Positions 1-64,000 of a stretch of DNA of 64,000 nt are shown piece by piece (position 1 is the first letter of the stretch; each line of letters opens with the position of its first letter). The DNA lies in contig JAGNLV010000001.1 of the NCBI GenBank assembly GCA_017999435.1, positions 679,550 to 743,549 on the forward strand, written 5' to 3'. The translations under genes and the position numbers were made by a program. The notes below the pieces were generated by a model. It saw nothing but the letters and a program-made list of their open reading frames with translations, ran no database searches and was not told the origin of the DNA. Source of the DNA: Candidatus Zixiibacteriota bacterium. Lineage in GTDB: Bacteria > Zixibacteria > MSB-5A5 > GN15 > FEB-12.

Positions 1-264
1 AAGATCGCCCCCTGCCTGGCAGCGTGGACCAAACGGACCACCTGCTGCGCGGGAATCCGGGGCAACGCCAACGATGATCCGGGGGATCTGGTCAATGTGG
101 CCGACATCACTTTCCTGATCGCGGCGGTGTTCCGGGGCGGGCCGCTGCCGGAGTGTTTCGAGGAGGGGGATGTGAGCGGCGACGGCGAGTTGAAAGTGGG
201 GGACATCACCTACTTGATCGCCTATGTTTTTCGCGGCGGGCCGGCGCCGGCAGCCTGTCCGTGA
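1..264 (+). CDS. Secreted protein, C-terminal fragment with dockerin-like module
   Basis: This is the 3' end of a gene that starts before the window; the frame is open from base 1 to the TGA at 262-264. The last ~65 residues hold two related units, each an Asp/Asn/Gly calcium-loop-like stretch followed by an 'ADITFLIAAVFRGG' or 'GDITYLIAYVFRGG' helix and a Pro/Cys tail. This matches the layout of type I dockerins (two EF-hand-like loops plus helices). The same module closes three other proteins in the window. The N-terminal function cannot be seen. The dockerin-like call is by pattern only; no cohesin is visible nearby. Confidence 0.75.
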   Translation, partial: KIAPCLAAWTKRTTCCAGIRGNANDDPGDLVNVADITFLIAAVFRGGPLPECFEEGDVSGDGELKVGDITYLIAYVFRGGPAPAACP

Positions 265-406
265 GAGCGGCACTGGAACCGGGCTTCGGAAGACCGGCAG
301 GATTCGCTTGACACCGAGGTTTTCAGGTATCTCCTTGGCGGTAAGCGGGGAACCTGCCGACCCATGGCGATTCGGATATGCCTGCGCGGCTTGACGGTCA
401 CCAGGG

Positions 407-422
407 GATTACCGCGGTAATC
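407..422. promoter_or_regulatory. Perfect 16-bp palindrome, possible operator
   Basis: The 16 bases GATTACCGCGGTAATC are a perfect inverted repeat. They lie 98 bases before the start of the secreted-protein gene at 520, just after a TTGACG (391-396) that could be a -35 element. No good -10 is seen at standard spacing. A dimeric regulator could bind here, but that is inference. The rest of the 265-519 gap shows nothing clear. Confidence 0.35.
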
Positions 423-519
423 TAGACGCGGGCAAGCGGTCGCGACGCTATGGGGTCCGCTACTCACGCCTGGGGCGGTCTTTTCCCCGCGCAACACCTA
501 CGTGGGGAAAGGTCACGCC

Positions 520-2334
520 ATGATGAAATCAGCCTTCATGTTCGCAGGAGCGGCGGCCGTCGTTCTGGCCGCCGGAAACGCTGCGGCGCAGAGTGATCCG
601 TTTGGAACCATGGACACGGTCACGCTCGTCGGTATCGGCGATCCGGCGAGCGGCCAGTTCCGGATCGAGTTGTGGGTCTACAGCGATGAGGATCTCGGCG
701 GAACGACGACCGGATTCATTTGGGACAACGCGAAGGTGCAGATGGACAGCGCCAAGGCATCGCCGCTGACCGCAGGCGCCTTCACGCTCGGCACATTTTT
801 CTATGAGAGGGGAGAGATTGCCCTGACCAACGCGAACCGCCGGTTCCTCTTCGGCGGACTGGCTTTCATGGACCCGCTGCTCGGCGACGGGTCAGGTCGC
901 CGTCTCTGGGCTACGTATTTCTTCAATACGACGGGCTGGACGGCAGACGACGAGGTAACGTTCGATACGCTTTTCTGGGGAGTCGGGACAAACTATTCGT
1001 ATGTCGAGTTCAACTCGAACCAAGAGTTCTATCCGACGTGGAACGGTGCGATAACGATTCCGCCGGGCCCGCCGACCGATCTGATCATGCAGCCCCCGAG
1101 GCTGGATTTTGCAGCGGTAGCGGGAGCCGGAAACCCGCCCGGGCGGACATTCGTGATTTCGTCCGGGCAACCGCTGGCGTTCGCCGTGTTGGCGACCTCG
1201 GACTGGCTCGAGTTGTCGCCGCTCAATGACACGACGCCGGGGACCATCACAGCAACGGTCGATGTCACGGGTTTGGCGGCGGGGACGTATCACGATACGA
1301 TTCGGGTGACATCGGAGGAGGCGACGAATTCGCCGCTGCTGGGGCCGGTGACGCTGGTGGTCAGCGAGCCGTACAGCCTGGTCCTATCACCGGATACTTT
1401 GTATTTCCAGGGGAATGAAGGGGGGCTCAACCCGCTGCCGCAGAAGTTCGCAGTGCGGGAAGAATTCGACCGGGTGATCCCGTTCACAGTCACCGAAGAG
1501 GCGGCATGGTTGGCCACGGGCTCGGCCGGCGGGGCAACGCCGGACAGCGTGACCGTGCTGGCGGATCTCGCGGGCCTGACGGCGGGAACCTACATCGATT
1601 CGATTGCGGTCCAATCATCGGCGGCCGCGGAGACCCGGTTCCTTTTCATCCGGCTGGAGCTGGGGCCGCCGCTGACGGCAAATCTGGTGCTTACGCCGAC
1701 CTCGGCGGCGTTCGTGATGCCGGAGAACCCCGGCACGGGCGTCGGTGCGCAGGACCCCGGACCGGGAGCGGGGGGGCTGAAGTGTCGGGATATCACGGTG
1801 GAGTCGGACGGCGCGCCGTTGACGTTCACTGTCAGCGCCGCTCTCCCCTGGATGGAGCTGCGTTTGGCGTCGTCGGTCACACCCGCGATCCTGACGATCT
1901 TCCCCGATATTGTAGGCCTGGCGCCGGGCGAATACTACGATACCGTATCGGTGGTTTCGCCGCAGGCGGGGAACTCGCCGCAGTTCATCCCGGTGCACGT
2001 CATCATACTGCCTGATGCCGATCAGGACGAGGTTCCGGACATGTATGACAACTGCCCGCTGGTGGCCAACCCCGGTCAGGAGAACAGCGATGACGAGGGT
2101 CCGGGGGACGCATGCTGCTGCGCGCGGTGCGGGGACGTGGACGGTTCGGGGAGCATTCAGGTCACGGACGTCACGTACCTCGTGTCCCATCTGTTTATGG
2201 GCGGCCCCGGATGCGGGTGTCCGGCGCACGGAGATTTCGATGCAGACGGGAACATCGATGTTGCGGATGTGGGGCAGTTGATCGGCTACCTCTACCGGGG
2301 CGGCAGAGCGCCGGTCTCGTGCGAGGCGAGATGA
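520..2334 (+). CDS. Secreted protein with beta-sandwich repeats and dockerin-like C-terminus
   Basis: A large exported protein (604 aa from ATG 520; an upstream GTG at 502 is less likely because AAGG lies 7 bases before 520). An Ala-rich signal peptide ends near 'AAAQS'. The middle contains about three repeats of ~100 residues with a shared pattern (PxxLxF, W-L-x-x-S, GTYxDTIxVxS), resembling BACON-like or Ig-like surface domains. A short calcium-rich spacer (DADQDEVPDMYDNCP, thrombospondin type 3-like) precedes a Cys-rich two-unit dockerin-like module. It probably sits on or outside the outer membrane. No catalytic motif is visible. Its function is unknown. Confidence 0.8.
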   Translation: MMKSAFMFAGAAAVVLAAGNAAAQSDPFGTMDTVTLVGIGDPASGQFRIELWVYSDEDLGGTTTGFIWDNAKVQMDSAKASPLTAGAFTLGTFFYERGEIALTNANRRFLFGGLAFMDPLLGDGSGRRLWATYFFNTTGWTADDEVTFDTLFWGVGTNYSYVEFNSNQEFYPTWNGAITIPPGPPTDLIMQPPRLDFAAVAGAGNPPGRTFVISSGQPLAFAVLATSDWLELSPLNDTTPGTITATVDVTGLAAGTYHDTIRVTSEEATNSPLLGPVTLVVSEPYSLVLSPDTLYFQGNEGGLNPLPQKFAVREEFDRVIPFTVTEEAAWLATGSAGGATPDSVTVLADLAGLTAGTYIDSIAVQSSAAAETRFLFIRLELGPPLTANLVLTPTSAAFVMPENPGTGVGAQDPGPGAGGLKCRDITVESDGAPLTFTVSAALPWMELRLASSVTPAILTIFPDIVGLAPGEYYDTVSVVSPQAGNSPQFIPVHVIILPDADQDEVPDMYDNCPLVANPGQENSDDEGPGDACCCARCGDVDGSGSIQVTDVTYLVSHLFMGGPGCGCPAHGDFDADGNIDVADVGQLIGYLYRGGRAPVSCEAR

Positions 2335-2385
2335 CGGGCGCCGACGCGATCGGTGCAGCGGGTATGGACCAGCCTTCGGTTGTGA

Positions 2386-2413
2386 AGCGGTCGGCCCGTC
2401 GGGGCTGACCGCT
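2386..2413 (+). terminator. Intrinsic terminator-like hairpin
   Basis: A 12-bp stem (AGCGGTCGGCCC pairing with GGGGCTGACCGCT, one G-U) with a 4-base loop lies 52 bases after the stop of the secreted-protein gene. It is followed by CTTTCG, a weak T tract. It may end plus-strand transcription. The rest of the 2335-2617 gap has no gene that I can support. Confidence 0.5.
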
Positions 2414-2617
2414 CTTTCGTCAGGGATCACCTGTCTTCACCCCGGGCGAGGTTTTCGCCGGCGCAGGCCCTCGACTCGCACGCAGCCCGTGGGAGTCCGG
2501 AACGGGGCGGCGCACCTCGCTGCAGCACACAGGGGACAGTGCGAAAAATCCGACAGGTCAGATCAGCAGGCTCTATCTATTCAAGTCACTTCCCGCCGAG
2601 TCCCGCTGCGCAGACAG

Positions 2618-3121
2618 CTATCCCGCATTGGGAGGGATGGGGGAGGTCCTCCCGCGGCCCAGCCGGCCTTTGACCGTCCAATCCTCGGGCGTAACTACCA
2701 CCACATTTGTCGCGGCGGCGGCGATGAATCCGTAGAGAGGGATGATGCAACAGAAGTGCAGCAACGAGAAAGACAGAATGGCGGCAAAACCGGCAGAATC
2801 GTCCTTCGGCGCCGGCTGAAAGTTCGACACGACAAGGACGATGATGACCATCGCGACGATGCCTATCAGACCGTCGAGAGTCCTGGCCCAGAATCGTGTC
2901 CAGGGTTTGGACCAGTCCGGATCAGAGGATCTCACCGACGGGCGGCTGCCCGCCGTTTCCGACGCGGCCTCGATGAGCGATGAGCGCTCGCCGGTCCGAG
3001 CTGCTTCCGCATGAACCCGGTTCCGCACACCGCAATGGCGGCCGAGAAACTCCTCTCCCTTGCTGAGGAAACTGGAGGCCGCCTCCTGGCCGCAATTGGG
3101 ACAAGCGAACTTGAATCCCAC
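2618..3121 (-). CDS. Zinc-ribbon / RDD-like membrane protein, short
   Basis: 167 aa from a GTG at 3121, chosen because AGGGGAGG lies 5 bases upstream and translation then starts right at the zinc-ribbon. The N-terminus has CPNCGQ and, later, a single Cys-Gly where the second CxxC of a ribbon would be. A hydrophilic linker leads to 'RFWARTLDG' followed by two hydrophobic segments, the signature start of RDD-family membrane proteins. RDD domains usually continue with a GTPGKR-type motif and a third segment; here the sequence ends soon after the second segment, so it looks truncated or divergent. Role unknown. Confidence 0.55.
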   Translation of the reverse strand: MGFKFACPNCGQEAASSFLSKGEEFLGRHCGVRNRVHAEAARTGERSSLIEAASETAGSRPSVRSSDPDWSKPWTRFWARTLDGLIGIVAMVIIVLVVSNFQPAPKDDSAGFAAILSFSLLHFCCIIPLYGFIAAAATNVVVVTPEDWTVKGRLGRGRTSPIPPNAG

Positions 3122-3225
3122 AGGACCTCCCCTCTCGTCGACTCCGGGCCTGCTATCGCACCTTCCCGGCAAGGATACGGCAGAGGCCGGGCAGGGAGGT
3201 CGGCAAGTGAATTCGACAGGTCGAT

Positions 3226-4173
3226 TCAGTGCGTATCGCAGTATTTCCGGTACAGGCGGTCGCCCACCGTGTAGGGGTCGGTTTCGCCGCGGAAAATGCG
3301 ATCGAGGTCGTTGCGGAATTCCTCGGCCGACTGGATCTTGTCGATGAACTCGCGCTGGAAACGGTAGCGGAGGACGTTGATGATCTGGTCGGCGATCTGG
3401 CTGCGCCGGTGCTGCTCGAACCGGCCGCGGGCTTTCATGAAAGCGACGAAAGCGTTGATGCGTTCGAGCAGTTGGTCCACCCCCTTGCGGCTGAGCCCTT
3501 CGGTGAGCACGATCGGGACTTTCCAGGCGTCCTCGGTCTGGCGGCGCGTCTCGAGGGCGTAGCGGAGCTCGTGAGCGATGCGCTCGGCGCCCGGGCGGTC
3601 GGACTTGTTGACGCAGAAGACGTCGGCGATCTCCATCACACCCGCCTTCATCGCCTGGACCGCGTCGCCCGACTCGGGCACCATGACCACCACCACCACG
3701 TCGCAGGCGTTGATGATGTCGAGTTCGACCTGGCCGACGCCGACGGTCTCGATGAGGGTGACGTCGAAGCCGAAGCTGTCGTAGACGACGGCGACGTTAT
3801 TGGTGGCGGCGGCGAGGCCGCCGGTGGCGCCGCGCGTCGCCATCGAGCGAAAATACACCCGGCCGTCGGCCGGAAACTCGTTCATGCGGACGCGGTCGCC
3901 GAGGAGGGCGCCGCCGGTGAAAGGGGAGGTCGGGTCGACGGCGATGATGCCGACGCGGCGGTTCTCCCTGAGCAGTTCGTGGGTGAGGCCGTTGACGAGG
4001 GTCGACTTGCCGGCGCCGGGCGGGCCGGTGACGCCGATGCGGAGGGATTTGCCGACGCTCGCGTAGAGCCGCCCAAGCAGATCGCGGTAGCCGTTCTCCT
4101 GATCCTCGACGAAGGAGACGAGGCGCGAGAGGGCGCGGACGTCGCCGTTGCGGAAGCGTTCGAGTACGGTCAT
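3226..4173 (-). CDS. meaB: MeaB/ArgK-family GTPase (methylmalonyl-CoA mutase chaperone)
   Basis: A G3E-class P-loop GTPase of 315 aa, the usual length of MeaB. The Walker A motif GPPGAGKST is at residues 50-58, followed by the family-typical 'VDPTSPFTGGALLGDR' region, 'ETVGVGQ' (switch) and NKSD for guanine recognition. MeaB proteins guard adenosylcobalamin in methylmalonyl-CoA mutase. No mutase gene is in the window. It starts 4 bases after the recJ stop, so the two are likely co-transcribed. Confidence 0.93.
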   Translation of the reverse strand: MTVLERFRNGDVRALSRLVSFVEDQENGYRDLLGRLYASVGKSLRIGVTGPPGAGKSTLVNGLTHELLRENRRVGIIAVDPTSPFTGGALLGDRVRMNEFPADGRVYFRSMATRGATGGLAAATNNVAVVYDSFGFDVTLIETVGVGQVELDIINACDVVVVVMVPESGDAVQAMKAGVMEIADVFCVNKSDRPGAERIAHELRYALETRRQTEDAWKVPIVLTEGLSRKGVDQLLERINAFVAFMKARGRFEQHRRSQIADQIINVLRYRFQREFIDKIQSAEEFRNDLDRIFRGETDPYTVGDRLYRKYCDTH

Positions 4174-4177
4174 GGCG

Positions 4178-5923
4178 TCACAGCGGCACCGGCCCGGTGC
4201 CGGCGGTCAGGCGCAGGTCTTTCAGGCGAATCTGCTTGCGCGTGACGCCGTTGTAGGTGTTGTACTCGACGACGTAGACGGCGTCGACGAGACAGCCGCG
4301 CGCCGAGATCATGCGGGCCATGTCGCCGAAGCCGAAACCGATGACGTCGAACTGGGTGTCGCCCTTCCGGAGGCGCATTTTCAAGTGGTTGTTGCCGACC
4401 ACGTAGGGCTGGCCGACCACCTCGCAGTTGCGGGTGAGAAACACCGGGCGCATGTTCTGGGGACCGAAGGGGGCGAAGGCCTCGATGGCGTTCATGAAGT
4501 GGTCGTCGATGTCGGACAGCTCGATTTCGAGGTCGATGTGCATCTTGGGCGTGATGTCTTCCTCGGAGAGGATCCGGTTGGAGACCTCGACGAAGAGCCG
4601 TCGGAACTCCTCGACTTTGTCGGGGGCAATGGACAGGCCGGCGGCGTACTTGTGGCCGCCGTAGCGGATGAGGAGGTGCTCGCACTCCTTGAGGGCCTCG
4701 CAGAGGTGGAAGCCGGGGATGGAGCGGGCGGAGCCTTTGCCCTCGCCGTTGACGATGGAGATCATGACCGTGGGGAGGTGGAAGCGCTCGACGAGACGGG
4801 AGGCGACGATGCCGATGACGCCCTGGTGCCAGTCGTTCTGGGCGAGGACGATGGCGCGGTCGGCCTCGAGGTCGCATACGTCGTCCATCTGGGCGAGGGC
4901 CTCCTCGAGGGTGGTTTCGTCGATTTCTTTGCGGCGCTTATTTTCGCTGTCGAGTTTGCGGGCGATTTCGGCCGCGGCGCGCTCGTCGCGCGTCGCCAGC
5001 AGGCGGATCGCCTTGCCCGCATCCCCCAGGCGGCCGAGGGCGTTGATCCGCGGAGCCAGGATGAAGACGACCTGGCCGGTGCTGATGTCTTTGCCCATGA
5101 GGCCGGCCACGAAGGTGAGGGATTTCAGTCCGGGTTTGGTGGTGCGGGAGATCTGGTTGATGCCGAACTTGGTGAGGATGCGGTTCTCGTTGACGAGCGG
5201 GACAATGTCGGCGGAGGTGCCGAGGGCGACGAGGTCGAGGTGCTCCCAGAGTTCGGTTTCATCCTGGTTGAGGGCGCGGTAGAGGGCCTGGCAGAATTTG
5301 AAGGCGACGCCGACGCCGGAGAGCTCGCTCTTGTAGTCGCAGGCGATCTGCTTGGGGTTGATGATGGTGTAGGCCGCGGGCAGGTCGCCGCCCGGTTCGT
5401 GGTGGTCGGTGACGAGAACGTCGATACCAATGGAGTTGGCGTATTTGATCTCCTCGACGGCGGTGATGCCGGTGTCCACGGTGATGATGAGGCTGACGCC
5501 GTTGTTCTTGGATTCGTCGATCCCCTCGCGCGAGAGGCCGTACCCCTCGGTCAGGCGGTTGGGGAGGTAGAAGTCAACCTGGGCGCCGAGTTTGTTGAGG
5601 ACCATGTACAGCAGGGCGGTGGCCGTGATGCCGTCGACGTCATAGTCCCCGTAAATGGTGATCTTCTCGTTCTGGAAGAGGGCGCGGGTGACCCGTTCGA
5701 TCCCCTCGGTCATGCCCTTGAGGGTAAACGGATCCTCGAGGTCGGAGAGCTTCGGGTTGAGGAAGCGGTCGATGGCCTCGGGGGTGCGGATTTCACGGTT
5801 GACGAGGATCTTGACGATATTTTTGGAAATGCCGGTGGCCGCGGCGAGGTGCTCGACCAGCGCGGGATCGGGTTCCACGGCGACGACCCATTTGAGCGGC
5901 TTGGACCGGTGGGCCACATTCAT
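4178..5923 (-). CDS. recJ: Single-stranded-DNA-specific exonuclease RecJ
   Basis: 5'-3' ssDNA exonuclease of the DHH phosphoesterase superfamily, acting in recombination and mismatch repair. Visible motifs are 'YGDYDVDGITATALLY' (metal-binding Asp cluster), 'VTDHHEPGG' (the DHH motif) and the DHHA1 'GGHKYAAG' segment. The length of ~581 aa fits the family. I place the start at ATG 5923 because GGAGG lies 5 bases upstream; an in-frame ATG at 5935 overlaps that ribosome-binding site. RNase P RNA lies upstream on the same strand. Confidence 0.95.
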   Translation of the reverse strand: MNVAHRSKPLKWVVAVEPDPALVEHLAAATGISKNIVKILVNREIRTPEAIDRFLNPKLSDLEDPFTLKGMTEGIERVTRALFQNEKITIYGDYDVDGITATALLYMVLNKLGAQVDFYLPNRLTEGYGLSREGIDESKNNGVSLIITVDTGITAVEEIKYANSIGIDVLVTDHHEPGGDLPAAYTIINPKQIACDYKSELSGVGVAFKFCQALYRALNQDETELWEHLDLVALGTSADIVPLVNENRILTKFGINQISRTTKPGLKSLTFVAGLMGKDISTGQVVFILAPRINALGRLGDAGKAIRLLATRDERAAAEIARKLDSENKRRKEIDETTLEEALAQMDDVCDLEADRAIVLAQNDWHQGVIGIVASRLVERFHLPTVMISIVNGEGKGSARSIPGFHLCEALKECEHLLIRYGGHKYAAGLSIAPDKVEEFRRLFVEVSNRILSEEDITPKMHIDLEIELSDIDDHFMNAIEAFAPFGPQNMRPVFLTRNCEVVGQPYVVGNNHLKMRLRKGDTQFDVIGFGFGDMARMISARGCLVDAVYVVEYNTYNGVTRKQIRLKDLRLTAGTGPVPL

Positions 5924-5958
5924 CGCAGCCTCCATAAGTAGGAATTTATGAAGGCTTG

Positions 5959-6344
5959 GGAAGCAGGAAATAAGCCGAGTTCTGTCGTGACCGCCGCAGC
6001 GGCGGGACAGTCATTTATCTTGGCGGTCCGGTTACCCGGCCGCTCCGCGCGGCCCACCCGGGAACATAAGCGGGCAAATCAACCCTGTTCCCCTATTTGG
6101 CCTTGCTCCGGGCGGGGTTTGCCCGCCGCGTCCGTTACCGGACGCGGCCGTGGTCTCTTACACCGCGATTTCACCCTTACCGGGGGCCGCAGGCGGACCC
6201 GCGGCCGGTCGGCGGTATGGTTTCTGTGGCACTTTCCGTCGGATCACTCCGCCCCGGTGTTACCGGGCGCCCTGATTTTTCGGAGCTCGGACTTTCCTCA
6301 CTTTAAGACACGACGTTTAAAGCGCGACTGTCTCTCCTACTTCC
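5959..6344 (-). ncRNA. rnpB: RNase P RNA (M1-type, class A)
   Basis: The catalytic RNA of ribonuclease P, which matures tRNA 5' ends. The minus strand shows the conserved 'GAGGAAAGTCCGAGCTCC' block near the 5' side, 'GGTAAGGGTGAAA' in the specificity region, and 'ACAGAACTCGGCTTA' near the 3' end. The P1 helix can be drawn: the first ten bases GGAAGTAGGA pair with TCCTGCTTCC at the 3' end, which sets the ends at 6344 and 5959 (386 nt). A promoter with TAGAAT sits exactly in front. Confidence 0.96.
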
Positions 6345-6350
6345 ACAAGC

Positions 6351-6379
6351 ATTCTATCTATATATACACACCAAAAAAC
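6351..6379 (-). promoter_or_regulatory. Promoter of RNase P RNA
   Basis: On the minus strand TAGAAT (6351-6356) lies 6 bases before the predicted 5' end of rnpB at 6344, the correct place for a -10 box. The -35 region is only T-rich (GTTTTT/TTTTTT, 6373-6379), so the upstream element is weak. The AT-rich tract TATATATAGATAG stands out in this GC-rich genome. Confidence 0.6.
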
Positions 6380-6402
6380 GTCACGTTGATCCGCTCCGGC
6401 GG

Positions 6403-8633
<2,231 letters not shown>

Positions 8634-8684
8634 ATGAACGGACTCCTTGGCGGACTGAGAATGGTTCATGGGAAACTCCATAAT

Positions 8685-8722
8685 GAAAAAGCGCATCCGC
8701 CGGATGGGCCGGTCGAATGCGC
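8685..8722 (-). terminator. Intrinsic terminator after the tRNA pair
   Basis: On the minus strand GCGCATTC pairs with GGATGCGC, with an inner CCGG/CCGG helix, followed by TTTTTC. It lies just downstream of tRNA-Val (8830) and upstream of the zinc-ribbon gene, so it should end the tRNA transcript. Confidence 0.7.
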
Positions 8723-8829
8723 CTGGTCTTCACGTCGGGGGATTTCGCCCGCCCGCGCACCCAGGGGGCAGGCGAGGAATCCATATGTGCGAGTCGCGGA
8801 GTGATACGCCATTCCTCTGTCAAAGACAA

Positions 8830-8903
8830 TGGGCAATACTGGACTCGAACCAGTGACCTCTCGGATGTGAACCGAACGCTCTAACCAACTGAGCTAATTG
8901 CCC
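8830..8903 (-). tRNA. tRNA-Val (anticodon CAC)
   Basis: A full cloverleaf can be drawn: acceptor GGGCAAT/ATTGCCC, D-stem GCTC/GAGC, anticodon stem TTCGG/CCGAG with loop TTCACAT (anticodon CAC), T-arm ACTGG-TTCGAGT-CCAGT, discriminator A. The 3' CCA is not encoded and must be added by CCA-transferase. It lies 30 bases from the next tRNA, likely one transcript. Confidence 0.93.
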
Positions 8904-8933
8904 ATTTCAAATCTGACTTCCTCACCAATCTCG

Positions 8934-9007
8934 TGGGCCCTGCAGGGTTCGAACCTGCGACCCGCTGATTATGAGTCAGCTGCTCTAACCAACTGAGCTA
9001 AGGGCCC
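8934..9007 (-). tRNA. tRNA with CAT anticodon (Ile2 or elongator Met)
   Basis: Cloverleaf with acceptor GGGCCCT/AGGGCCC, anticodon stem GCTGA/TCAGC, loop CTCATAA, and T-arm GCAGG-TTCGAAC-CCTGC; CCA is not encoded. The CAT anticodon can be Met or, after lysidine modification, Ile2. The G/C-rich acceptor and the 'GACTCATAATC...GGTCG' context resemble Ile2 tRNAs, but the choice cannot be settled by eye. It is not initiator-like. Confidence 0.9.
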
Positions 9008-9138
9008 CGTTGGGCTTAACTTATAATTATACAGTCGGCTCCCGCACCCGTCAAGTCCATATTGCGAATAATTTGCCCCCGCGCGGCCGCCTAAGCCGTT
9101 GCGACTGATGGGCCAAGCCGGCGGCGCCGGAAAACGCC

Positions 9139-9166
9139 TTGACAGATTCTGTCCCAGGGCTATACT
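9139..9166 (+). promoter_or_regulatory. Sigma-70 promoter for the secreted-protein gene
   Basis: TTGACA (9139-9144) and TATACT (9161-9166) with a 16-bp spacer. Transcription would start near 9173, giving a leader of about 64 bases to the ATG at 9237. Confidence 0.75.
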
Positions 9167-9236
9167 AAAAGTAGACAAGCCATAACACCTTTGACCGTCT
9201 CTGCGCCGCAGAGGGCAGACTCACCGGAGGGCACTC

Positions 9237-10598
9237 ATGAGAGTGCGAGTTGGATTCCTTGGGGTGGCAGGGATGCTGCTGGCGGCGCCGCTGGCCTTCG
9301 CCAGCGGTATCAGCATCACTACCCCGGTTTACGGCACGTGGTGGAACAGCGACCATTTATCCATCTCCCCCGGATGTGTGGCCGAGGTGAAGTTCCGCCT
9401 CACCAACACCAGCGGATTTGACGTCACGGGTTTCACCAACGGCTTCGCGATTTACACCGCCGAGAGCCCGCTCGGCCCGATCACGAACAACCTGTTCTAC
9501 CTGGCCGCCGACACGCTGCCGATTGGTTGGCAGACGAACTACATGGAGGGGGTGTTCATCACCCGCCGCAGTTGGGATCTGATCGGGGCGGATACGGCCG
9601 GATTCTCCGGGTTCGTCATCAACAAACCCGGGATTCCCGACGGTTTCAGCGAGGACGTATGGGTGATCCGGGCGATCCCTGATCCGGAAAGCCCGTTCGG
9701 CTATCTCTGCATCGACACCGCCTTCTTTCCCCCCGGCGGGGCCTGGCTCTGGAGTTCGACCAACGGCGAGATCGTGCCCGACTGGAGCGGGCGCTTCTGT
9801 CTCCAGGTCGAGATGTGTCCCTGCGGGTGGGTGGTCTTCCGGGACACCGCCACCGTCATAGACGTGCCGGTCAACGCGCCGTTTGCCTATACCTTTGTGG
9901 CGACCAACGAGCTCAATGGTGACGACACGCGGTTCCGCCAGCTCGCCGGACCGGGATCGCTCGAGATCCTGAACGACTCGACGTGCGTGTGGCACTACAC
10001 CCCGACCCCGGCCGACCTCGGGCGGGTGGACGTGCTCAAGATCAACGCCATGGAGGCCGCGGTGTGCGCGACCAAGACCGTCACCCTCACATTCTGCCAG
10101 CCCACGCTTTCGTTCGGGGATGCGTGCCCCGGGACAGAGCTCGAGACGCCGGTGGGGGTTACGCTCAGCCACGATCTCGCCATCCCCTGCCTCGGTTATC
10201 CGACATTTATCGCCGGCGAGGGCGGCGCGCCGCCGGGCACCTGCACGATCAGCGGCGACGTACTCAACTTCGCGCCGGGGTCGGCCTGCCGGGGGCTGTA
10301 CACGGTGGGGGTCGGCATGACCGACGGCGCCGACACCGTCCTCTGCACCATCCCGGTGCTGGTGACCGACGACGCGTGCGGGCTGCGGGGGAATGTCGAC
10401 GGCAAGATTCAGCCGGAGCCGGTGGTCAATCTGGCCGACCTGACCTACCTGACGGCGTACCTGTTCCGGGGAGGCCTGCGGCCCGCCTGCCTCGAGGAAG
10501 CGAACGTCGACGGGCAGGGTACGGTGGCGGTGGCCGATTTGACCTACCTCGTGGCGTACCTGTTCCGGGGGGGAGAGGCGCCGCCGGCGTGCCCGTGA
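9237..10598 (+). CDS. Secreted protein with dockerin-like C-terminus
   Basis: 453 aa with a signal peptide (MRVRVGFLGVAGMLLAAPLAFASG) and a strong GGAGGG site 5 bases before ATG 9237. The body is rich in beta-type sequence with Cys pairs and contains putative-Ig-like stretches (around residues 200-380); no enzyme motif is visible. The last ~70 residues are two dockerin-like units ('NLADLTYLTAYLFRGG' and 'AVADLTYLVAYLFRGG') ending in a Cys-Pro tail. Probably a cell-surface or secreted structural protein. Function unknown. Confidence 0.8.
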   Translation: MRVRVGFLGVAGMLLAAPLAFASGISITTPVYGTWWNSDHLSISPGCVAEVKFRLTNTSGFDVTGFTNGFAIYTAESPLGPITNNLFYLAADTLPIGWQTNYMEGVFITRRSWDLIGADTAGFSGFVINKPGIPDGFSEDVWVIRAIPDPESPFGYLCIDTAFFPPGGAWLWSSTNGEIVPDWSGRFCLQVEMCPCGWVVFRDTATVIDVPVNAPFAYTFVATNELNGDDTRFRQLAGPGSLEILNDSTCVWHYTPTPADLGRVDVLKINAMEAAVCATKTVTLTFCQPTLSFGDACPGTELETPVGVTLSHDLAIPCLGYPTFIAGEGGAPPGTCTISGDVLNFAPGSACRGLYTVGVGMTDGADTVLCTIPVLVTDDACGLRGNVDGKIQPEPVVNLADLTYLTAYLFRGGLRPACLEEANVDGQGTVAVADLTYLVAYLFRGGEAPPACP

Positions 10599-10648
10599 GG
10601 TCGGACAGCCGATCGGCGCCCGGGCGTTGAGCCGAGCGGAGCAAGTAT

Positions 10649-10836
10649 GTCAGGACCACAAGGGTCCTGGCCTACAGGAGATCATCGCGCAGCGGGCTTT
10701 TTGTAGGTCAGGACCTTCATGGTTTTGACGGGGTCGTTTGCGAAGAAAGCGAAGGTGTCAGGACCACAAGGGTCCTGGCCTACAGGAGATCATGGCGGGC
10801 GGCGTTTTTGTCGGTCAGGACCTTCAGGATCCTGAC
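10649..10836. repeat. Palindromic repeat cluster, locus 1 (two ~108-bp units)
   Basis: Four imperfect palindromes of the form GTCAGGACC-N4/5-GGTCCTGAC lie at 10649-10671, 10707-10729, 10757-10779 and 10814-10836. They alternate between an ACAAG-loop type followed by a conserved tail (GCCTACAGGAGATCAT) and a TTCA-loop type followed by GACGGGG. The first and third, and the second and fourth, are 107-108 bases apart, so this is a two-copy compound unit. It sits between the stop of the secreted-protein gene and the 3' end of tRNA-Pro. A reverse-complement version is at 15069-15199. Confidence 0.85.
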
Positions 10837-10869
10837 GGGGCTGTTTGCTGAGATGCTCCCGCATGTACA

Positions 10870-10944
10870 TCGGGGTGAGAGGATTCGAACCTCCGACATC
10901 CTGCTCCCAAAGCAGGCGCGCTGACCGGGCTGCGCTACACCCCG
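10870..10944 (-). tRNA. tRNA-Pro (anticodon TGG)
   Basis: Acceptor CGGGGTG/CACCCCG, D-arm GCGC/GCGC, anticodon stem CCTGC/GCAGG with loop TTTGGGA (anticodon TGG), T-arm GGAGG-TTCGAAT-CCTCT, discriminator A; CCA not encoded. The C1-G72 start pair is typical of tRNA-Pro. Confidence 0.94.
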
Positions 10945-11091
10945 ATTCTCATTTCTCAAAATACCTTCTCCCCCGGCCGGCTGTCAATCGCCAATCCCGG
11001 AACCAACCTTTCCCCCGTGGGTACACCTGTTGAGCCGGCGGCGGCCAATTCCCGCTTGCCATTTTGACGCCATCAGGTAAATTTATCAGCG

Positions 11092-12141
11092 ATGCCAAAA
11101 GTCAACCTTCTCGGATACACGAAACCGCAGCTCGAAGCTCTCATGACGTCCCTCGGCCAGAAACCGTACAAGGGGCGCCAGATGTTCAACTGGCTGTATA
11201 AAGTCCGCCAGCACGATTTCCAGCTCATGACCGACCTCTCCAAGGAGGTGCGCGCCCGCCTCGACGAGCACTACACGTTCCGCCTCATGCAGCCCGAGCT
11301 CGAATCGGTTTCCGAGGACGGCACGCGCAAATTCCTGTTCCGGCTGGAGGACGGGCATCCGATCGAGACGGTTTTCATTCCCGATGACGGCCGGGCCACG
11401 GTCTGCATTTCTGTCCAGGCCGGCTGCGCGCTGGCCTGCCGGTTCTGCGCCACCGGCACGCTCGGCCTGCTGCGCGACCTCACTCCCGGCGAGATTGTCG
11501 GCCAGCTCATGTTTCTCCGCGAGCGGTTCGGCGGCGAGGCGTTCACGAACATTGTCATGATGGGCATGGGGGAGCCGCTCAACAATTTCGCCGCGGTGGT
11601 CGACGCGATCCGCATCATGACCGACCCGAGCGGTCTCTGCCACGCCGCCCGGCGCATCACCGTCTCGACCTCGGGGGTCTCGCCGAAAATCCGCAAACTG
11701 GCCGACCTCGGACTCAAGACCCGCCTCGCGGTCTCTCTCCACGCCGCCATTCAGGAGAAGCGCGTGCAGTTGATGCCCGTGGCTGAGACGTTCAAACTCG
11801 ACAAGCTCATGGAGGCGGTGCGCTACTACGCCCTGGCCGCCCGGGACCGCGTCACTTTCGAATACATCCTCTTCAAGGGCTTCAACGACACGCCGGAGGA
11901 CGTCAAAGCCCTCACCCGGCTGGTCCACGGCATTCCCTGCAAGATCAACCTGCTCGCCTACAACCCGGTTCCCGGCCTGCCCTTTGCGCGGCCCACGGAT
12001 GAGGAGGTCGACGCTTTCGCCCGCCTGCTCTATCCGCGGGTGCCCGCCGTCACCGTCCGCAAGAGCCGGGGGAGAGATATCGACGCCGCGTGCGGGCAGT
12101 TGGCTGCCCGCGCCGCCGCAAGGAGAACTGATCATGCGTAA
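11092..12141 (+). CDS. rlmN: Dual-specificity RNA methyltransferase RlmN
   Basis: A radical-SAM enzyme that methylates C2 of A2503 in 23S rRNA and A37 of some tRNAs. The 349-aa length fits. The CxxxCxxC cluster motif is at Cys112, Cys116 and Cys119; 'MMGMGEPLNN' and the C-terminal 'RKSRGRDIDAACGQL' with the second reactive Cys are both present. It overlaps the next gene by 8 bases, so the two are likely coupled. Confidence 0.96.
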   Translation: MPKVNLLGYTKPQLEALMTSLGQKPYKGRQMFNWLYKVRQHDFQLMTDLSKEVRARLDEHYTFRLMQPELESVSEDGTRKFLFRLEDGHPIETVFIPDDGRATVCISVQAGCALACRFCATGTLGLLRDLTPGEIVGQLMFLRERFGGEAFTNIVMMGMGEPLNNFAAVVDAIRIMTDPSGLCHAARRITVSTSGVSPKIRKLADLGLKTRLAVSLHAAIQEKRVQLMPVAETFKLDKLMEAVRYYALAARDRVTFEYILFKGFNDTPEDVKALTRLVHGIPCKINLLAYNPVPGLPFARPTDEEVDAFARLLYPRVPAVTVRKSRGRDIDAACGQLAARAAARRTDHA

Positions 12142-13558
12142 TCCGCTCCGCCCCGTCGCGGCGGCCGCCGCCCTGGTGTTGCTCGCCGCCCTTCCGCAGG
12201 CCGCCCGCGCCCAGCAGCCCGCGCTCGTGATCGGCGAGGTCACTTTCCCCTCCCTGCGGTGGGGGCAGCAGTCGGCCCAGGTCCCGGTCACCAATAGCTC
12301 CGACTACCTGAAATTCATCGTCGCCGAAACCGACATCCGCTTTACCGGGGCCTACCTCAACCCCGAGCGCCGTATCCGCTCCTACCATGCCCTGCCGCCC
12401 GGCGAATCCACGACGATCGAGGCCGCCGTCCTGGTCCCCGGCAACTTCGGCCAGGCCCAGGTGTACCTTCGTCTCTACGACGTGGTCGACACTCTCGATG
12501 AAATCCTGCCCGGCCAGAAATTCTACGAACAGCCCTTCCTGGTCACTTTCCACGTACCCGAGGGGCTGCGGCCGTATGTCGACACCCGCGTCACCCTTCC
12601 GCCCCGGGTCGAGGACCACCCCTACTTCGACAACGAATTCGCCCGCCTCCTGTTCCTCCTCCTGGGCGAGGGCAAACTCCCGGCGGAGATCGCCGCGCTC
12701 GCCGAGTGCGACACCGGATTCGTCAGTGAGCAGCTCGCCCTGATGGTGGGCGAGGGGTATGTCGGAAAGGACTCGACCGGATTCAAGCTCAAAATTCCGG
12801 TCATTCGCGCCGCCGAGGCCGACTCGGCCCGCTCCCGCGCTCTGGTCCTGGCCGACTCTCTGACCGATCTCATCGCCGCCAACCTCCCGCGCTTTGCGGC
12901 TGTCCGCGACAGTCTCGTCGCCGCCGGCCGCGTCAACCGCGACAGCAACGCCTTCTTCGACCCCGGCACCGTCCTCTACCACACCTACCCCGTGGTCGGC
13001 GGTCTCGCCCTCTGGTGGGATCTCGGCAACGCTTTCATCACCCGCTCCGCGCCGCTCTACCTCTACGACGGCACCGACCTCTGCAACGCCGACATTCCCA
13101 TTTACATGTATGCGGTCGAGGGCGGCCCGGTGGTCAACGGCCACCTCTTTTACGCCCCGGTCGTTTCGAGTACGAGCTACGAGCTCTACTTCGGCGACAC
13201 CATTCCCACGATCGCCTGCGACCCCGACTTCATCCGCTTCAAGTCCTACCCGATCCACGTCAACTTCCAGCCCGCCGAGGAGTACCGTCCGACCACCTAT
13301 GTTTTCGACAGCGCGGTCGTTCGCCCGGCGGTCGAGGCGCTCACGTACGGGGCCGATTCGCTCTTGGCGCACGCGTACCTTGATCTTCGCGACATGGCGG
13401 TCGATAAATTCGGCCACCCCCGGCTCGATTACGGCTACCGGTACTGGTTCTGGAACCTGGTTGCGACGCGCACGTTGGAAGGGCTCGTCGCGCGCGGCGC
13501 CGTGCGTCGCCAAGGCAACGGTCAGTTCCGGCTCACCGCCACAGAATTCGGAGGCTGA
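12134..13558 (+). CDS. Exported protein of unknown function
   Basis: 474 aa from ATG 12134, inside the end of rlmN, with AAGGAG 8 bases upstream. A clear signal peptide (MRNPLRPVAAAAALVLLAALPQAARA) precedes a beta-rich N-terminal part. Residues around 165-225 ('LLLGEGKLPAEIAALAECD...LMVGEGYVGKD') read like a winged-helix fold, which is odd for an exported protein. No catalytic motif is recognised. The gene ends one base before the lipoprotein gene, so they may work together. Confidence 0.75.
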   Translation: MRNPLRPVAAAAALVLLAALPQAARAQQPALVIGEVTFPSLRWGQQSAQVPVTNSSDYLKFIVAETDIRFTGAYLNPERRIRSYHALPPGESTTIEAAVLVPGNFGQAQVYLRLYDVVDTLDEILPGQKFYEQPFLVTFHVPEGLRPYVDTRVTLPPRVEDHPYFDNEFARLLFLLLGEGKLPAEIAALAECDTGFVSEQLALMVGEGYVGKDSTGFKLKIPVIRAAEADSARSRALVLADSLTDLIAANLPRFAAVRDSLVAAGRVNRDSNAFFDPGTVLYHTYPVVGGLALWWDLGNAFITRSAPLYLYDGTDLCNADIPIYMYAVEGGPVVNGHLFYAPVVSSTSYELYFGDTIPTIACDPDFIRFKSYPIHVNFQPAEEYRPTTYVFDSAVVRPAVEALTYGADSLLAHAYLDLRDMAVDKFGHPRLDYGYRYWFWNLVATRTLEGLVARGAVRRQGNGQFRLTATEFGG

Positions 13559-13559
13559 C

Positions 13560-14006
13560 ATGCGCACCCCCGTGCTCCTCTGCGCGCTCGCCCTGGCCGC
13601 CGCGGCCGGCTGCAGCGGCGAAAAGACGCCCCCCCGCGATCAGATCCCCGCGCTGAGGGAAGCCGTCTATCAACTCCAGGAACGGGTCAAGGCACACCAT
13701 CTCGCCGCCCTTGATTCGCTTTTGTCGGTGAAAATCCTCGACCGGCGGCAGTCGGGCGATTCGCTTCTGAGTTTCGTCTATGGACCGGAGCGCAGTTTCG
13801 CGTTTGAACAATTCGGCGGATGCGAGATCGCGTACACCAGGGACCACGCCGTCGCCGAGTGCTGGATCATGGACACCACGCACGCCCGCACCCGCCCTAT
13901 CCGGCTGGAGTTCGCCCGCGACGGCGACCGCTGGCTGCTCGCGTCGTTCGGCACGGGGGCGGCGGCCGTTGATTCGACCCCGCCCGACAGCGCCGCCCGA
14001 CCGTAG
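13560..14006 (+). CDS. Small lipoprotein of unknown function
   Basis: 148 aa; the N-terminus MRTPVLLCALALAAAAGC ends in a lipobox with Cys18, so it should be lipid-anchored. GGAGG lies 5 bases before the ATG, which nearly touches the previous stop (TGA 13556-13558). A helical stretch ('ALREAVYQLQERVKAHHLAALDSLL') leads into a small alpha/beta domain like the NTF2-type or DUF4440-like accessory domains, but I cannot assign a family. Confidence 0.75.
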   Translation: MRTPVLLCALALAAAAGCSGEKTPPRDQIPALREAVYQLQERVKAHHLAALDSLLSVKILDRRQSGDSLLSFVYGPERSFAFEQFGGCEIAYTRDHAVAECWIMDTTHARTRPIRLEFARDGDRWLLASFGTGAAAVDSTPPDSAARP

Positions 14007-14065
14007 CGGGGACCGATCACCGTCCTTCATTGGACTGAAACCTCTCGCGCCAGGTGGAGGGATTC

Positions 14066-14953
14066 ATGAAGCGTCATTTCAACTCACCATGCTGTGCGGC
14101 GTTTTTCGTTGCGCTCATTCTCTGTGTTTTCGCTCCCCTTGCATCTTCTTCTGCTCCCGCAGCGAATCTATCCGATTGCGCCGCCCCGCCCGAGCGCCCC
14201 ACCCTGCTGCTATATGCGTTCGAGGCCGAGGGAGCCCTTCTGGAGAGCCGCATGGCGGTCGACAGCGCCGCCGCCCACCTCGGGCGGCGGGTCGTCTATG
14301 GCCGGCTGTCGGATCGGCCGGTGGTGCTCGCGGAGTCGGGGGTCGGGATGACCAACGCGGCGATGACCGCACAGGCGCTCCTCGACCGCTGCCGCCCCGC
14401 GCGCGTCCTCTTCTCCGGCATCGCCGGGGGGATCGATTCGAGCGTCCACATCGGCGACATCGTCGTCTGCTCGGCCTGGGTCGCTCACGAGTACGGGTAC
14501 TGGGGCGCCGAGGGGTTTGCGCCCGACCCGGTCGAAGTGTACCTGCCCGTGCTCGATACTGCCGTGTCCCTGAATGCGCTCTCTGTCGACGTGGACCTCT
14601 TCAGGACGGCCGGGCGGTTGGCCGGCGATACGTTCGCGTTTGATTCGATCGGGGGGCGTCAGCCGCGCGTGCGCGTCGGCGGGGTCGGCGCGAGCGGCAA
14701 TTCGTTTGTCGACAACGTGGAAAAACGCCTCTGGTTGTCCGCGACTTTCAGCGCGCAGGTGGTTGACATGGAGTCGGCCGCGGTGGTGCAGGTGTGCACG
14801 GCCAACGGCGTCCCGTGCCTGGTCTTCCGGTCGGCCTCGGACCTGGCCGGCGGGTCGGGTTCGTCGACCGCCCGCACCGAGATCGGCGAATTCTTCCGGG
14901 TGGCCGCCGCCAACAGCGCGCAGGTGGTGCTGAGGTTTCTGGAGCACCTGTGA
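14066..14953 (+). CDS. Exported nucleosidase of the MTA/SAH nucleosidase (PNP) superfamily
   Basis: 295 aa with an N-terminal signal peptide (to about residue 30), then a phosphorylase/hydrolase fold. It keeps the key family motifs: Glu55 in 'AFEAEGALL' aligns with the catalytic-base region of MTA/SAH nucleosidase, 'SGIAGGID', 'DMESAAVVQVC' (ribose binding) and 'SASDLAGG' with the catalytic Asp. Cytosolic members cleave 5'-methylthioadenosine or S-adenosylhomocysteine; here export suggests a periplasmic purine or nucleoside salvage role, which is inference. ATG 14066 is preceded by GGTGGAGGG. Confidence 0.8.
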   Translation: MKRHFNSPCCAAFFVALILCVFAPLASSSAPAANLSDCAAPPERPTLLLYAFEAEGALLESRMAVDSAAAHLGRRVVYGRLSDRPVVLAESGVGMTNAAMTAQALLDRCRPARVLFSGIAGGIDSSVHIGDIVVCSAWVAHEYGYWGAEGFAPDPVEVYLPVLDTAVSLNALSVDVDLFRTAGRLAGDTFAFDSIGGRQPRVRVGGVGASGNSFVDNVEKRLWLSATFSAQVVDMESAAVVQVCTANGVPCLVFRSASDLAGGSGSSTARTEIGEFFRVAAANSAQVVLRFLEHL

Positions 14954-15068
14954 GTCGGCGGAGGTTCGCCCCAAGGGCCTGGTTCAGAATGCAGGTGATT
15001 GACAGAACCGCCCGCGAGACCGGCCGGCGACATCGGGTAATTCGCAACGCGTGCAAGATTTCCTGTGG

Positions 15069-15199
15069 GTCAGGACCGCTGTGGTCCTGACATTCGTGCC
15101 ATCGACGAGGACGGCCCCGTCAGGACCATGAAGGTCCTGACTACAAGAACCCCGCCCCGGCTATGACCTCTTGTAGGTCAGGACCCTTGTGGTCCTGAC
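15069..15199. repeat. Palindromic repeat cluster, locus 2 (inverted copy of locus 1)
   Basis: Three palindromes GTCAGGACC-N5-GGTCCTGAC at 15069-15091, 15119-15141 and 15177-15199. Read on the minus strand, the order and spacing match locus 1: an ACAAG-type palindrome with a CCTACA tail, a TTCAT-type palindrome before GACGGGG, and the next ACAAG-type copy 108 bases on. The cluster sits between the nucleosidase stop (14953) and the 3' end of trmB (15276), again between convergent 3' ends. The remainder of 14954-15275 has no supported gene. Confidence 0.85.
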
Positions 15200-15275
15200 A
15201 TTCTTGCCATCGAAGCAAGCGGCCCCAATGGGGAGCATTACGCGGCCTCGCCTGCCTTGCGCGATGGGCCGCGGA

Positions 15276-15875
15276 TCAGCAGCGGCGGTAATGCATGTAG
15301 TAAATCGGCCGGCCCTCGGCCCGCCACTTCTGCTCGAAGAACGTCGGCGCGTAACTGAACAGGGCCTCCGCCGCGACAAAGGGGCGGCCGAGGCTGCGCA
15401 GCCCGGCGACGGCGGCGGCGTTCTCGACCGCCCACTGGGCATACCAGTCGACGTCGGTCGCCATGAACAGGTCGCCGTCCGGCCGGAGCACGGCCGCCAG
15501 CAGTTCGACAAAGGATTTGTGCAGGAGGCGCCGGAATTCGTGGCGGGCTTTCGGCCACGGGTCGGGGAACAGCACATAGATTTTCTCGAAAGCCGGGCGG
15601 CCGTAGAAGCGGGGCAACACGATGCGGGCGTCGGAACAGATGAGCTGGATGTTGGCCAGGCTGCGCTTCTGAATGCGCGGGATAAGCTTGTAGTAGCGCT
15701 TCTTGCCGATTTCGACGGCCACGAACTGTTTTTCCGGAAGCGCCTCGGCCAGCGACAACAGCAGGTCGCCCCGCCCGGGGCCGATCTCGAGGATATCCCC
15801 CTCTCCGACCGCACTCCCCTCCGGATACACCAGGATCTCTTTCCGCTCCTCCCAGGCCCAGGGAAACTCTTTCAT
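15276..15875 (-). CDS. trmB: tRNA (guanine-N7-)-methyltransferase TrmB
   Basis: SAM-dependent enzyme forming m7G46 in the tRNA variable loop. It shows the SAM-binding 'LEIGPGRGD' motif near residue 30 and the family signature 'FPDPWPKARHE', plus the late 'ATDVDWYAQW' region. At 199 aa it is slightly short at the N-terminus compared with the usual 210-240 aa. No Shine-Dalgarno is clear before ATG 15875, so a non-ATG upstream start is possible. Confidence 0.92.
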   Translation of the reverse strand: MKEFPWAWEERKEILVYPEGSAVGEGDILEIGPGRGDLLLSLAEALPEKQFVAVEIGKKRYYKLIPRIQKRSLANIQLICSDARIVLPRFYGRPAFEKIYVLFPDPWPKARHEFRRLLHKSFVELLAAVLRPDGDLFMATDVDWYAQWAVENAAAVAGLRSLGRPFVAAEALFSYAPTFFEQKWRAEGRPIYYMHYRRC

Positions 15876-15990
15876 CGGCGGCCGTTGCTCCTGTCGTCGC
15901 GTTGGCCCGGACTGTTCCTGCGCGGGCGTGTCCGAGGGATCAGGCGGGAGCTGTCCGGGTGGGACAACATAGGACGCGCGGCGGAGAAAG

Positions 15991-16896
15991 TCAACCGGGG
16001 CGGTCGAGTTCGGCCCGGAGGGTGTCGACCAGGTCGGCGTGTTTGAATCGGAATCCCTGGGTGCTCAGGCGCGCCGGGACCGCCCGGCAGCCGGAGAGGA
16101 TGGTCTCGCGGCCCATCTGGCCGAAGACGGCGCGGATCACGCCGGCGGGCACGCGGAACAGGGTGGGCCGCTGCAGGGCCGCGCCGAGCGCCTGGGTAAA
16201 CTCGGCGTTGGTGACCGGCTGAGGCGCCACGACATTGACCGGACCGCGGATCGGTTCGTTGGTGATGAAATACTCGAAAGCGCGGGCGACATCCTCCAGC
16301 GTCACCCAGGGCAGGTACTGGCGGCCGTCACCGAGCCGCCCGCCCAGCCCGAGACGAAAGAGCGGGAGGATTTTGTGGAGCATTCCCCCCTGTCGGCTGA
16401 GCACGACCCCGAGGCGGAAATTGACCACCCGGATGCCGGCCTCGGCGGCCGGCTGCGCGGCCTCTTCCCACTGCCGGCAGACGTCGGCGAGAAAGGTATC
16501 GCCGGCCTGCGCGGACTCATCAACCGCGCGCTCGCCGGTGTCGCCGTAGTAGCCGGTGGCCGAGGCGGAGAGAAAGGCTTTCGGTTGGGGATCGAGTGCG
16601 GCGCAGAGCCCGGCCAGGAGGCGGGTGGTCTCCACGCGGCTGTCGCGGATACGGCGTTTCCGTTCCTCCGACCAGCGCCCCTCGCCGATATTCTCGCCGG
16701 CGAGGTTGATGATGACGTCGAACCCGGCCAGGGCGACCGGCTCGACCGCGCCGGTCTCCGGGTGCCATTCGATTTCGGCCGCCGCATCGCGCACGGGACG
16801 GCGCACGAGGCGATAGACCAGGTGACCGCGCGACTGCAGATGCGGCACGACCGCCGAACCGATGAGGCCGGAGGCTCCGGCGACAGCAACTTTCAT
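15991..16896 (-). CDS. TIGR01777-family NAD-dependent epimerase-like protein (SDR39U1 type)
   Basis: 301 aa from ATG 16896, which has AGGAGAGG upstream. The Rossmann motif 'VAGASGLIGSAV' opens the protein. 'INLAGENIGEGRW', 'SASATGYYGD' and the C-terminal DUF1731-like segment ('QGFRFKHADLVDTLRAEL') are typical of the YfcH/SDR39U1 family. These are extended-SDR proteins whose substrate is not established. It lies between trmB and the LapA-like gene on the same strand. Confidence 0.9.
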   Translation of the reverse strand: MKVAVAGASGLIGSAVVPHLQSRGHLVYRLVRRPVRDAAAEIEWHPETGAVEPVALAGFDVIINLAGENIGEGRWSEERKRRIRDSRVETTRLLAGLCAALDPQPKAFLSASATGYYGDTGERAVDESAQAGDTFLADVCRQWEEAAQPAAEAGIRVVNFRLGVVLSRQGGMLHKILPLFRLGLGGRLGDGRQYLPWVTLEDVARAFEYFITNEPIRGPVNVVAPQPVTNAEFTQALGAALQRPTLFRVPAGVIRAVFGQMGRETILSGCRAVPARLSTQGFRFKHADLVDTLRAELDRPG

Positions 16897-17012
16897 GCGC
16901 CTCTCCTGATTCAGTGTCCTTGAAAGCAGAGAAAGGACTGACGGGTGCGGGCGCAACAAGTTTTCTGCGGCCCGGCCGCGCCGACCAACGCCGGGGCGGG
17001 CGCCCCCGGGGC

Positions 17013-17252
17013 CTAACCCTTGGTGCGGCGCCGGAACAGGAGAGGGTAGGCCAGCATTCCGATCGCAAATCCGAGCGCGAGCACCAGCGGAATCAGGAGC
17101 ACCTGGGAGATGCTCATTTGCCAGACGAGGAAGCGGAAGGTGACGACAGCGGTGTTCTGGACGATCAGAATGAGGGCGAGCAACGCGCCGGCGCCGATGG
17201 CGATCCGTTTGGCGGTGCGCGCCGGGGGATTTCCGGCGTTCGGGTGCGACAT
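17013..17252 (-). CDS. LapA-domain (DUF1049) inner-membrane protein
   Basis: 79 aa with two hydrophobic segments ('IGAGALLALILIVQNTA' and 'LLIPLVLALGFAIGMLAYPLL') and the 'QNTAVVTFRFLVWQMSISQVLLIPLVLALG' layout of lipopolysaccharide assembly protein A domains. In other diderms LapA works with LapB to control LpxC and LPS assembly. ATG 17252 has GGAGG 5 bases upstream; the GTG at 17264 would remove it. No lapB is adjacent. Confidence 0.8.
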   Translation of the reverse strand: MSHPNAGNPPARTAKRIAIGAGALLALILIVQNTAVVTFRFLVWQMSISQVLLIPLVLALGFAIGMLAYPLLFRRRTKG

Positions 17253-17344
17253 TGATTCCTCCACACTCAGGCTAAGGCCCGCGGCGCGGGGGCGGCGCCC
17301 CGTCGGCGGCGCGCCCGGGGCGCACCGGAACCCGCGGTGCGGGC

Positions 17345-17380
17345 GATAAGAAAGCCCGGCGATCGGCTGATCGCCGGGCT
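17345..17380 (-). terminator. Intrinsic terminator of rpsA
   Basis: A perfect 12-bp stem AGCCCGGCGATC/GATCGCCGGGCT with a 4-base loop, followed on the minus strand by TTTCTTATC. It lies 38 bases after the rpsA stop. Confidence 0.88.
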
Positions 17381-17417
17381 GGAATTGTCGGTCAAGCCGT
17401 TGGGCGCGGCCGACAGA

Positions 17418-19613
17418 CTACTCGGGGCGTTCCCCGCCCTCCTCCGGCGACGTGCCGGCATCGGGCGGCTCAGGGTTCTCCTGATTCGCCTGCGAGGCCA
17501 TCCGGCGAAGTTCCTCCGGCATCGCTTCCGCCATGCTGGTGGTCTCCTCGCGCGGGGGGGCCGGGCGCGGGTAGTCGTCGCGGTCCGCATCGCGGTCGTG
17601 GGTGCGGTCGTGGGAGCGCTCGTCGCGCGGCTCCGGGGCGGCCTCCGCCTGCCGGCGGAGCTCCTCGGGGATCGCCTCGGCCATGGACGGGCCGGCGTTG
17701 GCCACCGGGTGGGTCGCCAGGAAGTTGTCGAGTTCGGTCCGCTCCCGCTTCTTGTAGTAGGCGGATACCGACAGCACGATCTTGTGCTGGTTGCGGTCGA
17801 ATTCGATCACCTGCAGGGGGATTTCGTCCCCCTCCTTGAAGACGCCGGTGGGATCGGTGAGGTCTTTGCGTCCGAGCTGGGTAGCCGGCACGAACCCCTC
17901 GACCGCCCCGTCGAGCTCCACGACCACGCCGCGGTCGAGAACGCGCTGGATGGTGCCGAGGACCTCGGCGCCGACGCCGTACTTGCGCGCGATCTCGGGC
18001 CAGGGATCATCCTCGAGCTGCTTGTAGCCCAGCGAAATGCGGCGGTTCTCGTGGTCGATCTTGAGGATCTTCACATCCACCCGATCCCCCTTCTTCATGA
18101 CCTCGGAGGGGTGTTGGATACGCTTGGTCCACGACATGTCGGAGATGTGCACGAGGCCGTCGATCCCCTCTTCGAGTTCGACGAAGGCGCCGAAAGCGGT
18201 GAGGTTGCGCACCTTGCCGGTGACAATGCGGCCGGGCGGGTACTTCATCTCGATCGTGGTCCACGGATCCGGCTCCATCTGCTTGATCCCGAGCGAGATC
18301 TTCTCGTTCTCCTTGTCCACCGACAGCACCATCGCCTCGACCTCGTCGTTCACGTTCATGATCTTGGAGGGGTGCTTGATGTGCTGGGTCCAGGACATTT
18401 CGGAGATGTGGATAAGGCCCTCGATGCCCTTTTCGAGTTCGACGAATGCGCCGTAGTCGGTGATCGAGACGACCCGTCCCTTGACCTTGCGGCCGAGCGG
18501 GTATTTCTGCTCGATGTTCTCCCACGGGTACGGCGTCATCTGTTTCAGGCCGAGCGAGATGCGCGACGTCCGTTCATCGAAGTCGAGAATTTTCACGTCG
18601 ATCCGATCGCCGAGCGAGACCAGCTCGCTGGGGTGGCGAATCCGTCCCCACGACATGTCGGTGATGTGCAGGAGGCCGTCGACCCCGCCGAGGTCGATGA
18701 ACACGCCGAAATCGGTGATGTTCTTGACGATTCCCTGGCGGACCTGGCCGACCGCGATCTCATTGAGCAGGTGCGCCCGCATCTTCTCGCGCTCCTCTTC
18801 GAGCACGATGCGGCGGGAGACGACGATATTGCGGCGGGCCTTGTTGATCTTGATGATCTTGACATCCATCGACTGCCCGATGAGAGCGTCGAAATCCGGC
18901 ACCTGGCGCAGCGCCACCTGTGATCCCGGGAGGAAGGCATCGACGCCCATGATGTCGACCACGAGGCCGCCCTTGATCCGGCGCGCGACGATCCCGGAAA
19001 TCTTCTCCCCGCTGTCGTGGACCTCGCGGATCTTCTCCCAGACCCGCATGAAATCCGCCTTCTGCTTGGAGAGGATCAGCTGTCCGTGGGCGTCCTCGAT
19101 CTGCTCCAGGTAGACCTCGATTTCATCACCCATGCGGACGGTGACGGGCTGCTGGAACTCGCCCATGGCGATGATGCCCTCGGACTTGAAGCCGACGTCG
19201 ACGATGACATCGTCGCGGTTGATCCCGATCACGCGCCCGGCGACAACCTCGCCCTCTTTGATGTCTTTGATGGTCTGGTCGTACATGTCGACCATCTGCT
19301 GGTACTCGTCGGGGTCGTAGACGACGCCGGCGATGTCGGTGATGCGGACGGCCTGGACAGCGGACGACCCGTCGTCAAGACCCTCCTCGGTGCGGCTGAG
19401 GCGCTGCTGCGCCTTTTCCGCCACCCGTTTGTGGCGGCTCGTGACAACTCGCTCGCGCTGCTGCTGGTCCTCCGCAGACAAACCCTGCTGCTCGAGGTCG
19501 ATGCCCTCGGGCCGGGCGGCTTTTGTCTTGACGCGTTTGGTCTTTCGGGTGGATTGCGCTTTGCGCTTGGACAGTCTCTGAGTTGCGGTTTCGGATTGTT
19601 TGGCCGTTGCCAT
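17418..19613 (-). CDS. rpsA: 30S ribosomal protein S1
   Basis: 731 aa with six S1 (OB-fold) domains in order between about residues 120 and 600; domains 3-5 carry the strongest 'GxVxxITDFGAFVELxxGIxGLIHISxMSW' pattern. S1 helps recruit mRNA to the 30S subunit. It is longer than E. coli S1 (557 aa): a Lys/Arg-rich N-terminal extension of ~100 residues and a charged, disordered C-terminal tail are added. The tail holds two near-identical short motifs, SMAEAIPEELRR (residue 643) and SMAEAMPEELRR (residue 693). The start is ATG 19613; AGGAGGT lies unusually far upstream (14 bases). Confidence 0.95.
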   Translation of the reverse strand: MATAKQSETATQRLSKRKAQSTRKTKRVKTKAARPEGIDLEQQGLSAEDQQQRERVVTSRHKRVAEKAQQRLSRTEEGLDDGSSAVQAVRITDIAGVVYDPDEYQQMVDMYDQTIKDIKEGEVVAGRVIGINRDDVIVDVGFKSEGIIAMGEFQQPVTVRMGDEIEVYLEQIEDAHGQLILSKQKADFMRVWEKIREVHDSGEKISGIVARRIKGGLVVDIMGVDAFLPGSQVALRQVPDFDALIGQSMDVKIIKINKARRNIVVSRRIVLEEEREKMRAHLLNEIAVGQVRQGIVKNITDFGVFIDLGGVDGLLHITDMSWGRIRHPSELVSLGDRIDVKILDFDERTSRISLGLKQMTPYPWENIEQKYPLGRKVKGRVVSITDYGAFVELEKGIEGLIHISEMSWTQHIKHPSKIMNVNDEVEAMVLSVDKENEKISLGIKQMEPDPWTTIEMKYPPGRIVTGKVRNLTAFGAFVELEEGIDGLVHISDMSWTKRIQHPSEVMKKGDRVDVKILKIDHENRRISLGYKQLEDDPWPEIARKYGVGAEVLGTIQRVLDRGVVVELDGAVEGFVPATQLGRKDLTDPTGVFKEGDEIPLQVIEFDRNQHKIVLSVSAYYKKRERTELDNFLATHPVANAGPSMAEAIPEELRRQAEAAPEPRDERSHDRTHDRDADRDDYPRPAPPREETTSMAEAMPEELRRMASQANQENPEPPDAGTSPEEGGERPE

Positions 19614-19688
19614 GTTGACTGTACGCTACCTCCTAATCAAGGGCCGACAGTTTGGAATTTTCCCGAGGGAAGACTGCCGGATCGGCTG

Positions 19689-19707
19689 CCCGCCCTCTCA
19701 GAGCGGG
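19689..19707 (-). promoter_or_regulatory. Hairpin in the rpsA 5' leader
   Basis: CCCGCTCT and AGGGCGGG form an 8-bp stem (one G-U) with a 3-base loop. It begins at the predicted 5' end of the ~97-nt rpsA leader. It could protect the transcript or take part in S1 autocontrol; that is inference. The rest of 19614-19903 shows only this leader and the promoter. Confidence 0.45.
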
Positions 19708-19716
19708 AAGCCTTGC

Positions 19717-19744
19717 TATATAACACATAGGATCGGAAGCGCAA
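19717..19744 (-). promoter_or_regulatory. Promoter of rpsA
   Basis: Minus strand TTGCGC (19739-19744) and TATATA (19717-19722) with a 16-bp spacer; start of transcription near 19710. Confidence 0.6.
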
Positions 19745-19903
19745 GCGAATTCTGCGGTCCTTTTTGGCACGTTCCCGCCGGCCCTCGGTCCGCCGCACCG
19801 GGCTGATTCCCCGCCGGGAGTGCGTCGTAGGGCGCCCTCACCCGGTCAACAACGACTCTGTCTTGTCGGGCCGCCGCGCCGACCGCCATCGCTTTCTGCC
19901 GCC

Positions 19904-20518
19904 CTACAGCCCGGAAGCGGCCTTGATCTTCGCAATCCTATCCATGACCTCCCGCGCCAACTGCACGTACCCCTCTTTGGATTTCGGGAAGGATCGTACC
20001 CACTCGACCGGCAGGGGTTCGCCGAACGCGACGCGCAGCTTCTCGCGTCCCAGGAGGCATTGCTTAAGCTTATTTGTCCCATGAAGATAACATGGAACGA
20101 TCGGGCACTCGGCGTGCAGCGCAATCAACCCCAGCCCGGGCTTGGGCTCCAAGAACGAGTCGTCCCTGGACCGCGTCCCCTCCGGAAACACCGTCAGCCC
20201 ATATCCCTTGCGGATCGTCGCCACCGCAGTCTTGAGCGCGTCCCGATCGACCGATCCGCGCTTCACCGGCATGGCGTTGGTTCTCCGGATGAGCGATCCG
20301 AGCACCGGCACCGCGAAGAGCTCTGCCTTGGCGAAGAAGGCCATCTCCCGTCCGGTGGCCGATCCCGCCAGCGGCGGATCGAAGTAGGAGCGATGGTTGC
20401 TCGCGAGAATGAAGCCGCCGGACCGGGGGACGTGCTCCTTGCCGATGATCCGCCCGCGAAAGATGACGCGGCCTGCGATCTTCGCGATGAAGTAGCCGGT
20501 CCAGTAGAGAATCTTCAT
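19904..20518 (-). CDS. plsC: 1-acyl-sn-glycerol-3-phosphate acyltransferase
   Basis: Adds the second acyl chain in phosphatidic acid synthesis at the inner membrane. The acyltransferase motifs are clear: 'SNHRSYFD' (NHx4D catalytic motif) and 'FPEGTRSR' for phosphate binding. An N-terminal hydrophobic stretch fits membrane association. About 204 aa from ATG 20518; longer in-frame starts (20548, 20575) lack better ribosome-binding sites. It is the last gene of its strand before a divergent junction. Confidence 0.9.
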   Translation of the reverse strand: MKILYWTGYFIAKIAGRVIFRGRIIGKEHVPRSGGFILASNHRSYFDPPLAGSATGREMAFFAKAELFAVPVLGSLIRRTNAMPVKRGSVDRDALKTAVATIRKGYGLTVFPEGTRSRDDSFLEPKPGLGLIALHAECPIVPCYLHGTNKLKQCLLGREKLRVAFGEPLPVEWVRSFPKSKEGYVQLAREVMDRIAKIKAASGL

Positions 20519-20682
20519 AGGGTTGATCCGTCCGACGGTTCGGGACATGGTACAGCGGGGGGCCGGGGATGGCAATGAAAAAGGGCGGCTTCGCAGCCGT
20601 GATCGGTTCGTACTCAGCGTCGGCCAGCGGGGCCATGGACGTTAAGATTTGCCTGCTTGTGCCGGCACCCGCACGTTATCTG

Positions 20683-20712
20683 TTGACAGGGCGGTGGCGC
20701 CTTGCGGATAAT
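20683..20712 (+). promoter_or_regulatory. Promoter for the beta-barrel-like protein
   Basis: TTGACA (20683-20688) and GATAAT (20707-20712), spacer 18 bp, ~80 bases before the start codon at 20798. The remainder of 20519-20797 shows no gene. Confidence 0.6.
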
Positions 20713-20797
20713 GCACCTGAGTAACTATGTTCCCGGCGTCGCCGTTCGGTCGTCACCGACACCGGGCTACCGGTCACAAAGCCTTATCGGAGGGAGT

Positions 20798-21397
20798 ATG
20801 TTCAGGCTGTTGATTTGCAGTGGAGCGGTGCTCGCCATCGCCGGAGCAGTCGCGGCTGCGGAAAGCCCGATTGATGAGGGCAGCCTTTACCTCGATGGGA
20901 GCGTGTTCTTCCAGAGACAAAGCGGCGAACTGTGGGGGGACGGTCTTACCAGCGCGGGGGTCGGCAACGGCAGTTTCTCGCTGCAAGAGGGTTTTGAAAT
21001 CGGACCGACGGTCGGCTATTTTACGTCGCCGGGCTTATTCGTCGGCGGTCAGTTCGCGATCCTGTACTATGAACAGGGTAAGTCCAACCTCGCGGCAATT
21101 GCCCTCGGGCCGACCGTCGGCTATTTCTTCAGAACCGGCCAGGGCCGAACCGAGGTGAAGGGAAGCGCGTACCCGTATATCCGCGGCTTCTTGAGCTGGG
21201 GAAACCTCGTTAGCGGCGGTGACGTTGCGATTTGGCAGTTTGGAGGCAAGGGCGGACTTCTGTACATGCTGTCCGGGGCGGTCGCCCTCGACATTGCCGC
21301 ACGCTTTCAGGGAGACAGTTGGAGGCCGGACGGAGGACTCTCAATAAACGGGACCACCGTCTCGGTCGGCATCGGGGTTTCCGCCTTCATTTACTGA
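20798..21397 (+). CDS. Small outer-membrane beta-barrel-like protein
   Basis: 199 aa; ATG 20798 follows GGAGGGAGT. A signal peptide (MFRLLICSGAVLAIAGAVAAAES) is followed by alternating amphipathic strands such as 'EGFEIGPTVGYFTSPGLFVGGQFAILYYEQ' and a final aromatic C-terminus ('VSAFIY'), as in OmpX/OmpW-like eight-stranded barrels. Exact family not recognised. Confidence 0.75.
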   Translation: MFRLLICSGAVLAIAGAVAAAESPIDEGSLYLDGSVFFQRQSGELWGDGLTSAGVGNGSFSLQEGFEIGPTVGYFTSPGLFVGGQFAILYYEQGKSNLAAIALGPTVGYFFRTGQGRTEVKGSAYPYIRGFLSWGNLVSGGDVAIWQFGGKGGLLYMLSGAVALDIAARFQGDSWRPDGGLSINGTTVSVGIGVSAFIY

Positions 21398-21530
21398 CCT
21401 CCAACCGGTCTGCCTGGTTTATGCGATGTTTATGCCGCGAGGATGCAGGGCGCGGTCGCCCGACACTTTTGTCCGTCGACCGCCCCGGTGATCCTCAACC
21501 CCGTCCCCGGTTCTGCCGATTAATCCGTAC

Positions 21531-21872
21531 ATGAACCACTTCCCGATTCCCGCCATAACCCGCACGAGCGCCTCGGCCGAGGAGCTCGCGGTCTACCGGG
21601 CGCTCAAGCCCTACCTGGCGCGCTGTCTGCGCCTCAATCACGATGTCAACAACGCGCTGGCCGGCATCATCGGCTACACGGATTTCCTCCTCGAAGGGGG
21701 CAGCGTACTCACCGAGGACCAGCGGCGGTTTCTATCGCAGATCATGCAGGCGGCCGAGAAGGTGCGGCGCCTGGTCGAGGAGTTGTGCGACGAGAAAGTC
21801 GCCGCCGCCCAGTCGATCGACCTCGCGGCGCTCAGCCGCGCGCTCGAGCAGATGGAAAACGACTCAGACTAG
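21531..21872 (+). CDS. Stand-alone histidine-kinase dimerisation (HisKA-like) domain protein
   Basis: 113 aa. The core 'LNHDVNNALAGIIGYTDFLLEGG' is a histidine-kinase H-box with the phospho-acceptor His, followed by the second helix of a DHp hairpin ('FLSQIMQAAEKVRRLVEEL'). There is no ATPase domain before or after, so it cannot autophosphorylate alone. It could be a phosphotransfer protein or a decayed kinase. Its 3' end overlaps the convergent VWA gene by 9 bases. Confidence 0.6.
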   Translation: MNHFPIPAITRTSASAEELAVYRALKPYLARCLRLNHDVNNALAGIIGYTDFLLEGGSVLTEDQRRFLSQIMQAAEKVRRLVEELCDEKVAAAQSIDLAALSRALEQMENDSD

Positions 21873-24032
21873 CTGGTTGGCCTTTCGCAGCAGCCACTCC
21901 AGGGAGAGGGCGCCGATCGCCGCCAGCAGCATCCACACCTTGTTCCAGAGTGTGAATTCGCGCCGCGTGCTGACCGGGATTTCGGCCAGGTCGAGGTCAT
22001 CGAGGATCCGGTCGAACTGCCGGTAGGAGTAGTATCTTCCCCCGGTGGTCCGTCCGAGAGCCGCCAGCAGATCGGGGTCGCCGCTCTGGTCGAATTCTTC
22101 GAGCGAGAAGGCCTCGATGAGGAAGCTCCCGCTGTCGGCCCTGAGCAACTCGCCGTCCTTGACGATCGCGGCGGCGTATCGGTACCGTCCCGGCGCGAGG
22201 TTTTCGAAAACGGCGCGGAACCGTCCCTCCCCCTCGTCGACGAGATCGCGCTGGTACTCCTCGTCGTCGGGGCCGCCGCGCACCTCGACCATGCCGGTCG
22301 CTCCCGGAATCGGCCGGTAGCCCAGATCGAACGCGAAACCGTTGAAGAGGACCGGTTCTCCCCGCGTGAAGACGTCCTTCTCGGGCTGGACCCGGACGGG
22401 ATCGAAGTCGTCCTTGACCGTGAGCCATCCGACCACGCCGTCGACAAACTTGCGGTAGTTCGAATCGTCTTCGCCGAACCCGAGGTTGACGAACCCCCAG
22501 GGCCAGAAGGGCAGGACGGCGGAGGCGAAGAGTTTGCCCGGTCCGAGGCGGCGGAAACCGAGGGCCGGGGGGGCGTAGGCCGGGGTGCGGCGGGAGAATT
22601 CGGCCAGCACGACGCCGTCGGGTGCGATCGAATCGCACCACACGAGGGACTCGAACGGCGGCAGGCTCGCCCAGGCCTCGCGGATCGCCGCCTGGTTGTC
22701 GGCCAGGCGGATCGCGGGGTGAAAGAGATGGCTCTCGAGCGGCTCGGCCCGCCCCTCGACATACTGCAGCGGCTGCGCGATCCGCTGGCAGAAGGGGAGC
22801 AGATCGTTCAGCCACGAGGTCGGCCCGCGGGCGGCGAACTGCGGCCCCATGAACAGCCAGACGGCCCCGCCCTTCTCGCGCAGGTACGACCGGATGATTT
22901 CCTGGCGGGAAGTGTAGGCCGCAGGATCGGGATCGTACAGGATCACCAGATCATAGCGGTTGAGTTCGGTCTGCACGGTCGGGAAGCGGCCGGCGAGGTT
23001 GCCGGCGCGCGCCCCCGTGGCCAGCAGCGTCACCTCGTAACGGTCGGATCCGTCGAGCAGCCGCTTGAGAAAGCCGACCTCGTAGTCGGGCCGGTCGGCC
23101 GCGAGCAGCACGCTCAAGCGGCTCTTGAGGACTTTCACCGAAATGGTCCGCTGGTTGTTGGCCGCCGACTCCTCGTTCTCCCCCGGCGGAAGGGCAATCT
23201 GCAGGAGGCGCTGGCCGGGGGCTTCGGGCGTGTACCGCAGCATCACCTCTCCCCGCCCGGCCGCCTGGGTGACGGTCAGGCGGCTCTCGGCCGCCGTGCG
23301 CGCCGAGTCGACCAAGCGCACGTCGAGCGTCCTCCCCTCGGCGTTGCGCCAGGTCAGTTTCACCCGGATCTCGGTCGGCCGGCCGACAAACAGCACCGGG
23401 TTGAACGCAACTTCATCGATCCCGGCGTCGAAACTCTCCGCGCCGCCGGAGACGTCGACGCTGATCACAGGGGACCGGAGCGACGGCGCCACGTCGAGCG
23501 GCTTGCGCCCGGCGTTCGACCGGCCGTCCGACAGCAGCAGCCAGTAGTCGCTGGGTTCGGCGGTCTGGGCCTTGTCGAGTTCGAAGAGGGCATCGCCGAG
23601 CGCCGTGCTCGTGCTGTCGACCGACCCGCGGGCGGCGCCGAGGCTGCCGCCGAAGAAGAAGGGAGCGAGGTCAGCGACCCGGCGGAGGTTGTCGAGAGTC
23701 GCGCTCGCCAGCAGCGAATCGGTCCGGGCGCGGCGGCTGCGCCCGTCCTCCGTCTTGTTCATCGAGAGCGACTGGTCAACCAGGACGGCCACGCGCGGCC
23801 GGCGCACGTATTCCCGGGTGTAGCTGACGACCGGCTCCAGGAGGGCCAGGAAGACCAGGAGGAGCGCGCCGATCCGCAGTCCGCCCAAGATCGCCCGCAG
23901 GTATGCCGGCAGGGGCGGATTGGTCCGCCGGTAGAGGTGGACGGCCAGCCCGACAAGGGCGGCCAGCGCGAGGGCCACGATCACTGGGGAGTTGGTCAGG
24001 ACGTTTATGGAGAGGTCGTGGAAGCCAAACAT
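21864..24032 (-). CDS. VWA-domain inner-membrane protein with GATase1-like region
   Basis: 722 aa. Two N-terminal membrane segments and one at the C-terminus ('WMLLAAIGALSLEWLL') enclose a large domain. A von Willebrand factor A domain begins with 'VAVLVDQSLSMNK' (MIDAS DxSxS). Later comes a glutamine-amidotransferase-like alpha/beta region ('YDLVILYDPDP...GGAVWLFMG') and beta-sandwich segments. Similar BatA/DUF4159-like proteins are common next to aerotolerance or AAA-ATPase genes, but none is adjacent here. A -10 box 7 bases before the ATG suggests a leaderless mRNA. Confidence 0.8.
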   Translation of the reverse strand: MFGFHDLSINVLTNSPVIVALALAALVGLAVHLYRRTNPPLPAYLRAILGGLRIGALLLVFLALLEPVVSYTREYVRRPRVAVLVDQSLSMNKTEDGRSRRARTDSLLASATLDNLRRVADLAPFFFGGSLGAARGSVDSTSTALGDALFELDKAQTAEPSDYWLLLSDGRSNAGRKPLDVAPSLRSPVISVDVSGGAESFDAGIDEVAFNPVLFVGRPTEIRVKLTWRNAEGRTLDVRLVDSARTAAESRLTVTQAAGRGEVMLRYTPEAPGQRLLQIALPPGENEESAANNQRTISVKVLKSRLSVLLAADRPDYEVGFLKRLLDGSDRYEVTLLATGARAGNLAGRFPTVQTELNRYDLVILYDPDPAAYTSRQEIIRSYLREKGGAVWLFMGPQFAARGPTSWLNDLLPFCQRIAQPLQYVEGRAEPLESHLFHPAIRLADNQAAIREAWASLPPFESLVWCDSIAPDGVVLAEFSRRTPAYAPPALGFRRLGPGKLFASAVLPFWPWGFVNLGFGEDDSNYRKFVDGVVGWLTVKDDFDPVRVQPEKDVFTRGEPVLFNGFAFDLGYRPIPGATGMVEVRGGPDDEEYQRDLVDEGEGRFRAVFENLAPGRYRYAAAIVKDGELLRADSGSFLIEAFSLEEFDQSGDPDLLAALGRTTGGRYYSYRQFDRILDDLDLAEIPVSTRREFTLWNKVWMLLAAIGALSLEWLLRKANQLV

Positions 24033-24039
24033 ACTGCTT

Positions 24040-24045
24040 TTTATA
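24040..24045 (-). promoter_or_regulatory. Putative -10 box of the VWA gene
   Basis: TATAAA on the minus strand ends 7 bases before the ATG at 24032, so transcription would begin at or next to the start codon. No Shine-Dalgarno is present. No convincing -35 is seen. Confidence 0.5.
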
Positions 24046-24108
24046 CCCCGGTCGGGGGGCGCGGGTTGTCGCGGCCGGCGCGCGCGGGGCGGGCTTTCCC
24101 GGCCGCCC

Positions 24109-25119
24109 TCAGGAGGCCCGCGAAATGGTGAACTGCACCAGGCTCACGAGGCAATCGAAGTATTCCGAGGGCGTCACCGGCGTGATCGCCGCCAGCCCCT
24201 CCTCCGACAGCGCCCTGGCCCGCCCGTAGGCATGCTCAATGCCGCCCTGCTCGCGCACGAAGGCCAGCACCCTCTCGAACGAGGGCCGCCGGTCGCGCCG
24301 CCGCAGGTGGGCGATGATCTCGTCGTGGCCGCCCCGGCCCGCCTTCTTCAGGGCATGGATGAGCGGCAGCGTCACCTTCCCCGTGAGCACGTCGTTCCCC
24401 GGCTCCTTCCCCGTGATTTCCGCATCGCCCACGAAATCCAGGAGGTCGTCGACGATCTGGAAGGCGGTGCCGATCTTCTCGCCGAAGTGGGCGAAGCGCT
24501 GGCGGTCGCGCCTGCCGCGCCCGGCCAAAATCGGGCCGGTCTCGCAGGCGAGGCTGAACAGCGAGGCGGTCTTGTCGGCGATGATGGTCAGGTACTCCTC
24601 CTCCGACAGCGCGTAGTTGCCCGTTTCTTCGATCTGGCGCAGCTCGCCCACCGAGACGCGTCCGGTGGCGTGGGCGATCGCCTGCATGAGGTCCATCGAC
24701 CGGGAGTCGACCATGATCCGGAACGCCTTCGCGAACAGGTAGTCGCCCATGAGGACGGAAATCAGGTTGGTCCACTGGGCGTTGACCGTTTCCTGGCCGC
24801 GCCGGAGCTCCGATTCGTCAACCACGTCGTCGTGCAGGAGGGTCGCGGTGTGGATCAGCTCGATCGCGAGGGAGGCGTCGACAGTGAAGGGGGTGTAGTT
24901 GTCGGCCGCCCGCGAGGTGAGAAACAAGAACAGCGGCCGCATCCGCTTCCCTTTCGACCGCAGCAGGTGCTGGGCGATCGAGGTGATGAGAGGGGAATCG
25001 CCGCGCAGGTAGTCGTGCAACTTCTGGTCGAACTCATCGAGGTCCGGCTGCACGCAGGTGGCGTGTTCGAGCATCTGGTTTCGGTCCGCCGCCGTCTGGG
25101 GTGCCTTTTTCGACATCAT
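24109..25119 (-). CDS. Polyprenyl diphosphate synthase (long-chain, trans)
   Basis: 336 aa, IspB-like. Both Asp-rich motifs are present: 'LLHDDVVDESELRRG' with DDxxD and the second 'DDLLDFVGDAE'. 'KGKRMRPLFLFL' provides diphosphate-binding Arg residues. Such enzymes make octa- to decaprenyl chains for quinone tails. Two ATG codons are in tandem (25119 and 25116) with no Shine-Dalgarno; the promoter lies so close that the mRNA is probably leaderless. Confidence 0.92.
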   Translation of the reverse strand: MMSKKAPQTAADRNQMLEHATCVQPDLDEFDQKLHDYLRGDSPLITSIAQHLLRSKGKRMRPLFLFLTSRAADNYTPFTVDASLAIELIHTATLLHDDVVDESELRRGQETVNAQWTNLISVLMGDYLFAKAFRIMVDSRSMDLMQAIAHATGRVSVGELRQIEETGNYALSEEEYLTIIADKTASLFSLACETGPILAGRGRRDRQRFAHFGEKIGTAFQIVDDLLDFVGDAEITGKEPGNDVLTGKVTLPLIHALKKAGRGGHDEIIAHLRRRDRRPSFERVLAFVREQGGIEHAYGRARALSEEGLAAITPVTPSEYFDCLVSLVQFTISRAS

Positions 25120-25131
25120 AATAAGGCAGGC

Positions 25132-25160
25132 AGTATACCCGGTCGGGGGGAATCTGTCAA
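25132..25160 (-). promoter_or_regulatory. Consensus promoter of the polyprenyl synthase
   Basis: TTGACA (25155-25160) and TATACT (25132-25137) with a 17-bp spacer, near consensus. The expected start of transcription is about 25125, only ~6 bases from ATG 25119. Confidence 0.8.
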
Positions 25161-25184
25161 TCGAATTACCGCCCGCCGGATCGC

Positions 25185-26003
25185 TCACCACTCCCGCGCC
25201 GCCCCCGAGAGGATGTCGCGCACGGCCGCCCGGTACGGTTCCAGGGCGAAGTACTCCAGGGTGTTGTGTCCCCCGACCAGCGGGACGAACCGTTTGGGGG
25301 GCCGGGCGGCGGCCGCCAGCCGCTGCCCCATCTCGTACGGAACCAGCTCGTCGTCGGGCGAGTGGGTCACCAACACCGGGCAGGCGACCGCGCCGATACG
25401 GTCGATCGAGCGGAAGGAGAAGCGCAGGAACCACCGGACCGGCAGGTAGCGGTACATTTTCCGGCCCATGTCCTCGATCGAAGTGAAGGACGATTCGACG
25501 ATGAGTCCGCGGCAGGGGCGGCGGCTCGCCAGTTCAACCGCCACCGCGCCGCCGAGCGACCGCCCGAAGGCCACGATCCGGTCGGGCGCGACCGACCGCT
25601 CGCGCCGCAGCCACTCGTAGCAGGCGTCGGCGTCCGCATACACTTCGCGCTCCCCCGGCGCGCCCTCCGAGCGCCCATACCCGCGGTAGTCGAACAGGAG
25701 CACGCCCGCTCCGAGATCGACGAGGAAGCGGAGGGTCTCCAGCCGGTGCGAGATGTTGCCGGCGTTGCCGTGGCAGAAGAGCACGACCGGGGCGGCGGGT
25801 TCGGGCGGGGGGACGTACCAGGCGTGGATCCGCTGGCCGGGGACGACCTCGATGAAGACGTCCTCGGCCGCGATCCCGGCGTCGCGCGGGGTGGCGCCGA
25901 AGTCGCGGCTGGGGTAGAAGACAATTCGCCCCTGGGCGAAGTAGAGGCCGATGTTGACGGCGACAAAGGCGCCGATGAGGATAACAGCCAGCCATGAGAG
26001 CAT
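25185..26003 (-). CDS. Membrane-anchored alpha/beta hydrolase (BEM46/ABHD13-like)
   Basis: 272 aa from ATG 26003 (GTG codons at 26012 and 26009 are alternatives). An N-terminal hydrophobic anchor is followed by 'LFCHGNAGN' (oxyanion region), the nucleophile elbow 'GRSLGG', an Asp in 'HSPDDELVP' and a His in 'VGGHNTLEY', completing a Ser-Asp-His triad. Substrate unknown; related proteins are esterases or thioesterases. It follows guaA by 45 bases. Confidence 0.85.
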   Translation of the reverse strand: MLSWLAVILIGAFVAVNIGLYFAQGRIVFYPSRDFGATPRDAGIAAEDVFIEVVPGQRIHAWYVPPPEPAAPVVLFCHGNAGNISHRLETLRFLVDLGAGVLLFDYRGYGRSEGAPGEREVYADADACYEWLRRERSVAPDRIVAFGRSLGGAVAVELASRRPCRGLIVESSFTSIEDMGRKMYRYLPVRWFLRFSFRSIDRIGAVACPVLVTHSPDDELVPYEMGQRLAAAARPPKRFVPLVGGHNTLEYFALEPYRAAVRDILSGAAREW

Positions 26004-26048
26004 GCGCACCACGTCCGGTTTTCCGTTCGGCGGCCGGTCGGCCGCCGC

Positions 26049-27590
26049 CTATTCCCACTCGATGGTCGCCGGCGGTTTCGACGAAATGTCGTAGACCACC
26101 CGGTTGATGCCTTTGACGTGGCGGATGATGCGGTTGGAAATGTGGGCGAGGATGTCGGGATCGATACGGGCCCAGTCGGCGGTCATGCCGTCGACCGACG
26201 TCACCCCGCGCAGCGCGATCACGTCCTCGTAAGTCCGCTCATCCCCCATCACGCCGACCGCCTTGATCAGCAAAAGCACCGCGAACGCCTGCCAGATATC
26301 ATCGTAGATGTTGAAGTTGTGCAGTTCCTCGATGAAGATCGCGTCGACTTCCCGGAGCAGGTCGCAGCGTTCCTTCGTCACCTCGCCGAGGATCCGCACC
26401 GCCAGCCCCGGCCCGGGAAAGGGGTGGCGCCGGATGAACTGCTCGGGCAGACCGAGGGTGCGGCCGAGCCGCCGCACTTCGTCCTTGAACAACTCCCGCA
26501 GCGGTTCGACCAGCTTGAGGTGCATCCGCTCTTTCAGGCCGCCCACGTTGTGGTGGGACTTAATGGTTGCCGACGGTCCCCGGAACGAGGTCGATTCGAT
26601 CACGTCCGGGTAGAGCGTCCCCTGGGCGAGGAAGCCGACGTTGCCGATATTCCGGGCGGCCGCTTCGAACACGTCGATGAAGGTGTTGCCGATGATTTTC
26701 CGCTTGGCCTCCGGGTCGATGACGCCCGCGAGCCGGGCGAGGAACTCGGCCGAAGCGTCGACGGGCCGGAGGTTGATGTCGAGCGTCCGCAGCATGGCGG
26801 TGACATCCTCGAATTCGTTCTTCCGGAGGAGCCCGTTGTTGACGAAGACCGCGTGGAGGCGGCCGCCGATGGCCCGCTGGAGGAGCATCGCCGCAACCGT
26901 CGAATCGACGCCGCCGGAGATGCCGAGGACGACGTTCCCGTCGCCGACCTGGGCGCGGATGCGGGCGATGGCGCTGTCGATAAAGGCCTCGGTGGTCCAG
27001 TCCCCTTTGACGCCGCAGACGTCGAAGAGGAAGTTGTCGAGGATGCGGCGTCCCTCGTCGGTGTGGTGGACCTCCGGGTGGAACTGCACGCCGTAGAGTT
27101 TGCGCTCGGGCCAGGCGATGGCCGCCGCCGCGAGCGTCTCGGTGGAGCCGATGATGCGGAAACCGGGGGGCATAACGGCGATCGAGTCGCCGTGGGACAT
27201 CCACACGTTCGAAGTCGCCGGAATGCCGGCCAGGAGATCGTCGGCCTCCACGACGCTGAGGCGCGAGCGGCCGTACTCGCGCGTGCTCGAGGCCACCAAC
27301 CGTCCGCCGAACCGCTCGGCCAACAGTTGCAGACCGTAGCAGATGCCGAGCACGGGCAGGTTGGTGTCGTAGAATTCCGGGGCCAGCCGCGGCGATCCGG
27401 GATCGGACAGCGAGGCCGGCCCGCCCGAGAGGATGTAGCCGCGCACGTTGCGGCCGCGGTAGGCGCCGAGGTCATGGTTGTAGGGAACGATCTCGCAATA
27501 GACGTGCGCTTCGCGCACGCGCCGCGCGATGATCTGCGTGTACTGCGAGCCGAAATCGAGAATGAGGATCATGTCGTGCGGTTCCGCCAC
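26049..27590 (-). CDS. guaA: GMP synthase (glutamine-hydrolysing)
   Basis: Converts XMP to GMP with glutamine and ATP. The class I amidotransferase domain ('ILDFGSQYTQ', 'GICYGLQ' with the nucleophilic Cys, 'GVQFHPEVHH') is followed by the ATP-pyrophosphatase P-loop 'GISGGVDST' and the canonical C-terminus 'PPATIEWE'. The start is taken as GTG 27590, just after AGGATAGGA; ATG 27572 is an alternative. The stop is TAG, showing that amber is used normally here. Confidence 0.97.
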   Translation of the reverse strand: MAEPHDMILILDFGSQYTQIIARRVREAHVYCEIVPYNHDLGAYRGRNVRGYILSGGPASLSDPGSPRLAPEFYDTNLPVLGICYGLQLLAERFGGRLVASSTREYGRSRLSVVEADDLLAGIPATSNVWMSHGDSIAVMPPGFRIIGSTETLAAAAIAWPERKLYGVQFHPEVHHTDEGRRILDNFLFDVCGVKGDWTTEAFIDSAIARIRAQVGDGNVVLGISGGVDSTVAAMLLQRAIGGRLHAVFVNNGLLRKNEFEDVTAMLRTLDINLRPVDASAEFLARLAGVIDPEAKRKIIGNTFIDVFEAAARNIGNVGFLAQGTLYPDVIESTSFRGPSATIKSHHNVGGLKERMHLKLVEPLRELFKDEVRRLGRTLGLPEQFIRRHPFPGPGLAVRILGEVTKERCDLLREVDAIFIEELHNFNIYDDIWQAFAVLLLIKAVGVMGDERTYEDVIALRGVTSVDGMTADWARIDPDILAHISNRIIRHVKGINRVVYDISSKPPATIEWE

Positions 27591-27596
27591 GGTGTC

Positions 27597-29198
27597 CTAT
27601 CCTTGCGCATGGGGATTGGTGATAATCGTATCGGTGGGCGCGCCGGGGGCGGGAGCGGGGTAGTCCTCGATGTAGTGCAGCCCGCGCGACTCCTTGCGCA
27701 GGAGGGCCGAGCGCACGATCAGTTCCGCCACGGTCGCCATGTTTCTCAGTTCCACGACCTGGTAGGTCGCCGGCGTCGCCAGGTAGTACTGCTCAACGGC
27801 GTTCTTCACCCGCTGGACCTCCTCGAGCGCCAGGCGGAGGCGGTTCTCGGTGCGCACGATGCCCACGAAGTCCCACATGACGCGGGTGAGGCGGCTGCGG
27901 TCGTGGGCGAGCAGCACCTTCTCGCGCGGGTACTGGAGGGAGGAGTAGAAGTCGGGGGTGATGGCGGCGTGGGGCGCGGGCGGGGCAGCCTCGGCGTAGG
28001 CGCACGCGGCCGCGGCCGCGCGCTTGGCCATCACCACCGCCTCGAGCAGCGAGTTGGAGGCCAGCCGGTTAGCGCCGTGCATCCCGGTCATCGCCACTTC
28101 CCCGGCGACGTACAGCCCGGCGAGCGCGGTCTCGCCGCTGACCCGGGAAACCACCCCGCCGCAGGCGTAGTGGGCCGCCGGCACCACCGGGATCGGCCGC
28201 CGGGTGAGGTCGAACCCGCGCTGGAGGCACTGCTTGTAGATGTTCGGAAAGCGCTTCTTGATAAAGGCCGCGTCGCGGTGGCTGATGTCCAGGAGGACAT
28301 ACTCCTCGCCGCTCTGCTTGAGTTCCTTATCGATGGCGCGGGCGACGATATCGCGCGGGGCGAGGTCTTTCAGCTCGTGGGCGCCGTCCATGATCAGCCG
28401 CCCGTCGACCGCTTTGAGCACCCCGCCTTCCCCGCGCACCGCTTCCGAAATGAGGAACGGCCAGCGCCCGGGGCTGTAGAGGATGGTCGGGTGAAACTGG
28501 ATGAACTCGAGATTCCCGACCGGCACGCCGGCCCGGTAGGCCATCGCCACGCCGTCGCCGGTCGCGATTTTCGGGTTACTGGTGTGGAAATAGACCTGCC
28601 CGAGCCCGCCCGTGGCGAGCAGGGTGACGGGCGCGTAGAAGGCGTAGAAGCTGTGGTCCTTCTCGGAGAACACGTAGGCGCCGGCGCACACGGTCGTGCC
28701 GTCGGCCGTTCCCTTGATCAGGTCGAGGGCGATGTGGTCGCGGTACACGTCGATCTGCCCCCGGCGCTCCTTGATGGCCGCCAGGAGGGCGCGTTCGATC
28801 TCCTGTCCGGTGAGGTCGTCGGCGTGAACCACACGGGCCGCCCGGTGTCCGCCCTCGCGTCCGAGCGCGTACCCCTCGGCCGTCCGCGTGAACCGCACGC
28901 CGATCTCCACGAGGTCGCGGATCGCGTCGGGGGCCTCCCGCACGATCGTTTCGACCACGTCGCGGCGACACAGGCCCGCCCCGGCCTCCAGGGTGTCGGC
29001 GACGTGCGACTCGAAGGAATCGGCGCCGGAGAGGACGGCCGCGATCCCGCCCTGGGCGCGGTTGGTGCTGGAGTCCGACTCCCGCTTCTTGGTGACCAGC
29101 GCGAGGCGCGCCTGCGGATGCCGCTCGAGCACCTCGAGGGCATAGAAGAGCCCGGCAATGCCGCTGCCGATGACGAGGAAGTCGTAGTGGCGTTCCAT
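27597..29198 (-). CDS. nadB: L-aspartate oxidase
   Basis: FAD enzyme that oxidises L-aspartate to iminoaspartate in NAD synthesis. The N-terminal 'DFLVIGSGIAGLFYAL' is the FAD dinucleotide fold, 'SDSSTNRAQGGIAAVL' and 'HAAHYACGGV'-type stretches mark the family, and 533 aa is the normal length. Its ATG overlaps the lpxK stop by one base (TGATG), so it is translationally coupled to the lipid A genes. Confidence 0.96.
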   Translation of the reverse strand: MERHYDFLVIGSGIAGLFYALEVLERHPQARLALVTKKRESDSSTNRAQGGIAAVLSGADSFESHVADTLEAGAGLCRRDVVETIVREAPDAIRDLVEIGVRFTRTAEGYALGREGGHRAARVVHADDLTGQEIERALLAAIKERRGQIDVYRDHIALDLIKGTADGTTVCAGAYVFSEKDHSFYAFYAPVTLLATGGLGQVYFHTSNPKIATGDGVAMAYRAGVPVGNLEFIQFHPTILYSPGRWPFLISEAVRGEGGVLKAVDGRLIMDGAHELKDLAPRDIVARAIDKELKQSGEEYVLLDISHRDAAFIKKRFPNIYKQCLQRGFDLTRRPIPVVPAAHYACGGVVSRVSGETALAGLYVAGEVAMTGMHGANRLASNSLLEAVVMAKRAAAAACAYAEAAPPAPHAAITPDFYSSLQYPREKVLLAHDRSRLTRVMWDFVGIVRTENRLRLALEEVQRVKNAVEQYYLATPATYQVVELRNMATVAELIVRSALLRKESRGLHYIEDYPAPAPGAPTDTIITNPHAQG

Positions 29199-30286
29199 CA
29201 GTGGCCGGCCTTTCGCAGGTTCAGGCGGTCCTCGATCGCGGCGATCAACTGCTCCTCGCCGGGATCGAGGTCCACCGATTGCGCAAGATAATACAACTCG
29301 CGGCCGAAATCAAAGTGCCGGATTTTCACCCAGTCCTTGCCGGTCGTGACGATCACGTCCGAGTCGTGCCGGTCGGCGAGCCGCTTGATCCGGGCGAGCG
29401 TCGCGGCGTCGTAGCGCTGGTGGTCGGACAGTTCAAGCGCGGCGTCGAGATCGCCGGCGAGCACCGACACCTGGCGCCGGAGGGGCTCGAAATTGCCCAC
29501 GCCGGCGAACAGGAACACCGACTTGTCCTCCAGATACTTCACCGGGTACCGCCGCTCGGCGCCGACCAGCCCGCTGATAGAGAACTGGGCGGTGTAGTGG
29601 GCCGCGCGCGGGCTGATTTTGCACAGCCGCCGGCTCAGCCGTCCGATGTCGCGGGCGAAGTTGGCGCGGGTGATCACGACGATGTCCGCGCGCCGCAGAG
29701 CCGAGCGCGGCTCGCGCATGACGCCATAGGGAAAGGGGCGCAACACCCGGGCGGGCAGGGCGGCGTCGTAAGTCACGAGGTCGAGGTCGCGCGCGAGGCG
29801 GTAGTGCTGGAAGGCGTCGTCGACAATGACGGCGTCGAGACGCTCACCGCACGCGGCGAGCCGCCGCGCCCCCTCGCTCTTGGAGGGGTGGATGGAGAAC
29901 ACGGCCTGGGGGACCAGGTGAGCCAGAAGCAGAACCTCGTCGCCGACGTCGTCGGCCGAGCGGTCCTGCAGGCCGGTCCCCTCGTCGAGAATCGGCTCGT
30001 CACCGGCGCGCCCCCACCCGGCGGAGACGATGCCGATGCGGAAGCCCTCGTCAATCAGCCGCCGGGCCAGCAAGTGCACCATCGGCGTCTTCCCCGTTCC
30101 GCCGACCGTGATATTCCCCACCGCGATCACGGGCACGGAGAGGCGCACCCGCTCCTTCGTCAGGCGGCGGTGCAGGCCGGGGACAAACCGGTAGAGGAGC
30201 GAGGCCAGCCACAGGGGAGGGCCGAGCAGTCCCCACGGCGACATGCCCGAGCGGCGGAGAAAGCGCTTCCAGCATCGCTCAATCAT
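29198..30286 (-). CDS. lpxK: Tetraacyldisaccharide 4'-kinase
   Basis: Phosphorylates the lipid A disaccharide at the 4' position on the inner membrane. Walker A is 'VGNITVGGTGKTP' (about residues 56-68), followed by 'DDAFQHYRLARDLDL' typical of LpxK. The 362-aa length fits. It overlaps waaA by 8 bases and nadB by one. Confidence 0.95.
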   Translation of the reverse strand: MIERCWKRFLRRSGMSPWGLLGPPLWLASLLYRFVPGLHRRLTKERVRLSVPVIAVGNITVGGTGKTPMVHLLARRLIDEGFRIGIVSAGWGRAGDEPILDEGTGLQDRSADDVGDEVLLLAHLVPQAVFSIHPSKSEGARRLAACGERLDAVIVDDAFQHYRLARDLDLVTYDAALPARVLRPFPYGVMREPRSALRRADIVVITRANFARDIGRLSRRLCKISPRAAHYTAQFSISGLVGAERRYPVKYLEDKSVFLFAGVGNFEPLRRQVSVLAGDLDAALELSDHQRYDAATLARIKRLADRHDSDVIVTTGKDWVKIRHFDFGRELYYLAQSVDLDPGEEQLIAAIEDRLNLRKAGH

Positions 30287-31517
30287 CGGACAGCTTCGCC
30301 AATATGTACTCGCCGGCCGCGGCGGTCGGCGACCGGTCGTAGTCGTGTTCGGTTTTTGTTGCGAAAGTCCGCCGGCCGGCCCGGATGTCGCGCACGGCTG
30401 CCGCGAACTCCTCGGGGCCGCCGACCCGGGCGCCGTAGTTATGCGCCTCGATGTACTCGGCGGCGTCGCCGACGTTGGCCAGCGACGGCCCGTACAGGAC
30501 GGGGGTGCCCGCCCACACCGGCTCGAGGATATTGTGCCCGCCCACGTCGACCAGCGTGCCGCCCACGAAGGCGAGGTCGGCCGCCATGTAGAGATCCATG
30601 AGCAGGCCCATGCGGTCGACGATCACGACCGGGGCCGACAGGTCGGCGCTCCCGTAGACGGCGCAGGGCACGGCGGCGTCGCGGCACGCCTGCGCGACCT
30701 CCTCGGCCCGCTCCACGTGGCGCGGGGCCAGCACCAGTCTCAGACCGTTGCCCGCGCCGCGCAGGTCCGGTATCCCCCGGAGGAGCAGGGCCTCTTCGCC
30801 CGGGCGCGTCGAACCCGCGACAATCAGCCAGTCGTGGTCGCGCGCGCCGACGGTCGCCCGCACCGCCGCCCGCCGTCCCGCCGACCGCGGCCACAGCGGG
30901 GCATCGAACTTCATGTCCCCGGTCACGCGGCAGGCGCTCTCGGGAAGGCCGAAATAGCGGTACCGCTCGGCGTCCTGCTCGGACTTGAAAAAGAACCGGT
31001 CGTAGCAGGGGAGCAATCCGCGGAGGAAGGGGGCGACCATCCGGTAGCGGCGGAAGCCGGTGTCGGACATCCGTCCGTTGACGAGAATGACGGGGATGCG
31101 CCGCCGGGCCGCCTGCGTAATGAGGATGGGCCAGATTTCGGTCTCGGCGATCACGAGGCAGCGCGGCCGCACGGCCGCAAGCACGCGCGCGACGATCGGC
31201 GTGGTGTCCGCCGGCAGATACCGCACCGCCGCCTCCTCGCCAAACAACTTCCGCGCCGTCTGGTGCCCGGGGGTGGTGGTGACGGTCACGCAGGCCCGCA
31301 GGTGCGGCCGCCGCCGTTTGAGATAGCGGTAGAGGCAGGACAGCACTTTGACCTCGCCCACCGAGGCGGCGTGCAGCCAGAGCTCGGCTTCGATGCCCGC
31401 GGTGTCCAGGCCGAGCCGATCGCGCCAGATCTGCTCGCCGCGCGCGGCCCGAAAGCGGGTCACGGGATAGCTGACGGTATGGATGAACCGGGTGAACATG
31501 CGGTAGAGCGAGAGCAC
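30279..31517 (-). CDS. waaA: Kdo transferase (GT30)
   Basis: Transfers 3-deoxy-D-manno-octulosonate to lipid IVA. It shows 'LWLHAASVGEV', 'AETEIWP', 'RMSDTGFRRYR' and 'GDMKFD', all conserved in WaaA/KdtA. The N-terminus carries a short membrane-associating helix. 412 aa is a normal length. Whether it adds one or more Kdo residues cannot be read from sequence. Confidence 0.95.
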   Translation of the reverse strand: MLSLYRMFTRFIHTVSYPVTRFRAARGEQIWRDRLGLDTAGIEAELWLHAASVGEVKVLSCLYRYLKRRRPHLRACVTVTTTPGHQTARKLFGEEAAVRYLPADTTPIVARVLAAVRPRCLVIAETEIWPILITQAARRRIPVILVNGRMSDTGFRRYRMVAPFLRGLLPCYDRFFFKSEQDAERYRYFGLPESACRVTGDMKFDAPLWPRSAGRRAAVRATVGARDHDWLIVAGSTRPGEEALLLRGIPDLRGAGNGLRLVLAPRHVERAEEVAQACRDAAVPCAVYGSADLSAPVVIVDRMGLLMDLYMAADLAFVGGTLVDVGGHNILEPVWAGTPVLYGPSLANVGDAAEYIEAHNYGARVGGPEEFAAAVRDIRAGRRTFATKTEHDYDRSPTAAAGEYILAKLSDD

Positions 31518-31521
31518 GCAA

Positions 31522-32634
31522 TCACTTTCCTTCGAGGTGGTCGATGATCAGGCGGGCGGCGCGGTCCGAGGCGCCGGTCCCGCCGAGCAGACCGGGGATG
31601 CGGCCCAGGGCGGCCGCCGTCCGAAGGTAGAGTTCCCGGTCGTTCCAGAGGCGCTCGAGCGCCGCCGTCATGCGGTCGGGGGTCGCCTCGTGCTGCACCA
31701 GTTCCGGAACCACCTCCTGTCCGGCAACCAAGTTGACCAGCGCGATTTTGTCAAGTGTGATCAGCCGCCGGGCGATCCGATAGGTGATCTCGCCGGTGCG
31801 GTAGGCCACGACCATGGGCCGGCCGATGACGGCCGCCTCGAGGGTCGCCGTCCCCGAGGCCGTGAGTACGAGCGCGCTGTCGTGGATGACGCGGCGCGCA
31901 TCGTCGTAGGCGACCGTGATCGCCGCGTGATCCTCCGCGCGCAGGGCAGCGTCGTACGGATACGCTCCCGCGAGAGCGGCGACCACCGCCCGCGTGCCGT
32001 GCGCGCGCGTGAACCGGCGCGCAGTCTCGAGCATCGGCCCGAGCAGGCGGTCGATCTCCTGCGGCCGCGATCCGGGAAGGAGCGCGAGGCCGCCCGCCAT
32101 TCTCTCCGGCGGCGGCGAGGCGATCATCTCCGCCGCGATGTCCTCCAGCAGGTAGTGTCCCACGAAGCGCACGTTGACGCGGCTCCCCCGGTAGAAGTCC
32201 TCCTCGAAGGGGAGGATGACCAGCATGAGATCGACGAGCTGTTCGATTTCGCGCAGGCGTTTCGACCCCCAGGCCCAGATTTGCGGCGAGATGTAGTAGA
32301 TGATGGGGATGCCGAGGCGGCGCACCCGGCGGGCGAGGCGCAGGTTGAAACCCGGGTAGTCGACAAGGATGACGGCGCGCGGGGCGCGCCGGGCGATCTC
32401 ATCGGCGCAGCGAGCGAGCAGGCGCCGGAAATAGGGAAGCCGTTTGGCCACTTCCCAGAAGCCGATGACGGCGAGGTCGCCGCCGGGCGCGAACTGCTCC
32501 TGGCCGAGACGGGCGAGCCGTGTGCGCCCCAGTCCGCACAGGCGGAGCCCCGGATCGTGCGTCCGCAGCGCCGCCACCAGCCGCGCCGCGGCGTTGTCGC
32601 CGGAGAGGTCCCCGGCCGAGAGAAACAATTCCAT
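31522..32634 (-). CDS. lpxB: Lipid-A-disaccharide synthase
   Basis: GT19 enzyme joining UDP-diacylglucosamine and lipid X. 'SAGDLSGDNAAARL' at the N-terminus, 'VDYPGFNLRLAR', 'YISPQIWAWG' and 'LLPGSRPQEI' are the family landmarks. 370 aa is normal. Four bases separate it from waaA. Confidence 0.96.
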   Translation of the reverse strand: MELFLSAGDLSGDNAAARLVAALRTHDPGLRLCGLGRTRLARLGQEQFAPGGDLAVIGFWEVAKRLPYFRRLLARCADEIARRAPRAVILVDYPGFNLRLARRVRRLGIPIIYYISPQIWAWGSKRLREIEQLVDLMLVILPFEEDFYRGSRVNVRFVGHYLLEDIAAEMIASPPPERMAGGLALLPGSRPQEIDRLLGPMLETARRFTRAHGTRAVVAALAGAYPYDAALRAEDHAAITVAYDDARRVIHDSALVLTASGTATLEAAVIGRPMVVAYRTGEITYRIARRLITLDKIALVNLVAGQEVVPELVQHEATPDRMTAALERLWNDRELYLRTAAALGRIPGLLGGTGASDRAARLIIDHLEGK

Positions 32635-32644
32635 AGGGCGCGAC

Positions 32645-33634
32645 TTACCCGTCGGCCAGCATGCGCGCGAGCGACGCGCGGCCGGTCCGCTCCACCTCCA
32701 GCGCCACCCGGAGCGCCTCGATTCCCTGGGCGAGCGGCACCGCCATCGCTCCTCCGTCGAGAAGCGCCCGCAGGAAGGCGCTCAGCTCCATCTGGAGCTG
32801 GTCCTGGCCGGTGTCGCCGTGCGAGGCATAGATGAGTTCTCGCCCCGATTTCCCGAGCGGTACCCTGAGTCCCTCGATTTCCTCTCCCGGCGCCGCGAGG
32901 CGGTAGAGGTCGGCCTGCTTTTTCGCAAGGTCGAGCGAGAAATAGCCGGAGCGCTGGAAGATCCTGAGCTTGCGCATCTGGTTGAGCGAAATGCGGGAGG
33001 CCGTGAGGTTGGCCACCGCGCCGCTGTCCAGGGTTAGCCGGGCGTTGGCGATGTCGGGCTGATCGGACACGACCGCGACAGCCGAGGCCTGGATGTCGAC
33101 GACCCGGGCGCCGGTGAGCGTCAGGACGAGGTCGATGTCGTGTATCATGAGGTCGCGCACGACGGCGACGTCGGTGCCGCGGGGATCGAAGGCGGCGAGG
33201 CGGTGGGCTTCGATGAAGGCGGGCCGGACGCCGATGCGGAGCACCGCCTGCACGGCGGGGTTGAACCGTTCGATGTGTCCGACCGCCACCCGGGCGCCGC
33301 TGGCCGCGGCCAGTTCCGCCAGCTCGTGCGCCTCGTCCAGCGTCGACGTCACCGGTTTCTCGATCAGGCAGTGCACCCCGCGTTTCAAAAGCGCGCCGGC
33401 GGCCGCCCGGTGCGCGGTGGTCGGCACGGCGACGCTCGCCGCATCAACCGCTTCCGCCAGCTCCTCGACCGTCGCGAAGGCCGCCACCCCGTATTCGGCG
33501 GCGTAGCGCTCCCGCTTTTCCGGGTCGATGTCGTGGAAGCCGACCAGGTGCGACTCGGGGATCTGCGAGAACCAGCGGAGGTGGTGTCGCCCGAGCGCGC
33601 CGACACCGACCACGCCCGTCCGAATCCGTGTCAT
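32645..33634 (-). CDS. Gfo/Idh/MocA-family dehydrogenase in the lipid A cluster
   Basis: 329 aa from ATG 33634. N-terminal NAD(P)-binding fold ('TGVVGVGALGRHH'), 'HCLIEKPVTSTLDEA' (the conserved EKP motif) and a C-terminal alpha/beta domain. A dehydrogenase of this family often sits between lpxA and lpxB; some (GnnA) oxidise UDP-GlcNAc at C3 so that an aminotransferase (GnnB) can make UDP-GlcNAc3N. No gnnB is in the window, so the substrate is inferred at best. Confidence 0.85.
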   Translation of the reverse strand: MTRIRTGVVGVGALGRHHLRWFSQIPESHLVGFHDIDPEKRERYAAEYGVAAFATVEELAEAVDAASVAVPTTAHRAAAGALLKRGVHCLIEKPVTSTLDEAHELAELAAASGARVAVGHIERFNPAVQAVLRIGVRPAFIEAHRLAAFDPRGTDVAVVRDLMIHDIDLVLTLTGARVVDIQASAVAVVSDQPDIANARLTLDSGAVANLTASRISLNQMRKLRIFQRSGYFSLDLAKKQADLYRLAAPGEEIEGLRVPLGKSGRELIYASHGDTGQDQLQMELSAFLRALLDGGAMAVPLAQGIEALRVALEVERTGRASLARMLADG

Positions 33635-33796
33635 AGCTGCTGCTTTCCCTGTCCGTGACGGTTCCGCGCCGCCGCGCGCCCGCCCGGGCCGGGCGGCGGT
33701 ATGCCGTCGTTTGCGATCGACGGGAAAGTAATACAAACGGCGGCGCCGCAAAAGGACAATGTTGTTCCCCGCGGCGCTGTCGGCCGCGGCGGCCCT

Positions 33797-34264
33797 TCAG
33801 CTCTGCGCGGGACGGTCCTTGTGCATGATGGAGAAATCGAAGTCGGGAAGCGCCCGCGTCACCCGGTAGCCGGCCCGCTCATAAATCTTGCGGGCGCGGC
33901 CGTTGGCGCGGTGCACGCCCAGCTCGAACCGGGCCACGTCGGGCGATGCACCCGTTTCGAGGTGGGCCAGAGCGGCCGCCGCCAGGCCCCGCTTCTGAAA
34001 CTCCGGCTTGATCACCAGTCCATGGATGTGGAGGGTCCCATCGCGCTCCTCAATCCAGTAGAACCCGGCCACGGCGCGGTCGGCGAGAATACTCACCACC
34101 TGTCCCCGCGTGCGGAACAGATGGGCGAACTCGGTCTTGTCCAGGCCGAGCAGCGTGAGCGACGGTTCCAGGTAATCGGCGGCGTGCTGGTGGATCAGAT
34201 CCAGAAACCCTGCGTACTCGGTTTCCTTCGCCGCGCGGAAGGTGACAACTGCGGTTTGAGACAT
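33797..34264 (-). CDS. GNAT-family N-acetyltransferase
   Basis: 155 aa from ATG 34264 with GGGGAGAG upstream. The acetyl-CoA loop is in 'LVIKPEFQKRGLAAAALAHLE' and the late 'ANGRARKIYERAGY' is the usual GNAT end. It stands between lpxA and the Gfo/Idh gene, so it may act on a sugar nucleotide or be a bystander; the acceptor is unknown. Confidence 0.82.
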   Translation of the reverse strand: MSQTAVVTFRAAKETEYAGFLDLIHQHAADYLEPSLTLLGLDKTEFAHLFRTRGQVVSILADRAVAGFYWIEERDGTLHIHGLVIKPEFQKRGLAAAALAHLETGASPDVARFELGVHRANGRARKIYERAGYRVTRALPDFDFSIMHKDRPAQS

Positions 34265-34299
34265 GGGCCACTCTCCCCTCTGACGGGTTGGCGTTTGCT

Positions 34300-35073
34300 C
34301 TATTTCGTCAGGCCGCGGGTCGAGCGGTCCGCGAACTCGAGGATGCGCCCGACCTCCGGCGTGATCTCCATTTCTGCCCGGATGCGTTCCAGCGCCTGGG
34401 AGGTGTTGAGTTTGCTGAAGAAGAGGATTTTGAAGGCCTGTTCGATGGCGGCGACGGCATCGCGGGTGAAGCCCCGCCGGCGCAGGCCGACGGCGTTGAT
34501 GCCCATGACCCTGAGCGGGTACCCGCCGCACAGGCTGTACGGGCAGACGTCCTGGGGCACGCGGAATCCCCCCCCGATCATCGCGTGCGCCCCGATTTTC
34601 ACGAACTGGTGGACGGGCACGATGCCGCCGATGATGACGTAGTCGTCGATCTCCACGTGTCCGGCGAGGTTCACCGCGTTGGCCAGGATCACGTGGTCGC
34701 CGAGGATGCAGTCGTGGGCGACGTGGGAGTAGGCCATCAGCATGCACCCCTTCCCCACCGTCGTCGTTCCGTGGGCCGCGGTGCCCCGGTTCACGGTCGC
34801 GTACTCGCGGATGAGGGTGCCGTCGCCGATCTCCACGAACGTTTTCTCGCCGCCGAATTTGAGGTCCTGGGGCTGGGTGGCGATCACCGCGCCGTGGGCG
34901 ATCACGCAGCGCTCGCCGATGCGGGCGCCCGAGGCGATCAGGCAGGAGGAGGCGATCGCCGTCCCCGGCCCGATCCGCACATCATCCTCGATGACCGTGT
35001 ACGGTCCGACCGAAACGTCCTCGGCCAGCTCCGCGGCCGGCGATATGATCGCGGTCGGGTGGATGCCGCTCAT
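34300..35073 (-). CDS. lpxA: Acyl-ACP--UDP-N-acetylglucosamine O-acyltransferase
   Basis: First enzyme of lipid A synthesis. A left-handed beta-helix of hexapeptide repeats fills residues 1-185, and 'AYSHVAHDC' carries the catalytic His (His120, matching E. coli His125). The helical C-terminus ('RRRGFTRDAVAAIEQAFKILF') is typical. 257 aa. Its ATG overlaps the lpxC-fabZ stop in an ATGA. Confidence 0.96.
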   Translation of the reverse strand: MSGIHPTAIISPAAELAEDVSVGPYTVIEDDVRIGPGTAIASSCLIASGARIGERCVIAHGAVIATQPQDLKFGGEKTFVEIGDGTLIREYATVNRGTAAHGTTTVGKGCMLMAYSHVAHDCILGDHVILANAVNLAGHVEIDDYVIIGGIVPVHQFVKIGAHAMIGGGFRVPQDVCPYSLCGGYPLRVMGINAVGLRRRGFTRDAVAAIEQAFKILFFSKLNTSQALERIRAEMEITPEVGRILEFADRSTRGLTK

Positions 35074-36461
35074 CGGTCCCTCACCATGGCGAGGAACTCG
35101 GCGCTGGCCACCAGCTCGCCGTCGACGTAGGCCTCGCCCGCCATCTTGCAGGTCATGCGCCGGAACGAGATCATCTGGAGCTCGAAACGGAGCTGGTCGC
35201 CGGGCACAACCGGCTTGCGGAATTTCGCGTTGTCGATCGACATGAAGTACACCACTTTGGTTTCCGGCTGCGGGATGGCGTTGAGCAGGAGCACGCCGCC
35301 CGCCTGCGCCATTGCCTCGAGGATCAGCACGCCCGGCATGATGGGGTGGCCGGGGAAATGCCCCTGGAAAAACGGCTCGTTGATCGTCACGTTCTTCAGC
35401 GCGCTCACCCGCGTGTCCGGCTCGAGATCGAGGATGCGGTCGATCAGGAGAAAGGGGTAGCGGTGCGGCATGATCCGCTGGATGGCGTCGATGTCAAAGA
35501 GCGCGGCCGAGGCCCGCCCGGCGTACCGGCTCGCAATCTTCTTCTTCTTGTACAGGTCGCGCATCTTGCGCGCGAGGGCCACGTTGGCCTTGTGCCCCGA
35601 GCGGGCGGCCAGCACGTGCCCCTTGAACGGCACGCCGATGAGGAACAGGTCGCCGAGTAGATCGAGCGCCTTGTGCCGCACCGGTTCGTTGTAGAAACGC
35701 AGGGGAATGTCGTTGATGATCCCGGTCTTTCCGACGAATGCCTCCTCCTTCAAATCGAGCGCCCGGCGGATCCGGTCCACCTCGACCTGGCCGCGGTCGG
35801 AGTCGTAGATCACGACCGCGTTGTCCAGGCTCCCCCCCTTGATCAGCCCGGCGGCCTTGAGCGATTCCACCTCGGAGAGAAAACAGAACGTCCGCGCCGG
35901 TGCGAATTCATCGACAAACTCCTGCTCGAGATCCTGCAGCGTCGTGTACTGCGTCCCCAGAGCCGGGTTCTTGTAGTCGATGAGGAAGGTGATGCGCAGG
36001 TCGTTCGAGGGCGCCACCACCAGGTCGACCCCGCGCTCCCGCTCGTTGTACGCCATCGGCGTGTCGATCTCCAGGTACACCTTGTCGGCATCCTGTGACT
36101 CGATCCCCGCCTCGAGGATCTTGTCGACATACGGTTTCGCGGAACCGTCGCCGATGGGCGGCTCGTTGTTGTCCAGCTCGACAAGCATGTTGTCCAGTTG
36201 CAGGCCGGCGAAAGCAGCGAGCACGTGCTCGACCGTGTGGACTTTCGCCTCGCCGTCCTGAAGCGTCGTGCCGCGCGAGATATCCACGACGTGGTCGATA
36301 TCGGCGATGACCGAGGGGCGGTCGGGGAGATCGACGCGGACGAAGCGGATGCCGTGGTCGGGGGGGGCGGGATGGAACGTCATCGTGCACAGGTTGCCGG
36401 TATGCAATCCGATGCCGGACAAAGAAATAGGCCGCCTGATGGTCCGTTGCTTCTCGTACAT
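35070..36461 (-). CDS. LpxC-FabZ fusion: UDP-3-O-acyl-GlcNAc deacetylase / hydroxyacyl-ACP dehydratase
   Basis: 463 aa, two enzymes in one chain. Residues 1-~310 are LpxC, the zinc deacetylase that commits lipid A synthesis ('VHTVEHVLAAF' with a zinc His near 79, 'NNEPPIGDGSA', 'PVRHKALDLLGD' with zinc ligands). Residues ~320-463 are FabZ ('IMPHRYPFLLIDRI', 'NEPFFQGHFPGHPIMPGVLILEAMAQ'), which competes for the same hydroxyacyl-ACP. This fusion is known from Bacteroidota and relatives and supports an FCB-type host. Confidence 0.95.
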   Translation of the reverse strand: MYEKQRTIRRPISLSGIGLHTGNLCTMTFHPAPPDHGIRFVRVDLPDRPSVIADIDHVVDISRGTTLQDGEAKVHTVEHVLAAFAGLQLDNMLVELDNNEPPIGDGSAKPYVDKILEAGIESQDADKVYLEIDTPMAYNERERGVDLVVAPSNDLRITFLIDYKNPALGTQYTTLQDLEQEFVDEFAPARTFCFLSEVESLKAAGLIKGGSLDNAVVIYDSDRGQVEVDRIRRALDLKEEAFVGKTGIINDIPLRFYNEPVRHKALDLLGDLFLIGVPFKGHVLAARSGHKANVALARKMRDLYKKKKIASRYAGRASAALFDIDAIQRIMPHRYPFLLIDRILDLEPDTRVSALKNVTINEPFFQGHFPGHPIMPGVLILEAMAQAGGVLLLNAIPQPETKVVYFMSIDNAKFRKPVVPGDQLRFELQMISFRRMTCKMAGEAYVDGELVASAEFLAMVRDR

Positions 36462-36515
36462 ACTTCCGTTACTCGATCGTAGTTTGGTCGATGATACAAG
36501 AAAGGAGGAACCGGC

Positions 36516-38006
36516 TCAAGTCTTTTTTGGCGGTTCTCCGGCGGGGTCGCCGGGCCGCGCGGCGCCCGCCTCCATTTCCGCGCACCGCCGCTCCAGCGCG
36601 AGGGCATCGACCGTCTCGTCCAGGTACGCCGCCATCATCTCTGGGCCGATGCACGGGCTGACGCGGCGGCGCGCGATCCGCTGGATATTGAGGAGGTGGC
36701 GGGCCGAGATGTTGTCGGTGGTGATGTTCTTTCCGCCGGTCCCGCAGCCGAGGGTGAGCGACGGCTGGAGGGCGTTGTAGGTTCCGCCCAGCGCCCCCTG
36801 CGAGGCCGGCGTGTTGACCAGGATCCGCCCGGCGTTCATGGTGGAGGCGAAGTAGCGGATCCGCTCCTCGTTGTTTGAGAACATGCTGATGGTGTGGCCC
36901 AGTCCCCCGTTGTGGTTGATTTTGCGGCAGAGGGCGATCGCCTGGTCGATATCCTCGGCCACGTAGAAGGCCAGGACGGGGGCGAGGATTTCCAGCGAGA
37001 GAGGCGTGTGGGGGCCGACATCCTCAAGCTCGGCGACGAGCAGCCTCGTCCCGGCGGGCGCCTCGATCCCCGCCATCCGCGCGATCTTCTCGGCCGGCTG
37101 GCCGATCACCTCGACCCGCATGACGCGGGTGGCCGGGTTGAAGGCCACCGTTTCAAGCCGGCGGATTTCCTCCGGGGTGAGGAAGTACGCCCCCCTCTCG
37201 ATGAGCAGCCGCCGCGTCTCGGCGGCGTGGCAGGCTCGCACCACGAGCGCCTGCTCGCTCGCGCACACCGTGCCGTGGTCGAGAGTTTTCGACATGACGA
37301 TCTGGTCGACGGCGAACGGAACGTCGGCCGTCTTGCCGATAAACACCGGCACGTTTCCCGGACCGACGCCGATGGCGGGGTTGCCGGAGCTGTAGGCGGC
37401 CCGGACAAGCGCCTCCGAACCGGTCGCGAGAATCAGCGCCGTCTTGCGGTGCCGAGTGAGGGCGAGCGTTTCCTCTTCGGTCGACCGGCGCACCCACTGG
37501 ACGCAGTGCTCGGGGGCCCCCGCCGCGAGCGCCGCCTCGTAGCAGATGCGCGCCGCCTCGATCGAGCACTTCCGCGCCGCCCCGTGGGGACGGATCACGA
37601 TCGGGTTGCGCGCTTTCAACGCAATGAGGATCTTGAACAGCACGGTCGAGGTCGGGTTGGTGATCGGGGTGACGGCGAAGATCGGTCCGATCGGCTGGGC
37701 GATCTCGACGATCCCCGCTTCCTCGTTCTCGGCAATCACCCCCACCGTCTTCAGGGTCTTGATGTTCTCGTAGACAAACCGGGTGGCGATCACGTTCTTG
37801 ATCACCTTGTCCTGCCACACTCCGAGGCCGGTTTCCTCGGCCGCCATTTTCGCCAGGGGGATGCGCTGGTCGAACCCGGCCCGGTAGACCGCGGTCACGA
37901 TGCGGTCGGTATGCTCCTGGTCGCAGCGGCGGAAGGCCTCGGCCGCGGCCGCCGCCCGATTCATGATTCCGTCAACGTCAAGTCGCGTGCCTGCCGGCTC
38001 GCCCAT
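36516..38006 (-). CDS. CoA-acylating aldehyde dehydrogenase (AdhE N-domain / EutE type)
   Basis: 496 aa. It matches the aldehyde-dehydrogenase half of AdhE: 'PIGPIFAVTPITNPTST', catalytic Cys in 'DHGTVCASEQ', 'GLGHTISMFSNNEERI' and 'LTLGCGTGGKNITTDNIS'. Such enzymes interconvert acetaldehyde (or another aldehyde) and acyl-CoA with NAD. The iron alcohol dehydrogenase half is absent, and there are no microcompartment genes, so it acts alone here. GGGAG precedes ATG 38006. Confidence 0.9.
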   Translation of the reverse strand: MGEPAGTRLDVDGIMNRAAAAAEAFRRCDQEHTDRIVTAVYRAGFDQRIPLAKMAAEETGLGVWQDKVIKNVIATRFVYENIKTLKTVGVIAENEEAGIVEIAQPIGPIFAVTPITNPTSTVLFKILIALKARNPIVIRPHGAARKCSIEAARICYEAALAAGAPEHCVQWVRRSTEEETLALTRHRKTALILATGSEALVRAAYSSGNPAIGVGPGNVPVFIGKTADVPFAVDQIVMSKTLDHGTVCASEQALVVRACHAAETRRLLIERGAYFLTPEEIRRLETVAFNPATRVMRVEVIGQPAEKIARMAGIEAPAGTRLLVAELEDVGPHTPLSLEILAPVLAFYVAEDIDQAIALCRKINHNGGLGHTISMFSNNEERIRYFASTMNAGRILVNTPASQGALGGTYNALQPSLTLGCGTGGKNITTDNISARHLLNIQRIARRRVSPCIGPEMMAAYLDETVDALALERRCAEMEAGAARPGDPAGEPPKKT

Positions 38007-38113
38007 AGTCTGCTCCCTCGCTGCCCGGTAAGTGTGAACACCTGTGAAGGCTGCCGGAAATCCCGCCCGGCGAGAGTTCCGGACCGGTCACGATCGCCCC
38101 CCCGCCGGCCCGC

Positions 38114-39691
38114 TCACCACCACGTCTGCGCTCCCTCGCGCCACGTGAAGATCCGCTCGTCCCCGTCGGAGCCCGCCGCCGCGAGCCGGTAGAGCCCGCC
38201 CGAGGGGGCGAGGAACACAAGGGGTTCTTCGGCCGCCGTCGCCGTCCCAAGCGACTTCCATTCCCCGCCCCAGAAGAACAGCTCATAGTCCACCCCGGCC
38301 ATCAGCCGGGAGCCGGAGGCGTTTTCCGACGCCTTGTCGAGGTCTTTGCTCATGATCGCCCGACAGACGATGTCGACCGGCTCGGCGAGCTCCGCCGTCA
38401 GCGCCTGCTGAACCCCGCCCGGCTCGAGGAGGAACGGCTCTCCGGCCGGCACTATCTCTTCGTTGAGGTAGAACCCGGGGAGGTAGACGACCTCGGGGGC
38501 CATGGCGGCGAAGACCGCCCGTCGGCCGGCGATCTCGGCCCACTGGATCGGTTTCCACTCGCCGTCGTTGAACACGCACAGGTAGGCGAAGCGGACCGAA
38601 TCCGCGGGGGCCTCGGCGAACGTCACCGCCACATCGCACACCTCCCCGTAGGCCGCGGTGACGTCCCGGTAGCTCTTGCCGGCCAGCCAGCCGGGCACTT
38701 TGCGGTTTTCTTCCTTGACGAAGGCGAGGTTCCGCGGCTGTCGGGCGAACGATTTCCGGTACACTTTGGCCGCTCGGCGGATCAAGTTGTACTCGCCGGG
38801 GTCGGCCTCGGCGCCCATGAACGGAATGGCTTTCCCGCCCGGCAGGATGAGGGCGTTCCAGGCGTGGTTGTTGCCCGCGTTCGCCCAGTAGGGGGTGTAG
38901 TCCGAGGTCACGGCGAGTCCGTTGGCCCGCATGGCATAGATCGTGAGGTTGGTCATGTCCTCGCAGCGGCCGCGGCCGGTCGTTTTCATTTCGGCCAGCC
39001 CCTGGTCGGTGGGGTGGAAATACCAGCGCTCGTCGAAACGGAACCAGCTCTTGATGTCGTCGTTGATCAGCCGCGCCGCTTCCACCGGGTCGGTTGAGTC
39101 TGTCATTTTGCCCGCGAGGTCGGCGTAGCGGGCCATCAGCTCCGCCCGCCACGGTTCGAGCGGCTCGTTGCTCCCCCGGTACGGCAGCACCCCTTCGCGG
39201 AACTCCTCGTAGGAGAGCTTCCTCGCCCACGGTTTGGTCCGCCACGCGGCGAACGCCAGCTCGACATTCTCGATGAGGTAGTCGGCCGTGACCGTCTCGA
39301 GGTCCCGCGCCGCCACCGCGCTTTTGAAATCCAGACCGGGGCGGGCCTTCTCCAGCTCCCCGTACGCCGCCTGTAGCGCGCCGTAGTCCGGAAACCGCGC
39401 GGCATCCCAGGGAATGGTGTCGCCGAGGCTGTCGATGAGGGCGTAGGTGACGTAGCTGTGCCCTTCCATGTTGCCGATCAGATACCGGGCGGCGTCGAGC
39501 ATCAACGTGTCCCCCTTGCCGTCAAAATGGGCGAGCACTTTTTCCAGTTCGCCGCGGTTGGCGCCGGCCGCGGCCAGCGCCGCCTCCACCTGATCGGCCG
39601 GGCGCGGCGCCGGGTCGCTCCCGCAACCCGCCAGCAACGCCAGACACAGGGCGGTCAAAGCCGCCCTCCGGCCCAGGGATCGTTCGCTCAT
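38114..39691 (-). CDS. Transglutaminase-like lipoprotein
   Basis: 525 aa from ATG 39691. The signal ends in a lipobox with Cys23 (LALLAGC), so it is lipid-anchored. The middle has a transglutaminase/protease-like core: 'GRGRCEDMTNLTIYAMRANGLAV' with Cys, 'NAGNNHAWNALI' with His. The C-terminal third is beta-rich and binding-like. Similar lipoproteins are common in Bacteroidota and may be peptidases acting on periplasmic substrates; that role is inferred. Confidence 0.82.
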   Translation of the reverse strand: MSERSLGRRAALTALCLALLAGCGSDPAPRPADQVEAALAAAGANRGELEKVLAHFDGKGDTLMLDAARYLIGNMEGHSYVTYALIDSLGDTIPWDAARFPDYGALQAAYGELEKARPGLDFKSAVAARDLETVTADYLIENVELAFAAWRTKPWARKLSYEEFREGVLPYRGSNEPLEPWRAELMARYADLAGKMTDSTDPVEAARLINDDIKSWFRFDERWYFHPTDQGLAEMKTTGRGRCEDMTNLTIYAMRANGLAVTSDYTPYWANAGNNHAWNALILPGGKAIPFMGAEADPGEYNLIRRAAKVYRKSFARQPRNLAFVKEENRKVPGWLAGKSYRDVTAAYGEVCDVAVTFAEAPADSVRFAYLCVFNDGEWKPIQWAEIAGRRAVFAAMAPEVVYLPGFYLNEEIVPAGEPFLLEPGGVQQALTAELAEPVDIVCRAIMSKDLDKASENASGSRLMAGVDYELFFWGGEWKSLGTATAAEEPLVFLAPSGGLYRLAAAGSDGDERIFTWREGAQTWW

Positions 39692-39803
39692 CGCTGCACT
39701 CTCCGGTTCTCGCGATGTTCTCGTCGAGCAGTTCCAATCACGCCGCCAGTATAGCGATTTCACGCCCCGCGGAAAAGCTGAAACGTGCGCGCCCGGCTCG
39801 GCC

Positions 39804-40094
39804 TTAGATATCCCGCAGCGACTTCACCTGCCGGAGGTTGCGGAACAACTCGATATACTCCTTCACCATCACCTCCTCGGCCTCCGACAGGCCTTCCATC
39901 ATGGGGATGCCGATCCGCAGCACCGCCCGCACCATGTCGGCCGTGGTCCGGTCGTACCTGGCCGCCAGCGCTTCGAGCCGCGCTTTGAGGTCGTGGGCCA
40001 CGAACACGTGGATGGTGTGGTTTCGCGGCGTCCGCGCCGCCGCTTCCGGCGCCGGCGGTCGGCTGCCCTCGGGTTTCTCCCGCATTTCGCTCAT
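39804..40094 (-). CDS. Ribbon-helix-helix-like regulator
   Basis: 96 aa. After a disordered Pro/Glu-rich start, 'NHTIHVFVAHDLKARLEALAARYDRTTADMVRAVLRIGI' reads as a CopG/Arc-type strand-helix-helix, followed by an extra helix. ATG 40094 overlaps the upstream gene's stop as ATGA, with GGAG 7 bases before. It is translated with the sigma-like gene at 40091-40699, so the two probably act together. Confidence 0.65.
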   Translation of the reverse strand: MSEMREKPEGSRPPAPEAAARTPRNHTIHVFVAHDLKARLEALAARYDRTTADMVRAVLRIGIPMMEGLSEAEEVMVKEYIELFRNLRQVKSLRDI

Positions 40095-40699
40095 CTGTGT
40101 GCTCCATCCGTTGGTTGGTTCATGTCCGGGGTCGGCGGGGTATCCTGCGTGCCACTGTCGGCCGCGGGGCGGTCCGGCGGTTTCGGGTGGAATTTGACGT
40201 GGCTCAGGATTGTCTGCGGCGAGCGCAACGGCAGCCCGAACCGCTCGCGCAGTTGGCGCAGAACCGGTCCCCAGGTCTCCTCGGGCCGCTTTGCCGCGAT
40301 CGCCTGCTCGATCGCCTCCCGCCGGGCTGCGCCGCAGATCGGGCAGGCCCGGCCGGGATCGGCGCCTATGCCGTAGCGCGCCCGGACGAACGGTCCCAGG
40401 CGAGCCCGCAGCCGCCGCTCCACGCGCCGCCGGAGCGCCTCCAGCCGATGCTCGGCCCGCCCGGTCCGTCCGGCAATCTGGGCAACCGTACACCCCATGT
40501 AGTAAAAGCAGCGCACGAATTCCCGCTCCTCGTCGGACAGGGCCGCGAGAGCGGCGGTCACGGCCCGGGTCGCGGCGGAGTCCTCGGGCGGCTCCGGCAG
40601 CGCCGGTCCGGGTGTGTCCGCCGGCGGATCGGGCGGCCGGCCGGGATCCCGTCCCAGGCCGACGATGCCGTTGCTGTAGATCAGTCTGCTCTTGCGCAT
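40091..40699 (-). CDS. Sigma-70 region-4-like HTH protein with zinc-knuckle-like segment
   Basis: 202 aa from ATG 40699, with GGAGG 6 bases upstream. Residues ~50-115 resemble sigma region 4 ('LAALSDEEREFVRCFYYMGCTVAQIAGRTG...RRRVERRLRARLG'). A second part starts with 'CPICGAARREAIEQAI' and ends 'SPQTILSHVKFH', like CxxC-containing helix-turn-helix modules found in some phage and transposon-related regulators. No sigma region 2 exists, so it is not a full sigma factor. Function unknown. Confidence 0.6.
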   Translation of the reverse strand: MRKSRLIYSNGIVGLGRDPGRPPDPPADTPGPALPEPPEDSAATRAVTAALAALSDEEREFVRCFYYMGCTVAQIAGRTGRAEHRLEALRRRVERRLRARLGPFVRARYGIGADPGRACPICGAARREAIEQAIAAKRPEETWGPVLRQLRERFGLPLRSPQTILSHVKFHPKPPDRPAADSGTQDTPPTPDMNQPTDGAHR

Positions 40700-40748
40700 G
40701 TTGTTCCTCCGCCTCAAGATGCAGCCTCCGGCAGCGCTTCGCGACCAC

Positions 40749-40802
40749 GTGATCATCACATCGGACCTGTCCCGCCCGCGCCGCCGCTCTCATGTGATTC
40801 AC
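40749..40802. promoter_or_regulatory. Two GTGA/TCAC dyads between divergent genes
   Basis: GTGATCATCAC (40749-40759) and GTGATTCAC (40794-40802) share GTGA/TCAC half-sites with 3- and 1-base centres. They lie in the 275-bp gap between the sigma-like/RHH pair and the divergent CPBP protease, a natural operator position. Binding is inferred. Otherwise the gap shows no gene or clear promoter. Confidence 0.35.
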
Positions 40803-40974
40803 TTTTCCGTTGCCTCTGCCGGTTCGGCCGACCATCTTGACGGGCATCGCCGGATGGGCCGGGCGTCAGGTCAAGCCGGCCGGCTGTTCTGGCGATACAG
40901 TGACCAGGGCCGAAATACTCCGGCGAGCCGCGCCCCGTCCGCCGGACCCCGTCGCGGCGCGGAAAGTAGGTGGC

Positions 40975-41742
40975 GTGGAAGAAACCCCGTACGAACGCAT
41001 ACCGGTCTATGACCCGAACCCCGAACCGGACCACGTCAGGCGCTTCCGGGCGGCCTCGGGCAACGCGCAGTTTCGCCGCACCTGGCTGACCGCGGTGGCT
41101 CTCTTGGCGCTGGTGGTCATCTACCCGGCGGTGTCGATCGCATTCGCGGAGGATCCCTCGATCGCACTGAAGGGCCTGAACGACACCATGCGCATCCTGA
41201 TGCTGCTGGTCACGATCGTGATTCAGTGGGGGCTGTTCGTGGTGCTCGTGCTGGCGGCGGAGTCGGAGAAGACCGGGCTGGCGGGGCTGGGGTTTCGCCG
41301 CTTCCGGCCGGTGGATCTCGCCTGGGCGGTCGCCTTCCTGCTGGCCGCCAACCTCCTGCTCTCCGGTCTCGCCTGGGTGCTCGGGCAGATCGGGCTGCCC
41401 ATGTCGGGCGACATCCGGTTCCTCATCCCGACCGACCTGGTCGGGCGCATCGTGTGGGTCGTGGTCGCGATCACCGCCGGCGTGGTCGAGGAGACGGCCT
41501 TTCGCGGGTATCTCATGACGCGCCTCCGCCTCCTCGGGCGCACGCGGGGGTGGCTAATGCCGACAGTCGTGTCCGCGCTCGTGTTCGGCAGCCTGCACGC
41601 CTACCAGGGGGCGCCCGGCGTGATCGTCATCGCCGTCTACGGGGCGCTCTTCTCGCTTCTGTACATCCGTACCGGGACGCTCTGGCCGGCCGTGATCGCG
41701 CACTTCTTCCAGGATCTCTCCGCCCTCTTCTTCCCCCAGTAG
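40975..41742 (+). CDS. CPBP-family intramembrane metalloprotease
   Basis: 255 aa from GTG 40975 with AGTAGG upstream (no ATG is available near the first conserved residues). About six to eight hydrophobic segments. Motif 1 is 'EETAFRGYLMTRL' (EExxxR), with 'FGSLHAYQG' and 'VIAHFFQDLSALF' supplying His residues, as in CAAX/Abi (Rce1-like) proteases. Substrate unknown. It is the only plus-strand gene in this area. Confidence 0.85.
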   Translation: MEETPYERIPVYDPNPEPDHVRRFRAASGNAQFRRTWLTAVALLALVVIYPAVSIAFAEDPSIALKGLNDTMRILMLLVTIVIQWGLFVVLVLAAESEKTGLAGLGFRRFRPVDLAWAVAFLLAANLLLSGLAWVLGQIGLPMSGDIRFLIPTDLVGRIVWVVVAITAGVVEETAFRGYLMTRLRLLGRTRGWLMPTVVSALVFGSLHAYQGAPGVIVIAVYGALFSLLYIRTGTLWPAVIAHFFQDLSALFFPQ

Positions 41743-41773
41743 TTCTCCCCGGCCTGCCGGCACGCAGGCAAGG

Positions 41774-41800
41774 AAAACGGCGGCGCCCCGAAGCGCCGCC
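41774..41800 (-). terminator. Intrinsic terminator of the PspC/LiaF operon
   Basis: GGCGGCGC/GCGCCGCC stem with a 6-base loop, then GTTTTCC on the minus strand, 34 bases after the LiaF-like stop. It lies between convergent genes and may also slow plus-strand transcription. Confidence 0.75.
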
Positions 41801-41833
41801 GCCATCTCACCGACAACTGGAGGAAAGAACCGA

Positions 41834-42736
41834 TCAGAAGAAATCCACCGACACCGACTGCAGCCGGTCGTCGAGCTTCACTTCAATCTTGTTGGGAAGG
41901 GTATCGAAACCCTCGTTGACCCAGGCATCGTCCCTGGTGATCAGGCCGAGCGAGTAGAGGTAGGCTTTGTACTCCTCCCCGGCCAGCACTCTCAGCCCGA
42001 CCGTGCGCGGCACCCGCAGGCGCAGCTCGGTATCCTCGCCGAACACCGAGACTTTCACGAACGGTTCGAGGTCGCCGATTTTGAGGTAGACCGAGGACTG
42101 GTCGGCGGAAAGATCAAGCGCCCGGAGGGGGGTGGTCGACATGTTGAGGTGCATGTCGCTCTTAACGCCGGCGAGGCGCATTTCGAGCGGCACGTCCCGC
42201 TTGAAACGCACGAACCAGTCGGGGGCCTCGTCGGTCTCGATCTTGATCGCGCCGCCGAGCAGCCCGTGCGGGCGGCTCGCGAATTCCACCACCGCGAGGC
42301 TGTCCTCCTCGCGGAAGTCGATCCGCGGCTTGCGCGTGAACTTGTCGAACTTCGCGTACACGAGGTCATCCCCCGAATCCCGGATCGTCAGATCCGACTC
42401 ATCGAGATCCAGCACCGCCCGCGTGAATCTCACGGCGCTGTCCGCATCCTTCACGTAGGTCGCGGTCGAAAAGAAGCTCGTGCTGTCGCCGCCGCGGCTG
42501 CTGGTGAAAGCGATCGCCAGCCCGCCCACGAACAGCGCCACCGAAGTGAGGTAGGAAATGATGCTGAGGCGGGTGCGGGCGAAGATCTTCTCGAGGCCGA
42601 CCATGATAAGCACGACCGGGAAGAGGATGAGCAGGTCGAGCCAGAAGTTGTCGTTGAGGACGCCGAAGTTGCGCAGGAGCAGGAGCAGTCCGAGCAGGAC
42701 GAGGAACAGTCCCCAGCGGAAGCGGGCCGGTGTCAT
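41834..42736 (-). CDS. LiaI/LiaF-like membrane protein
   Basis: 300 aa. The first ~85 residues hold four hydrophobic segments in the LiaI-LiaF-TM arrangement ('RWGLFLVLLGLLLLLRNFGVL', 'LDLLILFPVVLIMVGLEKI'). The rest is a beta-rich soluble domain like the LiaF C-terminal domain. In other bacteria such proteins tune envelope-stress responses. It starts inside the pspC-like gene (ATGA overlap) and ends the operon. Confidence 0.82.
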   Translation of the reverse strand: MTPARFRWGLFLVLLGLLLLLRNFGVLNDNFWLDLLILFPVVLIMVGLEKIFARTRLSIISYLTSVALFVGGLAIAFTSSRGGDSTSFFSTATYVKDADSAVRFTRAVLDLDESDLTIRDSGDDLVYAKFDKFTRKPRIDFREEDSLAVVEFASRPHGLLGGAIKIETDEAPDWFVRFKRDVPLEMRLAGVKSDMHLNMSTTPLRALDLSADQSSVYLKIGDLEPFVKVSVFGEDTELRLRVPRTVGLRVLAGEEYKAYLYSLGLITRDDAWVNEGFDTLPNKIEVKLDDRLQSVSVDFF

Positions 42737-43194
42737 GCCGTCCTCCCTTCATTGCCGCCCGGGATCTCCCCCGGCGCGGCGGACAGATCCGGCCGGCAGG
42801 CTTCGCGGCGCCGCCTGGGGCGGAGCAGCAGAAACAAACCGCCCGCGATCATGAGGGCCGGCCACCACTGGTCAAAGTCGATCCAGTGCCAGTGCTGCCG
42901 GACCAATAGCAGCGAGCCGATCAGGATGAGGACCAGCCCTGGGAGATAGCGGATCCACGAGGAGCGCGGCCGCTCCGGGCGAACTTCCTCGACGGCGCCT
43001 TCGAGCGGACGTTTGGGAACGATAATCCAGGCCGCCGCATAGGCGAGGGTCGCGAACCCCTGGGTGGCGAAAAACAACAGCACCGCGAACACCCGCACGA
43101 GGTTGGGGTCCACGTCGAAGTATTCGCCGAGACCGCCGCACACGCCCGCGATCACCTTGTTCTCCGCCGACCGATAGAGTCTGGTGTAGCTCAT
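42733..43194 (-). CDS. PspC-domain membrane protein
   Basis: 153 aa. 'RLYRSAENKVIAGVCGGLGEYFDVDPNLVRVFAVLL' is the PspC signature; a second pair of hydrophobic segments ('YLPGLVLILIGSLLLV', 'WWPALMIAGGLFLLL') resembles the LiaI-type module. PspC proteins work in phage-shock or envelope-stress signalling. It is between the anti-sigma factor and the LiaF-like protein, which supports that role. Confidence 0.88.
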   Translation of the reverse strand: MSYTRLYRSAENKVIAGVCGGLGEYFDVDPNLVRVFAVLLFFATQGFATLAYAAAWIIVPKRPLEGAVEEVRPERPRSSWIRYLPGLVLILIGSLLLVRQHWHWIDFDQWWPALMIAGGLFLLLRPRRRREACRPDLSAAPGEIPGGNEGRTA

Positions 43195-43263
43195 GCGCCA
43201 TCGTCTCCTTTCTACCGGCCGCAGCCGGATTCCGGGATACTATACGTGAATCGGCGGAAAAGG

Positions 43264-44541
43264 TTACCGGCGAGAACCGCTGGTGTCGACGGTATCGGGG
43301 GCCAACTCGTCCAGATAGAGGCGCGCCGTCTCCCGGTAGCGCACGTCGGCCAGTTCGAGGTAGGTGCGGAAGAACTGGATCGCCCGGTCGCGCTCCGGAG
43401 CATCCGCTCCCTCCGCCAGGCGGCCGACCTGCACCTGGGCCTCGAGGAGCTGGCGCTCGACCAGTTCGATGTCCCCGAGCGCCGCCCGGTCGCGTCGCGC
43501 CTTGGGCAGCGCGAGGTTCAGATGTTCGCTCCGCAGTTCGCTCCAGAGCGACTCGAGCGAATCGCGGCGGTTCCGCCAGTCGGCGAGAGTGGCCGCCGGA
43601 GCGCTTTCGCCGGCGGCCGCGAACCCTTTCGACGACTGCGCCAGGGGCAGGCGTCCGCGCCGATCGGCCGCCGAGGAATCGGCGAGGCTGAGACTGGGCG
43701 CCGCCGCTGTCGCCGGCTCCTTGGCGACCATGAGGTCGCGGAGGACCAGCCGGTCGGCGAGGCGGACGTCGGCCGCGCCCTCGTCTTTGCGGGTCTCGGC
43801 CGAGACCGGTTCCGGCGGCGGCGCGGCCGGGGCCGCGGGAGCCGCCGCACTCCGGTTCGCCTCCGCCTCGGCATCTTGCGCGGCCGCCTTCCCGCCGGAG
43901 GCCGCAAGCTCCTGGCCGGCCGGTTTGAGGCGCGGCGCTTCCTGTGCTTCCTCGGCGATAACCGGGAGTTGTTCGTCCTCCGCCGCCTGGCGCTTGAGCT
44001 CAGGGAGCGCCGCAATCTCGGCCGGCTCGGGCGGCTCCGCGGTGGGCGGCGCGGTTCTCTCGGCTTTCTCCGCCGGCTGCTCTTCGCCGGCCGGTGAGGG
44101 CTCCCCGGCTCGGCCGGCCGCGGCTGAGTCACGGGCCGACGGCGGCTCGGACGGGAAGGACATCTTCGGCGACTCGTCTCTCTGGCGGACGATGTCGGTG
44201 TAGTTCACCGCGATAAATGTCAGCGCGGCGATCGAAGCTGCCACTCCGACCAGCTTCCAGGCCAGCCCCCGGCTCCGGCGCGGCGGGAGGGCGATCACCT
44301 CCGGTGCGCCGGCGATCCCGATCCGCTTTTCGATCCGGGCGGCCGCCGCCTCCCAGTAGTCCTCGTCCCCGCCGAGGTCGGCATGGCGCTCGACCAGCGC
44401 CTCCAGCCGTCGCAGATCCTCGTAGAGGGCGCGGCATTCGGCGCACTCTCCGAGGTGGCGGCGGAGCGCCTCCATCTCGTAGTCCGGGAGTTCCTTGTCG
44501 AGATAACCGGAGACTCTGTCCTTAAAGTACCCGTGATCCAT
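43264..44541 (-). CDS. Zinc-finger anti-sigma factor with long periplasmic domain
   Basis: 425 aa. Residues ~5-45 form a zf-HC2 anti-sigma domain with the HxxxCxxC motif 'HLGECAEC'. One membrane segment follows ('WKLVGVAASIAALTFIAV', ~105-122). The outer part is a long Pro/Glu/Ala-rich disordered region and a helical end with TPR-like spacing ('LLEAQVQVGRLAEGADAPERDRAIQFFRTYLELADVRY'). It should hold the sigma factor encoded 23 bases upstream at the membrane. Confidence 0.88.
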   Translation of the reverse strand: MDHGYFKDRVSGYLDKELPDYEMEALRRHLGECAECRALYEDLRRLEALVERHADLGGDEDYWEAAAARIEKRIGIAGAPEVIALPPRRSRGLAWKLVGVAASIAALTFIAVNYTDIVRQRDESPKMSFPSEPPSARDSAAAGRAGEPSPAGEEQPAEKAERTAPPTAEPPEPAEIAALPELKRQAAEDEQLPVIAEEAQEAPRLKPAGQELAASGGKAAAQDAEAEANRSAAAPAAPAAPPPEPVSAETRKDEGAADVRLADRLVLRDLMVAKEPATAAAPSLSLADSSAADRRGRLPLAQSSKGFAAAGESAPAATLADWRNRRDSLESLWSELRSEHLNLALPKARRDRAALGDIELVERQLLEAQVQVGRLAEGADAPERDRAIQFFRTYLELADVRYRETARLYLDELAPDTVDTSGSRR

Positions 44542-44564
44542 AATTCAACTGCTGTACCTTGACC

Positions 44565-45164
44565 TCAGAGGAGGTCCTGGAGCGCCTCCATCAACATCTG
44601 GCGCGCCCGGTAGAGCCGGGAATCGACCGTCCCCGGCGGTATTTTCAGGTAGCTGGCGATCTCGGCGTAGTTCATGCCCTCGAGGTGGCGGAGCACGAAG
44701 GCGACGCGGTGCTGCACGGGGAGAGTTTTGAGAGCCTGGTAGAACCGTTTCTCTCCTTCTTCCGCCAGCAGTTTTTCCAGCGGTCCGGGGTCGCCCGATT
44801 CGGGGTCGAAACCCTTTTCGGCTAAGGCATTCAGGGACTCGTTCTTTTCCTCCTTGCGGACCAGGTTGTAGGCGGTGTTGCGGGCGATTGTAGAGAGCCA
44901 GGGGTAGAAATCGTACTCGGGCTTGAAGCTTTTCAGGTTTTCGTATGCCTTCACAAACGCCTCCTGGACAACATCTTCCGCGGCATCGAACGACCCCAGC
45001 ATGGCGTAGATGTACCGGAACAGCCGTTTCTGGTGCAGGCGGATGAGCCGTCCAAACGCCTTATTGTCGCCGTTCTGGGCCGCCTCGACCAAGGCCCGCT
45101 CGGCCGCTTTGTCCAGACCGGATACCGGCCGGGGAAGGTTTTCTTCCCGAGAATTTTCACCCAT
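44565..45164 (-). CDS. ECF RNA polymerase sigma factor (RpoE-like)
   Basis: 199 aa. Region 2 is clear ('AMLGSFDAAEDVVQEAFVKAYENL', 'YPWLSTIARNTAYNLVRKE') and region 4 ('HRVAFVLRHLEGMNYAEIASYLKIPPGTVDSRLYRARQML'). It is followed by its anti-sigma factor and overlaps the end of holA by 8 bases. With PspC/LiaF-like genes downstream it probably drives an envelope-stress response. Confidence 0.93.
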   Translation of the reverse strand: MGENSREENLPRPVSGLDKAAERALVEAAQNGDNKAFGRLIRLHQKRLFRYIYAMLGSFDAAEDVVQEAFVKAYENLKSFKPEYDFYPWLSTIARNTAYNLVRKEEKNESLNALAEKGFDPESGDPGPLEKLLAEEGEKRFYQALKTLPVQHRVAFVLRHLEGMNYAEIASYLKIPPGTVDSRLYRARQMLMEALQDLL

Positions 45165-46152
45165 AGAGCGCGTCCCGGCCCGGCATGAGGCCGACCACGA
45201 GGATTTCCAGGGCCAGGCGCGGGGGCAAACCGCCGCCCCGCAATTGCGCCTCGGCCTCGGCCAGATCGATCAGAATCTGCTCCAGCCGGGCGCTGTCGAA
45301 CCGATTCGCCTGCGGCCGCAGGCGGGACTCCAGCCACGCCATGTTCCCCGGCACCGGTTTCCGGTGGCGTACGAGATAGAGGCGCAGGAAGTGGGTGCTC
45401 AGAAGCGTGCAGATCGTCACCGGCGAATTCCCCTCCGCGATCAACTGCTCCAGACTGCGGAGCACCCGGTGTGGCTGTTCGGTGACAATCTGGTCGGCCA
45501 GGGTGAAGATGTTGATCGTCTCGTAGCCGGCCGCCACCGCGGTCACATCATCGACTGTGACCGTCCCCCCCTTCCCCCGGTAGTTGGCCAGTTTGTCGGT
45601 TTCGGCGGCGACGGCGCCGAGATTTCCCGCCACCAGGTCGACCAGGACGCGGAGCGCCTCGGGCTCGATCTGCAGACCGGCTTTCTGCAGGCGCGTCTGG
45701 ATCTGCGCCCGAACCTCCTTGGCCGTCAGCCGGGGAAACTCCACCATGACGATCCCGGCCGCCTGGACCGCCTTGAAAAACTTCGAGGTCTTCTTGGGAG
45801 TGCGCGGCGAGGGGGAGCTGAAGACGACGACGCGGGTCGAGTCGGGCGGGCGGAGCATCCCGAGGATCCGCTCGACGTCGGCCGGCTGGTAGCTCTGGAA
45901 GTCGCTGATGCTGAAGACCTGGCGCTCGCCGAGCATGGGGAGGTTGGCCAGTTCGGCCATCACCTCCCGGGCCGGGTTCTTGCGCCCGCTGAGCTTGCGG
46001 TAGTTGGTCTGGAGCTGGCGGTCGGGGAGAAACTGGCGGGCGAGGTACTTGGTCGCCTCGATGATCCGGTAGTCCTCGGGCCCGTAGAAGTAGTACGCCG
46101 GTTTGAAGACGCCGGCGTTGATGTCCCGGAGAAGTTCGCTCGGACTGGGCAT
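45157..46152 (-). CDS. holA: DNA polymerase III subunit delta
   Basis: 331 aa from ATG 46152. The delta subunit opens the beta clamp within the clamp loader. It shows 'AYYFYGPEDYRIIEA' at the start, the AAA+-like 'STRVVVFSSPSP' and the C-terminal helical domain ('IFTLADQIVTEQPHRVLRSLEQLIAEGNSPVTI') typical of HolA. It leads the operon with the sigma factor. Confidence 0.9.
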   Translation of the reverse strand: MPSPSELLRDINAGVFKPAYYFYGPEDYRIIEATKYLARQFLPDRQLQTNYRKLSGRKNPAREVMAELANLPMLGERQVFSISDFQSYQPADVERILGMLRPPDSTRVVVFSSPSPRTPKKTSKFFKAVQAAGIVMVEFPRLTAKEVRAQIQTRLQKAGLQIEPEALRVLVDLVAGNLGAVAAETDKLANYRGKGGTVTVDDVTAVAAGYETINIFTLADQIVTEQPHRVLRSLEQLIAEGNSPVTICTLLSTHFLRLYLVRHRKPVPGNMAWLESRLRPQANRFDSARLEQILIDLAEAEAQLRGGGLPPRLALEILVVGLMPGRDALYG

Positions 46153-46186
46153 GGCGATCCCAACATAGATCACCGCCCCGTGAGCG

Positions 46187-46567
46187 TCAATCAAAAAGCT
46201 CTTCAAGCTCCGGGTTGGAGCGCAGGGGGGCCCAGGCGAGCGAGAAGCGGTACTTGTCCCGGTATCCCAGGGCCTTGGCGATCAGGGGCGCGAACTCCGG
46301 GGGGAGGCAATCCCGGCGGTTGACCGCGTTGATGACCTTGAGGTTATTCCCGTAAATCTGATAGGTGTGCCGCGTGAAATACTTCTGGTTGCTGTCGATG
46401 AACTCCAGCAGCGCCAGCAGCGCGGCCAGGTCGCCGTGGTTGGCGTCCACCGCATCGAACGGCGCTTTGAACTTGATCCCGAGCTCCGGGATCTTGAACG
46501 ACACTACCACCGACTGGTCCAGCTGGCGGTCCTCCGGCAGATGAATCGACCCGAAGTAGCAGTCCAT
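46187..46567 (-). CDS. Small conserved-looking protein, possibly RNase H-like fold
   Basis: 126 aa from ATG 46567 ('MDCYFGSIHLPED'). Not recognised. The order of a short strand pair, 'DANHGDLAALLALLEFI', 'TYQIYGNNLKVINAVN' recalls RNase H-fold proteins (helix after an acidic residue, then strand and 'D/N' helix), but the catalytic acids are not all present. It is 34 bases upstream of holA on the same strand, so it may be the first gene of that operon. Confidence 0.55.
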   Translation of the reverse strand: MDCYFGSIHLPEDRQLDQSVVVSFKIPELGIKFKAPFDAVDANHGDLAALLALLEFIDSNQKYFTRHTYQIYGNNLKVINAVNRRDCLPPEFAPLIAKALGYRDKYRFSLAWAPLRSNPELEELFD

Positions 46568-46816
46568 GAGGGCGGAGAGTGCAAGGGGCGTGCCCGGCCG
46601 GAGCGGGCGGCTAAACCCCGGTCGGCGGTGCAGTTGAGCGCGGGCGGCGGGGCCGGGAGTGTGCAACCGGACCGCGCGGGGTTGCAGGGGAGCGGCCGCG
46701 CCCGTCTTCGGCGGCGGTGGTGTTTTTGTGCACAGCGGCGGTTCGGAGCGGGCCGGGGCAATCGCTTACCCGCCACCGGCTTCGTCGCAGATTGACTGTT
46801 GCGCCGGGACTTGTGA

Positions 46817-47467
46817 ATGCCGTTATTAGCGCCCATGACCAAGAATACCAAGCGGGCCAAGGCCAACCGCTACGTCGCCATCCTCAACGAAGACGACACC
46901 TTCGTCAATCTCGCCGGGCGCTACGAGTACCTCGAACTCCCCTACTACGTCTCGCAGGACTACGAACACAGCCGGCTCCCCATCCGGCCGACGTGCAAGG
47001 AGATGCTCGACGCTTACATTGTGCCGCTCTTCCTGGAACGGGCCAAGCTGGCCGGCCTCGACGTGCCGGAGTACTACGTGACCAACGGCTACTTCGAAGC
47101 GCCCGCCATCGTCGACTCCATCAACCCGTTCATGTCGCGGAGCCGGACGGTGCTGAAGATGTCGCAGCAGAAGTCGGTGTCGAAATCGATTACGCGCAAT
47201 TTCACCTACGCCGCCTGCGTGCAGGAGATCCCGCCCGAGGCCCAGATCGAGCACTTCCGCGCCGTCCTCGGCTGGAGCGTCGCCGCCCGCTACCGCGACT
47301 CGGCGGAGAAGATCTGGCGGGTGTTCCAGATCCCGCTCGCCCGGGTCCGGGTGCTGCGCACCTACGACGACCGCATCCTGCTGAGCAAGATCAGCCCGCT
47401 GCTGTACAGGGACCTGAAGCAACGCGAACTGGAGTACCTGGAGAAGAAGATTCGATGGGAAGAATAG
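46817..47467 (+). CDS. RLAN-domain protein (RimK-like ATP-grasp N-terminal domain), separate polypeptide
   Basis: 216 aa (ATG 46817; ATG 46835 is possible; neither has a strong ribosome-binding site). It matches the RLAN pattern: 'RYVAILNEDD', 'YLELPYYVSQDYEHSRLPIRPT', 'SRSRTVLKMSQQKSVSKSITRNF' and the Arg-rich end. In most genomes this domain is fused to the N-terminus of a RimK-like ATP-grasp ligase. Here it ends with a TAG that overlaps the ligase gene by 13 bases in another frame. Likely it helps the ligase bind a substrate. Confidence 0.8.
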   Translation: MPLLAPMTKNTKRAKANRYVAILNEDDTFVNLAGRYEYLELPYYVSQDYEHSRLPIRPTCKEMLDAYIVPLFLERAKLAGLDVPEYYVTNGYFEAPAIVDSINPFMSRSRTVLKMSQQKSVSKSITRNFTYAACVQEIPPEAQIEHFRAVLGWSVAARYRDSAEKIWRVFQIPLARVRVLRTYDDRILLSKISPLLYRDLKQRELEYLEKKIRWEE

Positions 47468-48345
47468 GCGTCTACATCGAGCGCTACACCATCACCCGGT
47501 CCGATGAGATGGAGGCGCTCATGCGCTTCGCCATGGTGGCGCGCAAGATCGGGCACGAGGTGGACTACCTCTTTCGTCCGGACGTGGCCAAGATTCCCCA
47601 GTACGATGCGATCTTCATCCGCGCCCTGACCGATCCGCTCAACACCTCGTACGTCGCCGCCCGCATGGCCGAAATGCACGGCAAGCGGGTGATCGACGAT
47701 CCGCGCTCGATCTACATCTGCTGCGACAAGGTCAACATGTACGCCCACCTCCAGCGCGAGGGGGTCCCCATGCCCGACACGCTCTTCCTGGAGGAGAAGG
47801 ATCTCACGCGGGCGCGCGCGGCCCAGGTGTTCGAACAGCTCGGCAGTCCGGTGGTTCTCAAAGCGCCCAACAGCAGCTTCTCGATGTACGTGGAGAAAGC
47901 GGAGACGCCCGAGGCCTTTGTCCGTGTCGGCAACCGGTTCCTCCGCCGCTCTGACCGGCTCGTGGCCCAGCGCTTCATCAAGTCCGATTTCGACTGGCGG
48001 GTCGGCATCGTCGCCGGCGAAGTGCTCTACGTGTGCCAGTACACGATCCCGCGCAAGCGCTGGAAGATTCTGACCTACGCCGAGAACAACCGCGCCATTT
48101 CCGGCCCTGTCAAGGGAGTGCCGATCGAGAAGGCCGATCCGCAGCTCCTGGAGGTCGCCCTGGCCGCGGCCCGCGCCATCGGCGACGGCCTCTACGGGAT
48201 CGACCTCAAGCAGGTGGATGACGGCTACGCGGTCATCGAAGTCAACGACAACCCGACCATCAACGCCGGCGAAGAGGACCAGGCCGCGGGGGACCTGTAC
48301 GAGAAGGTGATCCGGTTCCTCGTCGAGGGCAAGACGACGCCATGA
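47455..48345 (+). CDS. RimK-like ATP-grasp ligase
   Basis: 296 aa from ATG 47455, with GGAG about 10 bases upstream inside the RLAN gene. ATP-grasp features: Lys136 in 'PVVLKAPNSSFSMYVEK', 'LVAQRFIKSDFDWRVGIVAG' and the metal-binding 'IEVNDNPTINAGEED' (Glu262, Asn264). These enzymes join carboxylates to amines through acyl-phosphates; RimK itself adds glutamates to ribosomal protein S6. The neighbours point to a peptide or amino-acid conjugate product. The stop overlaps the next start as ATGA. Confidence 0.88.
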   Translation: MGRIGVYIERYTITRSDEMEALMRFAMVARKIGHEVDYLFRPDVAKIPQYDAIFIRALTDPLNTSYVAARMAEMHGKRVIDDPRSIYICCDKVNMYAHLQREGVPMPDTLFLEEKDLTRARAAQVFEQLGSPVVLKAPNSSFSMYVEKAETPEAFVRVGNRFLRRSDRLVAQRFIKSDFDWRVGIVAGEVLYVCQYTIPRKRWKILTYAENNRAISGPVKGVPIEKADPQLLEVALAAARAIGDGLYGIDLKQVDDGYAVIEVNDNPTINAGEEDQAAGDLYEKVIRFLVEGKTTP

Positions 48346-49457
48346 GCGACTCCGCCGCCCGTCTCCGCCTCGGCGCCCACCGCGATCTCGCCGGCCTGGT
48401 GGCGCTCGAAGAACGCGCCTTCGCCATCGACCGCTTCCACGAAGAGCAGATCGAGTATTTGCTGGAGGAAGCCAACGCGACCACGTTCGTGGTCGACCTT
48501 GGCGGGCGGATTGTGGGGGCCGCGTACATGCTCTGGCGCAAGGGAGCCCCGGTCGGGCGCCTCTATAACATCGCCGTCGACCCCGACATGCGCGGCCGGG
48601 GGCTGGGCCAGCGGCTGCTGGACGCCTGCCGCCAGGAGGCGGAGTGGCGCAACTGCACGACTCTGTCGCTCGAGGTGCGCGTCGACAACGCCGGGGCCAT
48701 CGCCCTCTACCGGCGCAACCACTTCGAGGCCGTCGGCCGCCTCCCGAAGTACTACGAGGACGGTGCTGACGGCGTGCGGATGACCCGCCCGTTGACGGCG
48801 GGGCGCCCGGAGAGACTCCGCCTGAAAGTCCCCTACTACGCCCAGACCCTCACCTTCACCTGCGGCCCGGCGGCTCTCATCATGGCCATGAAGTACCACC
48901 GGCCGGACCTCGAGGATGACCGGCTGCTCGAAGTGACCCTGTGGCGGGAGGCGACGATGATTTTCATGACCTCCGGCATGGGCGGGACCGGACCGTTCGG
49001 CATGGCCCATGCCGTCGTCGACCGCGGATTCTCGGCCCGCGTGCTCCTTTCGAAGAACCAGACCCCGTTCTTCTCTTCGGTGCGGACGGCCGACAAGCGG
49101 CGCGTCATCAAGCTCGTCCACGAGGATCTCCGCGAGCGGGCCTATCACCGGGGGATCCCGGTGTCCTACTATGATTTCTCCTTCGACGACATCGCGGTCG
49201 AAATGCTGCGCGGCAAAATCCCCATCGTGCTCATCAGCACTTACCAGCTCCACGGCGACCGGGCTCCCCACTGGGTGGTGGTCACCGGATTCGACCGGGA
49301 GTTCGTCTACGTCCACGATCCCTACGAGGCGGAGTACGGCGGCGACCCGCACCGGGCGCGCAACCTCAAGATTGATCTGCCCCTGTTCTCCCGAATGCGG
49401 CGGTACGGCCGCGACCTCTACAAGAGCGTCCTATTCGTGGGGCCGGGCGAGGCCTAG
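48342..49457 (+). CDS. GNAT acetyltransferase fused to C39-like papain-fold peptidase
   Basis: 371 aa with two domains. Residues 1-~150 are GNAT, with the acetyl-CoA loop 'VDPDMRGRGLGQRLL' (80-94). Residues ~160-371 are a papain-like peptidase of the C39 type: Cys174 in 'TFTCGPAALIMAM', His310 in 'APHWVVVTGFD' and Asp326 in 'VHDPY'. This fusion is known beside RLAN/RimK-like ligases, where it was proposed to trim and acetylate a ligase-made peptide. It is translationally coupled to the ligase and closes the operon. Confidence 0.88.
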   Translation: MSDSAARLRLGAHRDLAGLVALEERAFAIDRFHEEQIEYLLEEANATTFVVDLGGRIVGAAYMLWRKGAPVGRLYNIAVDPDMRGRGLGQRLLDACRQEAEWRNCTTLSLEVRVDNAGAIALYRRNHFEAVGRLPKYYEDGADGVRMTRPLTAGRPERLRLKVPYYAQTLTFTCGPAALIMAMKYHRPDLEDDRLLEVTLWREATMIFMTSGMGGTGPFGMAHAVVDRGFSARVLLSKNQTPFFSSVRTADKRRVIKLVHEDLRERAYHRGIPVSYYDFSFDDIAVEMLRGKIPIVLISTYQLHGDRAPHWVVVTGFDREFVYVHDPYEAEYGGDPHRARNLKIDLPLFSRMRRYGRDLYKSVLFVGPGEA

Positions 49458-49497
49458 GCGCCGACCGCGCGCCCCGCGCCGGCCCGCCGGGCCGGGC

Positions 49498-49530
49498 AAA
49501 AAAGAAACCGGGCCCCGCGCGGAGCCCGGT
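49498..49530 (-). terminator. Intrinsic terminator of the M14 peptidase gene
   Basis: ACCGGGC/GCCCGGT stem with a 10-base loop, then TTTCTTTTTTG on the minus strand, 28 bases after the stop of the carboxypeptidase. Strong on this strand only. Confidence 0.9.
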
Positions 49531-49557
49531 CCTCCAAGTCATCAGTACGGTCGCGCC

Positions 49558-52005
49558 CTAAGGACAGGCCGCAGGCGGCTCGCCGCCCCGGAAGAGGTAG
49601 CCGACGAGCATGGTGAGGTCGGACACGGCCGGCCCGCCGTCGCCGTTGACGTCGGCGTGCGCGGGACATCCCGGCCCGGCGCCGCCGCGGAACAGAAACG
49701 CCACGAGCATGGTGAGGTCGCCGACCTTGATCGCGCCGTCGCCGTCGCTGTCGCCGCGGAGCGCGCAGCAGCAGGCGTCGCCGACCCCGTCGAGATCGGC
49801 GTCCGCCTGGTCGGCGTTCGCAATGAGCGGGCAGTTGTCGACGTCGCCGCAGTGGCCATCCGCGTCCCCGTCGTTCTGGGCGTCGTTCGGACACAGGTCG
49901 CAGACATCCCCGACCCCGTCGGCGTCCCCGTCCGCCTGATCCGGGTTGGCCGCGGCCGGGCAGTTGTCGGTGGGGCAGTCGTTATCGGGGTAGCCCGGGT
50001 CGCCGAAACCGTCGAGGTCGGAGTCGACACACTGGTACTCGCCGTCGGTGACGACGGTGGGGACAGCCGCCGAGAAGGGACCCCACTGGCCCTGGGCGTC
50101 CTGCGCGCGCACCCGGTAGTAGTAGGTGCCGGTCGGCTTGTCGGTGAACGCGAACGAGGTGTCGGTGAGCGCCGACGAGATCACCGTTTCGCTCGCGTAC
50201 CCTTCGACCGGCGTGATGTCGTCCACGTAGATTCCCTCGCCCAACTGGGACCCGTCGGTCTCGTACGACACCCGCAGGTAGACACTCTGCCCGGCGTACA
50301 CGGCGAGACCGAACGACGCCAGCGTCCAGCCCCCCGAGGACCCGGTGATCCCGTTGCCGCGGTTGTAGCCGTGGGGGTCGTCGTTGGTCGTGATGGTGCC
50401 GGCGATCGGCGTGAACGCCACCCCGTCGGTTGACACCTCGACGTAGGCGTAGTCCCAGCCGCTCTCGATGTCATACCAGACGCGCAGGGTGAGCACGTCG
50501 CTGGCGCGCACGGCGATCGTTTCGACCGACTGGATCCGGCGGGCGGCATTGTTGGCGGCCCCGGAGAAAAAGCTCGTGGGCGCGGAGCTGTAGCGGGCGC
50601 CGGAAATGGAGAACCCGTTCGAGGAGAAGTTGTCCCAGGCGTTGGCCTGATCGGTCGTGCGCCCGAAACCCTGCAGTTCCACCAGCTCCCAGAGCACGGC
50701 CGGGTTGAGTGTGTCGGCGAGGCTCCACTGCACGCTGTAGCCCGAGGCATCGACGGTGTCGTCGACCGAGACCGCCGGCTGCCCGGGCGGCATCACCTGG
50801 TACGGGTTGCCCGCGACCCGCGCGAGGAAGAGCGCCGGTCCCCGGTTCTCCAGGGTGAGCTGGTCGATCCGGCTCGGGTCGGGCCAGAATCCATCGGAGT
50901 ACCCCCCGATCTCGATCGAGAAAGCGTAGTTCTTGTTCTTGAGCAGCTGCTCCCCGTACCCCCAGTCGTCGGAACTGCCGTTGACGACATAGAGCCCCCA
51001 CGACGGCGTCGGCTCGTAGCCGTTGTAGGCCGCCAGGGAATCTCCCAGGATCCTGAACAGCGGTTCCTCCGGCGTGTAGATCTGGTCGTAGCCCCACGGC
51101 CAGAGCACGAGGTTCGAGTAGGAGTGGAAGTAGAGGGTGAACACGAACTCGTGGGCGCTGATGAAGTCCCGCATCACCTGGGTCTCGGGTTCGGAAAACG
51201 GGCCGGTTCCGCGGTAGGTGGCGTCGGAGGGAACGGGCGAGGACCCATCGTCGTCATACCCCCACTCGTAGCCGTAGTTGCGATTGAGGTCGATGCCGTA
51301 GGAGCCGTCGCCGTTGTTGCGGCGGTTCTTGCGCCACATCCCGCCGCCGTCCGGCTCGATCACCTGGTTGTAGTAGTAGCCGTCGGGGTTCACCACCGGC
51401 ACGAACCAGAGCTCCCGGCTGTTCACGAGGTCGGTCACCGCGGGGTCCGTGCCGTAGTTGTCGGTCAGGTAATCCATGAACCGAAGGACCGTCTCGGGGG
51501 TGATCACCTCGCGGGCGTGAATGGCCGCGGTATAGAGCACCTCCGGCTCGTCGGGTTCGTCGAGCTCCGGGTTGTCGGAAATCTTCATGGCGTACATCGG
51601 GCGTCCCTCGAGCGTGTATCCGATCACGGTTTTCGGGAAGACGATCGCGTCGTGGAAGAAGGCGATTTCATCCATGTACGCCTGGATTTCCGCGAGCGTC
51701 TTGTACCCTCCCATGTCGCGCGCGTGGTCGAGACGCGAGCGGTAGAAGGCGGCGACGTCGCCGTGGACTATTTCCGTGCGCAGCCCCAAACCCTCGAGTT
51801 CGCGGAGCTCGTCGGCCGTCGCGATGATCTCGATAAAGTCCTTTCCCTGCCAGACCACGTCGAGCCCCAGGGGGTGAAGCCCGGCGGCGTCCTCCTTGCC
51901 GTCGAGATAGACGCGCACCTGCATATCGGCGGCGGATACGGCGGCGGCGAGCACGAGCAGAAGCAGCAACGCGGGGACGGCCGTCCCCATGCGGTGAGAA
52001 GCCAT
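49558..52005 (-). CDS. Secreted M14 zinc carboxypeptidase with dockerin-like C-terminus
   Basis: 815 aa from ATG 52005 (GGAGG 5 bases upstream). Signal peptide to ~Ala26; propeptide-like region; M14 catalytic domain ~100-410 with zinc ligands His163 and Glu166 in 'IHAREVITPE', His294 in 'YFHSYSN' and catalytic Glu365 in 'FSIEIGG'. A beta-sandwich accessory domain and a fibronectin III-like stretch follow. Then come calcium-binding thrombospondin type 3 repeats (~690-765) and a two-unit dockerin-like module. It should cut C-terminal residues from proteins outside the cell. Confidence 0.93.
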   Translation of the reverse strand: MASHRMGTAVPALLLLLVLAAAVSAADMQVRVYLDGKEDAAGLHPLGLDVVWQGKDFIEIIATADELRELEGLGLRTEIVHGDVAAFYRSRLDHARDMGGYKTLAEIQAYMDEIAFFHDAIVFPKTVIGYTLEGRPMYAMKISDNPELDEPDEPEVLYTAAIHAREVITPETVLRFMDYLTDNYGTDPAVTDLVNSRELWFVPVVNPDGYYYNQVIEPDGGGMWRKNRRNNGDGSYGIDLNRNYGYEWGYDDDGSSPVPSDATYRGTGPFSEPETQVMRDFISAHEFVFTLYFHSYSNLVLWPWGYDQIYTPEEPLFRILGDSLAAYNGYEPTPSWGLYVVNGSSDDWGYGEQLLKNKNYAFSIEIGGYSDGFWPDPSRIDQLTLENRGPALFLARVAGNPYQVMPPGQPAVSVDDTVDASGYSVQWSLADTLNPAVLWELVELQGFGRTTDQANAWDNFSSNGFSISGARYSSAPTSFFSGAANNAARRIQSVETIAVRASDVLTLRVWYDIESGWDYAYVEVSTDGVAFTPIAGTITTNDDPHGYNRGNGITGSSGGWTLASFGLAVYAGQSVYLRVSYETDGSQLGEGIYVDDITPVEGYASETVISSALTDTSFAFTDKPTGTYYYRVRAQDAQGQWGPFSAAVPTVVTDGEYQCVDSDLDGFGDPGYPDNDCPTDNCPAAANPDQADGDADGVGDVCDLCPNDAQNDGDADGHCGDVDNCPLIANADQADADLDGVGDACCCALRGDSDGDGAIKVGDLTMLVAFLFRGGAGPGCPAHADVNGDGGPAVSDLTMLVGYLFRGGEPPAACP

Positions 52006-52043
52006 GTTGTCCTCCGAACCAGGCGGAAACTTCGATTGCCCGT

Positions 52044-52072
52044 AATATACACCGGAAGGCCGATTTTACCAA
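52044..52072 (-). promoter_or_regulatory. Promoter of the M14 peptidase gene
   Basis: Minus strand TTGGTA (52067-52072) and TATATT (52044-52049), spacer 17 bp; start near 52037, leader about 32 bases. Confidence 0.7.
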
Positions 52073-52103
52073 TGAATAATCGGCTGCGGGAGCGGGGCGG
52101 CAA

Positions 52104-53276
52104 CTAGAGCATTTCGGGGAGATCCGGCGGTTCTTTCCCCGTGAGCTCCCGGTACACTTTCTCGGCGTAGCGGTCCGTCATCCCGGCCATGTAGTCGGTG
52201 ACGACAATTTCCGTTTCTTCGGTCTGGAGCATCTCCCGGAACCGCGCCGGCAAACGTTCGGGTTCGGCCATGAGGCGGTCGAAGATTCCCTCGAGAATGG
52301 TGCGCGCCCGTTTCGCCAGCGCCAGGAGGCGCGGTCTCTGGTACATGTCGGAGAAGAGGAACTGCTTGAGCGCGGTGACCGCCGGGCGCAGATCCGGGGA
52401 GTAGCCCGTCAGCTTCTCCGGCGCGCTGCGCACGTCGGCGAGACTCGCGATCCGGAAGCGCGCGATCTGCGCGGCGGTGTGGGCGATCACATCGGTGGCC
52501 GTGAGGTCGATCAGCCGCCGCACGAGCGCGTAGCGTTTCTGGTCCTCATGGAGCCGCTCGAACGCCCCGCGCCCGTCCAGCCCGAACACTTCCCAGACCG
52601 GCTGGCGGCACAGGTCGTCGAAGGCGAGCATCCCCGCCGACAGACCGTCGTCGATGTCGTGGGCGTTGTACGCCAGTTCATCGGCGACGTCCACGAGCGC
52701 CGCCTCGAGCGTCGGGTGCGCGTGGTCGTCGAACTCCGCCACCTTGTGGTCCCACACCGTCTCGTGTTTGACAATCCCCTCGCGTACTTCATAGGTGAGG
52801 TTGAGCCCCGGGTGCTCGGGATAGCGCTGCTCGAGCAGGTCGACGATCCGCAGGGTCTGGCGATTGTGGTTGAACCCGCCGAACCCGGCGAGCAGATCCT
52901 TCAGCACGTCCTCCCCGGAATGTCCGAAGGGGGTGTGGCCGAGATCGTGGGCCAGGGCGATGGCTTCGGCCAGATCCTCGTTGAGGCGGAGGCTGCGGGC
53001 GAGCGTCCGCGCGATCTGCGCCACCTCGATCGTGTGCGTAAGCCGGGTGCGGAAATGGTCCCGCTCGTGGGGGATGAACACCTGCGTCTTGTATTCGAGG
53101 CGGCGGAAGGCGGCGGCGTGGACAACCCGATCACGGTCGCGCTGGAAAACCGTCCGCAGGGGGTGGTCGCGCGAGGGAAAGCGCCGTCCCCGCGATTCGG
53201 CCGCGAGCGCCGCATACGGCGCCAGGGTTGCCCGCTCCCGCTGCTCGATCTCCTCCCGGGTCAGTATCGGTTCCAT
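52104..53276 (-). CDS. dgt: Deoxyguanosinetriphosphate triphosphohydrolase-like protein
   Basis: 390 aa HD-domain enzyme that splits dNTPs into nucleoside and triphosphate. Motifs are 'RDRDRVVHAAAFRRLEYKTQVF', 'THTIEVAQIAR' and the metal-binding 'ALAHDLGHTPFGHSGE', with 'VDVADELAYNAHDIDDGL' later. It starts 4 bases after the end of the frame of the amber-interrupted gene, so it may be co-transcribed with that surface-protein group. Confidence 0.93.
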   Translation of the reverse strand: MEPILTREEIEQRERATLAPYAALAAESRGRRFPSRDHPLRTVFQRDRDRVVHAAAFRRLEYKTQVFIPHERDHFRTRLTHTIEVAQIARTLARSLRLNEDLAEAIALAHDLGHTPFGHSGEDVLKDLLAGFGGFNHNRQTLRIVDLLEQRYPEHPGLNLTYEVREGIVKHETVWDHKVAEFDDHAHPTLEAALVDVADELAYNAHDIDDGLSAGMLAFDDLCRQPVWEVFGLDGRGAFERLHEDQKRYALVRRLIDLTATDVIAHTAAQIARFRIASLADVRSAPEKLTGYSPDLRPAVTALKQFLFSDMYQRPRLLALAKRARTILEGIFDRLMAEPERLPARFREMLQTEETEIVVTDYMAGMTDRYAEKVYRELTGKEPPDLPEML

Positions 53277-53280
53277 CCGT

Positions 53281-54105
53281 TCACCTGCATCGGCCGGTTT
53301 CCAGGGCGAGCGCCAGCGCGTGCGTCAGGCCAAGCACCGGGTGGTACCCGGCGGCATACGTGAGGCGGGCGCCGCGATGCATGATATCGATTCCCCCGCC
53401 GAAGGTCAACGGCTCAGAGGCCAGGCCCACGAATATTGCGGCCGGCGGCGCCACCGCGAACCGCTGGCCGATGCCGAACCGGGGGGACTGCGTCGGCTCA
53501 AAACTCGCCCGCCCGGTCGTCTGGTAGGCGCCGTTCCCCTAGATTTCCACGTACACATCCAGCCGGCGATGGTCGGGCGCGGCGGCGGCGTCCAGGCGCG
53601 GGCAGTTAAGATTCTCGGCCGCGGCCGCCGCCTGCACGCGCTTCCCGGCATAGGTTGCCGAGAGGCCGACCGCCGCGGCGTGGAGGCGGCCGTACCCGCC
53701 GCCGAATTCGACGATCTTCGCGGCGAGGCTGCCCCCGGCGCCGAATGCGCCCACCCGCCAGCCGGCCGCCAGACGGACCGTCGTCTCGGCATACAACTCC
53801 GTATTGCCGAACTGGGACACGCCCGCCGCCAGCACCGCCCGGCCCAGTCGTCCGGCCGCGGCGGCGAACACCTGGTCGAGGTCGCTCAGTTCAAAGCGCC
53901 GCACGCCGCCGAGTTCGAACCGCCACTCCCCCGTGCGGATCCCGGCGGTCGGCGCCTTGGTCAGCGCGGCGGCCGAGGCGTCGGCCAGGAGCATGGTCCG
54001 GCCGAAGCCTTCGCCGCGCGGCGTCGGCAATTCGAACGCCGCGGCGCCGGCGGCGCAGGCCAAAAGCAGACCCGCGCCGATCGCCGCCCGCCCCGGCCGT
54101 CTCAT
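53281..54105 (-). pseudogene. Outer-membrane protein gene interrupted by an in-frame TAG
   Basis: The frame from ATG 54105 has a signal peptide (MRRPGRAAIGAGLLLACAAGAAAFE) and beta-type repeats such as 'FELSDLDQVFAAAAGRLGRAVLAAGVSQFG', like small porin-type (PorV/UPF0164-like) proteins. A TAG at 53539-53541 stops it after 188 residues. Yet the same frame stays open for 85 more codons to TGA 53281-53283 and keeps coding-like sequence ('RFGIGQRFAVAPPAAIFVGLASEPLTFGGGIDIMH'). It is most simply a recent nonsense mutation or a sequence error. ATG overlaps the upstream stop as ATGA. Confidence 0.75.
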
Positions 54106-55076
54106 CGCGCGATCACCACGGTCCGGCGCGCCGACTCCCCGCCGATCGCTTCGAGGTAAATGATGTAGATCCCGATCGGGAGACGCTCGCCCGCTCGCGA
54201 CCGCCCCCACCACACGCACTGCGCCTGCCGCTGCCCCGCCGGGATCGCCATCTCCCACACCCGTCGTCCCTCGCGATCGTAAATCTCCACCCGGCGGTCG
54301 AGCTCCTCGTCCGCCTCCAGCCCAATCACGGTGGAGTCGTCGACGCCGTCTCCGTCCGGCGAGAACACCCTGGGCGTCACGGTCAGCGCCGCCGCGCCGG
54401 CGGCATCAGAGTCGGGCAGGACGTTCTCTCGGCCGGGCGTGCCTCCCGGATCGGCCGACCGGTCCCACCGCGAGGGGTCGATCGGGTGGCGGCACCAGGT
54501 CCGGTTGTCCGGAAACACGGCCCGATACACGAAGTGATCGTGGAGCGCGCCCCCCGGGGCGATCAGGCGGATGCTGTCGCCGGTGTTGTTGAGCACGGGC
54601 CACGAGGGCGGCTCGATCACCGGCGCTTCCGGCCGGCCGGCGGAGGCGAAGAATGCGGCGGAATCCTGCACGAGGACGGCATATCCCCGGGGCGGGACAG
54701 CCGCGTCTGAAACAGCCGGGCCCGCTCCGGTGTCGATAATCACCGCTGTCCGCAGCGCGTCTCCGATCCGCCATCCGGCGAGACTGACGGCGGTATCGGT
54801 TTCGTTCTCCAGTTCGATCCACTCCGATCCATAACCTGCGGTCGGATTGGCGAGCACTTCGTTAAGGCGGATCGCCTGCACCGGCGCCGCCGCACCGGCC
54901 AGGAGGGCACCGACCGCCAGGATGAAACCGAGCGTCCCTTCGAACGCCCCCAGCATGGCCTTCGCCAGCGCGAGGACCTCCGCCTGGGCTGGCGCCGCCG
55001 AGGCCGCGGCGGCCGGCGCGCCTATCTCGCCGGCACCCTGAGACCGCGCCGCGGCCGAATTCCTGACCTTCCGCAT
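54102..55076 (-). CDS. Lamin-tail-domain surface protein
   Basis: 324 aa from ATG 55076 (GGAGGAGG upstream). A long Ala-rich start precedes a hydrophobic signal ('LGFILAVGALLAGAAAPVQA', ~48-68); ATG 54956 could be an internal start that gives a normal signal peptide. Residues ~70-210 are a lamin-tail domain ('IRLNEVLANPTAGYGSEWIELENETD', 'WRIGD'). The end is a FlgD-like/T9SS-type Ig domain ('RVFSPDGDGVDDSTVI...VEIYDREGRRVWE'). It is likely surface-exposed. Confidence 0.82.
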   Translation of the reverse strand: MRKVRNSAAARSQGAGEIGAPAAAASAAPAQAEVLALAKAMLGAFEGTLGFILAVGALLAGAAAPVQAIRLNEVLANPTAGYGSEWIELENETDTAVSLAGWRIGDALRTAVIIDTGAGPAVSDAAVPPRGYAVLVQDSAAFFASAGRPEAPVIEPPSWPVLNNTGDSIRLIAPGGALHDHFVYRAVFPDNRTWCRHPIDPSRWDRSADPGGTPGRENVLPDSDAAGAAALTVTPRVFSPDGDGVDDSTVIGLEADEELDRRVEIYDREGRRVWEMAIPAGQRQAQCVWWGRSRAGERLPIGIYIIYLEAIGGESARRTVVIAR

Positions 55077-55204
55077 CGTACCTCCTCCCCTGTATCCGGG
55101 TGTTCGTGCAGGTCCGGACCGTTATGGTCGTCAATTGTTTCTTTTCGCTGCCGGCGTCAAAACCATCCCCCATTTCATGCCAGATCCATGCGTCACCTCG
55201 CGTC

Positions 55205-56840
55205 GCTACAGGACTGCTTCGGCCTCGAGCGCCACCGTCGTGCGGTGAGGGTCGTCCGCTCCCCGGCTATAGCGCTGCGCGATTTTCACCGCGATCGCCA
55301 CCGCCTCCCCGATCATTTGCCGCAACTGGACATACCCGTAGGCGTAGTCAATTTGTCTGCGCGCGGGCGAGATCGTCCCCAGGTTCGCCCAGATTTCGAG
55401 ATCCCCGACCCGCGCAGAGCGGTAGCGGAGACGCGCGAACCAGTTCCAGGAGTCGGCGGCGCCGCTGCGGACGGTGTACCCGACATAGGTGCGCACGGCC
55501 AGGGCCGCGCGATCGTACCGCACCTCGGCGCGCGTGCGGCGCACGACGGCGTCGCGGTCGTACAGGCTCTCCCTCGTGCGGGTGAGGCGCTCCAGGTGAT
55601 CGGCCCGGACCTGCAGCGCGCGGCTCGCGGCGGCGATAAGCCCCGCCAGGACCTCGCCGCGCAGCGTATCGCTGCTGCGGATGGATCCGGCCACGCCGGT
55701 CTCGAGCGCCACCCGCGCCGTCAGGGCGGCCTCGGTGCGCACCGTGGCGCCGGTGTTGCCGGTGCGCCGCGAGGAGAACGCGAACGCCGGACCGGGAATG
55801 CTGTCTCGCGCGGCGATCGTCCCCCCCGCGCTGCCGCCCGCCAGATCGACATAATCGCGATCGTAGTGCCACCCGCAGTAGCGGATCTCGGCCCCCGTCA
55901 GGCGGTGCCGTCCTTCGAAAACGACGGCGCCGAAGGCGCTGCGCACGCCCGCCTGCCCGGCCGCTTCCGCGGCGATCCGGCCATTGCCGTAGGCATATTC
56001 GAGCAACCCTGCGTACTTGACATCGCTCCGCGGCTCGCCGCGCACGCGGCTGCGCAGGCGGTTGATCCCTGCAATCGATGCGGCCCGCACTTTGCCGCAC
56101 CGGCGGGCGACCGCCACCGCGGCCGACAGCAGGGTGAACTCCCCGTCGCGGGTGTGCGAGACGAGCGCTTCGGCCTGCCACCGCCCCGCGAGCGCGCGGA
56201 CATATCCGCCGTTCTGCCCGCCGTAGTCGGGGTACCGGACCGACTCGCCGTCGAGCCGCGGCGAACTCCCGAGGATCTTTCCACGGTAGCCGGCCACCGT
56301 TCCGAGCCCCAGCCGGCGGGCGAGGGATCCGACCGCGGCCTCGCAAATCACGCCCCGCTCGGGCCGCCAGCGGATCATCCTTCCCACCACCCGTTCGCGC
56401 CCGGAAACCGTCCGCTCCAGCCTCACCGCGCCGTCGAGATGCGGGCCGAGCCGCCCGGAGACAGTGGTCCGGTAGCTTCCTCTTCCGCTGCGCTCGATCT
56501 CCTGCGCGTACCGATGCCTGACCGCCAGCCGCGGCGCCGGCGGCCGCTTGGCGGTGAAGGCTTCGGCCTGCTCCGCCGCCAGGCGCGGGAGCGCCGTGTC
56601 GGCGCGTTCCTCCCCGGCCAGATTGGGGATTTCGTTGAACAGGTAGCGGGACGGCTGGTCGATTCCCTCGCGCAGGATTTCGCGGAGAATGTCGTACCGC
56701 TCCTGATCGATGTCGCCCCGCCGCAGCGCCTCGAGCAACTCGTCCTCGGAGGGATAGACGTCGGTCGAGAGTTCCTGGGCGGTCCCTCCCGCGGCCGCGA
56801 GTGCGATGGTGATTGCGGCGGTCAGCGTGACCGCTCGCAT
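55205..56840 (-). CDS. Exported beta-barrel-like protein of unknown function
   Basis: 544 aa with a signal peptide (to ~residue 22). A helical segment with a repeated pattern ('SEDELLEALRRGDIDQERYDILREILREGID') precedes about 430 residues of alternating charged/aromatic beta strands without catalytic motifs, as in large outer-membrane barrels. ATG 56840 is 4 bases after the regulator's stop. Related proteins are not recognised by eye. Confidence 0.7.
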
Positions 56841-56844
56841 GGTG

Positions 56845-58257
56845 TCAGCTCAGCCCGTACTTCTTGAGTTTCCGGTAGAGCGTGCGCTCGCCGATCCCCA
56901 GCCGCCGCGCGGCTTCCTTGCGGTTGCCGCCGGTTTCGCGCAGGGTCCGCCGGATCATGCGTTCTTCCACCTCTTCCATGGTCGCGCCGTCGGCCGCCGG
57001 CGCGGCCTCGGCCGTCTCCTCGGGCGGTTCGCTCGGCAGGTGGGCGGTGATGAGGTCGCGCAGGAGTCGAATTTCGGCGCCCAACTGGAGAATCGCCCGG
57101 TAGATTAACTCCTGTCCCGCCTCCTCGACTGTCTTGCCGGTCGTGACCGGCAGGTGTTTTGCCGTGACGTGTTGCTCGTCGATGAACCGTTCGACATCCT
57201 CGACCTCCACCGTCCCGCGCGGTTTCAGCGCCCGCATGCGATCGGCGAAATTCTTCAGTTGCCGAACGTTGCCCGACCAGTCGTATTTCAACAGAAGATC
57301 GAGCGCCGGGTCGGTGTAGTCAAGCTCTTTTCCGCGCCAGAAATGCTGCAGGAGCGCCTCGATGTCCTGTTTGCGGTCCAAAAGCGGCGGCAGGACGATT
57401 TTCACAACGCCGATGCGGAAGTACAGGTCCTCGCGGAAGCGCCTTTCGCTGATGGCCTCAGTGAGGTCGCGGTTGGTGGCCGCGATCACGCGCACGTCGG
57501 CATGCCGCGCCGTCGACGATCCCACCGGGTAGTAGGTGCCGTCCTCGAGCACGCGCAGCAGTTTGACCTGGGTGTCGGGCTTGGTTTCGCCGATTTCGTC
57601 GAGGAAGATCGTCCCCCCTTCGGCCCGCGCGAACAGTCCCTCGCGTCTGGCGACCGACCCGGTGAACGCTCCGCGCTCGTGCCCGAACAGCTCCGATTCG
57701 AGCACGCCCTCGGCGAGCGCGCCGCAGTTGATGGCCACGTACGGCCGGTCCTTGCGCGCCGACTGCGTGTGCAGGGCCCGGGCCACGAGTTCCTTCCCGG
57801 TGCCGGACTGCCCGACGACGAGGACCGAGACGTCGGTCGGCGCGATCCGCTCGATCGTTTCCGCAACGATCTTCATCTGCGGCGCGCGCCCCACCATATC
57901 GTACCGTTCGAGCAGGTGCTTGCCGTGGTAGATGTGGGCGATTTTTTGCGCGAGCCCGTCCGGCCCGAGCGACAGCGGAAGGCGCCCGTCGATAAACTGC
58001 ACCTCGGCCGGGGCCGGCTCCCGGTCGTGGGTGAGCAGCCAGATTTCGGTCAGGCCGTTCTGGCGGCGGATTCTGCGGGCCACCGGCCGTTTGAGGTCGG
58101 CCCGATTCTCATCGACCAGGACCAGATCCACGCGCCGCTCGCGCACGAGGCGGTAGAGCTCCGACAGCTCGGTGACCGTTTCGCCGAGGCGCTCCCAGGC
58201 GATCCCGGAGGCGACGGCGGTTTCGGGCGCGAGGAGTATGATCGTGCGGTTTACCAT
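56845..58257 (-). CDS. Sigma-54-dependent Fis-family transcriptional activator
   Basis: 470 aa. Residues 1-~105 are a receiver-like domain that keeps an Asp in 'VDLVLVDEN' but lacks the acidic pair of true receivers. The AAA+ domain has Walker A 'GQSGTGKE', the sigma-54 contact loop 'GAFTGS', Walker B 'GGTIFLDEIGE' and an Arg finger region. The C-terminal Fis helix-turn-helix is 'TGGNRKEAARRLGIGERTLYRKLKKYGL'. The surface-protein genes just downstream are plausible targets, but that is inferred. Confidence 0.93.
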   Translation of the reverse strand: MVNRTIILLAPETAVASGIAWERLGETVTELSELYRLVRERRVDLVLVDENRADLKRPVARRIRRQNGLTEIWLLTHDREPAPAEVQFIDGRLPLSLGPDGLAQKIAHIYHGKHLLERYDMVGRAPQMKIVAETIERIAPTDVSVLVVGQSGTGKELVARALHTQSARKDRPYVAINCGALAEGVLESELFGHERGAFTGSVARREGLFARAEGGTIFLDEIGETKPDTQVKLLRVLEDGTYYPVGSSTARHADVRVIAATNRDLTEAISERRFREDLYFRIGVVKIVLPPLLDRKQDIEALLQHFWRGKELDYTDPALDLLLKYDWSGNVRQLKNFADRMRALKPRGTVEVEDVERFIDEQHVTAKHLPVTTGKTVEEAGQELIYRAILQLGAEIRLLRDLITAHLPSEPPEETAEAAPAADGATMEEVEERMIRRTLRETGGNRKEAARRLGIGERTLYRKLKKYGLS

Positions 58258-58275
58258 GGCGGTCGATTCCCCGTC

Positions 58276-60543
58276 TCAGCGCGGGCGCTTCTTGCGGGTG
58301 CGCCCGTACCCCGGCGGGGCGGTCCTGGTCCGCGCGGGGGTCTTGGCCTTGGGCGGCTGCGCCTCCGCCCACCCTTTCTTCTTGCGCTTCCCCTTCGGCC
58401 CGCTCCCGGCTTTCGCTTGAGCGGGCAGCCCCGGGGCAAAGAGCGCGATTTCGTTATTCACCTTGTCCACCGAGAGCACCCCCACCTCCACCCGGTCGCC
58501 CAGACGGAACATCCGCCCCGTCCGCCGCCCGATGAGGGCGTAGCGCTGCTCGTCGAACCGGTAGTAGTCGTCGTCAATCGTCGATACCCGCACCAGCCCC
58601 TCGGCGCCGAGGTTGTCCAGGCGGACGAAGAAGCCGAATCCGGTGACTCCGGAGATGATGCCCCCGAAGAAGTCGCCGACGTGCCGCGCCATGTACTGGA
58701 CCTGCTTCACCTTCACCGCCTCCCGCTCCGCGGCCTCGGCGATGCGCTCGGTCTCCGAGCAGTGTTTTCCGGCGTGGTCGATGACTGCAGGAATCCGTCG
58801 GGCCGCCGCCGGCGAGTACTTCCCGTCGGGCCGCCGCATCCGCAGCAGCCGGTGGACGAGCAGGTCGGGGTAGCGGCGGATGGGCGAGGTAAAGTGGGTG
58901 TAGTGGGTGAACGCCAGCCCGAAGTGGCCGACATTGTTGCGCTGGTAGACCGCCTTCTTCAGCGAGCGGAGCATCAGCTCGTTGATGAATTCGGCCTCCG
59001 GCTTGTCCTTCACCGTTTCCAGGAAGCGGGCGAGGTCTCCCGGTTTGGTCGTGGGGGAGACGGGGAAGCGGTATCCGAGGCGGGCCACCATGGCCGAGAA
59101 GGCCTCGAGTTTTTCCATGTCGGGGCGGTCGTGGACGCGGTAGAGGAAGGCCTGGGCACTGCGGAACATCTCGAGCGCGACCGCCTTGTTGGCCGACAGC
59201 ATGAACTCCTCGATCAGCCGGTGCGATTCCAGGCGCACGCGGTTGCCCAGCTCGATCACCTCCCCCTTTTCGTTGAGGGTGATCTTGGCTTCGGGCAGGT
59301 CGAAATCGAGGGATCCCTCGGCGAACCGGCGAGCGCTGAGCAGGCGGGCGAGCTCGCGGGCCGTCGTGAGATTCTCAGCCACCCGCTCGAGCTTCCGCCG
59401 CCCTGCGCCCTCGGGGAGCCCTTTGTCGAAAAACTCCTGCACCTCCTCGTAGCTCAGCTTGGCCCGCGACTTGATCGCCGACGGCCGGATCTCCCACGAC
59501 AGCATCTTCCCCGCCCGGTCGAAATCCATGAACACCGAGAAGGTCAGGCGCTTCCGGTTCGGCTTGAGCGAACAGACGTCGTTCGAGAGGCTCTCCGGCA
59601 GCATCGGGATCACCATCCCGGGCAGGTAGACGGAGTTCCCCCGCTTGAACCCTTCGGCGTCCAGCGCCGTTCCCGGCTGCACGAAGTGGGAGACATCGGC
59701 GATGTGCACGCCTAGCCGATAGCCGCGGGGAGTCCGCGTGACATTCACCGCGTCGTCATGGTCCTTGGCGTCGGCCGGGTCGATCGTATAGATGCATTCC
59801 CCGGTGAGGTCCAGCCGGCCCTCCTCGGGCTCTTCGCTCAGACGGGCGGCCGCCTTCTCGCCCTCGTTGCGCACCTCCTCGGGGAATTCCTCGGGGAGGT
59901 CGAAACTCTTGATCACGGTGAGCATGTCCACGCCGGGCTGGCCGGGAAAACCGATCCGCTCGCTGATCTCGCCCTCGGGATTGACATAGGGGTCATCCCA
60001 CACGGTCAGGCGGCACACGACTTTCTCTCCCTCTCTGGCCCCGGCGGTGTGCGAGGAGGGGATGTAGATATCGCGGTGAATGCGGGGATTGTCGGGCCGC
60101 ACGCAGAAGAAGTGCGGCGTTTTTTGGAAGGTCCCGACAATGTTGCGCCGGGTGCGCTCGACCACCCGCACCACGCTGCCGGTCGGACGGTCGCCGAGGT
60201 GGCCGGTGAGGCGGACCATCACCCGGTCGCCGTCGAGCGCCGTGCTCAACTGCGTCGCCGGGATCATGATGTCAGTCGGCTCCCCCTCGCGCGCGACAAA
60301 GCCGACGCCCGAGCGGTTAACCGAGATCGGGCCGACGATCACGTCCATTTCGGTGGCCACCCCGATGCGGCCCCGGCGAAGCTTCACCAGCTCCCCCGTG
60401 TCGACCAGCGCCTTCACCTGGCCGCGGAACTCGCGGTATTCCTCGGGGGGAATGCCGAGCGCTCGCGCCAATTCTTTCATCCTCATCGGGTGGGCCGACT
60501 TGGCCCGGATAAATTCAAGTATTTCCTTGCGTGTTTGTGCCAT
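58276..60543 (-). CDS. rnr: Ribonuclease R
   Basis: 755 aa from ATG 60543. 3'-5' exoribonuclease that degrades structured RNA. N-terminal winged-helix and cold-shock domains, the RNB catalytic domain with 'TIDPADAKDHDDAVNV' (metal-binding Asp residues) and 'HIADVSHFVQPGTALD', a C-terminal S1 domain ('GVTGFGFFVRLDN') and a Lys/Arg-rich tail ('KGKRKKKGW'). The start has no Shine-Dalgarno and may be leaderless. Confidence 0.95.
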   Translation of the reverse strand: MAQTRKEILEFIRAKSAHPMRMKELARALGIPPEEYREFRGQVKALVDTGELVKLRRGRIGVATEMDVIVGPISVNRSGVGFVAREGEPTDIMIPATQLSTALDGDRVMVRLTGHLGDRPTGSVVRVVERTRRNIVGTFQKTPHFFCVRPDNPRIHRDIYIPSSHTAGAREGEKVVCRLTVWDDPYVNPEGEISERIGFPGQPGVDMLTVIKSFDLPEEFPEEVRNEGEKAAARLSEEPEEGRLDLTGECIYTIDPADAKDHDDAVNVTRTPRGYRLGVHIADVSHFVQPGTALDAEGFKRGNSVYLPGMVIPMLPESLSNDVCSLKPNRKRLTFSVFMDFDRAGKMLSWEIRPSAIKSRAKLSYEEVQEFFDKGLPEGAGRRKLERVAENLTTARELARLLSARRFAEGSLDFDLPEAKITLNEKGEVIELGNRVRLESHRLIEEFMLSANKAVALEMFRSAQAFLYRVHDRPDMEKLEAFSAMVARLGYRFPVSPTTKPGDLARFLETVKDKPEAEFINELMLRSLKKAVYQRNNVGHFGLAFTHYTHFTSPIRRYPDLLVHRLLRMRRPDGKYSPAAARRIPAVIDHAGKHCSETERIAEAAEREAVKVKQVQYMARHVGDFFGGIISGVTGFGFFVRLDNLGAEGLVRVSTIDDDYYRFDEQRYALIGRRTGRMFRLGDRVEVGVLSVDKVNNEIALFAPGLPAQAKAGSGPKGKRKKKGWAEAQPPKAKTPARTRTAPPGYGRTRKKRPR

Positions 60544-60551
60544 AGTACCAG

Positions 60552-60580
60552 AACGTAACCTTCTCAAAAACGGCTGTCAA
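60552..60580 (-). promoter_or_regulatory. Possible promoter of rnr
   Basis: A perfect TTGACA (60575-60580) lies 17 bp from a poor -10, TACGTT (60552-60557). If used, transcription begins about at the ATG (60543). Confidence 0.4.
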
Positions 60581-60673
60581 GTCTCATCTGTCACCAATCG
60601 GCCAAAATGGCAGATCATTGGTGCAACTTATTATACACAAAAGTCTTCCCTGCGCCACGGAGTTATGTGCCCA

Positions 60674-60710
60674 TAAAGGGAGACCGGTGGGATTTTACCA
60701 CCGGTCTCCC
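60674..60710 (-). terminator. Intrinsic terminator after the Spy-like gene
   Basis: A perfect 13-bp stem GGGAGACCGGTGG/CCACCGGTCTCCC with a 7-base loop, followed by TTTATGG on the minus strand, 28 bases after the stop at 60738. Confidence 0.85.
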
Positions 60711-60737
60711 GCCCACACTGCTAACGCAAAAGCCGGT

Positions 60738-61424
60738 TTACCGAGAGGTCCCAAAACGGCGGTCGCGGAACTCGATGCGGTCCCGGCCCTGGCCCTGGCG
60801 AAACTCCCGCCGCTCGTCCCGGCGTTCTTCCCGCAACTGGCGGAGTTTTTCCTTCTGTGCGTCGGTGAGCACCGAGAGGCATTCCTGGCGCTGGGAGTAG
60901 CACTGCTTCTGAATGCCGGCGCGAAGCTGGGCCACCTGATCGATCGCCTGGCCGACTTCCTGCGTCGAGGCGTCATCTTTGCGCAACAGCTCCTTAAGTC
61001 GGAGTTCAGCGCGTTCCACGTCCGCCCGGGCGCCGATCATGTTCATGCGGTGGTTCAGCTTGAGCTGCTCCAGCCGTTCGACCTGATCATTGGAGAGATC
61101 CAGTTCTTTCCGGAACTGCGCGAGGCCGGCGCCGCCGCCGCAGTCTCCCATGTCGCGGCCCATCCGGCCGTGGCCCCTCATCCCGCACTCCATCATGCCT
61201 TGGCCGCCATGTTTCCCGCACCCCATCATGCCCTGGCCGCCATGTTTCCCGCACCGCATCATGCCCTGGCCGCCATGCATCCCGCAACCGGCGCCCATAC
61301 CCGTCGCCATCGGGGCTTGCGGGGTCTGCGGTGCTTGCGGGCAGTTCGGGCCCGGGGCGGGCTGCGCCCAAGCAAGCGCGGCCGCCGCCACCACCGCCAG
61401 TAAAACCACCATGGCCTTTCTCAT
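60738..61424 (-). CDS. Spy/CpxP-like periplasmic protein with Cys/Met/His-rich repeats
   Basis: 228 aa from ATG 61424 (AAAGGAG upstream; a longer frame to 61574 lacks this). A signal peptide ends near 'AWAQP'. Residues ~42-90 are rich in Gly, Met, His and Cys and contain three 11-residue repeats (CGKHGGQGMMG-like). The rest is a long helical LTxxQ-type domain ('LDLSNDQVERLEQLKLNHRMNMI', 'LTDAQKEKLRQLREERR') as in Spy/CpxP/ZraP/CnrX. It should bind metal in the periplasm. Last gene of an ECF-sigma operon. Confidence 0.82.
   Translation of the reverse strand: MRKAMVVLLAVVAAAALAWAQPAPGPNCPQAPQTPQAPMATGMGAGCGMHGGQGMMRCGKHGGQGMMGCGKHGGQGMMECGMRGHGRMGRDMGDCGGGAGLAQFRKELDLSNDQVERLEQLKLNHRMNMIGARADVERAELRLKELLRKDDASTQEVGQAIDQVAQLRAGIQKQCYSQRQECLSVLTDAQKEKLRQLREERRDERREFRQGQGRDRIEFRDRRFGTSR
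61191..61289 (-). repeat. Three 33-bp tandem repeats inside the Spy-like gene
   Basis: Copies at 61191-61223, 61224-61256 and 61257-61289, nearly identical (one or a few changes each). Each encodes 11 residues with one His, one Cys, two Met and several Gly. The high identity suggests a recent expansion of the metal-binding stretch. Confidence 0.88.
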
Positions 61425-61479
61425 CGTCAGTCTCCTTTCCGATTCTTTCACCGAATTATCCGATTGCCGCTGTCCGGAG

Positions 61480-62097
61480 TCAGTCCGAATCCCCCGGCTG
61501 CCGGCGCCACCCGCTGCCGGGCGTTCCCTGCCGCTCCCGGAACGAACGCACCTGGTCGAGCAGTTCGAATTCAAAACGTTCTTCGAACACCACCAGTTTG
61601 CCGATCTGCGCCTTGGTGAGGATGCCCGCCACGCGGTCGAGAAACTGCTCGCTGGCGAGGGCGTATTCGCGGCGCAGGGTGAGCACGCGCGCGACCAGCT
61701 CGGCGATCGCCGAGTCGTTCAGCGTATCCTCGCGCAGGCCGGTGGCCAGGTTTTCCACCAGCCGCCGGCGTTCCTGCTGCAGCACGAGCTGCCGCTCCCG
61801 GAGGGCCTTGAACTCGACGAGGAACTCCATTTCCTGCTTGTCGTCCAGATCGAGAAGTTCGAGCAGTTTGAGCATGCGGAACTGTTCGAGGTGGCGCCGG
61901 CGCGGTCCGGAAGCCTCGGGCGCCTCAGGCGCCGCCGGCGGTTCCGCCTGGGCGTAGAGCGCCGCGTGCACGATCGCGCATTCCGGTCCGGGACGGTTTT
62001 TGCCGGGGCACGGCCCGGTTTCCGGACCCTGCGCCTGCGCCGCTCCGCCGCACAGGACCAGACCTCCCGCCAGCACCACGGAGGCGTAGCGTCTCAC
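61480..62097 (-). CDS. CpxP/Spy-like periplasmic helical protein
   Basis: 205 aa with a signal peptide (MRRYASVVLAGGLVLCGGAAQAQ). The mature part is helical and charged ('MLKLLELLDLDDKQEMEFLVEFKALRERQ', 'LTKAQIGKLVVFEERFEFEL'), matching LTxxQ/CpxP-type heavy-metal-resistance sensors. Its ATG overlaps the anti-sigma stop as ATGA, so it is tightly coupled to the sigma/anti-sigma pair. No metal-binding cluster is obvious, unlike the next gene. Confidence 0.75.
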   Translation of the reverse strand: MRRYASVVLAGGLVLCGGAAQAQGPETGPCPGKNRPGPECAIVHAALYAQAEPPAAPEAPEASGPRRRHLEQFRMLKLLELLDLDDKQEMEFLVEFKALRERQLVLQQERRRLVENLATGLREDTLNDSAIAELVARVLTLRREYALASEQFLDRVAGILTKAQIGKLVVFEERFEFELLDQVRSFRERQGTPGSGWRRQPGDSD

Positions 62098-62648
62098 AGA
62101 ATGTCTCCTATGTCGAAGTTTTTGGCGAGGTACTCGTATTCGTCGTCGGTAAGGTCATCCAGGAGGGCGTTGCTCGGTTCGCCGGCGGGGCGGGCGCTCA
62201 CATCCTCCAGGAGCGCCTGCACGGTCGGCTCGTCGAGATCGTCATAGAGCGAATCTTCGGCGGCCGCGGTCGCCTCGCCGGCGGTCGCCGGGGAATCGGA
62301 GGTCACCGCCACACGCGGGTCGAAGCGGTCGCCGGTCAGCGCGATCGCGAGGATCAGCGCGGCCGCGGCCGCGGCCGGCGCCAGCCAAGGCAGCCAGGCG
62401 GGGGTTCGGCCCCGCTGGGCCTCATCGAGCCGTTCGATCTCGCCGTCGATCCGCGCCAGAAGGCGGGCGCTCTCGAGGTCGGTGAGTTCGAACTCGCCCG
62501 CTGTCCGCGCCCCCTCGGCCGTCGCCCGCAATTCCTCGTGCAGAGCGCGGCAGGCCGGACACCCGGCGAGGTGCGCCGCCGCCTCGCCCGAAAGCTCATC
62601 GGCCCCCAGCGATTCGTGGAGCATGTCCCGCACTTCGGCGCAGGTCAT
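62094..62648 (-). CDS. Zinc-finger anti-sigma factor
   Basis: 184 aa from ATG 62648 (overlaps the sigma stop as ATGA; GTG 62657 is less likely). A zf-HC2 domain with 'HLAGCPAC' (HxxxCxxC) near residue 26, one membrane segment ('WLAPAAAAAALILAIAL'), and an acidic periplasmic tail with two DDL-type repeats ('YDDLDEPTVQALLEDV', 'LLDDLTDDEYEYL'). It should hold the adjacent sigma factor until a periplasmic signal arrives. Confidence 0.88.
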   Translation of the reverse strand: MTCAEVRDMLHESLGADELSGEAAAHLAGCPACRALHEELRATAEGARTAGEFELTDLESARLLARIDGEIERLDEAQRGRTPAWLPWLAPAAAAAALILAIALTGDRFDPRVAVTSDSPATAGEATAAAEDSLYDDLDEPTVQALLEDVSARPAGEPSNALLDDLTDDEYEYLAKNFDIGDIL

Positions 62649-63220
62649 GGCCGCCACCCCCTCTCCGCCGCATACGTCCGCAGTTTGCCCACCGCCTCGC
62701 GGTAGTTGGTCTTCACCGTTCCGACCGCGGTTCCGGTCATCTCGGCAATCTCGGCGAACCCGAGCTGGCGGTAGAAGCGCAGCTCGAACACCAGGCGCTG
62801 GCGGGGAGGGAGGAGCCGCATGAAGGCGCTGATGTCGTCGCGGAGGCGGGCCTGCTCCAGCGCCCGGTCGGGCGCGGGTTCATCGGAGGCGCGCTCGGCC
62901 CCCGCCCCGCCGGCGTCCTCGAGCGACACCGTGCGGCCGGCCCCCCCGCGGCCCAGGTAGTTCAGCGCCTTGTTGGCCGCAATCCGGTACAGCCAGTTCT
63001 CGAAGCGGGCCTCTCGGCGGAACCCGGAGAGGTGCTGCCAGGCGGAGACGAAGGTTTCCTGCGCCAGGTCCTGGGCGGCGTCCCGGTCGCCGGTCATCCG
63101 GTAGGTCAGCGCGGTAATGTCTCTCATAGTCCGCCGTACCAGTTGCGAGAACGCCGCTCGGTCGCCGTTTTGCGCCTGCCTGACCAGGCGGTCGATTGTC
63201 TCACGGTCGTTCCCAGCCAT
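62645..63220 (-). CDS. ECF RNA polymerase sigma factor
   Basis: 191 aa. Region 2 is 'YRMTGDRDAAQDLAQETFVSAWQHLSGF' with 'ENWLYRIAANKALNYLGR'; region 4 is 'RQRLVFELRFYRQLGFAEIAEMTGTAVGTVKTNYREAVGKLR'. First gene of the sigma/anti-sigma/CpxP-like/Spy-like operon. The start ATG 63220 has only a weak GGAA upstream, and no clear promoter is visible in the 119 bases before it. Confidence 0.93.
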   Translation of the reverse strand: MAGNDRETIDRLVRQAQNGDRAAFSQLVRRTMRDITALTYRMTGDRDAAQDLAQETFVSAWQHLSGFRREARFENWLYRIAANKALNYLGRGGAGRTVSLEDAGGAGAERASDEPAPDRALEQARLRDDISAFMRLLPPRQRLVFELRFYRQLGFAEIAEMTGTAVGTVKTNYREAVGKLRTYAAERGWRP

Positions 63221-63288
63221 GCATTTAATTTCCGCCGATAAGACCGGCCCGGCAATCCAAAAGATTAATGGCCGCGGAGGAGTGTATG

Positions 63289-63314
63289 CAAAAAGGCCGG
63301 ACGGCAGTCCGGCC
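63289..63314 (-). terminator. Intrinsic terminator of mreB
   Basis: GGCCGGAC/GTCCGGCC 8-bp stem with a 4-base loop, then TTTTTGC on the minus strand, 26 bases after the mreB stop. Strong. Confidence 0.9.
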
Positions 63315-63339
63315 CGGCCAGGTCCGAGGGCGGCGCGGG

Positions 63340-64000
<661 letters not shown>

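Follow-up and report, generated by a model that had tools for sequence, protein, structure and literature searches.

A coupled RLAN, RimK-like ligase and GNAT-peptidase operon in a Candidatus Zixiibacteriota genome, a candidate system for making small peptides

Our study of a 64,000-nucleotide stretch of DNA from a Candidatus Zixiibacteriota bacterium (the window, meaning the whole stretch; the genome comprises 3.5 Mb in 7 contigs) identified an operon with a conserved core of an RLAN protein, a RimK-like ATP-grasp ligase and a GNAT acetyltransferase, to which a C39-like peptidase domain is fused. Tentatively, we favour the reading that a two-subunit ligase makes a short N-acetylated peptide and that the peptidase serves for its trimming or turnover. 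An earlier note on this DNA had predicted peptide making as the function of the operon, and this is a reasonable prediction. It had also described the three genes as a unit, and their open reading frames, strand, order and both overlaps were found as it had stated. The features are the following.

46817-47467, + strand: RLAN protein, 216 aa (PF14401); predicted degenerate ATP-grasp fold, probable non-catalytic ligase partner
47455..47467, + strand: 13-nt RLAN/RimK overlap, ATGGGAAGAATAG; the RimK start lies within the RLAN end (sequence)
47455-48345, + strand: RimK-like ATP-grasp ligase, 296 aa (PF08443); ATG start at 47455
48342..48345, + strand: ATGA overlap of RimK and GNAT-C39 genes (sequence)
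48342-49457, + strand: GNAT-DUF3335/C39-like peptidase fusion gene; ATG start at 48342
48342..48797, + strand: GNAT domain, residues 1-152, RimI/Naa10 type (PF00583, fold search, alignment to 2cnm)
48822..49439, + strand: DUF3335 / C39-like papain-fold peptidase domain, residues 161-366 (PF11814 match to residues 163-366)
48843..48845, + strand: Gln168 codon, oxyanion-hole position (66/66 homologues)
48861..48863, + strand: Cys174 codon, catalytic nucleophile (66/66 homologues)
49269..49271, + strand: His310 codon (66/66 homologues)
49317..49319, + strand: Asp326 codon (65/66 homologues, Glu in the remaining one)
49505..49532, - strand: terminator-like hairpin of 12 pairs with a T-rich tail on this strand, separating the operon from the convergent carboxypeptidase gene

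Pfam profiles placed all four domains over their curated cut-offs, in agreement with the family assignments made earlier for RLAN (33.8 bits against PF14401, cut-off 25, the match being limited to residues 111-209) and the RimK-like protein (47.1 bits against PF08443, cut-off 21). The fusion of a GNAT to a papain-fold peptidase is likewise borne out: the GNAT domain (70.0 bits against Acetyltransf_1, PF00583, cut-off 20.7) and a C39-like domain (DUF3335, 'Peptidase_C39 like', PF11814, 229.5 bits, cut-off 25) are present, and the true Peptidase C39 family (PF03412) scores 18.7 bits on the fusion protein, under its cut-off of 22. The score against PF11814, together with the Gln/Cys/His/Asp set, places the domain among the papain-like DUF3335 peptidases; Cys174, His310 and Asp326 are intact, as the earlier note had read them, and Gln168 occupies the usual oxyanion position. 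A double-glycine leader peptidase of the C39 type was rejected as an identity, given the sub-threshold PF03412 score and a peptidase that is fused to a GNAT and is not tied to an ABC exporter. NCBIfam cut-offs were reached by none of the RLAN, RimK and GNAT-C39 proteins.

Two genes flank the operon. Between holA and the operon sits a divergent minus-strand hypothetical gene of 159 aa (window 46187-46666), for which no Pfam family and no NCBIfam match over a cut-off was found. On the other side, at 49558-52005 on the minus strand and convergent with the operon, lies a secreted-looking M14 zinc carboxypeptidase in which Pfam identifies an InhA-like MAM domain, a thrombospondin type 3 repeat and a terminal dockerin type I domain, the last bearing out the dockerin-like tail described previously. 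The proposal that this enzyme could act in peptide turnover found no support: an M14 carboxypeptidase does not recur beside the operon in the 31 related loci, and the gene here is convergent past the terminator-like hairpin.

Conservation was analyzed in 31 loci fetched from the phylum, the window's own locus not being counted among these. RLAN, RimK and GNAT are adjacent and in this order in 31 of the 31, and we therefore conclude that the arrangement in the window is not due to chance. The C39-like domain is fused to the GNAT in 20 of these loci, and a lone GNAT of about 150 residues is found in 11; since these 11 triads lack a C39 domain, the peptidase is an optional part. The earlier view of a GNAT-C39 operon as the unit is consequently modified: the coupling stands, but the conserved core is RLAN-RimK-GNAT, with the C39-like peptidase frequently missing or substituted. 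The 13-nt overlap, counted from the RimK start to the end of the RLAN stop codon, recurs in 27/31 loci with ATG or GTG as the RimK start. Across 132 genomes of the phylum, PF14401 finds RLAN in 31 and DUF3335 is found in 22, and one extra RLAN, in genome G086, was detected by pairwise search and not by PF14401. With G086 included, 21 genomes have RLAN and DUF3335, 11 have RLAN only, one has DUF3335 only (its gene lies at a contig end) and 99 have neither, a clear co-occurrence of the two families (Fisher p 2e-15). The neighbour count in the 31 loci showed no gene beyond the triad that recurs widely, most of the remaining recurrent ORFs being antisense shadows of the triad. Most of the loci searched have no conserved precursor or target gene adjoining the operon; no tRNA or Rfam element was found upstream of it, and no relative of the fusion protein was found among viral contigs.

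The residues expected of active enzymes are conserved in each of the three catalytic domains, which indicates that these proteins are under selection as enzymes. In the ligase, K92, K136, D180, R182, D250, E262 and N264 are invariant in 110/110 RimK domains, and D250, E262 and N264 align with the D, E and N of RimK. Its nearest solved structures are RimK, LysX and ArgX, and the window genome holds only one further RimK-domain match, which is weak. The ligase falls below the RimK-family model TIGR00768 (82.2 bits, cut-off 143.4) and PRK10446 (43.7 against 331 bits); because the substrate-side residues of its family are unlike those of known ligases, the amino acid that it uses is not readable from sequence. 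In the peptidase, Gln168, Cys174 and His310 are invariant in 66/66 fusion proteins and Asp326 is kept in 65/66. In the acetyltransferase, E111 and Y138 are invariant in 90/90 GNAT domains, and E111 aligns with E103 of RimI, which we take to be the catalytic base. Structural comparison by VIA-align finds the GNAT nearest to peptide N-terminal acetyltransferases, the closest among the matches listed being Ard1 (Z 22.9) and RimI (22.8), followed by Naa10, NatC and Naa60. Its RimI equivalog score of 81.7 bits lies under the cut-off of 86.4, and a separate RimI elsewhere in the genome passes its curated cut-off with 115.7 bits; the fused GNAT is therefore not the housekeeping RimI.

The window RLAN was modelled by AF2 from a 41-sequence alignment with a mean pLDDT of 90.4. 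Foldseek against the PDB returned ATP-grasp enzymes as the best matches (E about 1e-7; 1.3e-7), and VIA-align gave Z scores of 13.2 to ArgX and LysX and of 12.6-12.7 to RimK, the alignments covering 191-193 of the 216 residues with an rmsd of 4.1-4.2, where models without a clear match typically reach best scores of 7 to 8. ATP-grasp proteins make up 50/50 of the PDB matches listed (Z 11.5-13.2), and residues 14-216 of the predicted model have the two-subdomain ATP-grasp fold. The assignment is purely one of predicted fold: hhalign of RLAN against RimK profiles gave no relation, with probabilities of 0.4-10% in three comparisons, the first with untrimmed alignments. Common descent of RLAN and RimK is plausible on this predicted structure, though it leaves no sequence signal, and RLAN is probably a degenerate ATP-grasp subunit, not a separate kind of fold. 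When the two proteins were aligned by eye along predicted elements, the strand carrying the ATP-binding lysine reads PVVLK in RimK and PVIVD in most RLANs, and no E-x-N was found at the position of the EVN strand; these differences suggest that RLAN is a non-catalytic subunit. RLANs of the window type have a conserved middle segment that fused RLANs lack, on account of which the Pfam model covers only part of the window protein, and this segment may make the resemblance to ATP-grasp enzymes easier to see.

Beyond the phylum, a RimK scan of named genomes confirmed 575 relatives, 80 of which were kept. These 80 include Alphaproteobacteria (Mesorhizobium, Kaistia, and Bartonella and Brucella relatives), Gammaproteobacteria, Planctomycetota, Verrucomicrobiota, Myxococcota, Balneolota, Bacteroidota and Deinococcota, and they reach the archaea in Methanomassiliicoccales. 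A GNAT-C39 or GNAT gene adjoins the ligase in most named loci (57/80 by a strict adjacency count). In Proteobacteria, RLAN and RimK are fused as one chain with GNAT-C39 alongside, which on Azospirillum and Tistrella replicons lies directly upstream. A second layout, found in other phyla, runs C39 > RLAN-RimK > GCS2 > N-formylglutamate amidohydrolase: at 12 loci a stand-alone C39-like peptidase is located just upstream of the ligase, followed downstream in most of them by a GCS2-type gene of the glutamate-cysteine-ligase family and an N-formylglutamate amidohydrolase gene, and a Legionella plasmid carries ligase, GCS2 and amidohydrolase. The tree of 110 RimK domains separates two deep clades with full support, one of 40 rows with the separate-gene kind, including the window, and one of 70 rows with the fused kind. 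On this tree the GNAT-C39 label forms clusters, yet about 20 changes are required, so the C39 domain must have been lost or gained many times.

Two plasmids are also of note. A Pseudomonas aeruginosa plasmid record (L085:7272-8861) has a fused RLAN-RimK with no GNAT or C39 alongside and with glutamate/aspartate ABC transporter, gamma-glutamyltransferase and asparaginase genes nearby, a hint of glutamate-type substrates. On a Sinorhizobium meliloti plasmid (L089:5001-5636), a stand-alone DUF3335-like peptidase gene stands behind an ABC transporter and adjoins asparagine synthase and formyltransferase genes, with no RimK within the stretch viewed.

Under the mechanism that we propose, the enzymes of the operon would work in the cytosol, where they would assemble a short peptide independently of the ribosome and cap it. 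The peptide bond would be made by one ATP-dependent ligase composed of RLAN and RimK, in which RimK supplies the complete ATP-grasp active site and RLAN, with its degenerate ATP-grasp fold, would have a part in structure or in substrate binding. The GNAT, which is of the RimI type, would acetylate a free alpha-amine, either that of the peptide or that of its first amino acid, and the papain-fold domain, if present, would hydrolyse or trim the product or recycle wrong products. We infer the binding of RLAN to RimK, the inactivity of RLAN, the small-peptide substrate, the cytosolic location and the order of the reactions. Synthesis of a small peptide is favoured by the triad in 31/31 loci and by the co-occurrence of RLAN with DUF3335, and a single two-subunit ligase by the other deep clade, where RLAN and RimK are fused as a single chain and many members have GNAT-C39 directly upstream. 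Since neighbouring genes elsewhere encode GCS2, N-formylglutamate amidohydrolase, amino-acid-decarboxylase-like proteins and a second ATP-grasp ligase, small amides are indicated rather than proteins, and the small-peptide reading also gains from the many loci without a conserved precursor or target gene.

Some of these neighbours occur at four loci from two genera (L056, L057, L064:1056-8828 and L065:1394-9172), where eight co-directional genes end in the RLAN triad, in the order TetR, AdoMet-decarboxylase-like, Acetyltransf_6 GNAT, ATP-grasp amino-acid-ligase-like, LysA-like PLP decarboxylase and triad. The block resembles a more extensive pathway for an amine or a peptide, with the triad as one part of it. 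The decarboxylase was found in 15/132 phylum genomes, 10 of these 15 with RLAN (p 2.5e-4), and it is absent from the window genome.

The main rival to the small-peptide reading is the modification of protein ends, in which RLAN-RimK would add amino acids to the C-terminus of a protein, the GNAT would acetylate an N-terminus and the papain-fold domain would remove the tag. We regard this as rather unlikely, and the sequence data cannot separate it from the small-peptide reading. The nearest characterised and solved relatives, RimI and RimK, act on proteins, which argues against a small peptide; RimB trims what RimK adds on ribosomal protein S6 and so reverses RimK action (PMC12239564), and the pairing of a ligase with a peptidase is kept in two operon types. 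Set against these points are the lack of a common target gene adjoining the operon across loci, the small-molecule enzymes next to other members, a peptidase that is dispensable and a ligase far under the curated RimK cut-offs. A pathway of the RiPP or graspetide-like kind, where ligase and peptidase would act on a small gene-encoded precursor, is very improbable. Among the Foldseek matches of RLAN, the graspetide ligase PsnB also stands high, and five genomes of one sister family carry a conserved ORF of 23-26 codons upstream of the RLAN operon, at a distance of about 280-440 nt (L069:6513-6593, L070 on the minus strand, L077:6080-6160, L078:7099-7179 and L079:3800-3871), with the pattern M-x-KYxxKCxCxRLxxxGRS; its first part differs mainly at synonymous sites between L069 and L070, inverted repeats were seen by eye downstream of it, and a search of 80 genomes gave no copy of it elsewhere. 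It is possible that this ORF encodes a leader peptide or a substrate, but it resembles a leader peptide at least as much. No ORF matching it was found in the window or at any locus searched outside that family, where no other conserved small ORF adjoins the operon either, and neither an exporter nor a C39 transporter recurs beside the operon in the 31 loci; a precursor might nonetheless be encoded elsewhere in the genome.

It is also improbable that the operon is a degradative or detoxifying set, in which peptidase and GNAT would inactivate exogenous peptides or amino-acid analogues and RimK-type ligation would be a form of conjugation. GNAT domains from known resistance enzymes give weak scores, and the distribution is patchy, with RLAN detected in 31/132 genomes; however, within the phylum neither transporters nor regulators show wide linkage, the defence library gave no match, and a ligase that is apparently active and strictly coupled suggests synthesis. 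An anti-phage defence system was rejected as a candidate, with no PADLOC match at 1e-3.

Returning to the synthesis of a small N-acetylated peptide, we would go further only with doubt: a heteromeric ligase of active and decayed ATP-grasp subunits, working with a bifunctional N-acetyltransferase/papain-fold enzyme, might make a new class of N-acetylated non-ribosomal peptide common to many bacteria and some archaea, and the split operon of the window type would retain the more complete form of the decayed subunit. A common metabolite or protein modification that has so far gone unseen may come to light through the operon, and because the operon occurs in genera amenable to culture and gene knock-out (Mesorhizobium, Azospirillum, Marinobacter and Luteibacter), the product can be searched for directly. 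The proposed RLAN fold is a structural hypothesis open to testing, and an RLAN that has its partner's fold in decayed form, if true, would explain the constant pairing of RLAN with RimK.

The operon can be compared with several known systems. RimK, the ribosomal protein S6 glutamate ligase, shares the ATP-grasp fold and the aligned D, E and N ligands with the window ligase, which differs in lying under the curated cut-offs, in its RLAN partner and in having EVNDNP instead of EVNxSPG. The carrier-protein amino-acid ligases LysX and ArgX have the same fold, are the top structural match of RLAN and are among the best sequence matches of the window RimK, but the LysX equivalog score is 76.5 against 275.6 and no recurrent small carrier-protein gene adjoins the operon. 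The N-terminal acetyltransferases RimI and Naa10 resemble the window GNAT in fold and catalytic Glu, whereas the latter is fused to a papain-fold domain and scores below the RimI cut-off. The GNAT NAT8L and the RimK-like RIMKLA together make N-acetylaspartylglutamate, and the genes for the osmolyte NAGGN likewise combine a GNAT, an ATP-grasp enzyme and a peptidase. The operon may work like the NAGGN trio by analogy of its three activities, but other families are involved, and identity with NAGGN biosynthesis was rejected, the window ligase reaching 24 of 569 bits with the N-acetylglutaminylglutamine synthetase model TIGR03103.

Closest of all is the RLAN / RimK-like ATP-grasp / GNAT-papain neighbourhood reportedly predicted by Iyer et al. 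2009 (Mol Biosyst 5:1636) with the same families and linkage. The window belongs to it by its RLAN domain, the coupled RimK-like ATP-grasp and the adjoining GNAT, which may be alone or fused to DUF3335. In its passage on the GNAT-DUF3335 fusion, a 2023 survey of papain-like enzymes cites Iyer 2009 and gives a possible function only (PMC10318531). Neither for DUF3335 nor for RLAN did our literature search, which left most subscription journals outside, find an experimental paper, in line with the earlier statement that product and role are not established. The window differs from the 2009 neighbourhood in belonging to a deep clade where RLAN and RimK are two genes and RLAN carries the extra middle segment; what appears to be added here is the predicted ATP-grasp fold of RLAN, a core with an optional peptidase, and a split clade with its 13-nt overlap.
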